Origin: Arsukibacterium perlucidum DSM 18276 | GTDB taxonomy: Bacteria > Pseudomonadota > Gammaproteobacteria > Enterobacterales > Alteromonadaceae | Reading direction: 5' to 3' | Length of the DNA: 64,000 bases | NCBI RefSeq assembly: GCF_000382165.1 | Contig: NZ_KB907723.1 | Location: forward strand, 1 to 64,000 | Part shown: piece by piece, positions 1-64,000 of the stretch | How the letters are laid out: every line of letters begins with the position of its first letter | Position numbering within the stretch: the first letter of the stretch is position 1 | Position numbers and translations under genes: made by a program | Notes under the pieces: model-generated | The model's input: the letters and a program-made list of their open reading frames with translations, nothing else | Told to the model about the DNA's origin: nothing | Databases searched by the model: none

Positions 1-165
1 TGAGCAGGCTTCCATCGCAATGGTTGCATCTGGGTAATTAGCTAAGAAGACCAATAAATCTTTGCGTTTAATCGTGCGATTAAAAACCGCTTTACCTGCC
101 TGATTAACGCCACAGATCTGAAAAATACTTTTTGCTAAATCGATTCCAATTAGTGTAACTTTCAT
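1..165 (-). mobile_element. IS110-family transposase, N-terminal fragment (runs off the left edge)
   Basis: The minus-strand frame opening at ATG 165 gives 55 residues beginning MKVTLIGIDLAKSIFQICGV, the start of the RuvC-like DEDD domain of IS110-family transposases. The first acidic residue is the Asp in GIDLAK (residue 9) and the second is the Glu in MEAC (residue 52). IS110 enzymes recombine DNA without a classical DDE mechanism, and members of the family are guided by a bridge RNA encoded in a non-coding end. The frame is open to the window edge, so the gene is probably intact beyond it, but this cannot be seen. No ribosome-binding site stands out before ATG 165. Confidence 0.85.
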
Positions 166-168
166 TTT

Positions 169-401
169 GGACACCTCATGTAAGCTTATTGACGGTTAAC
201 ACATCAATAATGGCGCATTGTGACGCCGATTTCACTTGAGGTGTCCATCTCATCATCCCTGTAGGCTCGTTTATAAACTTCCTCCATGAAGTTTACCCTG
301 CGGGCCAGCAAGGCTGTTTAAATTCGTTCCCTACGAATTTTTCCGCCCGTCCAGGGCTTCAACGGTCGTCTTAGAGTAATCCGCACTCTCCCTCAGATTA
401 C
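169..401 (-). other. Hairpin-rich non-coding flank of the IS110 gene; candidate IS end / bridge-RNA region
   Basis: This non-coding stretch lies between the transposase start and the stop of the neighbouring gene. It holds a 10-bp inverted repeat (GGACACCTCA at 169-178, TGAGGTGTCC at 237-246) with a smaller stem inside it (187-192 with 204-209). It then has short hairpins at 274-281/288-295 (8-bp stem, 6-nt loop), 320-326/334-340, 345-348/354-357 and 376-381/396-401. Serial stem-loops directly upstream of an IS110 coding region are where IS110-group bridge RNAs are encoded. That assignment is inference; a dispersed intergenic palindrome family is an alternative. The exact IS boundary is not visible. 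Confidence 0.35.
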
Positions 402-402
402 A

Positions 403-1470
403 TTAACCCTGAAACACGCTGTTTAACATCCTGAACGTGCCGGAGTCAGCATCCATTTCTACTGTGGCGCCGTGCGGCACAATAAACTGTTTGCTTAAAT
501 GGCCAATCATCGCGCCGCGATACGCCGGAATATTCAATGGCTTAATATGATCATCAAAAATCTGATCCATGGTTAACCAGCCAAAACCGCCACCTGGCCG
601 GCACGCGGTGCATTCACCAAAAATAAAGCCGGCAATTTTATCCAGCGCCCCCATCAGTTTTAAGGTGCTGAGCATCCGATCTACCCGGTAGGGCGCTTCC
701 TCGACATCTTCCAGGAATAAAATTTTACCGGTGAAATCCGGTAAATAAGGCGAGCCCGCTAACGCGGTTAATACGGTTAAGTTACCGCCAACCAGCTGGC
801 CCTGCACCTTGCCACCAGTAATGGTTTGAATGCGATTTTGCCGCGGTACCAGCTCATCTTTGGCATCTAATTCGTTTTGATATTGCATCAGCTCACGCTG
901 AAAAAATACCCGCTGAAACTGATCGGCATTAAAGCTGTTCCAGCTGCCGGTGCCGTTGGGGCCATGAAAAGTGACCAGCCCGGTCTGGGTATTAATGGCG
1001 TTGTGCAGGGCGGTAATATCGGAGTAGCCCAGCAACACTTTCGGGTTACGTTTAATCAGCGGGTAGTCGAGTAGCGGTAACAGCCGGGCAGCACCCGAGC
1101 CGCCGCGCAGGCAAATAATCGCATTTACCTCTGGATCAGCAAACATGGCATTAATATCGCTGGCCCGTTCAAGATCAGTGCCTGCCAGGTGGCCACGACG
1201 CTCATTCAGGTGTTGGCCCGGTTTTACCTTAAAGCCCAGGGCTTGCAGCACTTCAGTCGCAATCTGAATATCGATTCGATTATCGGTTGCTTTAGAGGGA
1301 CTAACCAGCGCAACAGTATCCCCCGGATTGAGCATTTTCGGCAGAATGGCGTTGCTGTTAGCGGCACCTTGTTGATTACTAACGGCAGCGCAACTACTAA
1401 GAGGTAATAGCCCCAGCGGTAATACACTTAGCGCCAGTGCGCCGGACTGTAAAAATTGGCGTTTATTCAT
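403..1470 (-). CDS. LD-carboxypeptidase (peptidase S66), muramoyltetrapeptide carboxypeptidase
   Basis: S66 LD-carboxypeptidases remove the terminal D-Ala from murein tetrapeptides during cell-wall recycling. The 355-residue protein carries the nucleophile elbow GYSD (Ser150), the Glu region LFLEDVEEAPYR and a C-terminal His segment (GHLSKQFIVPHG), matching the Ser-Glu-His triad. Residues 1-27 form a signal sequence ending in a plausible lipobox (LSSC, Cys27), so this copy is probably an exported lipoprotein, unlike the cytoplasmic LdcA of E. coli. It is a monocistronic gene convergent with nothing on its 3' side except the IS110 flank. The family is certain; the exact substrate is inferred. 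Confidence 0.88.
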   Translation of the reverse strand: MNKRQFLQSGALALSVLPLGLLPLSSCAAVSNQQGAANSNAILPKMLNPGDTVALVSPSKATDNRIDIQIATEVLQALGFKVKPGQHLNERRGHLAGTDLERASDINAMFADPEVNAIICLRGGSGAARLLPLLDYPLIKRNPKVLLGYSDITALHNAINTQTGLVTFHGPNGTGSWNSFNADQFQRVFFQRELMQYQNELDAKDELVPRQNRIQTITGGKVQGQLVGGNLTVLTALAGSPYLPDFTGKILFLEDVEEAPYRVDRMLSTLKLMGALDKIAGFIFGECTACRPGGGFGWLTMDQIFDDHIKPLNIPAYRGAMIGHLSKQFIVPHGATVEMDADSGTFRMLNSVFQG

Positions 1471-1595
1471 GACTTAATGCCTCTTAGTAATAAATTATTC
1501 CTAATTTATCGCTATTGATAGCATGCTTTTGTTAAAAATGCAGCAGCTCTGGCGCAAAAAGCGCCAGTTTGCTGCAATAGGGGGCTGAGACAGAA

Positions 1596-2819
1596 TTATT
1601 TTTTAGACGTTTTTTTGGCCAGCTTTTTGGCCGCCAGCTTACCGGGTTTTTTCTTCTTACTGCCAATTTTCGCTTCTTTATGCTTTGGCCGCAGGCTCTC
1701 AATCACCCGTCGTTTCAGCTTTTGTTCAGTATAGCGCTCCACTTTGGCAACCATCGCCATGTCATGCGCTTCTACCAGAGAAATCGCGGTACCTTTTTTA
1801 CCGGCCCGGCCGGTACGGCCAATCCGGTGCACGTAGGTATCGGCACTGCGTGGCATGTCGTAATTAATAACGTGGCTGATATCGTCAATATCCAGACCGC
1901 GGGCAGCAATGTCGGTAGCAATCAGCACTGGCACCTGGCCCTGACTAAAACGCTGTACTGCCTGTAACCGTTTATCCTGCGGCATTTCGCCTTGTAACCA
2001 ACAGCATTTAATACCGGCGCTTTCCAGCTGACCGGTTAAACTGGCCAGCCGCTCGCGGGTTTTCACAAAAACAATAGCTTTGGTAACGTCTTCCTGCTTC
2101 AGAATATGGGTTAACAACGCCAGCTTATGAATATTGTCGTCGGCCAGGTGTAACCATTGCAGAATTTTGGCTTTTTCTTTACGGGACGGCACCGCTTCAA
2201 TTTGTTCGGGCTCTTTTAACGCCCGCTCGGCAAAGCGCTCTAAATTTAAACCTTCAAGGGTGGCAGAGAATAAAAAGGTCTGGCGGCGTCGCCTTGCTTC
2301 CAGCACTATCCGGTTCATTTCACCAATAAAGCCCATATCGAGCATCCGGTCTGCTTCATCCAGAATTAACACTTCTACTTCGTCTGCCTGAAAACTCTCT
2401 TCATCCAGATACTCAGTTAAGCGCCCTGGGGTGGCGACCAGAATATCGTTATTTTTTTCCAGGGTATCTTTATGGCTGCCGTAGTTAATACCGCCGGTAA
2501 TCACCCCAACGTTAAGTTTGGTATACTGCGCCAGTTGCTTAAATTCTTCATAAACCTGAAACGCCAGCTCGCGGGTAGGGGTCATCACCAGTACCCGGCA
2601 AAAACCGGGGTCGCGCCGCGGGAAATCCAGTAAATACTGAATAGCCGGCAGCACAAAAGCCAGGGTTTTACCGGTACCGGTCGGGGCGCTGGCCAGCACA
2701 TCGCGGCCATCCAGCGCGGGTGGAATAGCCAGCTGTTGAATTAAGGTAGGCTCGGTAAAGCCGGCTTCTTCCAGCGCCTGGTTAATAGAGTCGTCGAATT
2801 GAAAATCGGCAAAGCTCAT
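1596..2819 (-). CDS. srmB: DEAD-box ATP-dependent RNA helicase SrmB
   Basis: SrmB helps assemble the large ribosomal subunit at an early step. All helicase motifs are visible: Q-motif region, Walker A GTGKT (about residue 49), PTREL, the DEAD box in ILDEADRMLDMGF, SAT in LFSATLE, ARGLD and HRIGRTGRAG. A Lys-rich tail (KKKKPGKLAAKKLAKKTSKK) ends the protein, as in SrmB. Residues such as PPALDGRDVLASAPTGTGKT follow the E. coli SrmB pattern more closely than RhlE or DeaD. It is divergent from trmN6, the same arrangement as E. coli srmB/yfiC, which supports the assignment. Length 407 aa. Confidence 0.95.
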   Translation of the reverse strand: MSFADFQFDDSINQALEEAGFTEPTLIQQLAIPPALDGRDVLASAPTGTGKTLAFVLPAIQYLLDFPRRDPGFCRVLVMTPTRELAFQVYEEFKQLAQYTKLNVGVITGGINYGSHKDTLEKNNDILVATPGRLTEYLDEESFQADEVEVLILDEADRMLDMGFIGEMNRIVLEARRRRQTFLFSATLEGLNLERFAERALKEPEQIEAVPSRKEKAKILQWLHLADDNIHKLALLTHILKQEDVTKAIVFVKTRERLASLTGQLESAGIKCCWLQGEMPQDKRLQAVQRFSQGQVPVLIATDIAARGLDIDDISHVINYDMPRSADTYVHRIGRTGRAGKKGTAISLVEAHDMAMVAKVERYTEQKLKRRVIESLRPKHKEAKIGSKKKKPGKLAAKKLAKKTSKK

Positions 2820-2897
2820 AAAAGGTGTTCCTCAGGGTCGACAGTATTCAGATGACAAACCTGTCTGGCAGCCAGTAAACTAGCAGCAGAGGTGAAG

Positions 2898-3638
2898 ATG
2901 TCAGCTGGTTTTAAGTGTAAACAATTTTTCGTGGGCCATGATCAGTGCGCGATGAAAGTCGGTACTGATGGTTTATTGCTGGGGGCCTGGGCCAGCTTGC
3001 CAACTTCTGACAGCGTAAAAAGCAGCACTGCTGTATCTGCGGGCATTGCATTTTTGGATATCGGCAGCGGCAGTGGCTTAATCAGTCTGATGCTGGCGCA
3101 GCGCTCCGTAACAGCCACTATCCACGCTATTGAACTTGACGCTAATGCCGCCAGCCAGGCTGAGCATAATTTCCAACAAAGCCCTTTTGCCAGTCGCCTG
3201 CAACTGCTAAAAGGCGATATTCTAACCTATCAGCCAGCCGAACGTTACGCTTTAATTGTGTCTAACCCGCCTTTTTTCGACAATGCCTTGTTAAGTGTAA
3301 ATGAAAAGCGTAATCAGGCCAGGCATACCTCCAGTTTACCGCTGCCATTATTACTGACAAAAGCGGCAGAGTTGCTGGCTCCCGGAGGCAGTTTTGCCCT
3401 GGTATTACCCGAGAGTGCTGCGGCTGCCTTCAGCTTGGAGGCAGAGGCTCAAGGCTGGTATGCTGCGGCAAGTTGCAGGGTGTTCAGCCGGGCAGATAAA
3501 GCGCCCATTCGCCGGCTGATGCAGTGGCAGCGCCAGCCCTGCCAAAGCCGGCAGCAACAGTTGCTGATCCATAACGACGATGGTAGTTACAGTCAGCAAT
3601 ACCGGCTGCTGTTACGCGATTTTTATCTGAAGTTTTAA
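2898..3638 (+). CDS. trmN: tRNA1(Val) (adenine(37)-N6)-methyltransferase TrmN6
   Basis: This Rossmann-fold SAM-dependent enzyme methylates N6 of A37 in tRNA-Val. The SAM loop DIGSGSGLISLML and the catalytic NPPFF motif of N6-adenine methyltransferases are both present. ATG 2898 was chosen over an in-frame GTG at 2892; neither has an ideal ribosome-binding site (AGAGGTG sits very close to the ATG), so the start is uncertain by two codons. It is divergent from srmB as in enterobacteria and overlaps fldB tail to tail by 4 bp. Confidence 0.9.
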   Translation: MSAGFKCKQFFVGHDQCAMKVGTDGLLLGAWASLPTSDSVKSSTAVSAGIAFLDIGSGSGLISLMLAQRSVTATIHAIELDANAASQAEHNFQQSPFASRLQLLKGDILTYQPAERYALIVSNPPFFDNALLSVNEKRNQARHTSSLPLPLLLTKAAELLAPGGSFALVLPESAAAAFSLEAEAQGWYAAASCRVFSRADKAPIRRLMQWQRQPCQSRQQQLLIHNDDGSYSQQYRLLLRDFYLKF

Positions 3639-4153
3639 AGCCGCTCGGCGATTTCAGTCAGCACCTGGCTAACCCAGGTATTTAACCGCTCATCGGTTTG
3701 TTCATACTGGTTTTCATCGTCCAGTGCCAGACCGTAAAACAGCTCGCCGTCGGCCGTCAGGGCTTTGGAGGCTATAAAATCGTAGCCGCTGGTTGGCCAG
3801 AAACCTATGCGATCCGGGCTTTGTGGGGCGATAGCATCATGCAGCATGCCGACGGCATCAATAAACCATTCGGCATAACCGAGCTGATCGCCCATGCCGT
3901 AAATGGCGATGGTTTTACCGCGTAAATCAACGCTACTGATCTCATCCCAGTGCGCTTCCCAGTCTTCCTGGATCTCACCAAAATCCCAGGTTGATAACCC
4001 CAGGATCAACAGCTGGTAGTCGGCCATTCTCGCCAGGGGCACGGTTTTAATATTGTGTAAGTCAACCACATCAGCACCAATCAGTGCCTGAATTTTCTCT
4101 GCCACCATTTCGGTATAGCAGGTAGTGGAGCCGTAAAATAAGCCTATTTTCAT
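3635..4153 (-). CDS. fldB: Flavodoxin FldB
   Basis: Long-chain FMN flavodoxin, an electron carrier. The phosphate-binding loop lies at the N-terminus (FYGSTTCYTEMVAEKI), followed by the FMN-stacking segments LSTWDFGEIQEDWE and YGMGDQLGYAEWFIDA. The 172-residue length and the WPTSGYDF stretch match E. coli FldB rather than FldA. It lies head to head with xerD, where E. coli also keeps fldB, and it shares its last 4 bp with the end of trmN. Confidence 0.93.
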   Translation of the reverse strand: MKIGLFYGSTTCYTEMVAEKIQALIGADVVDLHNIKTVPLARMADYQLLILGLSTWDFGEIQEDWEAHWDEISSVDLRGKTIAIYGMGDQLGYAEWFIDAVGMLHDAIAPQSPDRIGFWPTSGYDFIASKALTADGELFYGLALDDENQYEQTDERLNTWVSQVLTEIAERL

Positions 4154-4288
4154 CTGAGTTCCGCCAGCGAGTTCTGCGGCGCATTGTAGCAGAAACGGCT
4201 GGCGCTACCCAAGCCAGACTATGCCTGATGAGTGCAATCGGCTAAGATACGCCCAGACTTCAGTAGTACACTAGCCAGGCTCAGGACC

Positions 4289-5206
4289 ATGAACCCGGAA
4301 CAACCACCAGCCCTAGACTCTGCTGAGCAGGCGCTAATTCAGCAGTTTCTCGACCAGCTCTGGCTGGAAAAAGACGTTAGCCCGCATACCCTCAGTGCCT
4401 ATGGTAGTGACTTAACCCTGTTTGGTCGTTTTCTGGCCAGAGAACAGCAACAATTTCTAAAAGCAGACAGCCAACTGATTAACCAGTTTCTGGCCGAACG
4501 CTACCAACAACAGCTGAGCCCGCGCAGCAGCTCACGCATGTTAAGCAGCTTGCGGCGTTTTTACCGGCATTACCATAAAGCCGGTCGTTGTGCAGCTAAC
4601 CCGGTAACTGAACTGGTTAACCCGAAAATTGGCCGCAGTTTACCGAAAACCCTATCGGAACAGGATGTAGAAGCGCTGCTGCAGGCCCCTGATTGCAACG
4701 ACCTGATCCAGTTTCGGGATAAGGCGATGCTGGAACTGCTGTATGCCTGTGGCTTGCGGGTAACTGAGCTGATTAGTCTGACCTTGCAGCAGGTGAGCAT
4801 TAACCAGGGCGTGCTTAGAGTGCTGGGTAAAGGCAGTAAAGAGCGACTGGTGCCGATGGGCGAGGACGCCCAGGATTGGCTCAGTCGTTATTTGCGCCTG
4901 GCCCGGGCGGATATTGTTAAAGACGACAGTAATTTAGTGTTTGCCAGTAGTCGCGGCAGCCAGATGACCCGGCAAACCTTCTGGCACCGGATTAAGTTTT
5001 ATGCGAAAGTAGCGGGCATTCAGGCTGAGCTGTCGCCGCACACCTTGCGCCATGCGTTTGCCACTCATTTACTGAACCATGGCGCTGATTTGCGGGTAGT
5101 ACAAATGCTGCTGGGACACAGTGATTTATCTACAACCCAAATTTATACCCATGTAGCTCAGGCACGTTTGCAACGGCTGCATCAACAACATCATCCGCGT
5201 GGCTAA
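4289..5206 (+). CDS. xerD: Site-specific tyrosine recombinase XerD
   Basis: XerD works with XerC at the dif site to resolve chromosome dimers at division. The N-terminal SAM-like core-binding domain is followed by the catalytic domain, with the Arg in GLRVTELISL, the Lys in VLGKGSKERLVP, the HxxR segment SPHTLRHAFATHLL, the His of LLGHSDLSTTQ and the nucleophile Tyr in IYTHV. The C-terminal LHQQHHPRG is typical of XerD. ATG 4289 (MNPEQPPALD, about 305 aa) sits behind a CAGGA sequence and matches family length better than the upstream start at 4232. It is first in the chain xerD-dsbC-recJ-prfB-lysS. Confidence 0.95.
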   Translation: MNPEQPPALDSAEQALIQQFLDQLWLEKDVSPHTLSAYGSDLTLFGRFLAREQQQFLKADSQLINQFLAERYQQQLSPRSSSRMLSSLRRFYRHYHKAGRCAANPVTELVNPKIGRSLPKTLSEQDVEALLQAPDCNDLIQFRDKAMLELLYACGLRVTELISLTLQQVSINQGVLRVLGKGSKERLVPMGEDAQDWLSRYLRLARADIVKDDSNLVFASSRGSQMTRQTFWHRIKFYAKVAGIQAELSPHTLRHAFATHLLNHGADLRVVQMLLGHSDLSTTQIYTHVAQARLQRLHQQHHPRG

Positions 5207-5237
5207 TAATTTTCAGCTACGCCAATTAGGAAAGTGT

Positions 5238-5972
5238 ATGAAAAACTGGTTATCAGGCGCCCTTACTCTGGGCATTTTAAGCTTAAGTGTTGGTTTTAAT
5301 TTTAATGTCATGGCGCAGCAGCAAAAAGACGCCCCAGAGCTCTCTGAGATCTCGCAAAGTCTGGCCCCGCTCGGATTACAGGTAAACGCGGTTGCCAACA
5401 GCCCAATGCCTGGGTTATTGCAGGTGTTTACTCAGCGCGGCTTGTTCTTTACCAGCACAGACGGCCGGTTTTTTATTGAAGGTAATATTTACGATTTACA
5501 GCAGGCAGAACTCGTTAACGATGTACAGATGAGAAACTACGTCAGCCAGCAATTGCCGGCAGTTGCGGGTAGCTATATTGAATATAAGGCTAAAGACGAA
5601 AAGCATGTTGTGTATGCCTTTACTGACCCAACCTGCGGCTATTGCCAGAAACTACACAATGAAATGAAAGACTACAATAATGCTGGTATTACTATTCGGT
5701 ATCTGGCGTTTCCGCGTGGTGGCTTAAACAGTAAAACCGCCCTGGAAATGCAACACTTATGGTGCTCGCGTAATCAGCAAAAAGCAATGGACCTGGCCAA
5801 AGAGGGCAAACGCAACCCACCGGCTATGTGCGACAACCCGGTTAAACAACATTATGAACTTGGTCAGTCGTTTGGCATTAATGGTACTCCCGCACTCATT
5901 CTGGCCAGTGGCCGGATTATACCTGGCTACCAACCGGCCGCAGGTTTGCTGCAGCAATTAGAGGCAAAATAA
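5238..5972 (+). CDS. dsbC: Thiol:disulfide interchange protein DsbC
   Basis: Periplasmic disulfide isomerase. It has a signal peptide (MKNWLSGALTLGILSLSVGF, cleavage near VMAQQ), an N-terminal dimerisation domain and a thioredoxin domain with the CGYC active site (DPTCGYCQKLH). A later cis-Pro loop appears as NGTPALI. Start ATG 5238 is preceded by TAGGAAAG; the frame is open further upstream but would add residues before the signal peptide. The 244-aa length is close to the usual 236. It lies 31 bp after xerD and is likely cotranscribed with xerD and recJ. Confidence 0.94.
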   Translation: MKNWLSGALTLGILSLSVGFNFNVMAQQQKDAPELSEISQSLAPLGLQVNAVANSPMPGLLQVFTQRGLFFTSTDGRFFIEGNIYDLQQAELVNDVQMRNYVSQQLPAVAGSYIEYKAKDEKHVVYAFTDPTCGYCQKLHNEMKDYNNAGITIRYLAFPRGGLNSKTALEMQHLWCSRNQQKAMDLAKEGKRNPPAMCDNPVKQHYELGQSFGINGTPALILASGRIIPGYQPAAGLLQQLEAK

Positions 5973-6057
5973 TGTAGGTGTCGCGGCAATGGCCTCATTG
6001 CTGCGTTAACACAAACAACGTTGCGTATAAAATAGAAAACTACAGCAGGTATCAGGC

Positions 6058-7788
6058 GTGCAGTTAAAACAAATCAGCCGGCGCGAGCCGGTAACCGGTC
6101 AGGTTATAGCAGAGCACCTGCATCCGGTGTTGCGCCGGTTGTACCAGAATCGCGGGATCAGCAATAGCGCAGAGTTGGAGCGGGGGGCTGCCGGGCTATT
6201 GCCCTTTAGTGCACTGAAGGGCATCAATGCCGCGGTGCAATTGTTAATCGATGCTTTGCAGCAACAGCAGCATATCGTGATTGTCGGCGATTTCGATGCC
6301 GACGGCGCTACCAGCACTGCCGTGCTGATGGCCGGCTTAAAAGCCTTTGGTTTTAAATACCTGGAATATATGGTGCCTAACCGTTTTGAGTACGGTTACG
6401 GCCTTACGCCTGAGCTGGCTGAGTTAGTGGTGGCGCAGGGCGCTGAACTGATTATTACCGTCGATAACGGTATTTCTGCGGTAGAAGGGGTGGCCCTGGC
6501 GAAAAAAGCCGGGGTCAAGGTGTTGGTTACCGACCATCACCTGGCCGGCAATACCCTGCCCAATGCTGATGCGATTGTAAATCCGAACCAACCTGGCTGT
6601 AATTTCCCAAGTAAAGCGCTGGCCGGTGTTGGGGTGGCGTTTTATCTGTTAATGGCGCTACGGGCTGGCTTGCGTGAACAGCAGTACTTTACAGAAAAAG
6701 GCCTGAGTGAGCCCAATATTGCTGAATTGCTTGATCTGGTTGCGCTTGGTACGGTCGCTGATGTGGTGCCGCTGGATACCAATAACCGTATTCTGGTACA
6801 TCAGGGCTTAATGCGGATTCGCAGTGGCAAATGCCGGCCGGGCATTCAGGCATTGATTGATATTGCCAACCGCCGGGCCGAAAAACTGACCGCCAGTGAC
6901 TTTGGCTTTTCACTGGCACCCAGATTAAATGCCGCCGGCCGCCTCGATGATATGGCGCTTGGTATAAGCTGCCTGCTGGCACCCGAGCTGGGTTTAGCCA
7001 GACAGTATGCGGCCGAACTGGATGCGCTGAATGTTGAGCGCCGGGCGATAGAGCAAAGTATGCAGTTAGAAGCGCAGGCTTTTTTAAGCAAATTATCCTT
7101 TGACGGCAGCAGCCTGCCAGAGTGTCTGTGCTTGTATCGCAATGATTGGCATCAGGGTGTTATTGGTATTTTAGCCGGCCGGATTAAAGAGCAGTTTCAC
7201 CGGCCGACAATCGTCTTTGCCGAGGGTGACAACGGCGAGTTAAAAGGCTCGGCACGCTCTATTCCAGGTTTACATATTCGCGACTTACTCGAAGAAATTG
7301 CCAGCCAGTATCCCGGGCTGATTAAGAAATTTGGCGGTCATGCCATGGCGGCGGGTTTAACCATCGCCGCCGAGCGGCTGGAAACCTTTCAGTTGGCGCT
7401 GAGCCTGACCGCCAAAAAGCATTTAACTGCCGAGCAGCTGACTGCAGTGATTTACAGCGATGGTGAGCTGGAAGCCGATTGTTTTGATATTAGTTTTGCT
7501 CAGTTACTGCAAAACGCCGGCCCCTGGGGCCAGGCTTTTCCGGAGCCGGTATTTGATGGCGAGTTTACGTTAATCAGCCAGAAAATGCTGGCAGAGCGTC
7601 ACCTGAAACTGATGTTGCAGGGGCCAAATGGCCTGTTGGTCGATGCTATCTGGTTTAATGCCGATAATAAAACCTGGCCTGACGTTAACGTAAAGAAAGT
7701 CCGGCTGGCCTATCAGCTGGATATTAATGAATATCGCGAGCAGCAAAATCTGCAACTTATTGTTCGCTATATGACAGCGCTGAGTTAA
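6058..7788 (+). CDS. recJ: Single-stranded-DNA-specific exonuclease RecJ
   Basis: RecJ is a 5'-3' ssDNA exonuclease of the RecF recombination and mismatch-repair pathways. The DHH-family metal motifs DFDADG (residues 78-83), DNGIS and TDHH are visible, and the C-terminal DHHA1 region carries KFGGHAMAAGL. The start is GTG 6058. Length 576 aa matches the family. It follows dsbC by 85 bp and precedes prfB, the order known from E. coli. Confidence 0.95.
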   Translation: MQLKQISRREPVTGQVIAEHLHPVLRRLYQNRGISNSAELERGAAGLLPFSALKGINAAVQLLIDALQQQQHIVIVGDFDADGATSTAVLMAGLKAFGFKYLEYMVPNRFEYGYGLTPELAELVVAQGAELIITVDNGISAVEGVALAKKAGVKVLVTDHHLAGNTLPNADAIVNPNQPGCNFPSKALAGVGVAFYLLMALRAGLREQQYFTEKGLSEPNIAELLDLVALGTVADVVPLDTNNRILVHQGLMRIRSGKCRPGIQALIDIANRRAEKLTASDFGFSLAPRLNAAGRLDDMALGISCLLAPELGLARQYAAELDALNVERRAIEQSMQLEAQAFLSKLSFDGSSLPECLCLYRNDWHQGVIGILAGRIKEQFHRPTIVFAEGDNGELKGSARSIPGLHIRDLLEEIASQYPGLIKKFGGHAMAAGLTIAAERLETFQLALSLTAKKHLTAEQLTAVIYSDGELEADCFDISFAQLLQNAGPWGQAFPEPVFDGEFTLISQKMLAERHLKLMLQGPNGLLVDAIWFNADNKTWPDVNVKKVRLAYQLDINEYREQQNLQLIVRYMTALS

Positions 7789-7922
7789 CTCCGCCGGTTT
7801 TGCTGCCAGGCAAGGCCGGCAAGCTTCTTAAGAAAAACATCAATAGATGGCTGCACTGCCAGCCATATCTTTGCTATAATCCGCAACAATTTTTTCGACC
7901 GTTTTAAGGCCTGAGATAACCC

Positions 7923-9021
7923 ATGTTTGAAGTGAATCCGGTAAACAACAGCATTAAAGATCTGACTGAACGCACTAACGTGCTTCGGGGGTATCTTTGA
8001 CTACGATGGCAAAAAAGAGCGCTTAGAAGAAGTTTCGCGCGAACTGGAAGACTCTGCCGTCTGGAATAATCCGGAAAAAGCCCAGGCACTGGGCAAAGAA
8101 CGTTCAGCGCTGGAGCAGGTGGTGGGTACTATCGACCGGTTGGATCAGGGGCTGGAAGATGTTGCTGGCCTGCTTGAGCTGGCGCTTGAAGCGGAAGATG
8201 AAGAAACCTTTGAAGAAGCCAAAACAGAATTAGCCGGGCTGGAAAAACAGCTGGCCTTGCTGGAATTCCGGCGGATGTTCTCCGGTAAAAATGATCAGAA
8301 CGACTGCTATCTGGATATCCAGGCAGGGTCGGGTGGTACTGAAGCGCAAGACTGGGCCAGCATGCTGATGCGGATGTATTTGCGCTGGGGTGAAGATAAA
8401 GGCTTTAAACCGGAACTGTATGAAGTGACCGATGGCGACGTCGCGGGCATTAAAGGTTGTACTATTAAATTCAGCGGCGATTACGCCTACGGCTGGCTGC
8501 GCACCGAAACCGGCGTCCATCGCTTAGTTCGCAAAAGTCCTTTCGATTCTGGTAACCGTCGCCATACCTCTTTTGCTTCAGTATTTGTGGCGCCGGAAAT
8601 TGACGACGATATTGAAATTGACATTAACCCGGCAGATTTACGCATCGATACCTATCGCGCGTCGGGCGCCGGTGGTCAGCACGTAAACCGGACTGACTCA
8701 GCAGTGCGGATCACCCACTTACCCACTAATATCGTGGTGCAGTGTCAGAACGATCGCTCACAACATAAAAACCGCGACAACGCCTATAAACAATTGCGTG
8801 CCAAATTGTATGAGTTTGAACTGCAAAAGCAGAATGCCGAAAAGCAGGCGCTGGAAGATACTAAATCGGATATTGGCTGGGGCAGTCAAATTCGCTCTTA
8901 CGTACTGGATGATTCGCGGATTAAAGATTTACGCACTGGTATTGAAACCCGCAATACCCAGGCGGTACTGGACGGTAATCTCGACAAGTTTATTGAAGCC
9001 AGCTTAAAAGCCGGTTTATAA
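7923..9021 (+). CDS. prfB: Peptide chain release factor 2 (RF2), expressed by programmed +1 frameshift
   Basis: RF2 terminates translation at UGA and UAA. The frame opens at ATG 7923, runs 25 codons to an in-frame TGA at 7998-8000, and continues in the +1 frame from 7999 to the stop at 9021. The coding sequence is therefore join(7923..7997, 7999..9021), 365 residues, the same as E. coli RF2. The specificity tripeptide SPF ([10 protein letters not shown]) and the catalytic GGQ ([12 protein letters not shown]) are present. The frameshift makes RF2 level self-limiting. A TATAAT box at 7875-7880 may serve a promoter. It is upstream of lysS, as in E. coli. Confidence 0.97.
7986..8001 (+). promoter_or_regulatory. 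RF2 programmed +1 frameshift site
   Basis: The sequence CGG GGG TAT CTT TGA C combines an internal Shine-Dalgarno-like GGGGG, the slippery CUU codon and the UGA-C stop context. It is the conserved signal by which peptidyl-tRNA-Leu slips one base forward when RF2 is scarce. The stop falls at codon 26, the same position as in E. coli prfB. Confidence 0.95.
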
Positions 9022-9061
9022 GTTACATAACGCTAATACTCACTTGACTCAGGAATCAAAA

Positions 9062-10582
9062 ATGGCTGAACAGCAGAACCCACATGACGAAATTCAGGAT
9101 GTTAACAAGCTGATTACTGAGCGAAAACATAAACTAGCGGCGCTGCGTGCAGACGGCTTTATGTTCCCGAACGATTTTCGCCGTGACAGTATCTCATCTG
9201 AAGTGATTGCCAAATATGATCACCTGACCAAAGAGCAGCTTGAAGAGCAGAAAATCACCGTAAGCTTAGGTGGCCGCATGATGACCCGCCGGATTATGGG
9301 CAAAGCCAGCTTTACTACTATTGCCGATATGGGTGGCAAAATTCAGCTGTATGTCGCCCGCGATAGCTTGCCAGAGGGTGTGTATAACGAGCAGTTTAAA
9401 AAGTGGGATTTGGGCGATATTATCGGCGCTACCGGCCACTTATTTAAAACCCAGACTGGTGAGTTAACTGTCTGGCTTAGCGATATCCGCCTGCTGACCA
9501 AAGCGCTCAGACCACTGCCGGATAAATTCCACGGTTTAACTGACAACGAAGCACGGTACCGTCAGCGTTACCTGGATTTAATCTCTAACGAGCAGTCGCG
9601 GCACACCTTTTTGGTGCGCAGCAAAACCGTGGCCTATATCCGACGCTTTTTTAATGACCACGGCTTTTTAGAAGTAGAAACACCGATGTTGCAGGCTATC
9701 CCGGGTGGTGCCTCCGCCCGGCCGTTTGAAACTCACCATAATGCACTGGATATGCAGATGTTTTTACGTATAGCGCCTGAGCTGTATTTAAAACGGCTGG
9801 TGGTCGGCGGTTTTGAAAAGGTGTTTGAGCTGAACCGTAACTTCCGCAATGAAGGGGTGTCGACCCGGCATAACCCGGAATTCACCATGCTGGAGTTTTA
9901 CTGGGCCTATGCCGACTACAACGACTTAATGGATTTAACTGAGAAGCTGTTCCGTGGTCTGGCACTTGATGTGTTGGGCAGCACTGAAGTGCCCTATCAG
10001 GGTGAAGTGTTCGACTTCGGCAAGCCGTTTGCCCGGATGTCGGTTACCGACTCTATTCTGCACTACAACCCGACAGTGACTAAAGAGCAACTTGCCACAC
10101 GCGAAGCGGTGGCAGAGCTGGCGAAAAGCCTGGGTATTGAAGTTAAAGCCAACTATGGTCATGGCCGGATCTTAATGGAGGTATTTGACGAGTTGGTTGA
10201 GACCAAGCTGCGGCATCCGACCTTTATTACCGAATACCCGGCAGAGGTTTCACCACTGGCCCGACGCAACGACCATAACCCGGAAATTACCGATCGCTTT
10301 GAGTTTTTCATCGGTGGCCGCGAGCTGGGTAACGGCTTTAGTGAGTTAAACGATGCGGAAGATCAGGCAGAGCGCTTTCGCGAGCAGGTCGCCCAAAAAG
10401 ATGCTGGCGACGATGAAGCGATGTTTTACGACGAAGACTTTGTTACCGCGCTGGAGCACGGTTTACCTCCGACTGCCGGCCAGGGCATTGGCATTGACCG
10501 TTTAGTTATGCTGCTGGCTGATGCTGCCTCAATCCGTGATGTCATCTTATTCCCTCATATGCGGATACATCATGATAAGTAA
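9062..10582 (+). CDS. lysS: Lysyl-tRNA synthetase, class II
   Basis: This enzyme charges tRNA-Lys. An N-terminal OB-fold anticodon-binding domain ([14 protein letters not shown]) precedes the class II catalytic domain with motif 2 ([20 protein letters not shown]) and motif 3 ([10 protein letters not shown]). ATG 9062 ([10 protein letters not shown], 506 aa) has a CAGGA upstream and matches E. coli LysS length; a TTG at 9044 only adds six residues. It lies 40 bp after prfB, as in E. coli, and is followed by a strong terminator that closes the operon. Confidence 0.97.
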
Positions 10583-10600
10583 CTAGTTTTTGACGATAAA

Positions 10601-10628
10601 AGCCAGACTGGAGTCTGGCTTTTTATTT
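10601..10628 (+). terminator. Rho-independent terminator after lysS
   Basis: An 8-bp stem AGCCAGAC / GTCTGGCT (10601-10608 with 10613-10620) with a TGGA loop is followed by TTTTTATTT. It ends the xerD-lysS chain before the sigma-54 stress island. Confidence 0.85.
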
Positions 10629-10646
10629 AAATGATGTCTGTAATGT

Positions 10647-10663
10647 TTACTGTTATCAGGTAA
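10647..10663. promoter_or_regulatory. Candidate enhancer (UAS) of the sigma-54 stress unit
   Basis: TTACTGTTATCAGGTAA is an imperfect dyad centred about 103 bp upstream of the -24 GG of the promoter at 10757. The same TTAC...GTAA arrangement lies at nearly the same distance from the promoters at 12170 and 14692. Upstream sites at 80-150 bp are where sigma-54 activators bind; the assignment to the activator encoded at 12547 is inference. Confidence 0.5.
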
Positions 10664-10756
10664 CTTCTACACTATACTGGTTTGGTGTTAACTGCCTCTG
10701 CTACATGCCTTTATATAAACTATTGTTTTTAAATGTTTATTTTTACCCCCCCATTC

Positions 10757-10772
10757 TGGCACAGGCTTTGCA
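10757..10772 (+). promoter_or_regulatory. Sigma-54 (-24/-12) promoter of the YqjD-like operon
   Basis: TGGCACAGGCTTTGCA matches the RpoN consensus TGGCACR-N4-TTGCW at every informative position, with the GG and GC dinucleotides correctly spaced. The expected start point near 10784 gives a leader of about 80 nt to ATG 10866. Confidence 0.85.
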
Positions 10773-10865
10773 GCACATTCGGGTATCAAATACAGATATA
10801 AACTGTGCATAAGTTAAAGTGCTTGAGTACAGTGGTGTCTTCTTTAAACAAGCAGGAGGTTTACA

Positions 10866-11183
10866 ATGGCAATAACTCAAACTGGTACGAAAACAGCAGG
10901 TAATTCGACTGCTAACTCGCCCGTAACTGAAAGAGCCTCAGAAGCAGCCCATCATGCGGTAGACTCGATGGCAGAGAAAGCAGCGACAGCGGAAGATAGC
11001 CTACGCAGAACTGCAGCCAGCTCTAAAGCAACTATCGATCAGAAGCAGGAAGAGTTAAAAATGCAAATGCAAAGCTCATACGAGCGTAGTAAGCAATTTG
11101 CCCAGGAAAACCCACTAGCTGCCGCTGGTATCGCATTTGCCGCCGGTATGTTGGTTAGTGCTCTGCTTCGTCGCGGCAACTAG
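10866..11183 (+). CDS. YqjD/ElaB-like (DUF883-type) membrane-anchored protein
   Basis: This 105-residue protein has a hydrophilic, Ala/Glu/Lys-rich helical body and one C-terminal membrane anchor (NPLAAAGIAFAAGMLVSALL) followed by RRGN. That is the layout of the YqjD/ElaB/YgaM family, whose E. coli members are stationary-phase inner-membrane proteins that bind ribosomes through their N-terminal part. An AGGAGG site precedes ATG 10866. It is first in a three-gene unit with YqjE- and YqjK-like partners, the same order as E. coli yqjDEK. The promoter here is sigma-54-type, whereas the E. coli genes depend on RpoS. Confidence 0.75.
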   Translation: MAITQTGTKTAGNSTANSPVTERASEAAHHAVDSMAEKAATAEDSLRRTAASSKATIDQKQEELKMQMQSSYERSKQFAQENPLAAAGIAFAAGMLVSALLRRGN

Positions 11184-11185
11184 TT

Positions 11186-11656
11186 ATGGCTGAATCTCGG
11201 GACACAGAGCCGCAACAAACGGCCTCTGAGCCATTGCCAGAAAAAGTAATGGCTCAGTTAACTGAGATAGCTGCCTTACTCAGCCTGACTGCCGAGCAGT
11301 ACAAGCAACAAACGCAGATCACCAAGCAAACAGCCAGCGCCGAAATGGCGTTATCACGCCGTAGTTTAATGCTGGCGGCGGGTTTACTGGTAGCGCTTGG
11401 TGCTGGTGTAGTGATGTTGTGGGGTTCGGTGTTGGTGTTTGCCGGTTATTTACTATTTCAGGCAACCGCATCAATACCGCTTACCGCAGCACTGTTATTT
11501 GTATTGCAAGTATTAGTGTTGTATTGGTGTTTGCGGAATATGCGTTATTCGCTGAAGCAGGTAGGCTTTAGCAATACCATAGCGCAGGTTAAAGGCATAC
11601 TCAGGTTCACTGCTGAACCTGCAGGAGGCAATAGTGTTAATCGATCTGTTGATTAA
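11186..11656 (+). CDS. YqjE-like two-TM membrane protein
   Basis: The 156-residue protein has a hydrophilic N-terminal third and two strong membrane spans (about residues 62-87, LMLAAGLLVALGAGVVMLWG, and 94-117, IPLTAALLFVLQVLVLYWCL). Similar two-span proteins (YqjE / phage-holin superfamily III) always sit between YqjD- and YqjK-like genes. It starts 3 bp after its neighbour and overlaps the next gene by 23 bp, so all three are cotranscribed. The function is unknown; the assignment rests on topology and context. Confidence 0.6.
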   Translation: MAESRDTEPQQTASEPLPEKVMAQLTEIAALLSLTAEQYKQQTQITKQTASAEMALSRRSLMLAAGLLVALGAGVVMLWGSVLVFAGYLLFQATASIPLTAALLFVLQVLVLYWCLRNMRYSLKQVGFSNTIAQVKGILRFTAEPAGGNSVNRSVD

Positions 11657-11885
11657 AAAAGATAAGCGGAAGCTACAGCAGTGTACTGAACAATTTCAGC
11701 ATCGCCAGCAGCTACGCCATGCTTTTTTGTTTCTATCAGGGCAGCGCTGTAAGCAATTTCTGGGCTCCGCTCCCGGCCTGACTCTGAGCTTTGGTGCCGG
11801 TATGCTAATGCAGTTGCGGCACAACCCAGCTGTTAAAACCTTGCGAAGCCTGGGAGCCATTCAATGGCTGCGACGTTTAGTATAG
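11634..11885 (+). CDS. YqjK-like small basic protein
   Basis: This 83-residue basic protein starts at GTG 11634, five bases after an AGGAGG that lies inside the preceding gene, so translation is probably coupled. It has an amphipathic Gln/Lys/Arg-rich N-terminus (KKDKRKLQQCTEQFQHRQQL) and a moderately hydrophobic centre (APGLTLSFGAGML). Size, charge and position as third gene behind YqjD- and YqjE-like genes suggest a YqjK counterpart. No catalytic motif is visible. Confidence 0.55.
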   Translation: MLIDLLIKKDKRKLQQCTEQFQHRQQLRHAFLFLSGQRCKQFLGSAPGLTLSFGAGMLMQLRHNPAVKTLRSLGAIQWLRRLV

Positions 11886-12060
11886 GGTCACTGTTTGCTC
11901 TGGAGCTTCCCTATTGAGCGAAGGGCAATTACCTACCAGACCAAGTCGTTTTAATGCTGATCTGGCGCTAATGATACTGGCGTCATTATTGGTGTGTCTG
12001 AAGATTGTTGCTTAGCTCCGAAACAGATCCGCATATCAATAAATAATTGTCATGAAAAAG

Positions 12061-12074
12061 TTACCTGGCAGTAA
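12061..12074. promoter_or_regulatory. Candidate enhancer (UAS) for the DUF1328 promoter
   Basis: TTACCTGGCAGTAA carries the half-sites TTACCTG and CAGTAA, the same two half-sites as the dyad at 10647 read on the other strand, with a shorter spacer. Its centre is about 103 bp upstream of the -24 GG at 12171. Confidence 0.5.
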
Positions 12075-12169
12075 GTAATAATTGCTGGTTGTTATCTTGT
12101 TTATTTGTTGCCCTGCCATTGTCTAATATAAATTGCATATAAATCATTAAGTTGCATAAAAATTCTTTC

Positions 12170-12185
12170 TGGCATGGCTTTCGCA
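12170..12185 (+). promoter_or_regulatory. Sigma-54 promoter of the DUF1328 gene
   Basis: TGGCATGGCTTTCGCA has the -24 box TGGCATG and a -12 box TCGCA (one mismatch to TTGCA) with exact RpoN spacing. The predicted start near 12197 leaves a 40-nt leader before ATG 12240. Confidence 0.75.
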
Positions 12186-12239
12186 TATGTTTAATCGATT
12201 AATTTAAGCTATGTGCAAACCATGCATTAAGGAGCAAAA

Positions 12240-12416
12240 ATGTTAGGATGGGCATTAACCTTTTTAGTTATCGCACTGATTGCAGGTGTGCTGGGTTTTG
12301 GCGGTATTGCCGGAACTGCAGCTGGCATCGCTAAAATTATTTTCTTTATTTTCATCGTGCTACTGGTTATTTCACTGTTGGCTGGCGCCTTACGAGGCAA
12401 GTCGCCGAAGATGTAG
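12240..12416 (+). CDS. DUF1328 / YtjA-family small membrane protein
   Basis: A 58-residue protein, [20 protein letters not shown]..., with two membrane spans separated by [12 protein letters not shown]. This pattern is diagnostic of the DUF1328 (UPF0391, YtjA) family. An AAGGAG precedes ATG 12240. In E. coli ytjA lies next to osmY; here the OsmY-like BON gene is 2.3 kb away in the same regulated island. The role is unknown; the promoter suggests induction under envelope or nutritional stress. The stop codon falls inside a 17-bp tandem duplication. Confidence 0.88.
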
Positions 12417-12440
12417 CGATGATGAAGATGTAGCGATGAT
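12407..12440 (+). repeat. 17-bp perfect tandem duplication across the DUF1328 stop codon
   Basis: GAAGATGTAGCGATGAT occurs at 12407-12423 and again at 12424-12440 without a mismatch. The first copy supplies the last codons and the TAG stop. The unit is not a multiple of three, so it looks like a recent slippage event behind the reading frame. Confidence 0.9.
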
Positions 12441-12546
12441 AATGTAATCACAGCTCAGGCGAATTACTCTAATCAGGCCACTGCAGTTTTGTAGTGGCTT
12501 TTAACTTTGTTTGATATTCGGCAGCAAAGCGGGTTCAGAGGTGTAT

Positions 12547-13893
12547 TCAGCGTTCCAGCTGATATTTCTCCAGCTTGTTGTATAATGTTTTTACACTTAC
12601 GCCGAGCTGTTGCGCAGTATCGGTTTTATTACCACCGTTTTTGGCTAATGTTCTTAGAATAGCAGCCTTTTCTAATTCATCTAAACGCACACCGGTTGGA
12701 ATAGTATCTGCTATTGCGCCGCCATCGCTATCAAGGTGCGGTTCTTCCAGCAGCAGGTGCTCTGGCTCAATTGTGTTATCTGCCAGAATATAGGCACGTT
12801 CAACCGCATGCTTTAATTCCCGGACGTTTCCCGGCCAGCTATGATTAGCGATCAGGCTTTGCGCCTGCGCGGAAAACTGCTTTCTTTGTTGCTCCTGCAC
12901 ATTCCGATAAGCCAGAAAATGTTGAGCCAGGCCAATAATATCCTCGGCGCGGTCGCGCAGCGGTGGCACGGTTACCGGGAACTGGGCCAGCCGGAAGTAT
13001 AAATCTTCCCGCAGCATATCTTCGGCAATTGCTTGCATGGGGTCACGGTTGGTTGCGGCTGCGATCCGGACATTGGCAGTAAACGTCTTATCACTGCCAA
13101 CTGGCCGGTATTCGCCATTTTCCAGTACCCGCAATAATTTTACCTGATGCTCAATCGGCATTTCGGTAATTTCGTCCAGAAACAGGGTGCCCGCCTCAGC
13201 CTGGGCAAATACCCCCTGATGATCGCGGTGTGCTCCGGTAAAAGAACCTTTGATATGACCAAATAATACACTGTCAATCAGCTCCGGGCTAAGCGCTCCG
13301 CAGTTTATAGCCACAAAGGGTTTATCAGACCGTAAACTGGCCAGGTGCAGAGTATTGGCAACCAGCTCTTTACCTGCGCCACTTTCACCGACAATCAGCA
13401 CATTGGCTTCGGTAATCGCTACTTTACGGATGGTCCGGTATAGTTTCAGCATTGGCTTAGATGAACCCACTAACATACCAAACTGATCAAGTTCACTGGA
13501 GGTGGCTTTTACCTGTTTACGCTCAGTGCTAAGTTGCTGATAGAAATCCTGCAGGGTATCAATTACCGAACCAAAGTCCAGTGGCGCCCGGAAGTGATAT
13601 CCGGCACCACGACGCATTAAGGTATCAAGCAATTCATTTGGCGGGCCGCTACTGATAAAAATAAAATCGATTTCGGTTAAAACTCTGCTTTCCAGCAAGC
13701 GTTTATAATCATCATTATCGCTGTCATCAGACTCTATAACAGCAAGATCGCAATGCTGTTGCTGCAGTTGTTCAGACCAGGCTGAACTATCACTACTTTT
13801 AACTATGATAAATTGTCTGACTGCCGGTGATTGTAATAATTTGTCAGCGAGCTCCGGGTCACGCAGATGAATAAATAACCTGGGTTTGCTCAT
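12547..13893 (-). CDS. Sigma-54-dependent transcriptional activator with degenerate receiver domain
   Basis: A 448-residue enhancer-binding protein. Residues 1-125 are receiver-like but lack the catalytic residues: the position of the phospho-acceptor Asp is Glu54 (DLAVIES), the N-terminal acidic pair reads HLRD, and the beta-5 Lys is replaced (FRAPLD). Residues about 140-370 form the AAA+ domain with Walker A GESGAGKE (169-176), the sigma-54-contact loop GSFTGA (216-221) and Walker B GTLFLDEI. A Fis-type helix-turn-helix (NKTDTAQQLGVSVKTLYNKL) ends the protein. No kinase gene is adjacent. It sits between four units with sigma-54 promoters and is their likely regulator. How it is switched on cannot be seen. 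Confidence 0.88.
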   Translation of the reverse strand: MSKPRLFIHLRDPELADKLLQSPAVRQFIIVKSSDSSAWSEQLQQQHCDLAVIESDDSDNDDYKRLLESRVLTEIDFIFISSGPPNELLDTLMRRGAGYHFRAPLDFGSVIDTLQDFYQQLSTERKQVKATSSELDQFGMLVGSSKPMLKLYRTIRKVAITEANVLIVGESGAGKELVANTLHLASLRSDKPFVAINCGALSPELIDSVLFGHIKGSFTGAHRDHQGVFAQAEAGTLFLDEITEMPIEHQVKLLRVLENGEYRPVGSDKTFTANVRIAAATNRDPMQAIAEDMLREDLYFRLAQFPVTVPPLRDRAEDIIGLAQHFLAYRNVQEQQRKQFSAQAQSLIANHSWPGNVRELKHAVERAYILADNTIEPEHLLLEEPHLDSDGGAIADTIPTGVRLDELEKAAILRTLAKNGGNKTDTAQQLGVSVKTLYNKLEKYQLER

Positions 13894-13955
13894 GTTGTCA
13901 CTCCATGTGATAGTGCTCTACTCTAATCCAGCAATGTAAAATTAACAATGGCCAT

Positions 13956-13970
13956 CAGTAAAATTTACTG
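13956..13970. promoter_or_regulatory. Perfect 7+1+7 palindrome between the activator and the helical-protein gene
   Basis: CAGTAAAATTTACTG has 7-bp arms CAGTAAA / TTTACTG around one base. It carries the CAGTAA core of the dyads at 10647 and 12061 but in the opposite orientation, and it lies about 70 bp upstream of the -24 element at 14031. It is also about 65 bp before the activator start, so it could serve autoregulation. Confidence 0.4.
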
Positions 13971-14030
13971 AAATAGACTTAGAGATGAATTGAAAAATAA
14001 TAATGTCATTATAAATCATAAGTTTAAACT

Positions 14031-14046
14031 TGGTATATGAATTGAA
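14031..14046 (+). promoter_or_regulatory. Probable sigma-54 promoter, weaker match
   Basis: TGGTATATGAATTGAA has a good -24 box and a -12 box TTGAA with one mismatch at the usually invariant C. A start point near 14058 would give a short leader to GTG 14086. Confidence 0.5.
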
Positions 14047-14085
14047 TATGAATTAATGACAACCGAGGTCTCAGGAGGCAGTATT

Positions 14086-14535
14086 GTGTTGGCGTTTAAT
14101 CCAAAAACCGAGAGTAATAGCGCCGGTGATCAGGCAACATTAAGTCTGGTACTGGCAGTGTGTGAGCAAGCCCGGCCATTTTACCAGCGTACTGCACCGC
14201 TGATAAGTAATAACAATATTCGCCGCTATTTTCATGAGCTTGAGTTGCTGCATCAGCAAGCTTTCAGCCTCAATAACGCCGACGGTGTCAAGGTTACCAG
14301 CGATGCTGAAATTAACGCGGTTTGCCAGTGGTATCGTTGGGAAAATGCCGGCAAAGCCGATGATAAAAATGAATGGCTGGCAGAATTACCACAGCAGCTG
14401 CACCGGCAGTTGACTTCATTTAAGCGTTTAAACCGGAAATTAACTCAGCGCGACAATGCACGGGCGTTGGCAAACCTGACTGCTGGTTTGCAGATTGTGA
14501 CTGATCAGTTGAGCCCCCTGTTATCTGGCAAATAA
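14086..14535 (+). CDS. Helical-bundle stress protein, DUF2383/PA2169-like (tentative)
   Basis: GTG 14086 (149 aa) is preferred over ATG 14056 because a perfect CAGGAGG lies 8 bases before it and the ATG would lie ahead of the predicted transcript start. The protein appears all-helical (LSLVLAVCEQARPFYQRTAP, IRRYFHELELLHQQAF, LAELPQQLHRQLTSFKR), with no signal peptide or membrane span. The first helices recall the ferritin-like DUF2383/PA2169 family, but metal-binding residues are not clearly conserved, so the call is tentative. It belongs to the sigma-54 island by position and promoter. Confidence 0.5.
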   Translation: MLAFNPKTESNSAGDQATLSLVLAVCEQARPFYQRTAPLISNNNIRRYFHELELLHQQAFSLNNADGVKVTSDAEINAVCQWYRWENAGKADDKNEWLAELPQQLHRQLTSFKRLNRKLTQRDNARALANLTAGLQIVTDQLSPLLSGK

Positions 14536-14589
14536 GTGCCTGATAGATAACTATCAAAAGATAAGGGACAAAAGATAAATAGGAAATAT

Positions 14590-14599
14590 TTACCGGTAA
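14590..14599. promoter_or_regulatory. Candidate enhancer (UAS) for the BON-gene promoter
   Basis: TTACCGGTAA is a perfect 10-bp palindrome centred about 98 bp upstream of the -24 GG at 14693, matching the spacing and TTACC/GGTAA half-sites at 10647 and 12061. Confidence 0.5.
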
Positions 14600-14691
14600 G
14601 CTGGTTAAAAATACAATCAAAAAATTAACGCTAAATGAATGAGAAAATTACGTTTTTTTATAAAGCAATAGCTTAGAGGTTTCTTAGAAGT

Positions 14692-14707
14692 TGGTATCAA
14701 ACTGGCA
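14692..14707 (+). promoter_or_regulatory. Sigma-54 promoter of the BON-domain gene
   Basis: TGGTATCAAACTGGCA keeps the -24 GG and -12 GC with exact spacing; the -12 box TGGCA has one mismatch to TTGCA. The predicted start near 14719 leaves a short leader with an AAGGAG site before ATG 14743. Confidence 0.65.
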
Positions 14708-14742
14708 ACAGTATTGATGTCTCACAACAAAGGAGTGAATAT

Positions 14743-15309
14743 ATGAAACGTACTACTTTAGCCGTAATGATGACCGTAGCATTGGCTGGTACTTCAGTTG
14801 CAGCAAACGCTAACGATTGGCAAGATGGTGCCAAAGACGCATGGATAGATGGTAAAGCTGAAACAACGTTACTGTTGAACGGTAACCTTAATTCCTTTGA
14901 CATCAACACCGATGTTAAGAACGGTAAAATAACATTGACCGGTAAGGTAGACAGAGAAGTTGATAAAGCGCTTGCTGCCGAATTAGTTGAGAATCTGGAT
15001 GGTGTTACCTCCGTTGATAATAAATTAACGGTATCAAACGAACGCCATATGCGGGATAAAAAGGACCACGACGATGACGGTAGTGGCTTAACCGATGCCA
15101 AAGTAGCGACGGTTGTTAAAACCCGCTTATTGTTTGAGTCTGAAACCAGCGGCACCGCAATAGATGTCGATGTAGAAAATGGCGTGGTAATGCTCAAAGG
15201 TGAAGTGGATTCAGATGCTGAGAAAGATCTGGCAGAAGCTATCGCCAAGAAGACCAACGATGTTAAACGCGTAGACAATCAACTGACAGTAGCGAAGAAA
15301 AACTACTAA
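14743..15309 (+). CDS. Periplasmic twin-BON-domain protein, OsmY-like
   Basis: A 188-residue exported protein with a signal peptide (MKRTTLAVMMTVALAGTSVA, cleavage near ANA) and two BON domains: about residues 40-100 (INTDVKNGKITLTGKVDREV...GVTSVDNKLTV) and 125-187 (IDVDVENGVVMLKGEVDSDA...VKRVDNQLTV). An acidic linker (KKDHDDDGSG) separates them. OsmY-type BON proteins act in the periplasm in osmotic and stationary-phase stress, as envelope-protecting or chaperone-like factors. It has its own promoter and ends at a strong terminator. In E. coli osmY is RpoS-controlled; here a sigma-54 element replaces that. Confidence 0.88.
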   Translation: MKRTTLAVMMTVALAGTSVAANANDWQDGAKDAWIDGKAETTLLLNGNLNSFDINTDVKNGKITLTGKVDREVDKALAAELVENLDGVTSVDNKLTVSNERHMRDKKDHDDDGSGLTDAKVATVVKTRLLFESETSGTAIDVDVENGVVMLKGEVDSDAEKDLAEAIAKKTNDVKRVDNQLTVAKKNY

Positions 15310-15356
15310 GTTGATATTGAGAGTGCACCACGCACTCTGACTTCATCACTTTCAGC

Positions 15357-15386
15357 AAAACGGCCTGTTATCAGGCCGTTTTTTTT
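15357..15386 (+). terminator. Rho-independent terminator after the BON gene
   Basis: The stem CGGCCTG / CAGGCCG (15361-15367 with 15372-15378), with A/T extension and loop TTAT, runs into eight Ts. A smaller hairpin (AGAGTGC...GCACTCT, about 15321-15338) precedes it. Confidence 0.88.
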
Positions 15387-15475
15387 GGTTAAAATATTGC
15401 GGGTCAGTAAAAGGCTCTGGTAACGGAAAGCCTTGTCGCAGGTAGCAAGTGCCGTGCAATCAGAGGATTAGCGAT

Positions 15476-16639
15476 TCAGGGAGAAGACTGCCAGGGGTTA
15501 CTATGATCCGGGTTAGTAATAAAATTTGGGTCGGTCAGGCTATATAAAAATGCCAGCACGGCGGCCCGTTCGCTGGCAGTTAATTCAAAACCGCGAACAA
15601 ACTGACTTTTACCAGGATGCAACCTGCCATCTCCGGCATAGTCGCCTTCAAGTAACACCTTCCCCCCTGCCGCATAAAAATCGATTACCTGCTCCAGGGT
15701 GGCAATACTGCCATCATGCATATAGGGCGCGGTCAGAGCAATGTTACGCAGGGTTGGTGCCCGGAAACGACCGTCATCTGCCGGGTTCATTGTCAACTCT
15801 GCCAGGCCGCGGTCATGCTGCGGGTAACCTGCTGCTGATGAATTAGCGGTGTAATATAAACCGGTATTGTGAAAAGGACGCAGATCTAATGGCTGCATAC
15901 TGTGGCTGGTAGCCTGGGTGAAATTGAAACCACCATGGCAATGATGGCATTCCAGCCGCTCCGAAAAAAACAAGTTCATTCCTGTAATTTGCAGCTGGCT
16001 TAGTGCGGCATCATCGTTTTGGTAGGCATAGCGGTCGAAGTCGGATTGGAACGACAATAAACTCCTGACAAAACTGGCCAGCGCCATGACCAGCTGCTGC
16101 ATTTCTGGTTCGGTGCTGCCAAAGGCTTGCTTGAATAACTGTGGATAGGGTGGCCGTTTTAGTCGTTGCAGTACTTCTGCTTCCTGACCAGCAAGCCCAA
16201 GTTCAACCGGGTCGTCACTGAATAACGGTATCAGTAACTGCTGTTCAATGTCTGTCAGGCCATCGTGGGCCCAGGTCAGAGTATTATTATAAGCGATATT
16301 AACCAGCGCCAGCGCATTGCGCCGATGTTGCTGGCCGGTAGCACCCACTGAGCGGGGTCGGGCCTCAGCGAAAGCAAATTGCTGCTGATGACAACTGGCA
16401 CAACTTTGCTTGCCATTAACTGATAGCTGAGTATCGTAAAACAGGTGGCGACCCAGCTCTACTTTAGCATCAGTCATCGGGTTTTCTGCCGGCACCCGTG
16501 GCAGCGGCATATCAGGTGGCAATGGCCATTGCCAGGCAGTCGTTGGCTCCTTAGGTTTGTTGCAACTGCCCAGTATCAGGCTGGCCAACACTACACACAG
16601 TGCCAGCCTAAGCGCACTGCCAGGATTAATAACTTGCAT
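15476..16639 (-). CDS. Di-heme oxidase, MbnH / MXAN_0977 family
   Basis: A di-heme c-type protein of the cytochrome c peroxidase superfamily. Heme motifs are CASCH (near residue 85) and CHHCH (near residue 235). The C-terminal APTLRNIALTAPYMHDGS stretch is shared with CcpA/MauG-type enzymes. The N-terminus is a lipoprotein signal (lipobox LGSC). ATG 16639 follows an AAGGA better than ATG 16654 does. In characterised pairs MbnH oxidises a tryptophan of its partner MbnP to kynurenine, making a copper site. The gene overlaps the mbnP-like gene by 14 bp, supporting a functional pair rather than a peroxidase acting alone. Confidence 0.85.
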   Translation of the reverse strand: MQVINPGSALRLALCVVLASLILGSCNKPKEPTTAWQWPLPPDMPLPRVPAENPMTDAKVELGRHLFYDTQLSVNGKQSCASCHQQQFAFAEARPRSVGATGQQHRRNALALVNIAYNNTLTWAHDGLTDIEQQLLIPLFSDDPVELGLAGQEAEVLQRLKRPPYPQLFKQAFGSTEPEMQQLVMALASFVRSLLSFQSDFDRYAYQNDDAALSQLQITGMNLFFSERLECHHCHGGFNFTQATSHSMQPLDLRPFHNTGLYYTANSSAAGYPQHDRGLAELTMNPADDGRFRAPTLRNIALTAPYMHDGSIATLEQVIDFYAAGGKVLLEGDYAGDGRLHPGKSQFVRGFELTASERAAVLAFLYSLTDPNFITNPDHSNPWQSSP

Positions 16640-17405
16640 GTTGTCCTTGCTCATCAGGGGTCATTTGCCATACTGGCGTCAGCATTAAATTGTTAAAAAG
16701 CTGCTGACAGTTACTTTGCTGGCTATCTGACATGCAGCTGCTGTTAAGCGCAAGGTCTACCTTATCCAGCAGTAGCACCAAATCCAGTTGCAGGCTCTGG
16801 CCTTGTTGGTAATCCAGCGTTACCTTGAAAGTATTGGCGGCTTTGCACGGTGCTACAGGCGGACGTAAGACACTGGCTGACTGACAGCCGGTAGAGCCAA
16901 GGTGAAATGCCCAGCCATGCCCCGGGCCTTGTAAATCCAGACGCAGAAATTTGTAGCCAAGTTGCCAGCTCCAGTACATTTCGCTGTGATTTAACGGCGA
17001 ACTGGCAGCAAGCGGATTCTGATGGTTAACAGGAAAAGGCAGGCCAAGGGTAAAGCTCAGCTGGCCCGGGGTTAAAGCTTCAGTAAACTGCAGTAGCCAG
17101 TTGCTGTTGCCCTGACAGTCAGTACCCAGTAAGGCCAGGCGCGATTGCTGCCACTGGGTGGTAGCTAGCTGCAGTGGGCGCTGGTTGAGACTAAAATCGC
17201 TTAAAAAAAACCGTAGGTTTTGGATCTGCCACGGTTGCTCAGCAATAAAAATGGGTTGCTGGCAGTCTGGTTGCTGCTGGAGCCCGCTAAGTTGCACGGC
17301 AAGATGTTTTGAAGAGCCAGATGCAGTGTCAGGCTGGCAGCCGCCAAGCAGACTGATAGCAAGCACAAGCATCAGATTAATGGTTATCTTAAACGCTGAA
17401 ATCAT
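16626..17405 (-). CDS. MbnP-family copper-binding protein (metallo-mystery pair, WxW)
   Basis: A 259-residue lipoprotein (signal ending LLGGCQP) with the family's WxW motif as YWSWQLGYKFLRLDL (about residues 146-160), one Trp being the site MbnH modifies in characterised systems. Cysteine pairs (GTDCQGN, GSTGCQS, APCKAAN, SSCMSD...NCQQL) fit the four-Cys pattern of the family. It is expressed with the downstream di-heme enzyme. No methanobactin genes are near, so the pair probably serves a general periplasmic copper role; that is inference. Confidence 0.82.
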   Translation of the reverse strand: MISAFKITINLMLVLAISLLGGCQPDTASGSSKHLAVQLSGLQQQPDCQQPIFIAEQPWQIQNLRFFLSDFSLNQRPLQLATTQWQQSRLALLGTDCQGNSNWLLQFTEALTPGQLSFTLGLPFPVNHQNPLAASSPLNHSEMYWSWQLGYKFLRLDLQGPGHGWAFHLGSTGCQSASVLRPPVAPCKAANTFKVTLDYQQGQSLQLDLVLLLDKVDLALNSSCMSDSQQSNCQQLFNNLMLTPVWQMTPDEQGQHASY

Positions 17406-17512
17406 AATTTGGTTGTATTTAGTAAAGCTGCGGTAAACAATACTCTAAACTAAAGTGAAAATCGACTAAGACTGCGTCAGCTTGGCGTCAGGATATAAGA
17501 CAGGTAATGTTT

Positions 17513-20254
17513 ATGAGCATCCGTTATTTTTGGCAGAGTAAGGCGGCAGTAAAGTTTTCTGCTCTGGTATTAGTTTGTGCCAGCTGGCTCAGTGCAGAGG
17601 TGCAGGCCCATGCTGAGCATGATAAAGCACGATTCGTAGCTGAAACGGGCCGGGACAGCGGCCGCTGTGCGGATGTGTTGCGGCCTTGCCGGACCATTGG
17701 CTATGCCTTAACTCAGGCAGGCAAGGGCGACAAGGTGCTGGTTGCGTCGGGCCAGTATCAACTTGCCACTGCAGATGATGCGGTGTTGCTATTAAGCGAG
17801 ATAGTGCCGGTATTGGGTGGTTACAACAGGTTTGACCATTTTTTGCAGCAGGCACCGCAGCTGAATAAGACAGTGCTAACCGGCGTGCCGGCTGAATTTG
17901 TTGAGCGGCTTTACCAGCGCGGTTTTCAGATTATTAATGATGGTCCCGGCCGCTTTGGTACCGAACTCAGCCAGCAGCTTGCCGCCCATAGTGCGCTGCA
18001 ACAAAGCCAGCAAGGTGCTGACTGCGAAGCAGGAACGGCGGGCGTGTTCAGCTGCGATAAGATTGATTTGGTTGCTCATCTGGCGTTAGCTGATTTGAGT
18101 GCGACTGCCAGTTCGGCCAATGATATCTGGGGCCATACTGATCTTAATACGGGTATTGAGTTTGCTTTAATCGGTTTAAATAATGGCACAGCAGTGGTCA
18201 GTCTGGCCAATCCGGCTACCCCGGTAGTGGTGGGAACTGTTAATGGCAGCAATACCAGCTGGCGCGACATTAAAGTGCTGCAGTTTTTTGATGATAATCT
18301 CGGCCGCTGGCAGGCTTATGCTTACGTATCTTCGGAGGCAAATAACGGCATTCAGATAATCGACTTAAATGACTTGCCCAGCAGCGTGCGGCTGGCTGCT
18401 ACAGATCGTTCGGCCAACTCCGCACATAACTTGTATGTCAGTAATGTTGATTACACAACCAACACCGCGTTAACCGGTCAGCAACCGGCGCTGCACCTTG
18501 CCGGCCAACCTGAGCAGGGTGGCGCGGTGGCCAGCTATAGCCTGGCGGATCCATTACAGTTAAGCGCTAACTGGCTGCAAAGCGGTGCCAGTCGCAGCGA
18601 TTACAGCCATGATGTTGCCTCTATGCTGGTCACCGACCAGCGTGCCATTAATCAGTGTGACCGGCCAGAGTGCCAGGTGTTATTTGATTTTAATGAGCAG
18701 AATATTAAGCTGTGGGATATCAGTGATACCGGCAATCTGGCGCTGGCCGACTTTAGCTATAGCCTGGCCAGTTATGTCCATTCCGGCTGGTGGACTGAAG
18801 ATCAGCAATATCTATTTGTGCATGATGAACTGGATGAAACCAATCATGGTCTGAACACCACAGTGCGGGTATTTGAATTAACCGATTTAACGGCACCGGT
18901 ATTAGCGGCGACTTACACCGGGCCTACCAAAGCAATTGATCATAACGGCTTTGTCCGCGGCAATCGTTATTACATGTCGAATTATCAACGTGGATTAACC
19001 ATTCTTGATATTACTAACCCGGCAGCCCCGGTGCAGGCTGGTTTTTTTGATACCTTTCCGGCATCAGACAGCGCGGCTTTTAATGGCATGTGGGGCGTGT
19101 ATCCGTACCTGCCTTCTGGGCTGATTATCGGTAGCGATATCAATAGTGGTCTTTATGTGTTCAGGGATAATAAGGTTAACCCGCTGGCAGGGGCATTATC
19201 ATTCAGTCAGAGCGAGCTGCGGGTAAGCCCTGGCGAGGTGGCGCAACTGCAGGTAGCACGAACAGGCGGTAGCACTGCAACAAGTGTTGGCTATGAAATT
19301 CTGGCTGGCCGGGCTGAGCCAGAACAGGATTATCAGAATATCCGTGGCCGTCTCAACTGGGCGGTAAATGATAGCAGTAGTAAAACGATCGGTATCACTA
19401 CACTTGATCGAGGCCTGAACGCTGAACGCGAGTTGTTTGTCCGGTTATTTGACCCGGCAAACGGCGCCAGCCTGACCAACCCGTCTTATCTGCGGCTGCG
19501 TTTTGGCGAAGATCCGCCGCGCGCTGGTGTGGTAAGTCTGGTTGAGTCTGCATTATCGGTGGTTGAAGCCGATACCACTGTCAGTATTACCGTGCGCCGG
19601 CTGGGTGGCAGTGACGGTGCTATCAAAGTGGGTTATGCGCTGGACAGTGGCACTGCAACGGTTGGTGAGGATATTGAGGCTGCTAATGGCGAGCTAAGCT
19701 GGGAAGATGGCGACAGCAGCGAGCGGCAAATTGTGCTGAAAATTATTGACGATGAGCTACCGGAGCAGGATGAAACCGCGGTGCTGCGTTTATCCAGCAT
19801 TGCTGGCAGTGAGTTAGGCGAAATAACCGCACTTACCCTGACTATTCTGGACAACGATGCAAACACGGCTCCCAGCGTCAGTATCGGCGAAAATCGCCAG
19901 GTTAATGCCAGCCAGAGTGTCACCTTAACGGCAGTGGCAACCGATCCGGAAGGGGATGCCATCAGCTATCAGTGGCAGCAGCAAAGTGGCACCAGCGTTA
20001 GTTTGCAAAACGCTGCCAGCAACACGGTAAGTTTTGTTGCGCCATCCAGTGCCAGTGATCTGGTGTTCAGCGTTACGGCCACCGACGCCAGAGGAGCGGC
20101 TGCCAGCGCCAGTATTACCATAACGGTTGTGGCCAGCCCGGTGCCATTGCCAGTACCACCGGCCACCACCGGATCTTCCGGTGGCAGTATGCCGGTTAGC
20201 GTTTTATTACTGGGCGGGCTGCTATTTATGCGGCGGGTTTATAATAAAAGCTAA
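17513..20254 (+). CDS. Choice-of-anchor B surface protein with Calx-beta-type repeats and C-terminal sorting signal
   Basis: A large exported protein of about 913 aa with signal peptide MSIRYFWQSKAAVKFSALVL... Residues about 150-560 carry LVIVD-like repeats (IEFALIGLNNGTAVVSLANP, QAYAYVSSEANNGIQIIDL, GLTILDITNPAAPVQAGFFD), typical of choice-of-anchor B proteins. Two Calx-beta-like modules follow (about 565-665 and 680-785, ending LTILDND), then a PKD-like segment and a tail of GSSGGSM, a hydrophobic span and RR, resembling GlyGly-CTERM sorting signals. ATG 17513 is better spaced from CAGG than ATG 17507. It is divergent from the MbnP/MbnH pair with a 107-bp shared promoter region, so a joint role in surface metal handling is possible but unproven. 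Confidence 0.75.
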   Translation: MSIRYFWQSKAAVKFSALVLVCASWLSAEVQAHAEHDKARFVAETGRDSGRCADVLRPCRTIGYALTQAGKGDKVLVASGQYQLATADDAVLLLSEIVPVLGGYNRFDHFLQQAPQLNKTVLTGVPAEFVERLYQRGFQIINDGPGRFGTELSQQLAAHSALQQSQQGADCEAGTAGVFSCDKIDLVAHLALADLSATASSANDIWGHTDLNTGIEFALIGLNNGTAVVSLANPATPVVVGTVNGSNTSWRDIKVLQFFDDNLGRWQAYAYVSSEANNGIQIIDLNDLPSSVRLAATDRSANSAHNLYVSNVDYTTNTALTGQQPALHLAGQPEQGGAVASYSLADPLQLSANWLQSGASRSDYSHDVASMLVTDQRAINQCDRPECQVLFDFNEQNIKLWDISDTGNLALADFSYSLASYVHSGWWTEDQQYLFVHDELDETNHGLNTTVRVFELTDLTAPVLAATYTGPTKAIDHNGFVRGNRYYMSNYQRGLTILDITNPAAPVQAGFFDTFPASDSAAFNGMWGVYPYLPSGLIIGSDINSGLYVFRDNKVNPLAGALSFSQSELRVSPGEVAQLQVARTGGSTATSVGYEILAGRAEPEQDYQNIRGRLNWAVNDSSSKTIGITTLDRGLNAERELFVRLFDPANGASLTNPSYLRLRFGEDPPRAGVVSLVESALSVVEADTTVSITVRRLGGSDGAIKVGYALDSGTATVGEDIEAANGELSWEDGDSSERQIVLKIIDDELPEQDETAVLRLSSIAGSELGEITALTLTILDNDANTAPSVSIGENRQVNASQSVTLTAVATDPEGDAISYQWQQQSGTSVSLQNAASNTVSFVAPSSASDLVFSVTATDARGAAASASITITVVASPVPLPVPPATTGSSGGSMPVSVLLLGGLLFMRRVYNKS

Positions 20255-20589
20255 TATTGCAGCTTAAACAGCAGCTCGGCTAAATCGGGCTGCCATAGTG
20301 CTATTTTATCTACCCGGTTCTGGCGCAGCATAACGCCCTCTGCCAGCAGCAATTGGCGTTGCTCCAGTGCCGTGGCGCTACCTGGTGCAAACGCCAGGCT
20401 GCGGTCGCTGCGCAGTACCCGGTACCAGGGCACGGCCAGTTCCGGCGGCGCATAACCTAACGCTTTACCAACCAAGCGGGCGCGGCCGGGCAGGCCGGCT
20501 AAATCAGCAATCTGGCCATAGCTCGCCACCTTGCCGGCGGGAATTAATAATACGGTTTGCCAAATTCGCTGGTAGTTATCTGCTGCCAC
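20251..20589 (-). CDS. Alkyltransferase-like (ATL) DNA-lesion recognition protein
   Basis: A 112-residue protein of the O6-alkylguanine-DNA alkyltransferase fold. The active-site motif PCHRV reads PWYRV (about residues 54-58), so the alkyl-accepting Cys is Trp. This makes it an ATL protein, which flips and binds O6-alkylguanine and hands it to nucleotide excision repair. The helix-turn-helix segment GKVASYGQIADLAGLPGRAR is intact. It shares its last 4 bp with the convergent anchor-B gene. Confidence 0.9.
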   Translation of the reverse strand: MAADNYQRIWQTVLLIPAGKVASYGQIADLAGLPGRARLVGKALGYAPPELAVPWYRVLRSDRSLAFAPGSATALEQRQLLLAEGVMLRQNRVDKIALWQPDLAELLFKLQY

Positions 20590-20607
20590 AAAGTTTTTCC
20601 TGCCCGC

Positions 20608-21027
20608 TTAGTTAATAATAGCGCGGCGCGCCACCACGGTTTTGCCAATCGGCGCCAGGCTTAACATCGCCAGCTTTAAATGCTGGATGCCAAAGGGTAT
20701 GCCGATGATGCTGATAAAGCAGACTATAGCATGGCCTAAATGGCCCAGTGCCAGCCAGAAGCCAAACAATAAAAACCAGATAATATTACCCAGGGTGCCT
20801 AAAGTACCGGTGCCGATATCATCATAACGGTTAATATAACGCCGGTTTACTACATCCTGGCCAAACGGCCAGAACGCCATTTCGCCAATTACAAAACAAC
20901 TGCGTCCAAACGGAATACCGATAATACTGATAAAGCATAACAAACCCACCAACCACCACAACAGCCCCATCACAAAGCCACCCAGCACAAACCACAGGAT
21001 ATTAAATAGTAATCTGAACACGCTCAT
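20608..21027 (-). CDS. yccF: YccF-family inner-membrane protein
   Basis: A 139-residue membrane protein made of two related halves, each with a hydrophobic hairpin followed by CFISIIGIPFG (about residues 31-41 and 103-113). This twin GIPFG arrangement is diagnostic of the YccF (DUF307) family. The function is unknown. It lies 18 bp upstream of the ATL gene on the same strand, so the two may be cotranscribed. Confidence 0.88.
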   Translation of the reverse strand: MSVFRLLFNILWFVLGGFVMGLLWWLVGLLCFISIIGIPFGRSCFVIGEMAFWPFGQDVVNRRYINRYDDIGTGTLGTLGNIIWFLLFGFWLALGHLGHAIVCFISIIGIPFGIQHLKLAMLSLAPIGKTVVARRAIIN

Positions 21028-21213
21028 CTGTTGCCCTTACCCTATAAAAAATATTATTTAATAAAGCATTAAGCAGAAAACAGGCCAAAATTATTGTTAA
21101 TTAAATCAATTGATTATGTATTATTGGTCAGTAGTCAGATCGTAAAGATGCCAAGTTTTAGCAAAACTCACTATTCAGCACTTGCTTTTATACTGTGCGG
21201 CGCCTAGTATAAA

Positions 21214-21246
21214 TACTGTGTGCTGCACAGTATGTGTCACACAGTA
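21214..21246. promoter_or_regulatory. Candidate PadR operator, overlapping dyads
   Basis: TACTGTG (21214-21220), CACAGTA (21226-21232) and a second CACAGTA (21240-21246) form overlapping inverted repeats; a further TACTGTG lies at 21191-21197. PadR regulators usually bind such dyads in their own promoter. The site is about 65-100 bp before the padR start. Confidence 0.5.
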
Positions 21247-21251
21247 CACTT

Positions 21252-21282
<31 letters not shown>

Positions 21283-21310
21283 ACTTAGCTTGGTAAAAGA
21301 AGGATAGCTT

Positions 21311-21679
21311 ATGACAACGGCTCAATTAGACAAAATGCGGCTGGAACTGCGCCGAGGGGTGCTGGTACTGGCAGTGCTGGCAGCACTGCGTGAGCGCCAC
21401 TACGGCTACTCGCTGCGCCGGCACTTGCAAGACGCTGGCATCGATATTGACGAGGGTACCTTATACCCTTTGGTGCGACGGCTGGCCGATCAGGGCTTGC
21501 TAGAGAGCGAATGGCAGCAGGGAGAAGGACGGGAACGTCGCTATTACCTGTTATCTGAGCTGGGTGCAGAATTGCTGCAACAACTTACCCAGGAATGGAC
21601 CACCTTAAACAATGCACTGGGGCCACTGTTGCAGCCAGAGCAGACTATGCCAGCGAACCAAGCAGAGGAGCAAACCTAA
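21311..21679 (+). CDS. PadR-family transcriptional regulator
   Basis: A 122-residue winged-helix regulator. The N-terminal domain has the PadR signature (LVLAVLAALRERHYGYSLRRHLQDAGI, then DEGTLYPLVRRLADQGLLES and GRERRYYLLSELG). It is followed with a 1-nt stop/start overlap by a membrane gene. Such PadR/HAAS-membrane-protein pairs are common, with PadR acting as repressor of both. An AAGAAGGA precedes ATG 21311. Confidence 0.9.
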   Translation: MTTAQLDKMRLELRRGVLVLAVLAALRERHYGYSLRRHLQDAGIDIDEGTLYPLVRRLADQGLLESEWQQGEGRERRYYLLSELGAELLQQLTQEWTTLNNALGPLLQPEQTMPANQAEEQT

Positions 21680-22638
21680 TGGAATTAGTTAACCGTTATA
21701 TCGCGGCAGTACAGCGCGAGTTACCTGAACAAAAACGCCAGGAAATAGGCCGGGAACTGCATGCCAATATTCTGGATCAACTTGATGCCATGGCTGAACA
21801 ACAGGAAAGTGAACTGACCGGGCAACAGGTTGCTGAGGTACTGAAAACAATGGGCCATCCCAGGCAGGTCGCCCGCCAGTTCTGCCCGCCAGCACCGTTG
21901 ATACCTGAATGGTTAATGCCGTTATATAAACACACCCTGTTGATGGTGCTGGGCGTGTTGCTTGTGCTGCAGGTGGTGTTTATGACCAGAATTTGGTTAA
22001 CAGGCTCTGACATCGGGCTGTTGCTGTTTATCAAGGGGCTGGCATCGGGCTTTATTGAAGATGCGGTGTTTGCTTTTACTGCTGTAACGGTCGGTTTTGC
22101 TGTGGCTTTCAACGGTAAACAGCCTGGTTCATGTAATACCAGTAGCCAGTGGCAACCTCAAGACTTACCGCCCGTTGGCGCTGGCTGGCAGCATATTAGT
22201 CTGAATGACATTTTTTCAGATTTGGCTACTTACGCTTTTCTGTTGCTGATAATCTGGTTTCCGCTTTGGCAACAGGTGGATGCCGGAGCAGAGCCGGGCG
22301 GTGAGGTTTTTAGTCAGTTGGCGTTAGTGATGCTGATGTGGTTCAGCCCGGTTATTGTGCTGGGGATGGCGAGTAGTTTATGGCAGTTGCGCCGTCGTAT
22401 CTGGAGCAAACCTATGTTACAGCTGAACATAGGGGTTAATCTGGCTTTTGCATTGATGTTCATCCTGCTGGCTGTGTCCGGGCCACTGTTGCAGCTTGAT
22501 GTTGAGCGTTGGGAGCGTTACTTCAGCCCGGATGCATTCCAAAATAGTATCAGACTAAGCTTAGTTATTATTGCCCTGTTTCCTGGCTATGAGGTAGTAC
22601 GTGATACGCTACGTCTGCGGCGCTTTTCCACAAGCTAA
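21679..22638 (+). CDS. HAAS-type membrane protein paired with PadR
   Basis: About 319 aa from ATG 21679, whose A is the last base of the padR stop (translational coupling); an AGAGGAG lies upstream. The first 60 residues (MELVNRYIAAVQRELPEQKR...LTGQQVAEVLKTMGHPRQVA) form the cytoplasmic HAAS helical domain, and about six to seven membrane spans follow. Proteins of this type are thought to respond to envelope state and act with their PadR partner, but the mechanism is unknown. Confidence 0.75.
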   Translation: MELVNRYIAAVQRELPEQKRQEIGRELHANILDQLDAMAEQQESELTGQQVAEVLKTMGHPRQVARQFCPPAPLIPEWLMPLYKHTLLMVLGVLLVLQVVFMTRIWLTGSDIGLLLFIKGLASGFIEDAVFAFTAVTVGFAVAFNGKQPGSCNTSSQWQPQDLPPVGAGWQHISLNDIFSDLATYAFLLLIIWFPLWQQVDAGAEPGGEVFSQLALVMLMWFSPVIVLGMASSLWQLRRRIWSKPMLQLNIGVNLAFALMFILLAVSGPLLQLDVERWERYFSPDAFQNSIRLSLVIIALFPGYEVVRDTLRLRRFSTS

Positions 22639-22665
22639 ATAGCTAACGGTGTTTGGGTAAGATAA

Positions 22666-22698
22666 AGCCCTGCCAGGTTAAACCTGGCAGGGCTTTTT
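22666..22698 (+). terminator. Rho-independent terminator after the padR pair
   Basis: A 13-bp stem AGCCCTGCCAGGT / ACCTGGCAGGGCT (22666-22678 with 22682-22694) with a short TAA loop is followed by a T run. It lies between two convergent genes and could slow transcription from both sides. Confidence 0.88.
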
Positions 22699-22725
22699 TG
22701 TAGCAGGGGTAGCTATAACAGTTGC

Positions 22726-22947
22726 TTAGTACTGCTGTTGCTTCCGGTTGTCACGCACCAGCCACCAGATCAACCAGACAAATAACAGCAAAGGAGCCAG
22801 GGTAACCACTGCCGTAATGCCAATAGCAAATACCGCTGCGACCAGACCAATCAGAATAGCGAATACTGAGCCGACAATAGCCAGGATAGTTGGCAAACAG
22901 TAAATGCCTAATGCCACAGCTAAAATAATTACGATAGTTTTGTTCAT
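22726..22947 (-). CDS. Small two-span membrane protein, PspG-like topology
   Basis: A 73-residue protein with two long hydrophobic stretches (IVIILAVALGIYCLPTILAI, AAVFAIGITAVVTLAPLLLF) and a short charged tail (VRDNRKQQQY). Size and topology resemble PspG of the phage-shock regulon, which is also sigma-54-dependent in E. coli, but the sequence likeness is weak. An AGGAAAA precedes ATG 22947 and a sigma-54-like element lies 36 bp upstream. It is followed downstream by the convergent padR terminator. Confidence 0.6.
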   Translation of the reverse strand: MNKTIVIILAVALGIYCLPTILAIVGSVFAILIGLVAAVFAIGITAVVTLAPLLLFVWLIWWLVRDNRKQQQY

Positions 22948-22982
22948 GATATTTTTCCTTTTTGATGTAATAGCAATAAGGT

Positions 22983-22998
22983 ATCAAGAGCTATGCCA
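22983..22998 (-). promoter_or_regulatory. Probable sigma-54 promoter of the PspG-like gene
   Basis: Read on the minus strand: TGGCATAGCTCTTGAT. The -24 box is perfect; the -12 box TTGAT has one mismatch at the C. The start point near 22971 leaves a 24-nt leader. Confidence 0.6.
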
Positions 22999-23070
22999 GA
23001 ATTAATTAATTTTTATAAACAATAACTTAATTGAAATTTTGAAATTTGGTGCTGCCGGGTTTTTCTTTTC

Positions 23071-23103
23071 AGTAGTGGTTTTAACCAAATAGTGGTGAAA
23101 CTA
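23071..23103. promoter_or_regulatory. Candidate enhancer repeats upstream of the PspG-like gene
   Basis: AGTAGTGGTTTTAACC (23071-23086) and TAGTGGTGAAACTA (23090-23103) share AGTGGT with the site AGTAGTGGTAAACT in front of the PspB-like gene. They are centred about 80 and 99 bp upstream of the -24 element, a typical distance for activator sites of sigma-54 promoters. Confidence 0.45.
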
Positions 23104-23133
23104 TTATGCTGGAGAGGCAATAAGGAAAGGCAA

Positions 23134-23161
23134 TAAAAAAAGCTGTCAGAGTTTGACAGCT
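23134..23161 (-). terminator. Rho-independent terminator of the PspB-like gene
   Basis: On the minus strand, AGCTGTCA / TGACAGCT (stem over 23140-23161) is followed by a run of Ts (A run at 23134-23139 on the plus strand). Confidence 0.85.
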
Positions 23162-23183
23162 TTTGATGATAGCGATGTTTTGG

Positions 23184-23396
23184 CTACAGTTTGTTGATTT
23201 GATCTTTAAGCTGATAGGATTTATCCGTAACGATACTTTCCAGGGTGCTGACCCGCTCTTTCAGCCGATGCACTTCAGTTTGCAGCGCTTCCAGCTCACC
23301 TTTGCCGGCTTTGCCTTTAGTTTTCATATGCACTTCGTAGCCTGCGTAGACAAAACCACCAACAATGGCAATAGCGGCAATTTCAAATGGTCCCAT
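23184..23396 (-). CDS. PspB-like envelope stress protein
   Basis: A 70-residue protein with one N-terminal membrane span (PFEIAAIAIVGGFVYAGYEV) and a C-terminal coiled coil (ELEALQTEVHRLKERVSTLESIV). The RLKERVSTLESI stretch closely follows the RMRERIQALESI of PspB, which helps PspC relieve PspA inhibition of PspF. It stands alone without pspA or pspC. A perfect sigma-54 promoter lies 37 bp upstream and a strong terminator follows, so it is a single-gene unit. An AGGGAGA precedes ATG 23396. Confidence 0.72.
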   Translation of the reverse strand: MGPFEIAAIAIVGGFVYAGYEVHMKTKGKAGKGELEALQTEVHRLKERVSTLESIVTDKSYQLKDQINKL

Positions 23397-23432
23397 GATG
23401 TTCTCCCTTTTTTTAATTAGTTTATGCTGAAA

Positions 23433-23448
23433 AGCAAGGCTGATGCCA
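23433..23448 (-). promoter_or_regulatory. Sigma-54 promoter of the PspB-like gene
   Basis: Read on the minus strand: TGGCATCAGCCTTGCT, a full match to the core RpoN consensus (TGGCAY at -24, TTGCT at -12, correct spacing). The predicted start near 23421 leaves a 25-nt leader. Confidence 0.82.
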
Positions 23449-23541
23449 TTGTTATAATTGTTATGTAAATCAATTTATTAAATTGTCTTAATTGCTGTGG
23501 CCGTAGCGCAAAGCTTAAAAGTTTAGTCAATATCACCAGAT

Positions 23542-23555
23542 AGTAGTGGTAAACT
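23542..23555. promoter_or_regulatory. Candidate enhancer upstream of the PspB-like gene
   Basis: AGTAGTGGTAAACT resembles the repeats at 23071-23103 and lies about 102 bp upstream of the -24 element. Shared sequence and distance suggest both small genes answer to one activator, perhaps a PspF encoded elsewhere. Confidence 0.45.
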
Positions 23556-23588
23556 TGCAGCAGGTGTCTGAAAAAATTGTAAGAGTTT

Positions 23589-24116
23589 ATGACCGATCAA
23601 CAATGGATGGCCAAAGCGCTGCAACTGGCTGCCAAAGCAGAGGAAGCTGGCGAGGTGCCGGTTGGCGCGGTAATTGTTAAAGATAATCTGCTGATTGCGG
23701 AAGGCTACAACCAGATGATTAGCTTAAACGATCCTTCAGCTCATGCTGAAATGCAGGCTGTACGCCAGGCCGGGCAACAGTTGCAAAACTACCGTCTGAC
23801 TGACTGCACCCTGTATGTCACACTTGAGCCCTGCAGTATGTGTGCTGGTATGCTGGTACATAGCAGGCTGGCTCGCCTGGTATTTGGTGCCAGCGATTAT
23901 AAAACCGGTGCCGCCGGCTCGGTAATGAATTTAGTGCAACACCCGCAGCTAAACCACCAGCTTGAAGTTATTGGTGGCGTACTGGCAGAAGAGTGTGCCG
24001 CCAGATTATCGGCTTTTTTTCAGCGGCGACGGCTGGAAAAAAAAGCAGCAAAACGCGCTGCGGTTAAGCTTGATCCTGACCGGAAAACGCCTGCAGGCCC
24101 GGATGATCCTGCATAA
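23589..24116 (+). CDS. tadA: tRNA-specific adenosine deaminase TadA
   Basis: TadA converts A34 to inosine in tRNA-Arg(ACG). The zinc site HAEMQAV and PCSMCAGMLVHSR is complete and the catalytic Glu is present in HAE. The protein is 175 aa, with a charged C-terminal tail (RRRLEKKAAKRAAVKLDP). It lies tail to tail with mltF, with purL beyond, the same trio as in E. coli. Confidence 0.95.
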   Translation: MTDQQWMAKALQLAAKAEEAGEVPVGAVIVKDNLLIAEGYNQMISLNDPSAHAEMQAVRQAGQQLQNYRLTDCTLYVTLEPCSMCAGMLVHSRLARLVFGASDYKTGAAGSVMNLVQHPQLNHQLEVIGGVLAEECAARLSAFFQRRRLEKKAAKRAAVKLDPDRKTPAGPDDPA

Positions 24117-24356
24117 TGGTCTGATAGTTACGCCGTCTGCGGTGCAGTTTCAGTAAGTCGGTATTTCGTTTTACCCGGCGCCGGCTGGACGTAATGGCAA
24201 AGGCACTGAGTTTGCGGCGTTTTAAAGCCGGCTTTTTTCGTTTAAGCATAGTGGACCCGAATTTATTGCTGACGTTGCCAGTGCAACGTTAATATGCGGT
24301 TACTATAGAGCTACACAGACCGGACAACAAGGGTTGGTGTGTTAAAGGGCTTAAAA

Positions 24357-25808
24357 TTAGTGTTCAATTTCCTGTTGTGCTTGCGGTTCTGGCTCTGAAA
24401 TAGCGGTGTCGGGTAGCAATTGTTCAGTAAGGCGCAAGCGTTGCTGCTCGAGCCGTTGTTCGGCCTGTTGCTTTTCATCCGTCCATACCAGGGTATCATA
24501 ATAACGGCGGATATTTTCAACATAGGTGACGGCTTCATCGCCTCTGGCATAACCATAGCGGGTATGCTGGTAAACGGCTTTTTGCCGCAGTAGGGGTAAG
24601 CGCTGTTTTACTTCCAGCCATTTATCAGGATCTGCACCTTGTTGCTGAGTCAGAATACGGGTATCTTCAACATGGCCCCAACCAACATTGTATGAAGCCA
24701 GAGCAAACCAGAGCCGATCTGGCATGTTGATGCGCTCCGGGATCCGACTGACTAAGCGTTGTAAATAGCGACTGCCGCCACTGATACTCTGTTCCGGATC
24801 GAGCCGGCTGCTAACACCCATTTGCTTGGCTGTTGGTAATGTCAACATCATCAGGCCGCGCACCCCGGTTGGACTGCGGGCTTTCGGATCCCAGTGTGAT
24901 TCCTGATAGGATAGCGCCGCCAGTAAACGCCAGTCCAGCTCACCGGCATACTGGATAAACAGGTCTTTGTAATCGGGCAGAGTCTGGCTGATGGCATCGA
25001 TGTATTGCAGGGTGTCGACATAATCGAACTGACTAACATGACCAAAATAACGGTCTTCCAGGGTAATTAACTCGCCACTTTGATAAATGTTGCCAAAAAA
25101 CTCAATTAACACCGCCAGCAGCGAGTCGTCATTGCTATCAGCCAGCAACCAGGCAACAGGCAGATTATCGCTGACGGTAAAACCAATACTTAAATTAGGA
25201 TAAAAGCGGCGGTTAATAGCCAGTTGGTTAGAGTCAGTAAGGGTATAGGGAATTTTGCCATCAACTACCAGTTGCAGCACATCGTCGGCGTCGAGATCTT
25301 TTTGCTCACGCCATTGCAGGTTAGGGTGGTCTTTACTTAGTCTGTCCAGAGTCTGGGCATGGCTGCTATCCTGAATAACCACAATCGGCTCGGTAATATC
25401 ATCCAGCGAACGCGGCCAGTCATCACCCTGCCGGAATACCAGTAACTCGCTGATCCAGCGATATGCCGGTGCCGCGCGATACCGGCTTAGCCGTTGTGGG
25501 GTGAGAGTTAAACCACCGGCAATAAAATCTACCTGGCCGGTATCGAGTTTTTGTAGCAGCTCATCTAAGTGGTAGCTTGGGAATAGCTGAAGTTCAACTT
25601 CCAAACGATGTGCCAGGGTCTGGGCCAGCTCGTATTCAAAGCCGGTGGGGCCATCAACCCCAATAAAGTAGCTGGTTGGGCCATGTAATAAGCCAACCCG
25701 CAAAGTGTTGCGCTGATGAATTGTGTCTAGCTGTGATGTGTGTTCTGCCTCCGGCGCACATGCGCTAAGCAGGCAAACCAGCAGCCAGAAAAGCACTCTT
25801 AGTTGCAT
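24357..25808 (-). CDS. mltF: Membrane-bound lytic murein transglycosylase F
   Basis: An outer-membrane lipoprotein that cleaves murein glycan strands. ATG 25808 gives MQLRVLFWLLVCLLSACAPE with lipobox LSAC; the frame is open 23 codons further up but those would precede the signal. Residues about 30-250 form a periplasmic amino-acid-binding-like (SBP_bac_3) domain (LRVGLLHGPTSYF, GFEYELAQTLAHRL). The SLT domain has the catalytic Glu in ALSYQESHWDPKARSPTGVRGLMML and ASYNVGWGHVEDTR. It is divergent from purL with 150 bp between, as in E. coli. Confidence 0.94.
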   Translation of the reverse strand: MQLRVLFWLLVCLLSACAPEAEHTSQLDTIHQRNTLRVGLLHGPTSYFIGVDGPTGFEYELAQTLAHRLEVELQLFPSYHLDELLQKLDTGQVDFIAGGLTLTPQRLSRYRAAPAYRWISELLVFRQGDDWPRSLDDITEPIVVIQDSSHAQTLDRLSKDHPNLQWREQKDLDADDVLQLVVDGKIPYTLTDSNQLAINRRFYPNLSIGFTVSDNLPVAWLLADSNDDSLLAVLIEFFGNIYQSGELITLEDRYFGHVSQFDYVDTLQYIDAISQTLPDYKDLFIQYAGELDWRLLAALSYQESHWDPKARSPTGVRGLMMLTLPTAKQMGVSSRLDPEQSISGGSRYLQRLVSRIPERINMPDRLWFALASYNVGWGHVEDTRILTQQQGADPDKWLEVKQRLPLLRQKAVYQHTRYGYARGDEAVTYVENIRRYYDTLVWTDEKQQAEQRLEQQRLRLTEQLLPDTAISEPEPQAQQEIEH

Positions 25809-25958
25809 GCCGAACCTGAAATTTACTACCCTGGAGACTGTTATATCAAACTTAAGCGGGGCAGTCAGTTTTTTCACATACCACTTAGCGCCAAATTTCT
25901 TTATAATGGCGCGCTTAAATCAGCTTCCATCGTCGCTCAACCAACGGAAACCTAGCCT

Positions 25959-28900
25959 ATGTTGATCCTGCGTGGTGCACCTGCACTGTCCGAATTCCGA
26001 ATTGCCAAGTTACTTGACCAATGTGCTGAACGCACTTTGCCGGTAATTACAATTTACGCCGAGTATATGCACTTTGCTGAAAACAGCGCTGCCCTGAGCA
26101 GCGACGAGCAAAGCACCCTGGATAAACTGTTAACTTACGGCCCGGCTATTGCCAGTCATGAGCCAGTTGGCCAGTTACTGTTGGTTACCCCTCGTCCGGG
26201 TACTATTTCGCCCTGGTCGTCTAAAGCCAGTGACATTGCTCATAATTGTGGCCTGAGTAAAATCAGGCGGCTGGAGCGAGGTATTGCTTATTACATTGAA
26301 AGCAGCCGCAGTTTAACTGATAGTGAACTACATACTGTCAGTGGCTTACTGCATGACAGGATGATGGAAGTGGTGTTTACCGAGTTCAGCCAGGCAGAGG
26401 CATTATTTCAGCATGCAGCTCCTGCGGGTTTAAGCTCTGTTGATATTATTAACGGCGGTCGTCAGGCGCTGGCAGATGCTAATATGGCAATGGGCCTGGC
26501 ACTGGCCGATGATGAAATTGACTATCTGGTCGTTAATTTTCAACAGCTCGGCCGCAACCCGAACGATATTGAACTCTATATGTTTGCCCAGGCCAACTCT
26601 GAACACTGCCGGCATAAAATTTTTAACGCCGACTGGACCATAGACGGCGTTGTCCAGCCAAAATCCTTGTTCAAAATGATAAAAAATACCTTTGAGCACA
26701 CCCCGGATTATGTGCTCTCTGCTTATAAAGATAACGCTGCAGTTATGACTGGCTCTACCGCTGGCCGCTTTTTCCCGGTGCCTGGCAGCGGCGAATATAA
26801 CTACCATCATGAAGATATTCATATTCTGATGAAAGTGGAAACCCACAACCATCCAACAGCTATCTCGCCTTACCCGGGCGCGGCGACCGGTTCTGGTGGT
26901 GAAATTCGTGACGAAGGTGCTACTGGTGTCGGTTCGAAACCCAAAGCAGGCCTGGTGGGTTTCTCTGTGTCTAACTTACGGATCCCTGGTTTTGAGCAGC
27001 CGTGGGAAACCGATTTTGGTAAACCAGAGCGGATTGTCAGTGCGCTGGATATTATGCTGGAGGGACCGCTCGGTGGAGCGGCCTTTAACAACGAATTTGG
27101 CCGGCCGGCAATTAATGGTTATTTCCGTACTTATGAAGAAAAAGTAACCAGCCACAACGGCGAAGAAGTACGTGGCTACCATAAACCTATTATGATCGCA
27201 GGTGGCCTGGGTAATATCCGCGCCAATCATGTGCAAAAAGGTGAGTTACCACCGGGTGCCAAGCTGGTGGTATTAGGTGGTCCTGCCATGAACATTGGTT
27301 TAGGTGGTGGTGCCGCGTCATCGATGGCTTCGGGCCAGTCGGCAGAAGACCTTGATTTTGCCTCAGTACAACGGGAAAACCCGGAAATTGAACGGCGTTG
27401 TCAGGAAGTGATAGACCGCTGCTGGCAGCTGGGTAGCGATAACCCGATTTGTTTTATCCATGACGTTGGCGCCGGTGGCTTATCGAATGCTTTCCCTGAA
27501 CTGGTAAACGATGGCGGTGTCGGTGGTAAGTTTGAACTGCGCAACGTGCCGAATGATGAGCCGGGCATGTCACCATTGCAAATATGGTGTAACGAGTCGC
27601 AGGAGCGCTACGTGATGGCCATTGTGCCGGAAAAAATGGCGGTGTTTGAGCAAATATGTCAACGCGAGCGTGCACCCTACGCCGTTGTGGGCGAGGCAAC
27701 CAGTGAACAACATCTTACCTTAACCGATAAGCATTTTGGTAACACCCCAATTGATTTACCGCTGAGCGTCTTGCTGGGCAAAGCACCGAAAATGCATCGC
27801 GATGTGCAAAGTGCCAAAGCCGTTAGTCAGCCTCTGAACCGTGACGGCATCACTATTGCTGATGCCGCTGAGCGCCTGCTGCGCCTGCCGGCGATTGCTG
27901 AGAAAACCTTTCTGGTGACCATTGGCGATCGTACTGTAACCGGCCTGGTGGCGCGTGATCAGATGGTTGGACCCTGGCAGGTGCCGGTAGCCAACTGTGG
28001 TATTACTGCGGCCAGCTATGATACCTATCATGGCGAGGCGATGGCGATGGGCGAGCGTACGCCAGTCGCTTTGCTGGATTTTGCCGCTTCAGCCCGGCTG
28101 GCGGTAGCTGAAGCTATTACCAATATTGCCTGTAGTGATATTGGCGATTTGAAACGGATTAAACTGTCGGCCAACTGGATGTCAGCAGCCGGCCACCCCG
28201 GTGAAGATGCCGGCTTATACGCCGCTGTAAAAGCCATTGGCGAAGAGTTATGCCCGGCGCTTGAGGTCACCATTCCGGTGGGCAAAGACTCGATGTCGAT
28301 GAAAACCAAATGGCAGCAAAATGGTGCAGAGCAAGCCGTAACATCGCCAATGTCGCTGGTGATCACCGCCTTTGGCCGGGTAGAAGATATCCGCAAAACT
28401 GTTACGCCGCAGCTGCGCACCGACAGAGGTGATACCAGCCTGCTGCTTATCGATTTAGGCCAGGGGGCCAACCGTTTAGGTGGCTCTTGTTTAACTCAGG
28501 TGTATAAGCAACTGGGCGACATTGCCGCCGACTTAGACAGCCCGGAGCTGCTGCTTAATTTATTTGCTGCTGTGCAGCAACTGATCCGTGAGCAAAAACT
28601 GCTGGCCTATCACGACCGTTCCGACGGTGGCTTATTTGTCACTCTGGCGGAAATGGCTTTTGCCGGCAAAGCTGGTTTTAACGCCGATATCAGTAACCTG
28701 GGCGATGACGATTTAGCCGTGCTGTTCAGTGAAGAGCCGGGTGTGGTTATTCAGGTAGCCGATAGCGAGTTGGCTTATGTGCAGCAGGTGTTGGCACAGC
28801 ATAATCTGGCGGCATGCAGCCATACGCTGGGCCCGGTAACGGCCAGTGATCAGCTGATATTCCGCCGTGGTGAGAACGACGTATTCAGTGACAGCCGTGT

Positions 28901-29852
28901 TCGTTTACGCTGTATCTGGGCTGAAACAACCTATCAGATGCAGGCTTTGCGCGATAACCCGGCAGGTGCTTTGCAGGAATTTACTGGTAAGGCAGATGAC
29001 ACCGATCCGGGCCTGAATGTAAAACTCAGCTTTGATGCCAATGCCGATGTTGCCGCGCCCTTTATTTTAAAAGGTGCTGCGCCGAAAGTGGCTGTTTTAC
29101 GCGAGCAAGGCGTTAACTCGCATCTTGAGATGGCGGCTGCCTTTAACCGGGCCGGCTTTAGCGCGGTTGATGTCCATATGAGCGATATTCTCGCTGGCCG
29201 GGTAAAACTCAGCGACTTTAACGGTTTAGCCGCCTGCGGTGGTTTCTCGTATGGTGATGTGCTGGGTGCCGGTGAAGGCTGGGCCAAATCAGTATTGTTC
29301 AATGATATCGCCCGGGCTCAGTTTGCGGCGTTTTTCGAGCGGCCAACTACCTTCTCGCTGGGAGTCTGTAATGGCTGTCAGATGATGTCGAATTTAAAAA
29401 CGCTGATCCCGGGTGCCGAGCTATGGCCGCATTTTGTTCGCAATAAGTCAGAACGGTTTGAAGCGCGCTTCAGCCTGGTGGAGATTCAGCAAAGCCCGTC
29501 GTTGTTCTTTAGTGGCATGGCGGGCTCACGGATGCCAATTGCAGTATCCCATGGTGAAGGCCATGCCGAGTTTGCCAGCCGCGAGGCCTTTGCTAAGGCC
29601 AACCACAGTGGCACCGTGGCGATGCGCTTTGTTGATAACTTTGGTAAGATTACTGAGCAATATCCGGCTAACCCGAATGGCTCGCCTGCCGGTATTACCG
29701 CGCTTACCACCACTGATGGCCGGGTCAGTATTATGATGCCGCACCCGGAGCGGGTGTTCCGCACCGTTGCTAACTCCTGGCACCCGGATGAGTGGCAGGA
29801 AGACAGCCCATGGATGCGGATGTTCCGTAACGCCAGGGTATGGCTGGGATAA
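25959..29852 (+). CDS. purL: Phosphoribosylformylglycinamidine synthase
   Basis: The large single-chain PurL (1297 aa) of proteobacteria catalyses the fourth step of purine synthesis: FGAR + Gln + ATP to FGAM. The N-terminal FGAR-AT domain is followed by two AIRS-like halves ([50 protein letters not shown]) and a class I glutaminase with nucleophile Cys in [11 protein letters not shown] and the HGEGHAEF and MPHPER segments. A TATAAT box at 25902-25907 may be the promoter; no clear PurR palindrome was found. It ends in a strong terminator. Confidence 0.97.
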
Positions 29853-29870
29853 GTTAGCGTCCACATTAAT

Positions 29871-29898
29871 AAAAAACCCTGCGCTTGCAGGGTTTTTT
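29871..29898. terminator. Bidirectional rho-independent terminator between purL and ompW
   Basis: AAAAAACCCTGC, loop GCTT, GCAGGGTTTTTT is a symmetrical stem with A and T runs on both sides, suitable for the two convergent genes. Confidence 0.9.
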
Positions 29899-29939
29899 TA
29901 TGACGGTAGTTTTAATTTAGGCTGCTGGATTGTTACCGG

Positions 29940-30638
29940 TTACAAGGTCCAGCGCAGGCCTATCATAGCAACATAAGGGTCAATACTAACATTGACACTT
30001 TGCACGGTGTTGCCATTAACCTGCACCCGGCCGGTGGTATCAATATCCATTTTACTCAGCATCAGATGCAGCCCAAGCGTATCACTTAATTTAACGTTAA
30101 CGCCGGCCTGCAGTGCCAGACCAAAAGAGCTTTTCAGCTTCAGGCTTACCACATCATTAGCGCCGGTAACACTTAAGGCGTCCAATGCGCCTTCAAGCTG
30201 ACCATCAACCTGCTCGTCAAAAAACACGGTGTAGTTAACACCAATACCAACAAAAGGATCAAAGGTCTGACTTTCAGGCATAAAATGATACTGCGCCAGC
30301 AGGGTAGGTGGCAGATGCTTGGTTTTACCTACTTTCAGGCCGTCAATCGCAGAGCCCTTGACTGAAATATCATGACTGAATGGCGTGGCAGCAATCAGTT
30401 GTACTGCCCAGTTTGGCTTAATCCGGTAGTCAAAGGTCAGGCCTAACTGGGTGTTGCTGTTAACAGCCAATGCTGTCGAGCCATTCGGTAAGCCAGCGAC
30501 TTGCTCAATCACGTTTAAGCTGGAACTGCTGTCATCCGGCGCAACATTAATGGCGCCAATATTGATAGCAAAATCAGCATAGGCTGGCGCAGCAGCTAGC
30601 ACAGAGATCAGAGGAATAGCGATTAAAGAAGTTTTCAT
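29940..30638 (-). CDS. ompW: OmpW-family outer-membrane protein
   Basis: A 232-residue eight-stranded beta-barrel porin. The signal peptide MKTSLIAIPLISVLAAAPAYA is followed by alternating barrel strands (GAINVAPDDSS, LGLTFDYRIKPNWAVQLIAA, PPTLLAQYHFM, DPFVGIGVNYTVFFDEQ) and a C-terminal aromatic strand ending GLRWTL. ATG 30638 has GGAG upstream; the GTG at 30650 overlaps that ribosome-binding site and is not used. OmpW proteins form narrow hydrophobic channels and often respond to osmolarity or oxygen. It is a single-gene unit. Confidence 0.93.
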   Translation of the reverse strand: MKTSLIAIPLISVLAAAPAYADFAINIGAINVAPDDSSSSLNVIEQVAGLPNGSTALAVNSNTQLGLTFDYRIKPNWAVQLIAATPFSHDISVKGSAIDGLKVGKTKHLPPTLLAQYHFMPESQTFDPFVGIGVNYTVFFDEQVDGQLEGALDALSVTGANDVVSLKLKSSFGLALQAGVNVKLSDTLGLHLMLSKMDIDTTGRVQVNGNTVQSVNVSIDPYVAMIGLRWTL

Positions 30639-30812
30639 AAGGTGCTCCACAGTTTAGTTATGGAGCAATTGTGCACTTTGGTCAGAACAGAATATTGGCC
30701 TGGATCAATAAAAAACCGGCGTTTTTGAAATTCAGCCGGTTACTTTGTTCTGTATCAATATTTTGTATCTATAAAAAGTGAGCAAACTACCTGTTATGCA
30801 TTATTGACTTTG

Positions 30813-31730
30813 CTACATTAGCCCCTTTAAGAAGGCTACCACACTGCGCCCCAGCGCACTTAATGCATAACCGCCCTCCAGCATGGCAACTACCCGGCCT
30901 TGGCAGTGCTTATTTGCGACGGTTTTCAGCTCGGTCGCCAACCAATGGTAGTCTTCCTCGCGCAGCATAAAGTGCGCCATATCATCTTCGGCATGGCCAT
31001 CAAAACCGGCTGATACCAGAATAAGTTCTGGCGCAAAGGCATCCAGTGCCGGCAGCCATTCACTGCTGACTGCAGCCCGCCACTGGCTGGCTTTGCAGCC
31101 ACCTGGCAGTGGTAAATTAATAATATGATCGGATACAGTATCGGCACCGGTATGCGGATACAGCGGATATTCGAAAGAAGAGCAAAATAGGACCCGGGGT
31201 TCGTTTTTGAAAATATCTTCAGTGCCGTTACCGTGGTGCACGTCAAAATCGACGATTGCCACCCGCTTCAGCGAATACTGATTCAGCGCATATTCGGCCG
31301 CAATAGCGATATTATTAAAAAAACAAAAGCCCATGGCCTGATCATGCGTTGCATGGTGGCCGGGCGGTCGGATAGCGCAAAAAGCTTGTTTATCGCTGGC
31401 CTGCATCACGTCATCAACTGCATTAATACCGCTACCTGCAGCGTAAAGTGCTGCCTGCAGGGTTTTGGACATCATCTGGGTATCTGGATCGAGCCAGATA
31501 TGACCATCCGCCGGTGCTTTAGCATACAGCTCGCTGACATACCGGGTACTGTGAGCCCGGCACAAGTCGGTTTTGCTGGCGGGGCTGGCATCTTTTTGTT
31601 GCAGCACATAATCGAGCCCGGAGCGGATCAACTGGTCGTTGATCGCATCAAGCCGCGCCGGGCATTCCGGATGGTCATCACCGGCAACATGCTGGCGACA
31701 AATGGCATGGCTAAAAATCGTTATGGCCAT
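30813..31730 (-). CDS. Histone-deacetylase-family amidohydrolase
   Basis: A zinc-dependent class II-type deacetylase (305 aa). The metal and catalytic motifs are complete: RPPGHHATHDQAMGFCFFNN (His pair), VDFDVHHGNGTEDIF (Asp and His ligands), SAGFDGHAEDDM (Asp ligand) and LEGGYAL. Bacterial relatives deacetylate acetyl-polyamines, acetoin-pathway components or protein lysines. Its ATG overlaps the stop of the acetyl-CoA hydrolase/GNAT gene by one base, so it is made from the same message. The substrate cannot be told from sequence. Confidence 0.9.
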   Translation of the reverse strand: MAITIFSHAICRQHVAGDDHPECPARLDAINDQLIRSGLDYVLQQKDASPASKTDLCRAHSTRYVSELYAKAPADGHIWLDPDTQMMSKTLQAALYAAGSGINAVDDVMQASDKQAFCAIRPPGHHATHDQAMGFCFFNNIAIAAEYALNQYSLKRVAIVDFDVHHGNGTEDIFKNEPRVLFCSSFEYPLYPHTGADTVSDHIINLPLPGGCKASQWRAAVSSEWLPALDAFAPELILVSAGFDGHAEDDMAHFMLREEDYHWLATELKTVANKHCQGRVVAMLEGGYALSALGRSVVAFLKGLM

Positions 31731-33577
31731 CAGCTGGCTCCTTCTGCTGGCACGGCAGCTAACTCAAGTTCCAAAAATACTTCTGTTGGGTCGTCATAAC
31801 CCTGGCGTTTAAAACCGGCTTTGGTAAATACACTAAGCATCGGTTTATTTTCAGCCCGGACATAGGCGGTCATTTTGCTTAGCTTACGACTGCCGGCGAT
31901 GTCTATCATCTGCTGCAACAGCCGTTTTGCCATACCTTTACCCTGATGTTTTTCCCGGGTAACAAAGGCCACTTCGCAGCTGTTATTTGTTTTAATCAGG
32001 TAATAGCGGCCAACGGCCTGAATTTCTACCACTGAGCCTTTTTGCTTCACGATACAAAGGGCTAAATCCTGGGTTTGATCAACACTGACCAATGTGCAGG
32101 ATTTCTCCCGGCTCATCTGGGTGGGCACTGTGTTGTAGCGCATTTGCAGGGTTTCTTTGGTATGAGAGTAGAAAAACTCCTGCAACCGGCGTTCATCCGA
32201 CGGGTTCAAAGGGCGCAAATCGAAGCTTTCCCCATTTATCTGGAGTTCTTTAAAGCCTACGGCACCAAGCTCGGCCACTTCAACCGGGGTTTGTAGCTGA
32301 TAATGGGGGACCCAGTAGAACTTGCGGACCTCGGCCAGCAGTTGGCTGCGAAACTTTGGGTGAGCCACTCTGATCAGCTCCAGAGCCCGCTCACGGACAC
32401 TTTTACCACGTAGTGAGGCCACCCCAAATTCAGTAACCACATAATGGACATGACCGCGGCTGGTTACTACGCCTGCACCCTCGCGAATATGCGGTACTAT
32501 CCTGGAGATAGTGCCATTTTTAGCCGTAGAGGGCAGGGCGATAATGGGTTTGCCGCCGCTGCTCATGGATGCGCCTCTGCTAAAGTCGACCTGGCCGCCA
32601 ATCCCACTGTAAAATTGATGACCAATTGAATCTGACACCACCTGGCCGGTTAAATCGACCTCGATGGCGCTGTTGATTGCGACCATCTTATCGTTACGGG
32701 CAATATTGGCCGGCGAATTAACATATTCGCTGGGGTAAAAGCCGATATGTGGATTCTGATCAACAAACTGATACAACGCCTTACTACCAATGCAAAAACT
32801 GACCACGCTTTTACCCGGGTGAAAGGTTTTGCGCCGGTTGTTAATCACGCCTTTTTTAATGAGTTCCAGCACGCCATCGGTGATCATTTCGCTGTGCAGC
32901 CCCAAATCCTTGTGGTTGCTCAGATAGCGGGTGACCGCGGCGCAAATACGGCCAACGCCAAGCTGGACGGTGGCGCCATCTTCGACCAGCAGTGACACAT
33001 ACTGGCCAATCCGTTCGGTACGGGCGTCAAGCTCTGGCATGGCTGCTTCAGGCAGTGCCTGATCGGCATAATAAAAGGTGTCGATATCATCCCGGTGAAT
33101 AAAAGACTGACCGAAGGTAATTGGCATTTGCGGGTTAACCTGAGCAATAACAGTTTTTGCTGCTTTGGCGGCTGCTGCGACCACATCTACCGACACACCT
33201 AGCGAATGATAACCATGCTCATCAGCCGGGCTTACCATAATCAGCGCAGCATCTAGTGGCAGTACCCCGTCGGTAAACAAGGCCGGGATATCGGTCATAA
33301 AACAGGGGGTATAGTCGGCCCGGCCTTCGGCAACTGCCCGGCGGATTTTTTCGCCACCAATAAAGAAGGTGTTTACCTTAAACAAGTGCTGATATTGCGG
33401 CTCGGCCCATTTATTATCGGCCAGGGTAACCAGCTGGACAATTTCAATATCGTGCAGGCTATTGGCATGGTTGATCAGATCGTCAATTAGCGCGGTGGGC
33501 ACAGCGGCATGCGAACCGATAAAAATGCGGTTGCCGGATTTCAGTAGTTTCTGCCAGTTTAGCGGCGCGGTGGCCAT
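31730..33577 (-). CDS. Acetyl-CoA hydrolase/transferase fused to a GNAT acetyltransferase
   Basis: A two-domain protein of 615 aa. Residues about 1-430 are a class I CoA-transferase/acetyl-CoA hydrolase with the catalytic Glu in LHSEMITDGVLEL and a CoA-binding segment GGQVDFSRGASMS. Residues about 455-605 are a GNAT domain (REKHQGKGMAKRLLQQMID is the acetyl-CoA loop). Such fusions are known in gammaproteobacteria but not well characterised. The gene is coupled to the deacetylase gene, so one transcript gives an acetyl-CoA-handling enzyme, an acetyltransferase and a deacetylase. Confidence 0.88.
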   Translation of the reverse strand: MATAPLNWQKLLKSGNRIFIGSHAAVPTALIDDLINHANSLHDIEIVQLVTLADNKWAEPQYQHLFKVNTFFIGGEKIRRAVAEGRADYTPCFMTDIPALFTDGVLPLDAALIMVSPADEHGYHSLGVSVDVVAAAAKAAKTVIAQVNPQMPITFGQSFIHRDDIDTFYYADQALPEAAMPELDARTERIGQYVSLLVEDGATVQLGVGRICAAVTRYLSNHKDLGLHSEMITDGVLELIKKGVINNRRKTFHPGKSVVSFCIGSKALYQFVDQNPHIGFYPSEYVNSPANIARNDKMVAINSAIEVDLTGQVVSDSIGHQFYSGIGGQVDFSRGASMSSGGKPIIALPSTAKNGTISRIVPHIREGAGVVTSRGHVHYVVTEFGVASLRGKSVRERALELIRVAHPKFRSQLLAEVRKFYWVPHYQLQTPVEVAELGAVGFKELQINGESFDLRPLNPSDERRLQEFFYSHTKETLQMRYNTVPTQMSREKSCTLVSVDQTQDLALCIVKQKGSVVEIQAVGRYYLIKTNNSCEVAFVTREKHQGKGMAKRLLQQMIDIAGSRKLSKMTAYVRAENKPMLSVFTKAGFKRQGYDDPTEVFLELELAAVPAEGAS

Positions 33578-33683
33578 AGAAACGTTGCCTTTATTTTATT
33601 CAATAGTTTTACTGTAAAACACTGTCCGGCTTAGTGCCAGCCCCAACTTTAGTCGCAGCTTAGCGGGGACTATGTTAAGACGT

Positions 33684-33716
33684 AAAAAACCGGCCAGGCA
33701 TTACTGCCATGGCCGG
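33684..33716 (-). terminator. Rho-independent terminator after the DUF3300 gene
   Basis: On the minus strand, an imperfect CCGGCCATGGCA / TGCCTGGCCGG stem (one bulge) is followed by TTTTTT. Confidence 0.75.
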
Positions 33717-33741
33717 TATCTGTCGCGGGCCGCCAAGCACA

Positions 33742-35229
33742 TTACTGAATGCTGCGTGACTCGCGGCTGGTGCTCACTTCACGACTGACAACAGGTGCGG
33801 CACGTTGAGGTTGTGCTGCTGGCCGCTGTATTTGCTGCACAGGCCGTTGCGGTTGCACCTGACGTTGCGGCTGCACTTGTGGCTGAACCTGACGTTGCGG
33901 CTGCACTTGTGGCTGAACCTGACGTTGCGGCTGGCTGCGCTGAACCTGTGGCTCAGGCCGTTGAACCGGCGTTATCCGTTGCTCTGGTCGTGCTTGCTGC
34001 TGGCGTACCAGTTGTTGCCGCTCAGAGCTTGTTGGTGCTGAGGTTTCCATTGGCCGTGCTATTGTGGTCCTGGCAGGCTGGCGTTCAGTCTGTTGCCGGA
34101 TAGCATGCTGCTCACGATTATTAAGCTGAGCACGTTCTGCCTGCTCCACGCGCTCAATCCGCTCTGCCCGCTGCTGGCCATTCAGCTGACGACTGGCTGT
34201 TGCTGCCGGGGCCTGGCGTAAATTAACCTGTTCAGCGGTACGACGCTGCATTGCAGGGCGTTGCATTTCAGTGTGTTCACGACTTTGCTGCTTAACATTG
34301 TTCTGGTTAACATTGTACTGATCACGATGCTGCTGCTCACGACGCTTGCCTGTTTCTGCCCGGTATTCTTTAGTAACCTGCCGGGCATAGCCAAAGTTAT
34401 GCTGCCGGTTTAATACTTCGTGCCGGTAATGCACACCGCGTCTGTGGTAGCTGTTATGCTGCCAGCGGCGGGCGTCGGTATAGTGTTTGGTACGCGACGG
34501 GTAGTAGCGCGGTGGCTTATGATAATAGTGATGATTAACCACTATATGGTGATGATGCCAGTCAAAAATACTGAAATAAAACGATGGCCTCACCGTAAAG
34601 CTCGGGCCCCAGTAAAAGTGACTGCTAACGTGAAAACCACGGGGGGCATGCCAGTAAACAGGAGGGTAAGCTGACCACCACCAGTTGCCATACACGACCC
34701 GGGTGTCGTAGTAAGGCACGTAAATCACTTCAGGCCGGCGTGGCTCAATAATAATCACCTCACGCTCGCGCTGCACTGTCAGGTGTTTCATTTTGTTTAA
34801 TGAGCCGTGCTGATAGGCGCGCTCACGCAGTTGCTGAATACTGGCCAGCACAGCTGCTTCATCGGTTAAAAACATTTCACCGAGCTGCTGGGTCCAGTCC
34901 AGATCCTCACTAAGTCGTTGCAGTAAATCAGGAAATGCAACCAGCGCTTTAACGCTGGGCTCCCAGTCCTCGCTGGCAACGGCTTGCACCGCTGCATCAC
35001 CGCTTAAGTCGGGATTACGTGCTGACCAGCGGGCGGCCTGTACTACCTCCAACGGGTAGGTTGCAGCGATCAGCACATGAGTCAGGACGGTATCCGGATA
35101 CAACGCCACCGGCGCAAGTAGCTGGTCCAGTTCTGCCTGGACCAGGGTATCAGTAGCTTTAGCATTAAAACTAAAGACCAATAACACACTCAGTAGCAGG
35201 GCTTTGAAGTTTACACTGGTGCTATACAT
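33742..35229 (-). CDS. DUF3300 exported protein with long Gln/Arg-rich tail
   Basis: A protein of about 495 aa from ATG 35229 (GGAGGAAA upstream; the frame is open 17 codons earlier but without a signal). It has a signal peptide (MYSTSVNFKALLLSVLLVFSFNAKA), the DUF3300 domain (LDQLLAPVALYPDTVLTHVL, PLEVVQAARW, EVIYVPYYDTRVVYG), then a His/Tyr/Trp-rich stretch (about residues 190-270). The final 200 residues are low-complexity Gln/Arg/Pro with QVQPQ repeats. The function of DUF3300 is unknown; the tail is basic and may bind polyanions in the envelope. Tail repeats look prone to slippage. Confidence 0.85.
   Translation of the reverse strand: MYSTSVNFKALLLSVLLVFSFNAKATDTLVQAELDQLLAPVALYPDTVLTHVLIAATYPLEVVQAARWSARNPDLSGDAAVQAVASEDWEPSVKALVAFPDLLQRLSEDLDWTQQLGEMFLTDEAAVLASIQQLRERAYQHGSLNKMKHLTVQREREVIIIEPRRPEVIYVPYYDTRVVYGNWWWSAYPPVYWHAPRGFHVSSHFYWGPSFTVRPSFYFSIFDWHHHHIVVNHHYYHKPPRYYPSRTKHYTDARRWQHNSYHRRGVHYRHEVLNRQHNFGYARQVTKEYRAETGKRREQQHRDQYNVNQNNVKQQSREHTEMQRPAMQRRTAEQVNLRQAPAATASRQLNGQQRAERIERVEQAERAQLNNREQHAIRQQTERQPARTTIARPMETSAPTSSERQQLVRQQQARPEQRITPVQRPEPQVQRSQPQRQVQPQVQPQRQVQPQVQPQRQVQPQRPVQQIQRPAAQPQRAAPVVSREVSTSRESRSIQ
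33857..33934 (-). repeat. 30-bp in-frame minisatellite in the DUF3300 tail
   Basis: Two adjacent identical 30-bp units (33857-33886, 33887-33916) and a partial third encode VQPQVQPQRQ-type decapeptides. Because the unit is 30 bp, copy changes keep the frame. Confidence 0.85.
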
Positions 35230-35366
35230 AGTGGTTTCCTCCACAGTGGGCGGTATTGCCGCCAACCGCGTTGACGACATTTTTACACAAGTATAGTGGT
35301 TATAGGTGGCTGAGACTTAATGCTACCTGAACTTCGTTTATTCTTTTCACAGCCTTTACTTAAAGC

Positions 35367-37073
35367 TCAGGTTAGATAGCGGGCCTGTTTGGCTGGTTTT
35401 AATTGTTGCAGATCCACCAGCACCAGGCCATCGACACAGTCGGCAAAGGCCGGATCGGTGCTGAACGCCAGGAAGCTGACACCACCGGGCTGACACAATT
35501 CGCTGTATTGCTTGTATAAGGTAGGCACGTTCAGGCCCATATTAGCCAGCAGGTGCTTTAATTGAATAAAGTCGGCACTGTAATCGGTACCGCTGAATTG
35601 ATGCTGCAAGCTTTGCTGTTGCTCAGGCGATAACAGGTAGGGTTGGTTAGCAAGCGCCGCAGAGCTATTCGCTCCAAAGTACAGCGTGTAAAAATAGACC
35701 AGCAGATCGCGCGCTGTTTGCGGGTAACTGGCAGAAATACTGACTGCCCCGAATAAATACCGAACTTGCGGGTTATGCTGTAAATAAGCGCCAATGCCAT
35801 ACCACAAGTAATCGAGGCTGCGTTTACCCCAGTAACGCGGCTGAATAAAGCTGCGGCCAAGCTCCAGCCCTTGTTCTAAGTAGGGTTGCATCGCCTGGTT
35901 ATAATGAAACAAACTGGCTGTATATAAACCTTCCACACCTGTGTTTGCAATTACCTCTGCACTGGGAACAAGCCGGTAAGCACCCACCATTTCCAGCTCA
36001 GTCGGGTCCCATAAAATTAAGTGATGATAGTAGCTGTCGTATTTGTCAATGTCCCGCTTATTACCGGTGCCTTCACCAACCGCCCGAAAAGCCAGTTCGC
36101 GTAAGCGGCCAATTTCCCGCATCAGTGCCGAACTTTGCTGATGGTAATACAGATAAATCAGCTTGCCATCACTGGTGGTGCCAAGCTGCTGGCATTTTGC
36201 CAGATCTGCCTTTAGCGCACTGCGTGGTTCCGGATGGGCAATGGTACTTTGCGTTCGCAACAGCGGCGCTTTGTCTTTCGCCAACCGGTACAGATGCTTC
36301 TTAAACAGTTTTAACTGTTCTTTAGCAGGCAGTGGCAGTTGGCCGTAACTGTCGAAGGGAATTTGCTCACCAATTCGCATAGTGATGTTTTTACGTTGTT
36401 GCTTAAACATCTCCTGCACCAGCAGCATAGTAGCCAAAGGCTTGTACAGCATTGACGCGCCGTAGAACAAAGCTGAATTTCTGCCATCAATATAAATGGG
36501 TAAAATGGGGGCCTTGGCTGCGCTGGCAAAGCGTAAAAAACCGTTGTGCCACTTGCCATCACGCACGCCATTTGGCTTCAGACGAGATACCTCACCTGCC
36601 GGAAACAGCACCAGGGCACCTTCTTGTTGTAAATGCTTTCTTATCTCGCTTAAACGGCCCCGTTCGGTGCCACCTTCCATATTATTTACCGGTAGTAATA
36701 AACTGTGCAATGCGGTCACTGACATTAATAACTGGTTGGCAATAATCTTTACATCGGGCCTGATATCGCTGATCAGTTTAATCAGCGCCAGACCATCTAA
36801 TGAACCTATAGGATGGTTAGCGATGATGACCACTTTGCCGCTGGCGGGGATCCTGGCAATTTCATTGTCGCGGGCACTATAGCTGAAGTTAAAGTAGTCC
36901 AGCACCTGTTCCACAAAATCCAGGCCCTGCAGGTGGGGGTATTGCTGGCTGAAAGCGGCAAACTCTTGCTCGTGCAGTAAATAGCTCAGCGCACCTTTTA
37001 CTGGCTTATACAGCCAGGGTTTACCGGTGATCCCAGGCATTTGTTGCTGAATAACCTGTTCGACATTAAACAT
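35367..37073 (-). CDS. olsF: Bifunctional ornithine-lipid synthase OlsF
   Basis: A two-domain acyltransferase of about 568 aa. The N-terminal PlsC-like domain carries the HX4D motif in ANHPIGSLDGLAL and the partner FPAGEVSR. The C-terminal GNAT-like domain (LRELAFRAVGEGTG, YRLVPSAEVI, YTASLFHYNQAM, ELGRSFIQPRYW) is of the OlsB N-acyltransferase type. OlsF makes ornithine lipids, phosphorus-free membrane lipids often induced by phosphate shortage. ATG 37073 has GGGAGG upstream; an earlier frame extension to 37100 lacks one. No pho box was identified by eye. It is a single-gene unit. Confidence 0.85.
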   Translation of the reverse strand: MFNVEQVIQQQMPGITGKPWLYKPVKGALSYLLHEQEFAAFSQQYPHLQGLDFVEQVLDYFNFSYSARDNEIARIPASGKVVIIANHPIGSLDGLALIKLISDIRPDVKIIANQLLMSVTALHSLLLPVNNMEGGTERGRLSEIRKHLQQEGALVLFPAGEVSRLKPNGVRDGKWHNGFLRFASAAKAPILPIYIDGRNSALFYGASMLYKPLATMLLVQEMFKQQRKNITMRIGEQIPFDSYGQLPLPAKEQLKLFKKHLYRLAKDKAPLLRTQSTIAHPEPRSALKADLAKCQQLGTTSDGKLIYLYYHQQSSALMREIGRLRELAFRAVGEGTGNKRDIDKYDSYYHHLILWDPTELEMVGAYRLVPSAEVIANTGVEGLYTASLFHYNQAMQPYLEQGLELGRSFIQPRYWGKRSLDYLWYGIGAYLQHNPQVRYLFGAVSISASYPQTARDLLVYFYTLYFGANSSAALANQPYLLSPEQQQSLQHQFSGTDYSADFIQLKHLLANMGLNVPTLYKQYSELCQPGGVSFLAFSTDPAFADCVDGLVLVDLQQLKPAKQARYLT

Positions 37074-37249
37074 AAAACCTCCCGCATAATGCCGGTTCAA
37101 CGGCCTTTTTCAGCAGGCTAACCGCAGAATGTGACAGCGGCGCGACAGTTTTATGGCAGTTTACGGAAGTTTGCTGTAGTCGCAACCTATGCTATGTTTG
37201 CGCTAGAATAAGTTATCACTCCTTTTCAGCAACTTAAGCGGAATTGTCT

Positions 37250-38170
37250 ATGAGTATTGCCCTGATCATCCCTGATCGGAAGCTGGATGATTTACAATAT
37301 CGGCTGCAGCAAGCCCTGCCGCAAACCCGGATAGAGATCTGGCCTGAGCTTTACGATCCAGCAGAGGTTGAATTTGCCGTGGTTTGGCGCCAACCGCATG
37401 GTTGTTTAAATGGCCTGGTTAACTTAAAGGCTATTCAGTGTTTTGGTGCCGGGGTCGATTCCATCCTCTCTGACCCGACTTTGCCAGATTTACCAATAAG
37501 CAGAATTGTGGACCCTGCCTTAACTGCTGCGATGATCGGTTACCTTGACGGTGTGATGAGCTATTACCGATTGCAGCTAGACATGTTTAGTCGCCAGCAA
37601 CAACAGTCTTTATGGCGGCCAAAAAGCCCGCGCAAGCTCAGTCGTATTACTATTTTGGGCCTGGGCGAGCTGGGCAGTGCAGTCGCCAGCCATTTTTGCC
37701 AACAGGGCTATCAGCTGGCTGGCTGGGCCCGGAGCGGTAAAAGCCTGCAAGATATACAATGCTTTGCCGGAGATGAGCAGTTGCATCATGCTGTTGCTGC
37801 GGCAGATGTTATTATTTGTCTGCTACCTCTGACCCCCTCAACTGAAAACCTGCTGGGCCGGGATTTTTTTCAAGCATTAAAACCCGGCGCTATTTTTATT
37901 AATGTCGCCAGGGGGGCCATCGTTGATGACACCGCGTTACTTGCTGCTCTGGACCACGGGCCACTGGGTGCTGCTTGTCTGGATGTATTCCGGCAGGAAC
38001 CATTACCGCCGGCCAGCCCGCTGTGGCAACATCCGGCGGTGTTGATCACGCCGCATGTCTCGGCGGTAACAAATGTTGCAACAGTGGTCAGTCAGATTGC
38101 AGAAAACTACCGGCGCGCGCAGCAAGGTACCGGCTTACTTAACCCGGTAGATTTGGTCAGAGGCTACTAA
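37250..38170 (+). CDS. ghrA: Glyoxylate/hydroxypyruvate reductase A
   Basis: A D-2-hydroxyacid dehydrogenase of the GhrA branch, reducing glyoxylate or hydroxypyruvate with NAD(P)H. The Rossmann motif is ILGLGELGSAVASHF, followed by INVARGAIVDDTALLAAL (catalytic Arg), a Glu in FRQEPLP and a His in ITPHVSAVT. ATG 37250 is used; a TTG at 37244 adds two residues. About 306 aa, the family length. It is divergent from olsF. Confidence 0.9.
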   Translation: MSIALIIPDRKLDDLQYRLQQALPQTRIEIWPELYDPAEVEFAVVWRQPHGCLNGLVNLKAIQCFGAGVDSILSDPTLPDLPISRIVDPALTAAMIGYLDGVMSYYRLQLDMFSRQQQQSLWRPKSPRKLSRITILGLGELGSAVASHFCQQGYQLAGWARSGKSLQDIQCFAGDEQLHHAVAAADVIICLLPLTPSTENLLGRDFFQALKPGAIFINVARGAIVDDTALLAALDHGPLGAACLDVFRQEPLPPASPLWQHPAVLITPHVSAVTNVATVVSQIAENYRRAQQGTGLLNPVDLVRGY

Positions 38171-38288
38171 CTGGTTAAAAACACAGTTATTGTAAATTTG
38201 TCACAAGTTCACTACACTCAACGTCGGTTTTAGGTAACTTAGACTGAAATCATAATAAAAAGAATAAAATGCGTCATTGAGGTATGTT

Positions 38289-38402
38289 ATGAGTAAAGCG
38301 TCCAGTCGTGGTTTTGGCTTTACTGCAATCGCTGTCGTTGTGTGTCTAATGGCACTGTCAGCGTTTCTGACCAAAGCCGAAGCGGCCTGGTTGTTAATCT
38401 GA
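38289..38402 (+). CDS. Candidate 37-residue single-span membrane protein
   Basis: ATG 38289 is preceded by GAGGT and opens a 37-codon frame, MSKASSRGFGFTAIAVVVCL..., with a basic start, one hydrophobic segment and the tail KAEAAWLLI. No family is recognised. Such short genes cannot be proven without homologues or expression data. Confidence 0.4.
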   Translation: MSKASSRGFGFTAIAVVVCLMALSAFLTKAEAAWLLI

Positions 38403-38462
38403 ACGGTTAATTATACTTAAGGCTGCAGGAAAAGATTCGGTCAAGTGGAATGACCAAACAGC

Positions 38463-38513
38463 AAGGGGTTAGGGTTGTTATCGGTGCAAGCCGGTTATTA
38501 GCCCTGACCCCTT
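38463..38513. other. Long stem-loop near the 3' end of smrA
   Basis: AAGGGGTTAGGG (38463-38474) pairs with CCCTGACCCCTT (38502-38513) with one G-U; the 27-nt loop contains further pairing potential. There is no T run on the plus side, so it is not a classical terminator; it may protect or process an RNA end. Confidence 0.4.
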
Positions 38514-38534
38514 GATGCTTTAAGACGCACTACT

Positions 38535-39110
38535 TTAACCCTTAGTGTGACGCTCCCGATTCTGCCGTTTTTGCTCCGCATTCTTTTGTAACAATACGTA
38601 GGTAGCGCTGTATCCGCCATGCTGACGCTGAGCGGTATGCGCTGCCAGCACTGCGGGTAACTGCGGCAGCCATTTAAATACGTAGCTGCGTAATATTGCC
38701 GGATGCGGTTTGCTGTTACGGCCCATGCCATGATGAATTAACAACGTACGGATGCCGCGTTTATGGCAGTCTTCAATAAAATGCAATAGTTGACTGCGGG
38801 CTTCGGTCAGAGTTTTACCCAACATGTTAAGGGTGGCATCCAGCTGGTACTTACCCAGCCGTAAATTTCGATATACCCCTCGTTGGACACCATCTTTGCA
38901 GAATGCAAAAGGGTCATCCGGCTTTACTAAATCAACATATTCCATGCTTAGATAGTTCGGATCATACTCCATTTCCAGTTCTGCTGCTTTGCGTCGCGCC
39001 TGTTGGGCTAAGGTAGGACTGAATTCGGTTTGTTGGCGCACTTCATCTTGCGACAAAGGTTTAACATCCGTCATTTCCTGCAGAAACAGGTCAAGTTCAT
39101 TATCTTGCAT
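38535..39110 (-). CDS. smrA: Smr-domain endonuclease SmrA
   Basis: A 191-residue protein with an N-terminal linker (NELDLFLQEMTDVKPLSQDE) and a C-terminal Smr domain with LRLGKYQLDATLNMLGKTL, LLIHHGMGRNSKPHPAILRS and HGGYSATYVLLQK. Smr proteins are nicking nucleases; recent work links relatives such as SmrB to cleavage of mRNA at collided ribosomes. Length and the C-terminal GGYSATYVLL pattern fit SmrA (YdaL). Confidence 0.88.
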   Translation of the reverse strand: MQDNELDLFLQEMTDVKPLSQDEVRQQTEFSPTLAQQARRKAAELEMEYDPNYLSMEYVDLVKPDDPFAFCKDGVQRGVYRNLRLGKYQLDATLNMLGKTLTEARSQLLHFIEDCHKRGIRTLLIHHGMGRNSKPHPAILRSYVFKWLPQLPAVLAAHTAQRQHGGYSATYVLLQKNAEQKRQNRERHTKG

Positions 39111-39208
39111 AAGCCGGCTCCAACTGCCCCAATGTGTGCGTCGCGCGGCTTAGTATAGCTTGTCAGCCGATCTGAAAAAAGCCTGGCTAATAAGCTTATT
39201 GCCTGTTG

Positions 39209-39496
39209 TCAGTTTTCTGTAGTCAGTGTCGCTGGGTTTGTTCCAGGCAGCTCGCTGGCAATGCGCGCTTTTCTGCGGGCACTGGCAAACCGCACTAAGT
39301 AATAGGCATTAATCAATAAAACCAGCAGATTAGAAATAACCCCCTGTGGTATTGCAATATGGCTGTAATAAACAAATAACAGGCTGCAACCTATTAATGT
39401 GGCTAATCTAAGCCAGAATACATCTTTAATAAAAAAAGCACCGATACAAATGGTTAAACCAATCCAACTTATAATGTCATATAGCATATTTTCCAT
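39209..39496 (-). CDS. YgjV-like small membrane protein
   Basis: About 95 residues from ATG 39496 (MENMLYDIISWIGLTICIGA). Three hydrophobic stretches are visible (WIGLTICIGAFFI, WLRLATLIGCSLLFVYYSHI, ISNLLVLLINAYYLVRF). The NAYYL ending of the last span recalls YgjV-type inner-membrane proteins. A start nine codons further up is possible. The function is unknown. Confidence 0.6.
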   Translation of the reverse strand: MENMLYDIISWIGLTICIGAFFIKDVFWLRLATLIGCSLLFVYYSHIAIPQGVISNLLVLLINAYYLVRFASARRKARIASELPGTNPATLTTEN

Positions 39497-39787
39497 ATCG
39501 TACCGCCATAACGCCAACTGCAAGGGCGCGCATTATGCGTAGTGGCCAACATTTCATCAACTGAGTAATTTTACTGTTTAAGCATTATATATTTTAATGG
39601 ATGAGATGGTGTTATAAAGGGATGTTTAAGTTAACAATATGATTTATAGGGCTTAGTATCTTGTTCTTCCCTAGTAAAGCTAATCCTGTAATTGCAGCAA
39701 ACTTACTGTTGTTTAAAAAATGTGCAAAATGCTGTCGGGCTTCTATACTTGAGAAAGTTGTGCTGGTTGATATTTAAAGGTGATGCT

Positions 39788-40162
39788 GTGTTACCAACTA
39801 AAATATATGAACCTTTACCCTACAGTTATATGTTCGCTGGTTTAGTCAGTATGATGTTATTGCCATCGATGCTTGGCGTGCTATCAGGTGCACTATTGTT
39901 CCTGGCTGGTGCTCTGGTATGGATTGTGCGCTCAGAGCACAGGCGGGTGGATCAAGTTTATGCGGATCGAAAAAACGGGCCGGTACCATTTTGGGGTTAT
40001 GAGTTGTTGCCTTTTGCCTGTGTGTTAACGTCGCTGACTATTTTTGTATTACCGTTAAGTCAGTTTTATTATCCATCAGCAGTTATTCTGCTGATAGTGG
40101 GGTTACAGTTATGGGTTACCCGCAACTTGCAGCGCCGGCATCGCCCGGCGCTGCTGAATTAA
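39788..40162 (+). CDS. Uncharacterised small membrane protein
   Basis: GTG 39788 (MLPTKIYEPLPYSYMFAGLV, 124 aa) is preceded by AAAGGTGAT and is preferred to the longer frame from 39692, which lacks a clear initiation signal. Two pairs of hydrophobic spans (YMFAGLVSMMLLPSMLGVLS...LVWIV and FACVLTSLTIFVLPL...VILLIVGLQLWV) flank a charged loop (RSEHRRVDQVYADRKNG). No family is recognised. Confidence 0.6.
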   Translation: MLPTKIYEPLPYSYMFAGLVSMMLLPSMLGVLSGALLFLAGALVWIVRSEHRRVDQVYADRKNGPVPFWGYELLPFACVLTSLTIFVLPLSQFYYPSAVILLIVGLQLWVTRNLQRRHRPALLN

Positions 40163-40188
40163 CTGCGAAAACTATAACGACTATCGCT

Positions 40189-41529
40189 TTACTCTCTTAA
40201 GTCAATGTTACTATTGGCAATGGAACGGGTCATAATCAGCCAGGCCTGTAAATTTTGTTGCAGTGCAGTCGGGTCAATCTTATCCAGAGTGTCGTTTGGC
40301 GTGTGATGGTAATCAAAGTAATCGGTACCATCCTGTTGTAACGAGGCAACCGGCACGCCGAGTGCTTTTAGCACTGAGACATCCGGCCCGCCAGACGCCG
40401 TATTTGTTCCTGTTTCTATACCGAGGTGCTTCAGCTGCTGTTGGATATCAGCACCAAAAGTCAGTGCCTGTTCACCAAAACCGGTATCAAAACGCCAGAT
40501 ACGGCCAGCTCCAAAATCTGACTCAGAGGCAAATACATGGTTCTTCAAATCAGCAGCGTGGCGCGCAGCATAGGCACGGGCACCAATTAAACCACCTTCT
40601 TCATTACCAAATAGCACTACCCGGATAGTGCGCTCTGGCCGTTGTTGTTTCAACAACGCCGCAGTTGCCATAACCAGTCCAACACCGGCGCCATCATCCA
40701 GAGCGCCAGTTCCCTCATCCCAGGAATCAATGTGTGCGCTAATCAGGACTATCTCATCAGGCCGCTTGCTGCCGGTAATTTCTGCAATGACATTATGGCT
40801 GGTCACTTCACCTGGCAGGTTATTTTGCATATGCAAGCTCAGGCTGGTTTCCGGGTTTATTGCCAGCATTTTACTAAGTTGCTGGGCATCAGGCACCGAA
40901 ATAGCGGCTGCGGCGATCCTTGGTACATCTTCTGAGTAACGCATAATGCCGGTGTGGGCAAAGCGATTATTGCTGGTGCCAACTGAACGGATAATAATAG
41001 CGCTGGCACCCAGCTTAGCTGCTTCTACGGCGCCCTGAGCCCGGGCACCGACAACCTGGCCATAAAAGCTACCGCGAATGTCTTTGCGTAAAGTCTGATT
41101 AATGAAAACAATTTTGTCTTTTACTGTTGCAGGGTCGGCTTGTTGCAGTTGCTGCAGATTGTCGAACATTACTACCTGACTGGTAATGCCGTCAAAAGGG
41201 GTGCCAACGGAGCCGCCAAGAGCGGTTAATACCAGTGCCTGGTTAAAGGGAGCTTCAACCCGCAGGCTGGCATTACCCCGTTCCCAGTATTGCATGGTAA
41301 AGGGTTCGGTCCATACTTTATCAAAACCCAGTTGTTTAAACTTCTGTTCAGCCCAGGCAACGGCGCGGGCATCCGCTTCACTGCCAGCCAGGCGAGGACC
41401 AACTTCTACTGTTAATGATTCCACCAGTTTATAAGCCAGATCATTATTCAGTTCTAACTGGTTCGCCAGTGTACTGCTGCTTGCGGCAAAGGTTGCCGCC
41501 GCTACTATTGTTGTTAGCCACAATTTCAT
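40189..41529 (-). CDS. M28-family zinc aminopeptidase (carboxypeptidase Q-like)
   Basis: A secreted metallopeptidase (446 aa) with a signal peptide (MKLWLTTIVAAATFAASSST). The di-zinc site is intact: His and Asp in ISAHIDSWDEGTGALDDGAGVG, the catalytic/ligand Glu pair in FGNEEGGLIGARAY, an Asp in ASESDFG and the last His in YFDYHHTPNDTLDKI. A PA domain (QVVMFDNLQQLQQ...VGARAQGAVEAAKLGASAI) is inserted in the middle. It is likely to trim peptides in the periplasm or outside the cell. Confidence 0.9.
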   Translation of the reverse strand: MKLWLTTIVAAATFAASSSTLANQLELNNDLAYKLVESLTVEVGPRLAGSEADARAVAWAEQKFKQLGFDKVWTEPFTMQYWERGNASLRVEAPFNQALVLTALGGSVGTPFDGITSQVVMFDNLQQLQQADPATVKDKIVFINQTLRKDIRGSFYGQVVGARAQGAVEAAKLGASAIIIRSVGTSNNRFAHTGIMRYSEDVPRIAAAAISVPDAQQLSKMLAINPETSLSLHMQNNLPGEVTSHNVIAEITGSKRPDEIVLISAHIDSWDEGTGALDDGAGVGLVMATAALLKQQRPERTIRVVLFGNEEGGLIGARAYAARHAADLKNHVFASESDFGAGRIWRFDTGFGEQALTFGADIQQQLKHLGIETGTNTASGGPDVSVLKALGVPVASLQQDGTDYFDYHHTPNDTLDKIDPTALQQNLQAWLIMTRSIANSNIDLRE

Positions 41530-42078
41530 CTTATCATTCTGCCTTAGTGTTGTTACATTATCGGGACTTTAGCATGCTTTTAATTAACGCCCTAGCAGTG
41601 GGCGGTGAAATACATTTTGCTCAGGATAAGGCTTGTGGCCAAAAGCTTATCTATTAAATTTTCGGCAATCAGGTGTCAGGGCTGCATGCTCAACAATCTT
41701 ATATTTCAGGATTATTGACAGGCGGCACCACCTTTAGTTAGCTTTTCTTGATATTCAGCTGCCAGACATTAACGATAAGGTATTATTGAGACGTTTTAAA
41801 CAACTGGATAGGCAGGCGCTGATATTTATGGTGCCAGCACAGTCAAGTTGAGAAAATCTTGAGGATGCGATTGCCGCTCGCGCTAACGCTTTATGTAGTG
41901 AAACCGTTTTCGGCAAAACGAATATGTAATTTGGTATAGTCACTCCAGCTTTAACTGAGAATGCTGGTTTTGCTTATTTAGTGTTCGTTTAATGTTTTAT
42001 CTTGTTAAACAAGAATGATTATCTTGTCGCATTCTGGTCTAATCGGTAATAATCAGCCAAATACAGAAAGTCAGAGAA
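41530..42078. other. Gene-poor region (549 bp) with a possible decayed coding remnant
   Basis: No intact gene is seen. The plus-strand frame from about 41748 reads DIQLPDINDKVLLRRFKQLD and continues QALIFMVPAQSS, stop, ENLEDAIAARANALCSETVF, stop, then VTPALTENAG. It looks like protein-coding sequence broken by stops, so a pseudogene relic is possible. The right end holds the operator-like palindrome at 42000-42014 for the regulator that follows. Confidence 0.35.
42000..42014. promoter_or_regulatory. Palindrome upstream of the ArsR-type regulator
   Basis: TCTTGTTAAACAAGA has perfect 7-bp arms TCTTGTT / AACAAGA around one base; a further ATCTTGT half-site follows at about 42020. It lies 65 bp before the regulator start and is a likely operator for autorepression. 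Confidence 0.5.
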
Positions 42079-42378
42079 ATGAAAATGAACTTGAATGACA
42101 TGCTGGATAATTCAGCACAAGCAGTGAAACTGTTAAAAGCTGTGTCGAATGAGCGACGTTTAATAATTCTATGCCACTTGCTGGAAGGCGAACTGTCGGT
42201 TGGGGATATTAATGACAAATTAGATTTAAGTCAGTCTGCGCTATCTCAGCATCTGGCATTACTTCGCCGGCATAAGCTGGTTAAAACCCGTAAAGTCGCG
42301 CAAACTGTGTATTACAGATTAAGCAGTGAAGAAGCAGAGAAGCTTATTGCCTTAATGCATAAATTGTATTGCAGTTAA
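42079..42378 (+). CDS. ArsR-family thiol-type regulator, YgaV/BigR/SqrR-like
   Basis: A 99-residue winged-helix regulator with helix-turn-helix LSVGDINDKLDLSQSALSQHLALLRRHKLV. It lacks the metal motif ELCVCDL; instead it has Cys32 (LIILCHLL) and Cys98 (KLYCS), matching in position the two cysteines of YgaV, BigR and SqrR that form a di- or polysulfide link when sulfide is present. The start may be ATG 42079 or ATG 42085. No sulfide-oxidation gene is adjacent, so its targets lie elsewhere, apart from probable self-control through the palindrome at 42000. Confidence 0.8.
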   Translation: MKMNLNDMLDNSAQAVKLLKAVSNERRLIILCHLLEGELSVGDINDKLDLSQSALSQHLALLRRHKLVKTRKVAQTVYYRLSSEEAEKLIALMHKLYCS

Positions 42379-42390
42379 CGTGTTATAAAC

Positions 42391-42430
42391 ACCAACAAAA
42401 AAGCCAGCTTGCGCTGGCTTTTTTGTTGGT
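42391..42430. terminator. Long bidirectional terminator between the regulator and rpsT
   Basis: An 18-bp perfect stem (42391-42408 with 42413-42430, core AAAAAAGCCAGC / GCTGGCTTTTTT) with loop TTGC serves both convergent genes. Confidence 0.93.
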
Positions 42431-42439
42431 CACTACCAA

Positions 42440-42709
42440 TTAAGCAGCTTTCAATGCCTTAACATGCGCATTTAAACGAGCTTTATGACGTGCTGCTTTG
42501 TTCTTATGGATCAGGCCTTTAGCCGCCATACGATCAATTACAGGTACCATTTTGTTGAACGCTTCAGTTGAAGCGGTTACGTCAGCAGTTAATACCGCTG
42601 CGTAGGTTTTCTTGATGAAAGTACGCATCATAGAACGTTGACTGGCGTTTTGCTGACGACGTTTTTCTGATTGAATTGCGCGCTTCTTAGCAGACTTAAT
42701 GTTAGCCAA
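42440..42709 (-). CDS. rpsT: 30S ribosomal protein S20, UUG start
   Basis: 89 residues: (M)[20 protein letters not shown]... to AHVKALKAA, the whole S20 protein, rich in Lys/Arg and Ala. No ATG fits; the start is TTG 42709 behind TTAGGAGTG. E. coli rpsT also starts with UUG, so the weak start is conserved and is likely part of S20 autocontrol of translation. The gene faces away from murJ, the usual arrangement. Confidence 0.97.
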
Positions 42710-42752
42710 GGTAACACTCCTAAAAACTAAAACCGGACTCTTTAAAGGCCGC

Positions 42753-42783
42753 ATAATATGCCTATTTAATGGCCCGTTGTCAA
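42753..42783 (-). promoter_or_regulatory. Sigma-70 promoter of rpsT
   Basis: On the minus strand, TTGACA (42783-42778) is followed after 17 bp by CATATT (42760-42755) or after 19 bp by TATTAT. It gives a leader of about 40 nt before the UUG start. Confidence 0.6.
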
Positions 42784-42884
42784 ATGCTTTAACGTGAAAA
42801 GGCAGGAATTAAATTGTTGTAGCTACTGGTAATCGGTAGCGATAACGGGCCAAAATAGCTTTGGCGCGATTAAAGGAGTAGCGG

Positions 42885-44459
42885 GTGTCGGGAAAATTAT
42901 TAAAATCTGGTCTGATTGTCAGTGCTATGACGCTGATTTCACGGGTATTAGGTTTGGTCCGTGATGTAGTTGTGGCAAATTTTGTTGGTGCAGGAGCGGC
43001 TGCCGATGTGTTCTTTTTTGCCAACCGGATCCCTAACTTTTTACGACGATTGTTTGCTGAAGGCGCTTTTTCACAAGCTTTTGTACCGGTACTCAGCGAG
43101 GTAAAAGCGCAGCATGGCGATGATGCTGTGCGTGAGCTTGTTGCCAAAGTAGCAGGCACCCTTGGGGTAATTGTTACCATAGTCACCCTGTTTGGTGTGG
43201 TAGCCTCGCCGGTTATTGCTTTGTTATTCGGTATGGGCTGGTTTATTGAATGGCTGAATGACGGGCCTGATGCCCAAAAGTTTGAGCTGGCCAGTCTGAT
43301 GCTGAAAATTACCTTCCCTTATCTGTGGTTTATCAGTCTGGTGGCGCTTAGCGGTGCGGTGCTCAATACCTACAACCGGTTTGCAGTAGCCGCTTTTACC
43401 CCGGTATTTTTAAATATTGCCATTATTTGCTCGGCACTGTATCTGGCGCCAGAGCTTGAAGAGCCCGCAATGGCGCTGGCCTGGGGCGTGTTTATCGGTG
43501 GCCTGGTGCAATTGTTGTTTCAGCTGCCGTTTCTGGCCAAAGCCGGGTTGCTGGTGATGCCAAAGTGGGGCTGGCGCGACCCGAACGTGAAAAAAATCCG
43601 CACCTTAATGTTGCCGGCATTATTTGGCGTATCGGTAAGCCAGATTAATTTATTGCTGGATACCGTGATTGCCTCGTTTTTACTAACAGGTGCGGTTAGC
43701 TGGCTGTACTATTCTGACCGGCTGATTGAATTTCCTTTGGGCTTATTTGGTATTGCCATTGCCACAGTTATTCTGCCTAATTTGTCGCGTCATCATGCCA
43801 GTGCCAGCGACGCTAAATTTCGCCACACTCTGGACTGGGCCATCCGTTTTGTGGCGATGTTTGGTTTACCGGCGATGGCAGCGCTGATCGTGCTGGCGCA
43901 ACCCATTATTATGTTGCTGTTTATGCGTGGGGAATTTAGCCAGAACGATGTAATGATGGTGTCGTACAGCCTGATGGCCTATGCCACCGGCTTGTTAAGC
44001 TTTATGTTGATTAAGGTACTGGCACCGGGTTTTTATGCCCGGCAGGATATTAAAACGCCGGTACGGATTGGCATTATTGCCATGGTGGCCAATATGGCGT
44101 TTAACCTGATGCTGGCGCCATGGCTCAGCTATGTTGGTCTTGCCCTGGCGACCGCCTTATCGGCCAGCTTAAATGCTTATTTACTATACCGGGGGCTGGT
44201 GTTAGCCGGGGTATTCCAGTTTAGCAAAACCAGCTGGATTTTTTTGGCGAAGATTGCCCTGGCAAGTACAATAATGGCAACAGGCTTATACTGGCTAAGT
44301 CCGCCTTTTGTCAGCTGGCTGGCTCTTGACTTCTGGGCTCAGGCCGGCCGGCTGGCAATATTGTGTGTGTTGGGTATTGTCAGCTATTTTGCCATGTTAT
44401 GGTTGCTGGGGGTGCGGCTATCCCATTTTCGAGTGCAAACTATTGCTGAAAGCAATTAA
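42885..44459 (+). CDS. murJ: Lipid II flippase MurJ
   Basis: A 524-residue membrane protein of the MVF/MOP family with about 14 spans that moves lipid II across the inner membrane. The N-terminal SGLIVSAMTLISRVLGLVRD and the signature ADVFFFANRIPNFLRRLFAEGAFSQAFVPV are characteristic. The start is GTG 42885. It is first in murJ-ribF-ileS-lspA-fkpB-ispH, the order known from Pseudomonas and close to E. coli. Confidence 0.95.
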   Translation: MSGKLLKSGLIVSAMTLISRVLGLVRDVVVANFVGAGAAADVFFFANRIPNFLRRLFAEGAFSQAFVPVLSEVKAQHGDDAVRELVAKVAGTLGVIVTIVTLFGVVASPVIALLFGMGWFIEWLNDGPDAQKFELASLMLKITFPYLWFISLVALSGAVLNTYNRFAVAAFTPVFLNIAIICSALYLAPELEEPAMALAWGVFIGGLVQLLFQLPFLAKAGLLVMPKWGWRDPNVKKIRTLMLPALFGVSVSQINLLLDTVIASFLLTGAVSWLYYSDRLIEFPLGLFGIAIATVILPNLSRHHASASDAKFRHTLDWAIRFVAMFGLPAMAALIVLAQPIIMLLFMRGEFSQNDVMMVSYSLMAYATGLLSFMLIKVLAPGFYARQDIKTPVRIGIIAMVANMAFNLMLAPWLSYVGLALATALSASLNAYLLYRGLVLAGVFQFSKTSWIFLAKIALASTIMATGLYWLSPPFVSWLALDFWAQAGRLAILCVLGIVSYFAMLWLLGVRLSHFRVQTIAESN

Positions 44460-44513
44460 GTTAGTGGTTATAATGCCGCGTTTATATGCAGTAGCAGCAA
44501 CCTTAAGGCAGGC

Positions 44514-45464
44514 ATGGAGTTAATTCGCGGCTTACACAATATTCAACCTCAGCATCATGGCTGCGTGTTGACCATAGGTAATTTTGATGGTGTCCATCTT
44601 GGGCATCAGGCTGTACTGCAAAAGGTGCAGGCTATTGCTGCCCGGTTGAATTTGCCTTCCTGCGTTATGGTGTTTGAGCCGCAGCCACTGGAGTTATTTG
44701 CAGGCAGTGCTGCCCCAGCCCGCTTAAGCCGTTTTCGGGAAAAATATACCCAGTTGGCGCAGCTGGGAATTGATCGTTTAATTTGTGTTGGCTTTAATCC
44801 GCGGTTTGCTGCTATGCAGCCTGAGGTGTTTATCGAACAGCTATTACTTAAACAACTCGGTGCCCGGCAATTGATCGTCGGTGATGATTTCAGGTTTGGT
44901 AGTAATCGCGGCGGCGATTTTGCCATGCTGGCACTGGCCGCTGAGCGCTATCAGTTTGGTTTAACCAGCACTTCCAGTTTAAAACTGGGCCAGCAGCGGG
45001 TAAGTAGCACCTTGATCCGGCAGGCACTGCAACATGACGATTTAATTGCTGCTGAGGCTATGTTAGGGCGGCCATTTAGTTTAACCGGCCGGGTGCGCCA
45101 CGGCCGTAAGCTGGGTCGGGATTTAGGGTTTCCAACGGCAAATGTTTGGTTGTACCGGCGCAAGTTACCGGTACGGGGGGTGTACGCGATTACCGCCGAG
45201 ACCAAATATGGTTGCTTTCAGGGAGTGGCGAATATTGGTAACCGGCCAACTGTGCAGGGCCAGCGTGAGCAGCTTGAAGCACATCTTTTTGACTTTAAAG
45301 CCGATTTATATGGCAGTCAGATAGCAGTAACCTTGCGCCATAAGTTGCGAAGCGAACAGCGCTTTGCTGATTTAGCCGCGTTACAACAACAAATTACGGC
45401 AGATATGCATGCTGCCAAAACGTATTTTAGTCGCCTGGCCACAACTGCCGGCAGCGTTAGCTAA
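44514..45464 (+). CDS. ribF: Bifunctional riboflavin kinase / FAD synthetase
   Basis: 316 aa. The N-terminal FMN adenylyltransferase domain begins with TIGNFDGVHLGHQAVLQ and includes FRFGSNRGGDF and ISSTL-type RVSSTLIRQAL. The C-terminal riboflavin kinase domain starts at GRVRHGRKLGRDLGFPTANV and includes GVANIGNRPTV. It makes FMN and FAD from riboflavin. ATG 44514 is preceded by AAGGCA. Confidence 0.95.
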   Translation: MELIRGLHNIQPQHHGCVLTIGNFDGVHLGHQAVLQKVQAIAARLNLPSCVMVFEPQPLELFAGSAAPARLSRFREKYTQLAQLGIDRLICVGFNPRFAAMQPEVFIEQLLLKQLGARQLIVGDDFRFGSNRGGDFAMLALAAERYQFGLTSTSSLKLGQQRVSSTLIRQALQHDDLIAAEAMLGRPFSLTGRVRHGRKLGRDLGFPTANVWLYRRKLPVRGVYAITAETKYGCFQGVANIGNRPTVQGQREQLEAHLFDFKADLYGSQIAVTLRHKLRSEQRFADLAALQQQITADMHAAKTYFSRLATTAGSVS

Positions 45465-45486
45465 CTTTTAAAACGGAATAAAACGG

Positions 45487-48315
45487 ATGAGCGATTATAA
45501 GCATACCCTTAACCTGCCTGAAACAGCCTTTGCCATGCGTGGCAACCTGGCTCAGCGCGAGCCACAAATGCTGGCGCAGTGGACAGCGGATGGCCTGTAT
45601 CAGCAGATCCGTGCTGCCAAAAAAGGTAAGCAAAGTTTTATTTTGCATGATGGCCCTCCATATGCCAACGGCAACATTCATATTGGTCATGCCGTAAATA
45701 AAATTTTAAAAGACATTATCGTTAAGGCGAAAACACTGTCAGATTTCGATGCGCCTTATGTGCCGGGCTGGGATTGTCATGGCCTGCCTATTGAGCTGGT
45801 GGTGGAGAAGAAGCACGGTAAGCCCGGGGTGAAGTTATCGGTGGCAGAATTCCGCCAGCATTGCCGTGATTATGCACAGAGCCAGATTGAAGCGCAGAAA
45901 ACAGACTTTATTCGCTTAGGGGTGTTGGGGGATTGGGATAACCCATACCGGACCATGGATTTCAGCTCTGAAGCGAACATTATCCGGGTGCTGGGAAAGA
46001 TTATCGACAACGGCCACTTGCAACAGGGCTTTAAGCCGGTGCATTGGTGTACCGACTGCGGCTCAGCATTGGCTGAAGCTGAAGTAGAGTACCAGGACAA
46101 AGTATCGCCCGCGATTGACGTGCGGTTTGCGCTGGTTGATGAGCAGCTGGTAGATAAATTTGATCATCCTGAGCAGCATCGGGGCCAGGGCCCGCTATCG
46201 GTGGTGATCTGGACCACTACGCCGTGGACCATTCCGGCCAACCGGGCGGTAGCGGTGCATGCCAGGTTAGACTACAGCCTGGTGCAGGTAGAGCAAGGGC
46301 CGAATGGTCCTGAGCGTTTAATCATCGCCACCGATCTGGTTACCGATGTGATGGCCAGAGCCAATATCGAGCATTACCATGCCCTTGGCTTCTGTAAAGG
46401 TGAGGCCTTGGAACTGGCCCAGCTGCGCCACCCGCTTTATGACTTCAGCGTGCCGGTTATCCTCGGTGAGCATGTTACTACTGAATCAGGTACCGGCTGT
46501 GTCCATACTGCACCTGGCCATGGTCAGGAAGACTTTGTGGTTGGCAAGCAATACGGTCTGGAAGTGGCGAACCCGGTGGGTGCTAATGGTGTGTATTTGC
46601 CAGATACGCCATTGTTTGCCGGCCAGCATGTATTTAAAGCCAACGACAGTGTAGTGGAAGCATTAAAAGCAGCCGGCGCCTTGCTGGTACATAAGGCTTA
46701 TAAACACAGCTATCCGCATTGCTGGCGCCATAAAACGCCGATTATTTTCCGGGCGACACCACAGTGGTTTATCAGTATGGATAAGCAGGGCTTACGCCAG
46801 AAATCACTGGCCGAAATCAGCAATACCCGCTGGATCCCGGACTGGGGTCAGCAGCGGATTGAGAAAATGGTTGCGGGCCGCCCGGACTGGTGTATTTCGC
46901 GCCAGCGTACCTGGGGCGTGCCGATTGCGCTGTTTGTCGATAAAGATACCGGCGCTTTGCACCCGGAAACTCAAAGTTTACTGGAGCAGGTTGCTAAAAA
47001 AGTTGAGCAGGGCGGTATTCAGGCCTGGTTTGATTTAGAGGCCGGCGAACTGCTGGGTGGCGACGCCGAACAATATGTGAAAGTAAGCGATACGCTGGAT
47101 GTCTGGTTTGACTCGGGCGTAACCCATGCTTTTGTGGTTGATCAACGCCCGGAATTTAATCATGCCAAGCAGGCCGATTTATATCTGGAAGGCTCAGATC
47201 AGCACCGGGGCTGGTTTATGTCATCGTTAATGACCGGAGTAGCCAGTAAAGCGCATGCTCCTTACCGTCAGGTACTGACGCACGGTTTTACCGTCGATGG
47301 TGAAGGTCGCAAGATGTCTAAATCATTAGGTAATGTGGTATCACCGCAGGACGTAATGAACAAGTTAGGGGCAGATATTCTGCGGTTATGGGTAGCCACA
47401 GCCGATTACACCTCTGAGATGACAGTGTCAGATGAAATTCTGAACCGGGCGGCCGACAAGTACCGGCGTATTCGCAATACCGCGCGCTTCTTGCTGGCTA
47501 ACCTGAATGGCTTTAACCCAGCGACCGATTTGGTGCCGTTTAATCAAATGGTTGAGCTGGATTTATGGATGGTCAGTCGTGCTGCTAAATTGCAGCAGGA
47601 AATTGTTGAAGCATATGATAACTATCAGTTCCACCAGGTGAGTCAGAAGCTGATGAATTTCTGCACCATTGAACTGGGTAGTTTTTATCTGGATGTGATT
47701 AAAGACCGCCAGTATACCGCGCATCAGACCGGCCTGGCCCGTAAATCGTGTCAAACTGCCTTGTATCATATTGCCGAGGCGATGGTGCGCTGGATGGCGC
47801 CAATTATGAGCTTTACCGCGCAGGAAATCTGGCAGGCCTTGCCAGGCGAGCGCAGTAAATATGTATTTACAGATGTCTGGTATGACGTACTTGCTACTGT
47901 TCCGGCCGGTCAGTTTGATGATAGCTACTGGCAGCAGGTTCTGCTGGTTAGGGATGAAGTAAATAAAGTGCTGGAAGCAGCGCGGCGTGAGGACCGGATT
48001 GGTGCTTCCCTGCAGGCTGAAGTAACCTTGTATGCTGGCCCTGAATTAGCGGCGGCATTAAGCAAGCTGGGTGATGAATTACGCTTTGCTTTAATTACCT
48101 CAACTGCCGAGGTCAGCAGCGATGCGGCACCAGAGCAAGCAGTTGCCACTGATCTTGCCGGTTTAAAAGTGTTGGTAACAGCGTCTGCTGCTGCTAAATG
48201 CGAGCGTTGCTGGCATCACCGGCATGATGTAGGTGCCGATCCTGCGCATCCTGGGATCTGTTTACGTTGTGTCAGTAATGTCGCCGGTAGCGGCGAGCAA
48301 AGGAAGTTTGCCTGA
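45487..48315 (+). CDS. ileS: Isoleucyl-tRNA synthetase
   Basis: A class I synthetase (942 aa). HIGH appears in [16 protein letters not shown] and KMSKS in [14 protein letters not shown]. The editing (CP1) domain contains [14 protein letters not shown] and the [12 protein letters not shown] segment. A C-terminal zinc finger ([12 protein letters not shown]...CLRCVSNV) is present. It follows ribF by 22 bp and overlaps lspA by one base, so these are cotranscribed. Confidence 0.97.
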
Positions 48316-48806
48316 TGCGGTTACTAAAAGAGACTGGCTGGCGCTGGTGGTGGCTGATCCTGTTATTTATTGTGCTGGATCAGGCCTCAAAACAGTGGGT
48401 ATTACATGCTATTCCTTATCAGGGCAGTATTCCATTACTACCGGTATTTGAACTGGCACATGTTTACAACAGAGGCGCGGCTTTTTCATTCTTAAGTGAT
48501 GCCGGTGGCTGGCAACGCTGGTTTTTTACCGCTATAGCGATTGTAATAAGCATTGTGATTGCTATCTGGCTCAGCCGGGTAGGGCGGGCGCAGCTGAAGC
48601 TGAGCCTGGCGCTGTCGCTGGTATTGGCGGGCGCCATTGGCAATTTAATTGATCGGGTAATTTACGGTTATGTTATTGATATGCTGCATGTATTTTATAA
48701 AAGTTGGAGTTATCCGGTATTTAACCTGGCAGATTCAGTGATTTTTATTGGTGCAGTATTATTAATCTGGGATAGTTTTAGCAGTAATGCAGAGGGCAAA
48801 GCATGA
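48315..48806 (+). CDS. lspA: Lipoprotein signal peptidase
   Basis: A four-span aspartic peptidase (163 aa) that cleaves the signal of diacylated prolipoproteins. The catalytic segments are VYNRGAAFSFL, GAIGNLIDRVIYGYVIDML (first Asp) and FNLADSVIFIG (second Asp). The ATG overlaps the ileS stop (TGATG) and its own end overlaps fkpB by 4 bp. Confidence 0.95.
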   Translation: MRLLKETGWRWWWLILLFIVLDQASKQWVLHAIPYQGSIPLLPVFELAHVYNRGAAFSFLSDAGGWQRWFFTAIAIVISIVIAIWLSRVGRAQLKLSLALSLVLAGAIGNLIDRVIYGYVIDMLHVFYKSWSYPVFNLADSVIFIGAVLLIWDSFSSNAEGKA

Positions 48807-49237
48807 CGCAGCAAATTGGCGCAAACAGTACTGTGTTATTTCATTTTGACATTACCTTAACCGATGGCAGTGCCGCCGAAAGTACCCGGGTACGCAATAA
48901 ACCAGCTAAACTACAAATGGGTGATACTAGTATCTCGCCAGCGTTTGAAGCGAATTTATTGGGAATGGCAGAAGGCGCTAAAAAAACCTTTACCCTGGAA
49001 CCGCTGGATGCCTATGGCATGCCAAACCCTGATAACATCTACTATATAGATCGTAGTAAGTTCTCTAATGATGCCCCGGCAAAGGTAGGCAGTATTATTG
49101 GTTTCGCTATGCCTGATGGCTCGGAACTGCCTGGGTTGGTGCGTGAGGTGGTGGGCGATTCGGTAACGGTCGATTTTAACCATCCGCTGGCCGGGCAAAC
49201 CCTGACCTTTAATGTTGAAATAGTAAAAGTGAGCTAA
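48803..49237 (+). CDS. fkpB: FKBP-type peptidyl-prolyl isomerase, SlpA/FkpB
   Basis: A 144-residue SlyD-like FKBP isomerase without the His-rich metal tail. FKBP landmarks are [33 protein letters not shown] and the insert-in-flap region. Its place between lspA and ispH is strongly conserved in gammaproteobacteria. Confidence 0.93.
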
Positions 49238-49241
49238 ACAG

Positions 49242-50171
49242 ATGGATATTTTGTTAGCCAATCCGCGTGGTTTTTGTGCCGGGGTCGACCGGGCTATCAG
49301 TATTGTTGAGCGGGCACTGGAATTATACGAACATCCTATTTATGTGCGGCACGAGGTCGTGCATAACAAGTTTGTGGTGGATGGCTTGCGCCGCAGCGGT
49401 GCAGTGTTTGTTGATGAGCTTGATGAAGTTCCCGATGGCAATATTGTCATTTTCAGTGCGCATGGCGTGTCGCAGGCCGTGCGGGAAAACGCCAGGCAGC
49501 GTGGCTTAAAGGTATTCGATGCCACTTGTCCTTTAGTGACTAAGGTACATATGGAAGTAACCCGGGCCAGCCGCAAAGGGATTGAATGTATTTTAATTGG
49601 TCATGCTGGTCATCCGGAAGTGGAAGGCACCATGGGCCAGTACGACAACCCGGCAGGGGGCATTTATCTGGTTGAGTCGGTAGAAGACGTGGCCAGATTG
49701 CAGGTGAAAAACCCGGCTCAGCTGTGCTATTCCAGTCAGACGACGCTGTCGGTTGATGATACTGCCGATGTGATTACAGCATTACGTAACCGTTTTCCGG
49801 ATATTGACGGGCCGCGTAAAGATGACATTTGTTACGCCACCCAGAACCGGCAGGATGCGGTACGTGATTTAGCATCAAAAGCGGATTTACTGTTAGTGGT
49901 TGGAGCAAAAAACAGTAGTAATTCAAATCGCTTACGAGAGCTGGCCGAGAAAATGGGCTGTGTAGCCTATTTAATTGATACAGCAAATGATATTCAACAA
50001 AGCTGGTTAGAGAATATAAAAGCTGTAGGTGTGACCGCAGGCGCATCAGCGCCAGAGGTATTGGTGCAGCAAGTCGTGGCGCAGCTGCAAATGTGGGGCG
50101 GTCATACGGTCAGTGAAAACCCGGGCCGGCCGGAAAATGTCGTGTTCGCCATCCCGGCAGAGCTGCGCTAG
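49242..50171 (+). CDS. ispH: 4-hydroxy-3-methylbut-2-enyl diphosphate reductase
   Basis: The last enzyme of the MEP isoprenoid pathway, an iron-sulfur protein (309 aa). The three cluster cysteines are in [21 protein letters not shown] and [11 protein letters not shown]; substrate-binding segments include [15 protein letters not shown] and [13 protein letters not shown]. It closes the murJ-ispH chain; the next gene starts 20 bp later on the same strand. Confidence 0.97.
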
Positions 50172-50190
50172 CAAGCATACAGGAGCTAAG

Positions 50191-51240
50191 GTGACTAAAG
50201 CAGCAAATGCAACACCTTACCCTGTATTTCCGTTACCTGATCTGTGTCATGGCCGGATGGTACTCAGAGTGCTGGTTTTGGCGCAGGCCGTGGCGATTTT
50301 GCTGGCTTTTGCGCCAGGCACCCTGGAAAGCCCCTGGCAGCGCCTGGGGCTGATCAGTTTGTTTGTGCACTGGATAGCGCTGGTGTCAGGTTACGGTTAT
50401 TGCAAACTGCGACCGTTGCTGGCCCGGCAAAGACCCTTAACAATAGCGGCATGCTGCCTTTTACTGCTTTTCTTTATCACCGCCCTGGTCAGCGGTCTGG
50501 CTTGGTTATGGCTGCACGATGTTGGCTTACTGCTTTCCCAAAGTTTCCTGCATTTTATTCTGGCGAATCTGATGATAGCGTTGGTGGTCGGCTTAATGGC
50601 AATTCAGCTGGGGCTGATGCATGCAGAGCGCAACCAGCAGTTGGCTGCTCAGAGCCGGGCTGAACTAGGCGCTTTGCAGGCGCGGATCCAGCCTCATTTT
50701 TTATTCAACAGCTTAAACACCGCTGCTGAGTTAACTCATCAAGACAGCCAGGCAGCCGAGCAGGCATTACTTAATCTGGCCGATTTATTCCGGGCCGCAA
50801 TGCATGCCGGTGAGCAAATCAGTCTGACGGAGGAATTGACGCTGGCCCGGCAGTATTTATCGTTAGAGCAGTGGCGACTTGGCGACCGGATGAAACAAAA
50901 CTGGCAACTGCCTGTCAGTCTACCCAAATTGCAGGTGCCGGCGCTGACTATTCAACCTCTGCTGGAAAATGCAGTGCGTCATGGTATCGAAAGTTGTCAG
51001 TATGGCGGTAGTATTGATATTGAGATGATCAACAGCAGTCAGTCGGTGACCATTCTGATCAGTAACCCGTTTGCCCCTGCGCTGGATAAAAGTCGCAGTA
51101 ATGGCGTGGCACTGAAAAATATACGGCAGCGTTTGCAGCTTTATTTCGGCGACAGTGCCAGTTTAAACCGCAGTATTGTCGATGGTAAGTTTCGGGTTAA
51201 ACTGGTGTTACCTAAAAACCAGCCTGGCGGCAACGGATGA
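50191..51240 (+). CDS. Sensor histidine kinase, AlgZ/FimS (LytS-type)
   Basis: A 349-residue kinase from GTG 50191 (CAGGAG upstream). Four to five membrane spans in residues 25-142 are followed by the His_kinase domain with phospho-acceptor His169 in ARIQPHFLFNSLN and an ATP-binding end (LTIQPLLENAVRHGIE, GVALKNIRQRL). This is the AlgZ/FimS/LytS group. It overlaps the response-regulator gene by 4 bp and stands right before the minor pilin operon, whose Pseudomonas counterpart is activated by AlgR, so control of these pili is likely. Confidence 0.85.
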   Translation: MTKAANATPYPVFPLPDLCHGRMVLRVLVLAQAVAILLAFAPGTLESPWQRLGLISLFVHWIALVSGYGYCKLRPLLARQRPLTIAACCLLLLFFITALVSGLAWLWLHDVGLLLSQSFLHFILANLMIALVVGLMAIQLGLMHAERNQQLAAQSRAELGALQARIQPHFLFNSLNTAAELTHQDSQAAEQALLNLADLFRAAMHAGEQISLTEELTLARQYLSLEQWRLGDRMKQNWQLPVSLPKLQVPALTIQPLLENAVRHGIESCQYGGSIDIEMINSSQSVTILISNPFAPALDKSRSNGVALKNIRQRLQLYFGDSASLNRSIVDGKFRVKLVLPKNQPGGNG

Positions 51241-51959
51241 AAGTTCTGATCGTCGACGACGAGCCACTGGCCCGCGCCCGGTTAAAACGCTTGCTGGAGG
51301 CTATCACCGGTTTTAGCTGTGTCGGTGAGGCACAGAACAGCCAGCAGGCGTTGCAGCTGTGTAAGCAATTGCAGCCCGATGTATTGCTATTAGACATCGC
51401 AATGCCCGGCGGTGACGGTTTGCAACTGGCGGCAGAGCTGGCCAGAGAGCCACTGCCACCGGCGATAATTTTTGTCACCGCTCATCCGCAACACGCTCTG
51501 GATGCCTATCAGGTTTGTCCGGCTGATTATATTCTGAAGCCGGTTTCAGCTGAGCGGTTAAGTGCCGCGCTGGCCCGGCTTGGTAATCGCACCAGGGCCC
51601 ATCTGGAACGTACCCCGGCAAAAGAGGAGCTAATCAGCTATCAGCTAGGTTCAGCGACACGGCAAATTAATCTGAGTAAAGTGCTGTATTTCAGTGCTGA
51701 CAGTAAGTACGTTCGGATGGTATTTGCTGAGGGCGAGGCATTGCTGGAGCAAACCTTAAGTCAGTTGCAGCAACGTTATCCGCAGCAACTGGTGCGAATT
51801 CATCGCAGTACACTAATCAACAGAGATTATTTTAGTGCACTGCGCGCTGCGCCGGATGGCAAACATTATATTGAACTGACAGGGCTGGATAACCGGCTGG
51901 AAGTAAGTCGCAGAGCGCTCAGTCAGGTAAAGCAGGCATTAAAGCTTAGCCTGAGTTAA
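51237..51959 (+). CDS. LytTR response regulator, AlgR-like
   Basis: 240 aa. The receiver has the acidic pair in LIVDDEP, phospho-acceptor Asp53 (LLLDIAMPGGDG) and the Lys in DYILKPV. The C-terminal LytTR DNA-binding domain spans about residues 135-238 (VLYFSADSKYVRMVF, LVRIHRSTLINRDYF). It is paired with the AlgZ-like kinase. It probably controls the pilin operon starting 146 bp downstream; no AlgR site was confirmed by eye. Confidence 0.87.
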   Translation: MKVLIVDDEPLARARLKRLLEAITGFSCVGEAQNSQQALQLCKQLQPDVLLLDIAMPGGDGLQLAAELAREPLPPAIIFVTAHPQHALDAYQVCPADYILKPVSAERLSAALARLGNRTRAHLERTPAKEELISYQLGSATRQINLSKVLYFSADSKYVRMVFAEGEALLEQTLSQLQQRYPQQLVRIHRSTLINRDYFSALRAAPDGKHYIELTGLDNRLEVSRRALSQVKQALKLSLS

Positions 51960-52104
51960 ATCCAGTTTGCTGCTTAAGCAGATTTGCCGTTTATCGGCTG
52001 AATAAACCTTTAGTCCGTCCTGGCATAGGCATAGACATTATCTTTTGCTAGGGTGACACTAGAAATAAAGTATTTACTTTAAACAAACTAAAATAGGAAA
52101 TGCC

Positions 52105-52707
52105 ATGGCTTTAGTGGTTGCAGATCTTAGGCAAAACCCGCGCCCGCCCGCCTGCCGACAGTGTGGTTTTACCCTAATCGAGTTGATGGTGACGGTTGCA
52201 GTTTTAGCCATTGTCCTGACAGTAGCAGTACCGAGCTTTGCTAATCTTGTGAATGGTAACCGCTTAAATGCTCAGGCAAACCTGCTGCTCGCTGCTATTG
52301 AATATGCCAAAACCGAGGCTGTTAAAACTAATGCTACGGTAACATTCTGTCACTCAGCAGATGGCAATAGTTGCAGCGCTGCGCCAGAGGCCGGCTGGCA
52401 AGGTTGGGTAGTAGGTCTTGCAGCAAACCCATCAGGTATTGAACCAGATTCTGTGTTGCGGGAAGGAACTCTGGAGTCACCACAGTTGGTTATTCTGGCT
52501 AGTGAATCTCTGGCAGACGCTGAAGACCAGATCAGAATTACACCACAGGGTTTACTGAGAACAGGCAACCGCCTGCCGCTGCAGGCAACATTAAGGGTCT
52601 GTCATCCAACGTCTTCAATCAATCCGAATAGTCGCAATGTCAGAATCCGTTCAGGTGGCCAGATAGCGGTTATAAGTGAGCAAAATGCTGGCTGTCCAGC
52701 GCCTTAG
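52105..52707 (+). CDS. fimU: Minor pseudopilin FimU/FimT (GspH-type)
   Basis: A 200-residue type IV minor pilin. The prepilin peptidase site is CG/FTLIELMVTVAVLAIVLTVA, with Glu5 after cleavage. The globular domain is GspH-like (RLNAQANLLLAAIEYAKTEAVKTN, VCHPTSSINPNSRNVRI...GGQIAV). Two Cys pairs fit disulfides. It is first of six genes, fimU-pilV-pilW-pilX-pilY1-pilE, which form the priming tip complex of the pilus. An AGGAAATGCC precedes ATG 52105. Confidence 0.92.
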   Translation: MALVVADLRQNPRPPACRQCGFTLIELMVTVAVLAIVLTVAVPSFANLVNGNRLNAQANLLLAAIEYAKTEAVKTNATVTFCHSADGNSCSAAPEAGWQGWVVGLAANPSGIEPDSVLREGTLESPQLVILASESLADAEDQIRITPQGLLRTGNRLPLQATLRVCHPTSSINPNSRNVRIRSGGQIAVISEQNAGCPAP

Positions 52708-52717
52708 GAATATTAAA

Positions 52718-53128
52718 ATGAATAGACTCAGTGGTTATAGCAAACAGCAAGGTACGAGTTTACTTGAAGTACTGATAGCCGTTTTGGTTTTGGCAATTGG
52801 TATTTTGGGGGTTGTTGGCTTGCAGTCGGTAAGTCTCAGAAGCACTAACACCGCCCATGAGCGGGCGATGGCGGTCATACTCACTGAGACATTATTTGAA
52901 GTAATGCGTACCACAGGACCGGTAGCAAGAACCGGCGCGTTTGCAATGACAACCTGTGACGGTGTTGGTGGTATTCCAGTTACTGCGGACTGGCAGCAAG
53001 ATGTCAAACAGGCGACGTCTGAGTGCGCGTTAGTTGAATGGGCAGATGGCGTTTATACCGTAACAATGGACTGGTCTGATCAACGAATGAATGCTAATTC
53101 TGTGGTAGTGATGGAGGTAAGGCCATGA
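52718..53128 (+). CDS. pilV: Minor pilin PilV
   Basis: 136 aa from ATG 52718 (TAGGAA upstream; the earlier ATG at 52676 lies inside fimU). The prepilin site QQG/TSLLEVLIAVLVLAIGILGVVGLQ is followed by the PilV motif SLRSTNTAHERAMAVIL. It is a subunit of the minor-pilin tip complex. It overlaps pilW by 4 bp. Confidence 0.9.
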   Translation: MNRLSGYSKQQGTSLLEVLIAVLVLAIGILGVVGLQSVSLRSTNTAHERAMAVILTETLFEVMRTTGPVARTGAFAMTTCDGVGGIPVTADWQQDVKQATSECALVEWADGVYTVTMDWSDQRMNANSVVVMEVRP

Positions 53129-54042
53129 GGCAGTGCAGAGCGAGTCAGGGCTTTACACTGGTAGAGTTAATGATTGCTTTGGTTCTGGGGTTGGTGCTTC
53201 TGGGCGGCGTTATCGGGGTGTTTTTGTCTAATCAGACCACTAACCGGGTAAATAACGAACTGGCCTCTTTGCAAAGCAGTGCCCGCTTAGCGTTTCAGCT
53301 AATGTCACAGGATATCCGCAGTGCTGGTTTCGCGGGGTGTAACAATTCAGTACGGGTTGTCAGTGTGATTGGTGGTGCACCTGCCTGGTCGCAATGGCAG
53401 GGCGGTTTAGAAGGCTTCGCTGCCGGTACTAACGGTGTGAGTGAGTCTATACGCTTAATGTATGGAGCCGGCGCTACGGCGTCTGTTAGCAGCCATGTGC
53501 CGCCACTGTTAAATCTTAATGAAGCGTCTCCTCTTCAGGCTGGCGAAATTGCCATGTTATGTGATGACACACTGGCGGCAATTTTCCAGGTAGCAGCCAC
53601 AGCACCAAATGTTGTCAGCCATGCCGCTGCTGCTCCACTCAATTGTTCTGAAGATTTGGGGTATCAGTCTCCGCTTGTTTGCGCTGCTCCCCGGCCGCGC
53701 GTCTTTCTAGGGGGAGCCATGTTAATGCGCTTAGAGTCTGCGTTGTGGCTGGTGGCTGCCAGTGCTGACGATCCGGCAATTAATTCCTTATATCGGGAAA
53801 TTATTATCGGAGGCAATATGGTACGAGAGGAAGTTTTGTTTGGGGTGGCAAGTTTGACCCTGGCCTATCAGGATGGCAATCAACCCTTTGGCCCTGCTGC
53901 TTTTTCACCAGCAGTAGCTATGGGAAATGTCACCGGTGTACAGGTTTCATTGGTTATGGATCCGAATGCCTTTACCAACGCCGACCTGCCGATAGAAATG
54001 CGGACCATTGAATTTTTTGCTGCTGTGCGCAACAGGTTATGA
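53125..54042 (+). CDS. pilW: Minor pilin PilW
   Basis: 305 aa. The prepilin site SQG/FTLVELMIALVLGLVLLGG is followed by the PilW hallmark SSARLAFQLMSQDIRSAGFAGC. The C-terminal part includes a beta-rich domain. It is a tip-complex subunit; genes before and after are within 10 bp, so it is cotranscribed. Confidence 0.9.
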   Translation: MRQCRASQGFTLVELMIALVLGLVLLGGVIGVFLSNQTTNRVNNELASLQSSARLAFQLMSQDIRSAGFAGCNNSVRVVSVIGGAPAWSQWQGGLEGFAAGTNGVSESIRLMYGAGATASVSSHVPPLLNLNEASPLQAGEIAMLCDDTLAAIFQVAATAPNVVSHAAAAPLNCSEDLGYQSPLVCAAPRPRVFLGGAMLMRLESALWLVAASADDPAINSLYREIIIGGNMVREEVLFGVASLTLAYQDGNQPFGPAAFSPAVAMGNVTGVQVSLVMDPNAFTNADLPIEMRTIEFFAAVRNRL

Positions 54043-54051
54043 GGTAATAAA

Positions 54052-54564
54052 ATGAAACACTATTATCGTCAAAATGGTGCTGTACTGGTTGTTGCCTTGT
54101 TATTGCTGCTGGTGATAACGCTGGTGTCAGTGGCCAGTATGCAGCGTTCAGTTATGCAGGAGCGAATGACGGCGAATTTATATGAACGACAACTGGCGGT
54201 GCAACAAGTTGAAGCTGCGTTGCGTTCTGCTGAAAACTGGATTGCTGCGCAAGTGCCTGATCCAAGATTACAGATTCCAGCAAATGGCTGGTTTTACGAT
54301 GTACCGGTATTAGTCGACGTTGACCGTTGGCTGGACCCGTTAACAGAATGGCGTGCTGCGCCCGTTATAAATGCAGATATGGCCAGTTCAGCCCAGTACT
54401 TTATTGAGTATCTTGGCGAGTGGCCTTCACCAGTCAGGCCTGATTGCGCGAGTAACACGACCATCGACAGTGATTGTTTATCGCCGACTTTTCGGGTAAC
54501 GGCCAGGAATATTGTGACACCCGGCACTCCGGAAGTGTTAATGCAAACCATCTGGCGTTTGTAA
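54052..54564 (+). CDS. pilX: Minor pilin PilX
   Basis: 170 aa. The N-terminal helix follows QNGAVLVVALLLLLVITLVSVASMQRSVMQERMTAN, typical of PilX, including the MQERM stretch and the absence of the usual Glu5. Four cysteines lie in the C-terminal half (DCASN, DSDCLS). It is a tip-complex subunit that connects to PilY1. Confidence 0.88.
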   Translation: MKHYYRQNGAVLVVALLLLLVITLVSVASMQRSVMQERMTANLYERQLAVQQVEAALRSAENWIAAQVPDPRLQIPANGWFYDVPVLVDVDRWLDPLTEWRAAPVINADMASSAQYFIEYLGEWPSPVRPDCASNTTIDSDCLSPTFRVTARNIVTPGTPEVLMQTIWRL

Positions 54565-54583
54565 GGTTATGAGGATATTTAAA

Positions 54584-57500
54584 ATGAGCAACAATAACAG
54601 AGTGCCTATGAAGAACTGGCTGATGTTAAGCTTTGGTGTGCTGTTTGGGGCATCGACTGCCCATGCAGCGACAACGCTTTCTATTCCTCAGGTGCCATTA
54701 CAAACGGGCAGTGATGTACCGCCAAATATCCTGTTTATGCTGGATGATTCCGGTTCAATGGCGTGGTCGTATATGCCTGATAGTGTCAGTGGCGTATGCA
54801 GGAATGATACCAGCGTGACGAACAGAGCGCGGGGGAGATCTCCAGATTACAATGAATCGTACTTTAATCCTGACTTAACTTATTTACCACCTCTGGAAGC
54901 AAACGGTGCATCTTACCCGGATGCGACATTTACAGCGGCTAAATTCAATGGCTATAACAGCAGTTCCTCAACTGTCAATCTGCAAACCAGTTTCAGGGCA
55001 ACCTGGCAGTATCAGGATGGTGGAAGTGATGCATTTTGTGGTAGCGCGGGCGCTGCGGATTATTATTTATTCGATACGACGCTCTGTACAGATCGGAATA
55101 ATAACAGTTGCTACAGGCGCTATATTGTTGCTGATCAGGACAGTGAGACCATCCAGAATTTTGCCAACTGGTATTCTTACTATCGAAGCCGCCTTATGTC
55201 TTCAAAAGCGGGTATCGGTAGGGCATTCCAGACGTTACCCGAGACTATGCGGGTTGGCTATGGCAGGTTAAACCGCAACCCTGAAGTAGAGCGTGGTGTA
55301 AGAGCATTTGAAGGTGCAGGTAAAAATCAGTTTTATAATTGGCTTTATGGCAGGCCTGACACGACCTCTGGTACTCCGTTAAAATCTACTTTGCAAGCTG
55401 CCGGGGATTATTTTAAAACGAATGAACCATATCGGGCAGAGCCTGAAAATACCAGTAGTGGTCTGGTATCATGCCGGCAAAATTTCACAGTGTTAATGAC
55501 TGACGGTTTTTACACTAATCAGAGCCGGGGTTTCAGCGATTCAGATGGTGATGGCAGAAGTGATACCCTGGCGGATATCGCCCATCATTACTGGAAAACG
55601 GATTTACGGCTAGACTTAGAGAATAATGTGCCCAGTGGTACCTTGGATCCGGCTGACTGGCAACATATGGTGACATATGGAGTTGGTCTTGGCGTTGATG
55701 GTTCTATAACAAATGTTGAAGATGCCAAAAAGTGGCCCATTAATGATAGTCGCTGGCCAACGCCCGATACTAACCCCAAAAAAATTGATGATTTATTACA
55801 CGCTGGTGTCAATAGCCGCGGCGGTTTTTTCAGTGCGAAAGATCCCGAAACATTTAATAATGAATTAACCAATACCCTGCGTAATATCGTTGACCGGGTT
55901 GCCTCTGCATCCAACCTTGCTGCAACGACTACCTCGTTGCAGGAAGATAAAAGTGTGTTCCAGGCCTCTTTCAATACCTCAACCTGGAGTGGTGATTTGG
56001 TTAGTCGGGATGTTGAAACATTAAGCGTGCAGTGGTCCGCTAACTTCCCTGCATGGGCAGACCGGAAAATTCTGACCAGTCGCGGTGCGGGCGCCAATCC
56101 TAGTAGTTTTGCATTCAGTTGGTCCAATCTCTCCACTGATGAAAAATCAGCACTAAATAACGAAGATACTGTTAATTACTTGCGTGGCAACAAATCAAAA
56201 GAAAAGTCTGGCACAAACCCGACTGGCATATTCCGGGAAAGATCGTCCTTGCTTGGCGATATCGCGCATTCGTCACCTGTGTATATTGGTGAGTCACAGA
56301 ATCGGAATTATCAGCGTTACAGCAGCTGGGGTGAGGCATCAAGCTATCAGACATATTTAGCGTCGACCAAAACCCGGGCTCCGCAGGTTTTCGTCGGTGC
56401 AAATGACGGTATGTTTCATGCGTTTGATGCCGATGCTTCATCTGCCACCGCAGGTATTGAAACCTTTGCATATATACCACAGGCAATGCTGAAGCCCGAA
56501 GCAAGGCTGGTTGATTTTGCCAGCCTGGATTATGAGCACAGGTTCTATACTGATGGTTCACCCACTGTGGCTGATGTCTATATTGGTGGCAGCTGGCGTA
56601 CTGTAATGGTTAGTACCCTGGGGCGGGGCGGTGACTGGATGTTTGCCCTGGATGTTACTGATCCGACGGCCATAAAAGTGCTATGGGATATTAAATTGCC
56701 TGAGCTGGGTATCATGCCACACAAACCAGTAATCACCCGTTTAAATAACGGCCGCTGGTCAGTCGTTACCGGCTATGGTTATAACAATAGCGCCGGAAAG
56801 TCAGGTTTGTTGGTTATAGACCTGGAAAAAGGTGCAGATATGGAGATTGTGAAACTTGAAACTTCCTCCACTGATTCTTATGGTCTGGCTCAGGTAGAGG
56901 GATGGGATCAGAATAAAAATGGTAATACCGATTGGTTCTTTGCCGGTGATATTAACGGCAATGTCTGGAAATTTGATCTTAGCGCATCTTCTACCGGGGG
57001 CTGGCAAGTAGCAAATAGCGGCACTCCATTATTTGTTGCGCGGGATACAGCGCTTAAGCGCCAGCCAATTACCGGTGGGGTAACGCTGGAAAGCCACCCG
57101 GAAACGGCCGAATTATGGATATTCTTTGGTACCGGTAAGTTTATAGAAACCGGTGACAGTGTGAATGCTGATAGCCAGAGCTGGTATGGTATTAAAGATG
57201 GTGCAACTATATCGGGTCGCGGCCAGTTAGTGTCCCGCACTATGACCAATGTAGACTATGTGAACCCTGATACTGGTGAGAATCGAAGTGCCCGCAGTCT
57301 GCCCTATGTTGCCGGCAATGATATGGATGGTAAACGCGGCTGGGTAATGGACTTAGTCGATACCCGGGAGCGGATAACCTCAAAACCCAGAATTGTAGGT
57401 GGAACTTTAGTAATGAACACTATTATTCCTGACACCGATTTGTGTAATCCACAAGGCGATGGCTGGATAATGGCGGTAGACCCCTTTAAAGGTTCCCGTT

Positions 57501-57739
57501 TAAATTATCATTTCTTTGACTTGTCACGGGACGATGAATTTAAAGATTCAGATGCATTGTCTAGTGGTGATGCTGCGAGTGGAGTTAAATTCGATGGGAT
57601 GCCAAGCGAGCCAGTATTGTTTACCGATGGAGATCGTTCTACATTAATTTTCGGTGATTCCAATGTCGGTCTCAATCGAGAACCGGTCAACGTGCAGATA
57701 CGGCGCGGTCGTTTATCATGGCGGGAGATGATTAACTAA
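54584..57739 (+). CDS. pilY1: Type IV pilus tip adhesin PilY1
   Basis: About 1051 aa with a signal peptide ([16 protein letters not shown]). A von Willebrand A-like domain carries a MIDAS DxSxS (LDDSGSM, Asp54/Ser56/Ser58). The C-terminal half is a PilY1 beta-propeller ([28 protein letters not shown]) with the calcium loop DQNKNGNTD (775-783) followed by [14 protein letters not shown]. PilY1 sits at the pilus tip, acts in adhesion and calcium-controlled retraction, and signals to the minor pilins. ATG 54584 has GAGG nine bases upstream and is better than ATG 54569. Confidence 0.93.
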
Positions 57740-58161
57740 TGACAGCTTACAGCACTAACCAGAAAGGTATGACCCTGATAGAGATAATGATTGTGGTGGC
57801 AATTGTTGGCATTCTTGCTGCGGTTGCCTACCCATCATATCAGAATCATGTTTTACGCAGCCATAGAGCAGCAGCAACCAGTTGCCTGCTGGAGTTATCA
57901 CAATTTATGGAGCGTAATTATACCCAGAACATGCGATACGACTCGGTCGGTTTTGCCTTGCCAAACCTGCAATGTATGACAGAGTCGGCCAACCGATATG
58001 CTTACACCAGTGTCCAGGCGCAGCGGACGTATACCGTTACGGCAACGGCCAGAGGCCCACAGGCAAATGATACAGATTGTCAATCGCTTGGTATTAACCA
58101 GGCGGGGACTAAGTTAGTAGATGACGCCAGTGTGGCCGCAGCTGTTGCAGCGTGCTGGTAA
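57739..58161 (+). CDS. pilE: Minor pilin PilE
   Basis: 140 aa. The prepilin site [31 protein letters not shown] is followed by [18 protein letters not shown], the PilE pattern (QFMER-YT). The ATG overlaps the pilY1 stop by one base. It closes the first minor-pilin operon; 77 bp of AT-rich DNA follow before the second set. Confidence 0.9.
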
Positions 58162-58238
58162 ATTTAAAGCTTAAAATTTGATCTTTTGAAATATTGTTGT
58201 AACTTTATAGTTAAGTAAATTAACTATGGCATAGGGAT

Positions 58239-58742
58239 ATGCGGTTACAACACGGTTTTAGTCTGCTGGAAGTTTTAATCACTTTACTGATATTGAAGTT
58301 GGGTTTGCTGGGCGTGTTAGCCGGGCAAACTCTGGCTTTACAGTATGTTATCGATGCCACTCAGAGAGCCACAGCCGTCGCGCTCAGCGCTGCCCTGGTG
58401 CAGGAACTTAGCGCCACTATTTCCGATCATCCCGCTTTTTCCCTGGAACTTACTTCTGCCAGCCCGGCTGCGCTGCCAACCTGCTCTGCAGATATTCTTT
58501 GCACGGACGCCGAACTTCGCGATTATCAGTTGGGGCGCTGGCAACAATTGTGGCAGCCCAGTTTGGAGACGGGTGCGACAGCCCCCTTGTTTGCCCCCCA
58601 ATTTTGTTTGCAGTTTGCTGATAACAGCCTGCAGTTACAAGTCAGCTGGCAACAGCGTGCCCATGCTGACAATGCCGCGCTAGTAAATTGTGAAGCCGGC
58701 CCGGGGCGCTCTGCCCTGGCATTGACAGCGCGGATCCGTTAA
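58239..58742 (+). CDS. Second PilV-like minor pilin
   Basis: 167 aa. The prepilin site QHG/FSLLEVLITLLILKLGLLGVLAGQ is followed by a PilV-type helix (ALQYVIDATQRATAVALSAALVQEL). Cysteine-rich (PTCSADILCTD). It has diverged strongly from pilV at 52718, sharing only the N-terminal helix, so it is an ancient duplicate or an acquired set rather than a recent copy. It begins the second V-W-X-Y-E run; AGGG precedes ATG 58239. Confidence 0.8.
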   Translation: MRLQHGFSLLEVLITLLILKLGLLGVLAGQTLALQYVIDATQRATAVALSAALVQELSATISDHPAFSLELTSASPAALPTCSADILCTDAELRDYQLGRWQQLWQPSLETGATAPLFAPQFCLQFADNSLQLQVSWQQRAHADNAALVNCEAGPGRSALALTARIR

Positions 58743-58744
58743 TT

Positions 58745-59695
58745 ATGGCTAGTCGCGGCTTTTCACTGGTAGAACTATTAATTGCCATGCTATTGGGCTT
58801 GCTGTTGCTGGGGTTTACGGTCCAGATTTTTGCCAGCCTCGCTGCATCTACCCGGCAAAGTCAACAATTAGCTCAGCTCCAGCAAAATGGCCAGTTGGCC
58901 CTCAATTTGTTACACAACGAATTACAAAACAGTGGATTCTGGGGCGGCGTCAGCCTGAATGATATTACAGCTGCGGTTGTTGATATCGCGGCGCCAGCAC
59001 CTGACTGCGTAGAAGATGAAATTGACACTGGCAGTTTTCCGGTTAGTGGCGAGAGGTTTGCCAGCTTATATGCCCGGGTTGCGGCCCCCGGGCGCCAGTT
59101 AAATTGCCTGACATCATTGGCACCAGACAGTGAAATACTGCAACTTAAACGAGCCATTGGCCTGGCAGTTGGCCGGGATGAACTGCGTCCCAATCGTTTT
59201 TATATTGCACCACATTGGCAGCAAAGCCGCTTTATCAGTCGTGACAGCGCAAATCTTGAGGCTGACAGTTTGTTTTACCCTTATCAGCATTTAGTTTTTT
59301 ATATTCAGAACCAGCGAATTGATGAGCAAACTGTACCCGTGCTAATGCGCAAAAGACTGGTGCGCTCAGCCAGCGGCGCTGCCCGGATAGCAACAGATTC
59401 AGTAATTGATGGTGTTGAAAGGCTGCATTTTGAATTTGGCATCGATGCTAATCTGGATGGCCGCCTAAATTATATGCTGCCAACCACAGCGATGAGCAGT
59501 GAGCATTGGCAACAGCAACTTGGCCATATTGTCAGTATCCGCTTTTATATCCTGGTGCGCAGCACCTTACCGGATCCTCGTTATGTCAACCAGCAAGTCT
59601 ATCAGATGGGAGCAGCCCGGTTTGAGGCTGCGGACGATCATTACCGGCGTTTACTGCTGGCTGGCAGCGTGTATTTTTCTAACGCCACAAACTAG
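58745..59695 (+). CDS. Second PilW-like minor pilin
   Basis: 316 aa. The prepilin site SRG/FSLVELLIAMLLGLLLLGFTVQ is followed by LQQNGQLALNLLHNELQNSGFWGG, matching the PilW signature. The central Cys pair and the C-terminal HIVSIRFYILVRST segment follow PilW architecture. It starts 3 bp after the PilV-like gene. Confidence 0.82.
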   Translation: MASRGFSLVELLIAMLLGLLLLGFTVQIFASLAASTRQSQQLAQLQQNGQLALNLLHNELQNSGFWGGVSLNDITAAVVDIAAPAPDCVEDEIDTGSFPVSGERFASLYARVAAPGRQLNCLTSLAPDSEILQLKRAIGLAVGRDELRPNRFYIAPHWQQSRFISRDSANLEADSLFYPYQHLVFYIQNQRIDEQTVPVLMRKRLVRSASGAARIATDSVIDGVERLHFEFGIDANLDGRLNYMLPTTAMSSEHWQQQLGHIVSIRFYILVRSTLPDPRYVNQQVYQMGAARFEAADDHYRRLLLAGSVYFSNATN

Positions 59696-59732
59696 CCATA
59701 GCGGCGAAGGGCAACTAATACAGGGAGGTTGT

Positions 59733-60116
59733 ATGCGACAGAGCGGTGTAGCGCTGGTTAGCGCTTTAATCTTTCTGCTGGTAATGCTGTTAATTGTCAG
59801 TGCAAATTTATTTATCAGCCAAATGAGTATTAAATCAGCACAAGCTGCTCAGCGGCAGCTGCTGTTTGAACAGCGGGCTCTGGCGCTGCATCTGAGTTCG
59901 CTAAGCGATGCTACCAGTGCCAGTAGTGAGGCTGATCTAACCATCATCAGCCGCTGCCCGGCCAGTTATGCAGTCTGGTCTGATTCACTTATTCAATGTG
60001 ATTTGTTAACGCTGGCAACAAGTTTGCTATCTGATGATAGCCGGTATGCCACCAGTTACAACAGCATGTTACTGCGCCAGAAACTTGTCGCGGGGGAGGT
60101 ACTTGATGCAGAGTAA
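59733..60116 (+). CDS. Second PilX-like minor pilin, short
   Basis: 127 aa from ATG 59733 (CAGGGAGG upstream; the frame is open back to 59499 inside the previous gene). The N-terminal SGVALVSALIFLLVMLLIVSANLF stretch lacks Glu5, as in PilX, and is followed by a QMSIKSAQAAQRQLLFEQRALALHL helix. It is about 40 residues shorter than pilX at 54052. It overlaps the next gene by 11 bp. Confidence 0.72.
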   Translation: MRQSGVALVSALIFLLVMLLIVSANLFISQMSIKSAQAAQRQLLFEQRALALHLSSLSDATSASSEADLTIISRCPASYAVWSDSLIQCDLLTLATSLLSDDSRYATSYNSMLLRQKLVAGEVLDAE

Positions 60117-61287
60117 CCGATTAAAAAATCATTCCGGAACAGATAACAAAACAGCAGCGCAGCTTAGTCAGATAGCGAAGTTCGGTCTATTGTTGGCTAT
60201 TGTGTTGCTGAGCATGCTGGCAGCTGCTGTTTTTTGTTTCAGCGTACTGGCAGCAACACCTGAGTGCTGGCGCCAGCCAGCAGAACCCCATGCGCTGGAG
60301 TTTAACGGCCACAGCAGTTCGTCGGGGCCGTTACAACGCTTTTTGCATCATAATGAGTTGGATGGCAATGGCCAACTGGCATTGTATCCGGCCGATAGCA
60401 CTGTACCCTTGGCTGCACTAAATGCCTGGCCACTGCCAGACGGTATGGGTATGGCTAGTCCTTTTTTTGCCAGCCCGCAGCCGCTGGATAGTGACTATGA
60501 CGGCGTGGTCGACCAGCTTATCAGTACCGACCTAACCGGCCGGGTTTGGTTAACCGAAGTTGCAGCAAGCGGCTTTGGCCTGACAGTATTGCTGGCAGAC
60601 TTAACTCATAGCGAATGGCGCTTTATCGCCAGCGCGGGCATCGTAGATGTCAGTTTGCCATTACCTTTGCGCGCCGCTGGTGTGGCGTCCCGCCACAAAT
60701 TGTTGTTGCTGGTCGCCAGAAATATCAGTAATGGCGAAGATGCAATCATTGCCGTAAGGTTGCAGGCGTATTCAATTGAACCAGAGCTAATTCAGTTTGA
60801 CGCACTGTTTGACCGTACTGAAGTAACAGAGACAGAGCGAGTGGATGGCCTGAGCGATGAGCTGTGGTCGGCAATAGTCGGCAGTAGCGGCTGGTGGGTG
60901 CAGTTAGCCGGCCAGCTTACCCAGCCTCCCAAAGTGGTTGCAGGGGTAATTTACAGCGCTGTAGCGACCAGCGATTTTAATGCCCTTGTATGTGCTGAGC
61001 AGAGTGCTGAACACAGTCTGGTGGCGCTGCATTTGCACAGTGCCGGCCTGGTTTATAACCAGCGGCGTTTCCGGCTGCTAAACGGTGAGGGCCGGTTAAA
61101 ATTGCAACAACAGGCAGATGGTAGCGCCGCGCTGGTGTTAGACAGTGTTGACGGGCAGCAGCTGGTATTGGCTGATTTAAAGATGATTTCGCCAGCCTGT
61201 CCGGACTGTTCAGAGCTGCTGCAGCTGGATCAATTTCCGCGTTGGTTGAAATTAGCAACCTATCGCCAGGAAACAGGAGCTCATTAA
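60106..61287 (+). CDS. Miniature PilY1-like protein in the second minor pilin set
   Basis: 393 aa from ATG 60106 (GGGGGAGG upstream). An N-terminal hydrophobic helix ([20 protein letters not shown]) is followed by a segment with DSDYDGVVD (residues 128-136) and [13 protein letters not shown]. This repeats the PilY1 pattern of calcium loop then [13 protein letters not shown]. No MIDAS or von Willebrand A domain and only part of a propeller are present; the length is about 40 percent of PilY1. Its place between the X-like and E-like genes is exactly that of pilY1 in the first operon. A calcium-sensing tip factor for a second pilus state is the inferred role. Confidence 0.6.
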
Positions 61288-61697
61288 TGTTCACTGCTAC
61301 CTGGAAAGGCTTTACCATAATTGAGCTAATGGTGGTAGTGGCGATAGTTGGCATCCTCAGTGCTATCGCTTTGCCTGCTTACCAGCAATATGTGTTAAAA
61401 ACGCATCGTGCAGAGGCCAGCCGGCTGTTACTGACTGCTGCAAATTTGCAGGAGCGCCAGTTAGCAGATTATGGCCATTATACCGACAATCTTGTGTTGC
61501 TGGGGGGGGCGGCAGATGGCATTTCCAGTAGTGGTCGCTACAGGTTACAGGTGATCCTGAGCGATAGCAGCAGCTTTGAACTTATCGCATTAGCACAAGG
61601 GCCGCAAACGGCCGATCGGGATTGTCTGGTTTTTACGCTGGACCATACAGGTCAGCGCAACAGCAGTCGGCCATCTTCGTTATTCTGCTGGGATTAA
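61287..61697 (+). CDS. Second PilE-like minor pilin
   Basis: 136 aa. The prepilin site [31 protein letters not shown] is followed by [20 protein letters not shown], similar to PilE. The ATG overlaps the stop of the mini-PilY1 gene by one base. It ends the second set and shares its last 4 bp with the opposite FimT-like gene. Confidence 0.85.
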
Positions 61698-62203
61698 CCG
61701 GGGCAGGGATCGGAATGAAAGGTTAGCCGGTTGCGGCCCGCCTGGTTTAGCACCAGTTTGTAATACCAGTTAAATGATGATTGGGGACAATATAAAAAGG
61801 TGCCATTTTCCAGTGCATTTAAACTGCCATCACGGCGAAACTGTAATTGGCTGCGGTTGTATTTTAACTGGTGCTGGCGAAAAACAGGCGGTATCTGCCG
61901 CAATACAAATTCCGTGTCGTTATGTGGATTAATTAAACTGAGCACTAGCGGATATCGTTGCCAGTCGCTCTGGCATTCAGTCCCGGACAGCGGACACACC
62001 CTTACCGGCTGCTGGCTGTTTGCCGCCTGGATCCTGGCATAGCCGAGGTGGCGGCTGAACTGTTGCATATAGCTTTTAGCCCGCTGCTTATTAATCAGCT
62101 CAGCCATTGCCGGTAACGCTATTTGCAGCAGAATAGCCATAATAGCCAGGCCAAGCATCAGTTCGAGTAAGGTAAGGCCTTTCTGGGGCAGCCAGGGCTT
62201 CAT
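61694..62203 (-). CDS. FimT/GspH-type pseudopilin on the opposite strand
   Basis: 169 aa. The prepilin site [31 protein letters not shown] is followed by [29 protein letters not shown], the GspH/FimT pattern, with a Cys pair (VCPLSGTEC). It is the FimU role missing from the second V-W-X-Y-E set, but it is transcribed from the other side and convergent with it, so it has its own promoter. Confidence 0.85.
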
Positions 62204-62334
62204 AAATGCACTCCTTGCAACTTAAAATAGTAATTAAAAGTGTAGCAAAGTTATTTATTTTTTGTATTTAAAAAGGTGTGATTAAAGGTTTGCCGCCAGC
62301 ATTTGCTGGCGTGATGATCTGGCTGCTCGCCGAA

Positions 62335-62380
62335 GGTTGGCTAGTCCTGGGTTGGCTAGTCGTAGATAGGCTAGTCGTAA
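62335..62380. repeat. 15-bp tandem repeat, three copies, at the nadE stop
   Basis: Three 15-bp units share GGCTAGTC (at 62339, 62354, 62369). On the minus strand each carries an in-frame TAG after GAC; nadE ends in the first. The unit equals five codons, so copy changes would repeat the stop region without altering the protein. Confidence 0.8.
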
Positions 62381-63195
62381 ATAGTAGGGATGGGTTCGCG
62401 TTTATGTTGGGTTTTCAGATATATACTGATTAAGCGCTCAGCTACCTCAGGCGCTACCGGTTTTCCTTCCAGAAAATCATCAATTTGCTCATAACTTAAT
62501 CCCAGCGCTGCTTCATCGGCTTTTTGCGGGCTCATGCACTCTAAGTCGGCAGTTGGCGTTTTTCCAACCAGCAGTGGTGGTGCGCCAAGTTTTTCCGCAA
62601 TAGCGCGTACCTGGCGCTTACTTAAACCAAACAGGGGGGCTAAGTCACAGGCACCATCACCCCACTTTGTGTAAAAACCGGTAATGTTTTCGGCCGAGTG
62701 ATCTGTACCGAGCACTAACCCATTGTTAAGTGCGGCAATGTGGTATTGCGCCATCATCCGGCAACGGGCTTTGACATTACCTTTGGCAAAATCGGCCTTA
62801 GCGTCATTGATATCACTTTGCCCGGCAATTGCCGTCAGCGTACTGTGATGTAATGCATCTGCAGCAGCCTTAATATTGACACTAACTGCCCTGCTTGGTT
62901 TGATAAAGCTGATGGCAAGCTGAGCCTCGTCCTCATCACGCTGCGTACCGTAGGGCAGGCGCACCGCTATAAACTGATAGCCACCACCGTGTTCTGTGTT
63001 TAATTCGTCCACAGCTAACTGGGCCAGCCGGCCACAGGTGGTTGAATCAACCCCGCCACTTATCCCGAGCACCAGGGACGTCAACCCGGCGCTTCGTAAA
63101 CGTTTTTTAATAAAACTCACCCGGCGGCTGATCTCAACGCCGGTATCAATTTCCGGTAACACCCGCATTTGGGCAATAATGTGTTCTGCCTGCAT
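62371..63195 (-). CDS. nadE: Ammonia-dependent NAD+ synthetase
   Basis: The last step of NAD synthesis: nicotinate adenine dinucleotide + ATP + NH3 to NAD. 274 aa with the P-loop [16 protein letters not shown] and substrate segments [29 protein letters not shown] and KTPTADLE. It has no glutaminase domain. It is divergent from glnB, a frequent pairing in gammaproteobacteria that links NAD synthesis with nitrogen control. Confidence 0.95.
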
Positions 63196-63325
63196 TCTGC
63201 TCAGCCCTCAGTTAAAAGTGGCCAATATCTTAACGTATCTGAATGAAATAGGATCAACTAATTGCTGCTAAAAAGCTGATGCTGGCCAGCGCTTGTATTA
63301 TACTGGCGCTATCTTCTGGCCCTAA

Positions 63326-63679
<354 letters not shown>

Positions 63680-63696
63680 TCCAGAGAACGCCAATT

Positions 63697-64000
63697 TTAC
63701 CAGTCGAAACTAAGCTGATCCCGGCTTTTTGTTGCTTTTCGCGCTGCTGGCCGCTTCCGGCTGGCATGGCGGGCAACTACCGCATTTTTTTGTTGTTGCC
63801 AGTTAGTTTTATGCTGGCTCTGTAACCAATTGCTGAGTTTAGCTCTGGCTTGCTGCCGGGCGTGTTGTAAGTCAACAATTGGCGCCGGGTAATCGCGGCC
63901 CAGCACACAGCCATATTGCTGTTGCAGCGACACTGGCATCAGCCAGGGGCTGTGCAGCCAGCTGTTTGGCAGTTGCCGCAGCTCAGGCAGCCATTGGCGG
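63697..64000 (-). CDS. Photolyase/cryptochrome, C-terminal end (runs off the right edge)
   Basis: The minus-strand frame is open to the window edge and reads RQWLPELRQLPNSWLHSPWL at the border, then YPAPIVDLQHARQQARAKL and a basic tail (RHASRKRPAARKATKSRD). Both parts match the FAD-binding domain and end of photolyases; the tail recalls cryptochrome-DASH proteins. About 100 residues are visible, so the subtype stays open. The end lies 18 bp from the convergent glnB. Confidence 0.8.
   Translation of the reverse strand, partial: RQWLPELRQLPNSWLHSPWLMPVSLQQQYGCVLGRDYPAPIVDLQHARQQARAKLSNWLQSQHKTNWQQQKNAVVARHASRKRPAARKATKSRDQLSFDW

Follow-up and report, generated by a model that had tools for sequence, protein, structure and literature searches.

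A probable compact sigma-54 regulon of stress-type genes with its own activator in Arsukibacterium perlucidum

Are the stress-type genes clustered on a contig of Arsukibacterium perlucidum DSM 18276 controlled as a unit by sigma-54 and by the activator encoded in their midst? Sigma-54 usually serves nitrogen metabolism, motility or transport, besides a small number of responses to damage, and the preliminary description of the locus had read it as a general-stress regulon rewired to this factor. We analysed a window of 64,000 nucleotides (contig NZ_KB907723.1, positions 1 to 64,000), in which open reading frames and profile searches show an island (10647-15309) of four transcription units around a gene for a sigma-54 activator (enhancer-binding protein, EBP). 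Judging from sequence comparison, we consider it highly probable that the island would constitute a compact sigma-54 regulon for envelope and protective proteins of the stress type, under the control of the activator encoded at its centre.

The units encode YqjD/E/K-like proteins, a DUF1328 protein, a helical, probably ferritin-like protein and a twin-BON protein (Table 1). The activator gene proposed to lie among them is indeed present, on the minus strand, and encodes a Sigma54_activat protein. As for the proposed gene families, DUF1328 exceeded its profile cut-off, BON matched in two stretches, and DUF883_C fell slightly short of its cut-off. The DUF1328 product passes both curated cut-offs for DUF1328/PRK13682 (YtjA type). 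The names YqjE and YqjK are our assumption from operon order; the YqjK-like protein had no match in Pfam or NCBIfam. Against the OsmY equivalog NF007858 the twin-BON protein scored 71 bits (cut-off 174) and is therefore called OsmY-like, not OsmY. The helical protein had no match in Pfam. Its predicted structure comprises five helices (pLDDT 81.6), fold comparison placed YciF and other ferritin-like proteins first, if weakly (E 0.05 at best), and a distant member of its family, reached by iterated profile, matches DUF2383 (31.7 bits, cut-off 30.8); the protein is probably of the ferritin-like/DUF2383 type. Judged by eye from their sequences, the island products, the helical one excepted, look membrane-bound or secreted.

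Table 1 Genes and predicted regulatory elements of the island
Feature	Position	Strand	Sequence	Remarks
Paired enhancer dyads, yqjD-like operon	10639-10651 + 10659-10671	+	TGTAATGTTTACT, GGTAACTTCTACA	centres 20 bp apart
-24/-12 promoter, yqjD/E/K-like operon	10757..10772	+	TGGCACAGGCTTTGCA	exact consensus; position kept in L011-L013
YqjD/ElaB-like protein, DUF883 C-terminal region	10866..11183	+		DUF883_C 24.9 bits, slightly below cut-off 27
YqjE-like membrane protein	11186..11656	+		Phage_holin_3_6 22.3 bits, under cut-off 28.4
YqjK-like small protein	11634..11885	+		ORF
Paired enhancer dyads, DUF1328 gene	12053..12086	+	TGAAAAAGTTACC, AGTAATAATTGCT	centres 21 bp apart
-24/-12 promoter, DUF1328 gene	12170..12185	+	TGGCATGGCTTTCGCA	position kept in L011-L014
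DUF1328 (YtjA-type) small membrane protein	12240..12416	+		PF07043 60.9 bits, cut-off 27; NF010228 99 bits, cut-off 71
Sigma-54 enhancer-binding activator	12547..13893 (stop included)	-		Sigma54_activat 213.9 bits; HTH_8 48.5 bits, cut-off 22
Paired enhancer dyads, helical gene	13935..13969	+	TGTAAAATTAACA, AGTAAAATTTACT	centres 22 bp apart
-24/-12-like promoter, helical gene	14031..14046	+	TGGTATATGAATTGAA	GG-N10-GA; GG..GA form kept in 7 relatives
Helical protein, probably ferritin-like/DUF2383-type	14086..14535	+		GTG start 14086 after AGGAGG
Paired enhancer dyads, twin-BON gene	14582..14615	+	GGAAATATTTACC, GGTTAAAAATACA	centres 21 bp apart
-24/-12 promoter, twin-BON gene	14692..14707	+	TGGTATCAAACTGGCA	TGGCA.. 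in all 7 aligned relatives
Twin-BON OsmY-like protein	14743..15309	+		BON 125 bits, two stretches; signal-peptide-like start judged by eye

Of 394 genomes of the order, 29 (that of A. perlucidum among them) encode an ortholog of the EBP, and these represent 11 of 114 genera. The 28 other EBP loci have as neighbours a twin-BON gene (27 loci), a helical gene (23), DUF1328 (22) and DUF883 (9), and all 28 hold at least one of the four families, as do all 35 loci examined. Gene order and orientation differ between the loci. When 90 loci were compared, other genes of the window were matched only in L011-L017 and in the window's own L008 and L009. Distant EBP matches in other phyla were rejected as members of the system; nine such loci (L018-L021, L042, L046, L047, L057 and L072) had, by eye, no such neighbours.

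What would such a regulon serve? The general-stress reading entails a stress signal, a physiological stress response and a protective role for the products, all of them putative. A real sigma-54 regulon could instead serve one particular purpose at the envelope or cell surface (biofilm, salinity or attachment), in keeping with the membrane-bound or secreted look of all products except the helical one. Cytoplasmic protectant families that share the promoter type or the linkage argue against such a restriction: Dps in one relative has an enhancer pair scoring 20.2 and a promoter scoring 13.8, CsbD adjoins DUF1328, and a hemerythrin gene scores 13.8 for a -24/-12 site in one genome that carries a receiver-type EBP. 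A specialised envelope task is possible, if somewhat doubtful.

The activator of the proposed regulon combines a receiver-fold N-terminus devoid of the phospho-acceptor Asp with an AAA+ domain and a Fis-type HTH. Among 35 aligned EBPs (the split EBP of L142 was dropped from the alignment), the AAA+ loop invariably reads G[A/S]FTGA (GAFTGA in 32, GSFTGA in three); the Walker A pattern is present in all and the Walker B pattern in 32. The receiver fold was recognised in the N-terminus; Pfam Response_reg matches one of the 35 (E 0.045). The phospho-acceptor Asp is absent from all 35, its site being occupied by E (18), G (7), Q (6), C (2) or A (2), and the site of the conserved receiver Lys is Arg in 34. 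The EBP thus has the fold of an NtrC-type response regulator but not the phospho-accepting Asp and the conserved Lys that mark one. Membership in a named NCBIfam EBP family was rejected, the protein being under the cut-off in all 25 best models of the 29 matched. With no phosphorylatable Asp, its activity would probably be set by amount, a partner or a ligand, and not by a kinase.

Genomes lacking this EBP offer a second view of the system. In the same family, all 12 EBP-lacking genomes with a twin-BON gene encode a receiver-type EBP, and the eight genomes with neither activator lack both twin-BON and DUF1328 genes; among these 25 genomes, DUF1328 is found in 17/17 with either activator and 0/8 with neither. 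The receiver-type EBP found in sister genera (in L188 at 10776-12110) occurs together with the same target families, and its genomes carry -24/-12 sites at most DUF1328 and BON genes and a related TGTAA-N3-TTACA motif at the target promoters (one of the two motif searches there had no shuffled control). It differs in that its receiver domain is a true one (Response_reg 66 bits) and in that a HisKA-domain gene adjoins it in L188. In sister genera without the local EBP, the same genes may be under a different, true-receiver activator. These 12 genomes, together with two genomes of the same genus that hold both EBPs, could suggest that the promoters are sigma-54 dependent but physiologically served by another EBP, the local one being incidental or auxiliary. 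For A. perlucidum we regard this as quite unlikely: its genome has no match to the receiver-type EBP at E 1e-100, and the linkage of at least one target family to the local EBP holds in every one of the 35 loci.

Are the promoters themselves credible? The four elements had been described as having exact GG/GC spacing; all four are present, with GG-N10-GC in three, and the element at 14031 is GG-N10-GA, so that the description is wrong for that one. A hand-written sigma-54 weight matrix scored the elements at 10757, 12170, 14031 and 14692 with 18.8, 14.4, 8.2 and 5.9, respectively. Taken singly, the sites are weak evidence and near chance in the window: TGGCACN5TTGCW with up to two mismatches has 62 matches against 61.3 expected. 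Genome-wide, the strict pattern has 10 matches (two of them in the island) against four for the reversed pattern. Alignment places the helical and BON sites at the same position in seven relatives, the DUF1328 site in four and the yqjD-like site in three; a match at 14703, overlapping that at 14692, is not conserved in the aligned relatives.

RpoN sites before genes of these families were counted in related genomes. The proportion of genes preceded by a score of at least 10 was 24/27 for twin-BON, 6/7 for DUF883, 12/25 for helical and 7/14 for DUF1328 genes, compared with 10/226 for other promoter-proximal ORFs (Fisher p 5e-28, uncorrected for relatedness, all counts being over related genomes). 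The near relatives L011-L013 were left out, and the ORF filter lost genes: 27 twin-BON, 14 DUF1328 and seven DUF883 genes were counted, and a plain six-frame search of the same 32 loci finds these families in 31, 23 and 9 loci, respectively. No site over the threshold precedes 13 of the 25 helical and 7 of the 14 DUF1328 genes counted; some of the latter sit behind BON in the same direction. Three further BON genes of A. perlucidum, paralogs examined as a control, gave promoter scores of 1.7-4.7 and enhancer scores of at most 4.0.

Upstream of each element lies a pair of dyads. A paired enhancer model, whose matrix was trained on 40 regions, all outside the genus, and whose paired form was fixed after the window promoters had been inspected, placed the four island promoters at ranks 1-4 among 63,966 window positions. 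Its log-likelihood was 211 versus 17-27 in five shuffles (Markov resamples, with 25 rounds instead of 40); an earlier shuffled control of enhancer training covered 35 of the 98 seeds applied to the real sequences. Training took -24/-12 sites scoring at least 9.9 with at least 190 bases upstream, and L144 was left out. The fifth window match of the paired model, at 53775, has no -24/-12 site nearby. Single-motif models put the BON and DUF1328 promoters at ranks 1-3, the helical one at 5-166 and the DUF883 one at 6-31, and an unaided 5-mer dyad search of the four window promoters yielded nothing useful. Simple enhancer patterns separate poorly genome-wide (410 versus 256 control places; 43 versus 24 over 29 genomes; 31 versus 12 over 20 genomes); the 29-genome pattern has four matches in A. 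perlucidum, two at the DUF1328 and BON promoters and two inside open frames. The yqjD-like enhancer region is conserved in three Arsukibacterium relatives. The dyads of the helical gene lie 42 bp upstream of the activator start codon, and autoregulation through them is possible.

Enhancer and promoter scanned jointly gave 57 matches in the 35 EBP loci (531 kb), which had supplied most of the training regions, and none on reversed sequence. In the window, only the yqjD-like and DUF1328 promoters pass the joint threshold; the scan couples the BON enhancer to a site within the gene and misses the helical promoter. Enhancer-promoter distances cluster near 82, 94 and 105; the helical phasing that this might reflect is suggestive only, the Rayleigh test covering related sequences, a few promoters counted twice and seven periods tried. 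A chance origin of all four matches, with transcription of the genes from sigma-70 or RpoS promoters as known from E. coli, is scarcely credible: a loose-pattern count equal to chance, two weak sites (14031 without GC, 14692 at 5.9) and rpoS in the genome can be cited for it, but site positions are conserved across genera, the out-of-genus enhancer matrix peaks at exactly the four island promoters, the three paralogous BON genes lack such a signal, and the site counts, paired enhancer ranks and joint scan led us to reject a chance origin.

The proposed regulon with a local activator is therefore supported by linkage, conserved -24/-12 sites, an enhancer motif shared by the four promoters and the co-occurrence of DUF1328 with an activator. 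Mechanistically, the activator would bind two TGTAA-N3-TTACA-like dyads, centred 20-22 bp (about two helical turns) apart and placed some 80-105 bp ahead of each -24/-12 element, where its AAA+ domain would open the sigma-54 holoenzyme. Rewiring from RpoS would be one history of this arrangement; rpoN and rpoS are both present in the genome, and since rpoS is kept, parallel or dual control of the island genes is possible.

Beyond this species, we cautiously favour the view that many gammaproteobacteria near Rheinheimera/Idiomarina may possess a second, sigma-54-dependent general stress response beside RpoS. It would rest on a single conserved type of enhancer pair and have as its core genes those for twin-BON, DUF1328, DUF883 and ferritin-like/Dps-type proteins, and its activator would have been exchanged (a non-phosphorylatable receiver fold for a true response regulator or vice versa) while targets and enhancer code stayed constant. 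The available parts of the literature yielded no report of such a sigma-54 regulon. If true, conserved sigma-54 control of genes of the OsmY, YqjD and YtjA types, and perhaps of CsbD and Dps, would mean that stress-gene sets can change their sigma factor, and would add an ATP-driven switch to their control. Two interchangeable activators acting on one enhancer code would be a natural experiment on regulator replacement, bearing also on the role of receiver domains without phosphorylation, and DUF1328 and DUF2383-type genes gain a testable context.

Among known systems, the phage-shock regulon is similar in design: PspF is a local sigma-54 activator without phosphorylation input, with adjoining divergent envelope-stress genes, an upstream enhancer and a -24/-12 promoter. 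PspF is not known to have an N-terminal sensory domain and targets psp genes, whereas the island EBP has an N-terminal domain, its predicted targets are not psp genes and it scores far under the TIGR02974 cut-off (259.5 versus 443.55 bits). PrsR, the PEP-CTERM response regulator (TIGR02915), shares the AAA+ and Fis HTH domains and a similar length (445 model positions); the EBP reaches 291 bits against a cut-off of 502.6, in a match that begins at residue 96 and therefore does not cover its N-terminal domain. In E. coli, RpoS governs a general stress regulon that includes osmY, dps, yqjD and elaB and resembles the island in content (an OsmY-like BON protein, DUF883, a weakly YciF-like fold and, in one relative, Dps). 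The island promoters differ in being of the sigma-54 type, in their enhancer and in the ATP-using activator that they would require.

Judged from its sequence, the island at 10647..15309 is a genuine, conserved sigma-54 regulon having its own activator, as the preliminary description had proposed; kept linkage, conserved sites and the top four matches of an enhancer model bear this out. It is bounded by lysS and a cytochrome-peroxidase-like gene (names assigned by eye), and the sigma-54 activator gene said to lie amid it is present. We name the island genes after their presumed E. coli counterparts yqjD, ytjA, osmY and elaB, which are tied to RpoS in that organism. The DUF883_C match of the yqjD-like protein is slightly below the Pfam cut-off. 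The helical protein (five helices predicted, pLDDT 81.6) is likely ferritin-like, with YciF and other ferritin-like proteins as top fold matches, at no better than E 0.05, and a distant member of its profile passing the DUF2383 cut-off.

Features of the island and of the genes next to it
Feature	Coordinates	Strand	Enhancer	-24/-12 site	Remarks
yqjD/E/K-like operon	10866-11885	plus	10639	10757	
DUF1328 gene	12240-12416	plus	12053	12170	Pfam, over cut-off
Sigma-54 activator, 448 aa	12547-13893	minus			mid-island; Pfam AAA+ and Fis-HTH domains
Helical protein gene	14086-14535	plus	13935	14031	
Twin-BON gene	14743-15309	plus	14582	14692	BON over Pfam cut-off
Cytochrome-peroxidase-like gene adjoining small lipoprotein-like gene	15476-17405	minus			
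Secreted-looking protein, 915 aa	17507-20254	plus			follows the pair

The peroxidase-like and lipoprotein-like genes form what we take to be a pair resembling the MbnH/MbnP type. Three Arsukibacterium relatives likewise have the former next to the island; in the two Rheinheimera loci it found no match.

Taken singly, the -24/-12 sites are not convincingly real: at no more than two mismatches the window holds 62 matches, against 61.3 expected. Four elements with exact GG/GC had been described; all are in place, and the exactness fails at 14031, which has GA where GC is expected. Only 10757 matches the exact consensus, 12170 is good and, in this genome, 14692 is weak. The strict sigma-54 pattern occurs ten times in the 4-Mb genome, twice in the island, and six of the remaining eight matches lie within or abut open frames. 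The other two lie 46 bp upstream of a 61-aa ORF (L002) and 115 bp upstream of a gene for a secreted-looking protein (L006, G000:C13:77714-77729), which by eye may be of PEP-CTERM type; PrsR, a known regulator of the PEP-CTERM system, is also a sigma-54 activator.

Seven relatives were aligned (three Arsukibacterium, two Rheinheimera, Idiomarina and Aliidiomarina). The helical and BON sites keep their position in all seven, with the GA form of 14031 retained and the counterpart of 14692 reading TGGCA in each; the DUF1328 site is kept in the four that have the gene at the locus, and the yqjD site keeps its position in three. The scan of relatives for RpoN sites that had been proposed, covering 32 loci, gave scores of at least 10 upstream of 24/27 twin-BON, 6/7 DUF883, 12/25 promoter-proximal helical and 7/14 DUF1328 genes, versus 10/226 other promoter-proximal ORFs and 1/33 enhancer-binding protein (EBP) genes, in related genomes with kinship ignored and some genes dropped by the ORF filter. 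Some site-less DUF1328 genes sit downstream of BON in the same direction.

The activator is present in 29/394 genomes of the order (own included) and 11/114 genera. A six-frame profile search of the flanks of the 28 non-self loci found twin-BON genes in 27, helical in 23, DUF1328 in 22 and DUF883 in nine; every locus had at least one of the four families, and the stretch retrieved from activator-bearing G348 (L139) yielded no twin-BON gene. Gene order and orientation vary between loci, and therefore the linkage is maintained, not inherited as a frozen block. The activator frame of L142 (G233, 6969-8379) is broken in two, a true break or an assembly error. A CsbD gene adjoins DUF1328 in L145 (G060, 9421), and Dps (L143, G321, 10592) and hemerythrin (L186, G194, 809) genes lie beside the same kind of site, positions hinting at a larger regulon.

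A palindromic model built from 53 regions upstream of activator-locus promoters gave TGTAA-N3-TTACA-like and TTTTAC-N10-GTAAAA-like solutions, with best log-likelihoods of 237-270 versus 49-51 in three shuffles (run with fewer seeds). Our reading is that both reflect a single structure, a pair of dyads whose centres are separated by 20-22 bp. A paired-dyad matrix was trained solely on 40 regions outside the window's genus, its form having been fixed after the window promoters had been viewed. Over 63,966 window positions its top four matches are the enhancers in the table, one per island promoter; single-motif forms placed two of the four lower, and the fifth match, 53775, has no promoter-like site near it. 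The combined enhancer and promoter model gave 57 matches in 35 activator loci (531 kb) versus none on reversed sequence, a few promoters being counted twice and most loci having supplied training regions; in the window, only the yqjD-like and DUF1328 promoters are properly over the joint threshold. With an enhancer score of 20.2 and a promoter score of 13.8, the L143 Dps gene was picked up by the joint scan too. In the window's own genome, three further BON genes have neither enhancer nor -24/-12 element. A mechanism through enhancer binding is strongly implied. The helical-gene enhancer lies 42 bp from the activator start codon, a spacing that suggests possible autoregulation.

Enhancer-promoter distances in the 35 loci cluster at about 82, 94 and 105 bp, with roughly a helical turn between clusters. 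Of the paired sites seen, the clearest stands upstream of DUF1328 in a Rheinheimera MAG (L014), where the enhancer forms a 38-bp palindrome, TGTGAAACAGTTACC-N8-GGTAACTGTTTCACA.

The N-terminal 138 residues of the activator are predicted to adopt a receiver fold (AlphaFold2, pLDDT 83.2), and 54 PDB chains match the model at E 0.001 or better (best 1.2e-4), the best 50 being mostly receivers. The Pfam receiver profile matches 1/35 members, weakly. Asp is found at the phospho-Asp position in 0/35, the usual receiver Lys is replaced by Arg in 34/35, and Ser81 and His100 are kept in 35/35 and 34/35, respectively. Absence of the phospho-Asp and the Lys-to-Arg change, together with an intact sigma-54-contacting loop, argue that the activator likely works without phosphorylation.

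By a strict search cut-off, 20 family genomes lack the activator; the N-terminal-domain profile gave no match in 17 and weak ones in three (E 7e-5 or weaker). Twelve of the 20 carry a twin-BON gene (E 1e-10 or better). A different EBP, with a true receiver in the example from L188, is present in all of these twelve and absent from the remaining eight. Within the family, DUF1328 occurs in 12/12 of these receiver-type-EBP genomes, 5/5 activator-bearing genomes tested and 0/8 of the remainder, lying at most about 11 kb from the receiver-type EBP on the same contig in 11/12. For -24/-12 sites, scores of at least 10 were reached by 13/17 DUF1328 genes in the twelve and 4/6 in the five, and by 12/13 BON genes in the twelve, one at an odd distance. 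The same dyad motif emerges from promoters of the twelve (28 regions, unshuffled data only), and the enhancer-promoter model gave nine matches in ten receiver-type-EBP loci versus none reversed. Both EBPs co-occur in two genomes of the window's genus. In sister genera without the activator (L184, L185, L190 and L193), the yqjD-like operon by eye adjoins receiver-like genes, with starts such as ...ILMADDDEDDRLL... and ...VLLIEDDEDDYFL...; these neighbours may belong to a phosphorelay that acts on the receiver-type EBP.

No report of sigma-54 control of these genes was found among the best-ranked matches in the literature searched, mostly outside subscription journals. In PMC12316311 DUF was absent, and in the 12 of 26 places covered 'bon' stood solely inside other words; term-matched passages of PMC13101641, PMC8262913 and PMC10100675 were covered as well. 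The label 'general stress' would derive from the gene families. Sigma-54 acting with an EBP is already known; what is new here is the gene set and the activator variant.
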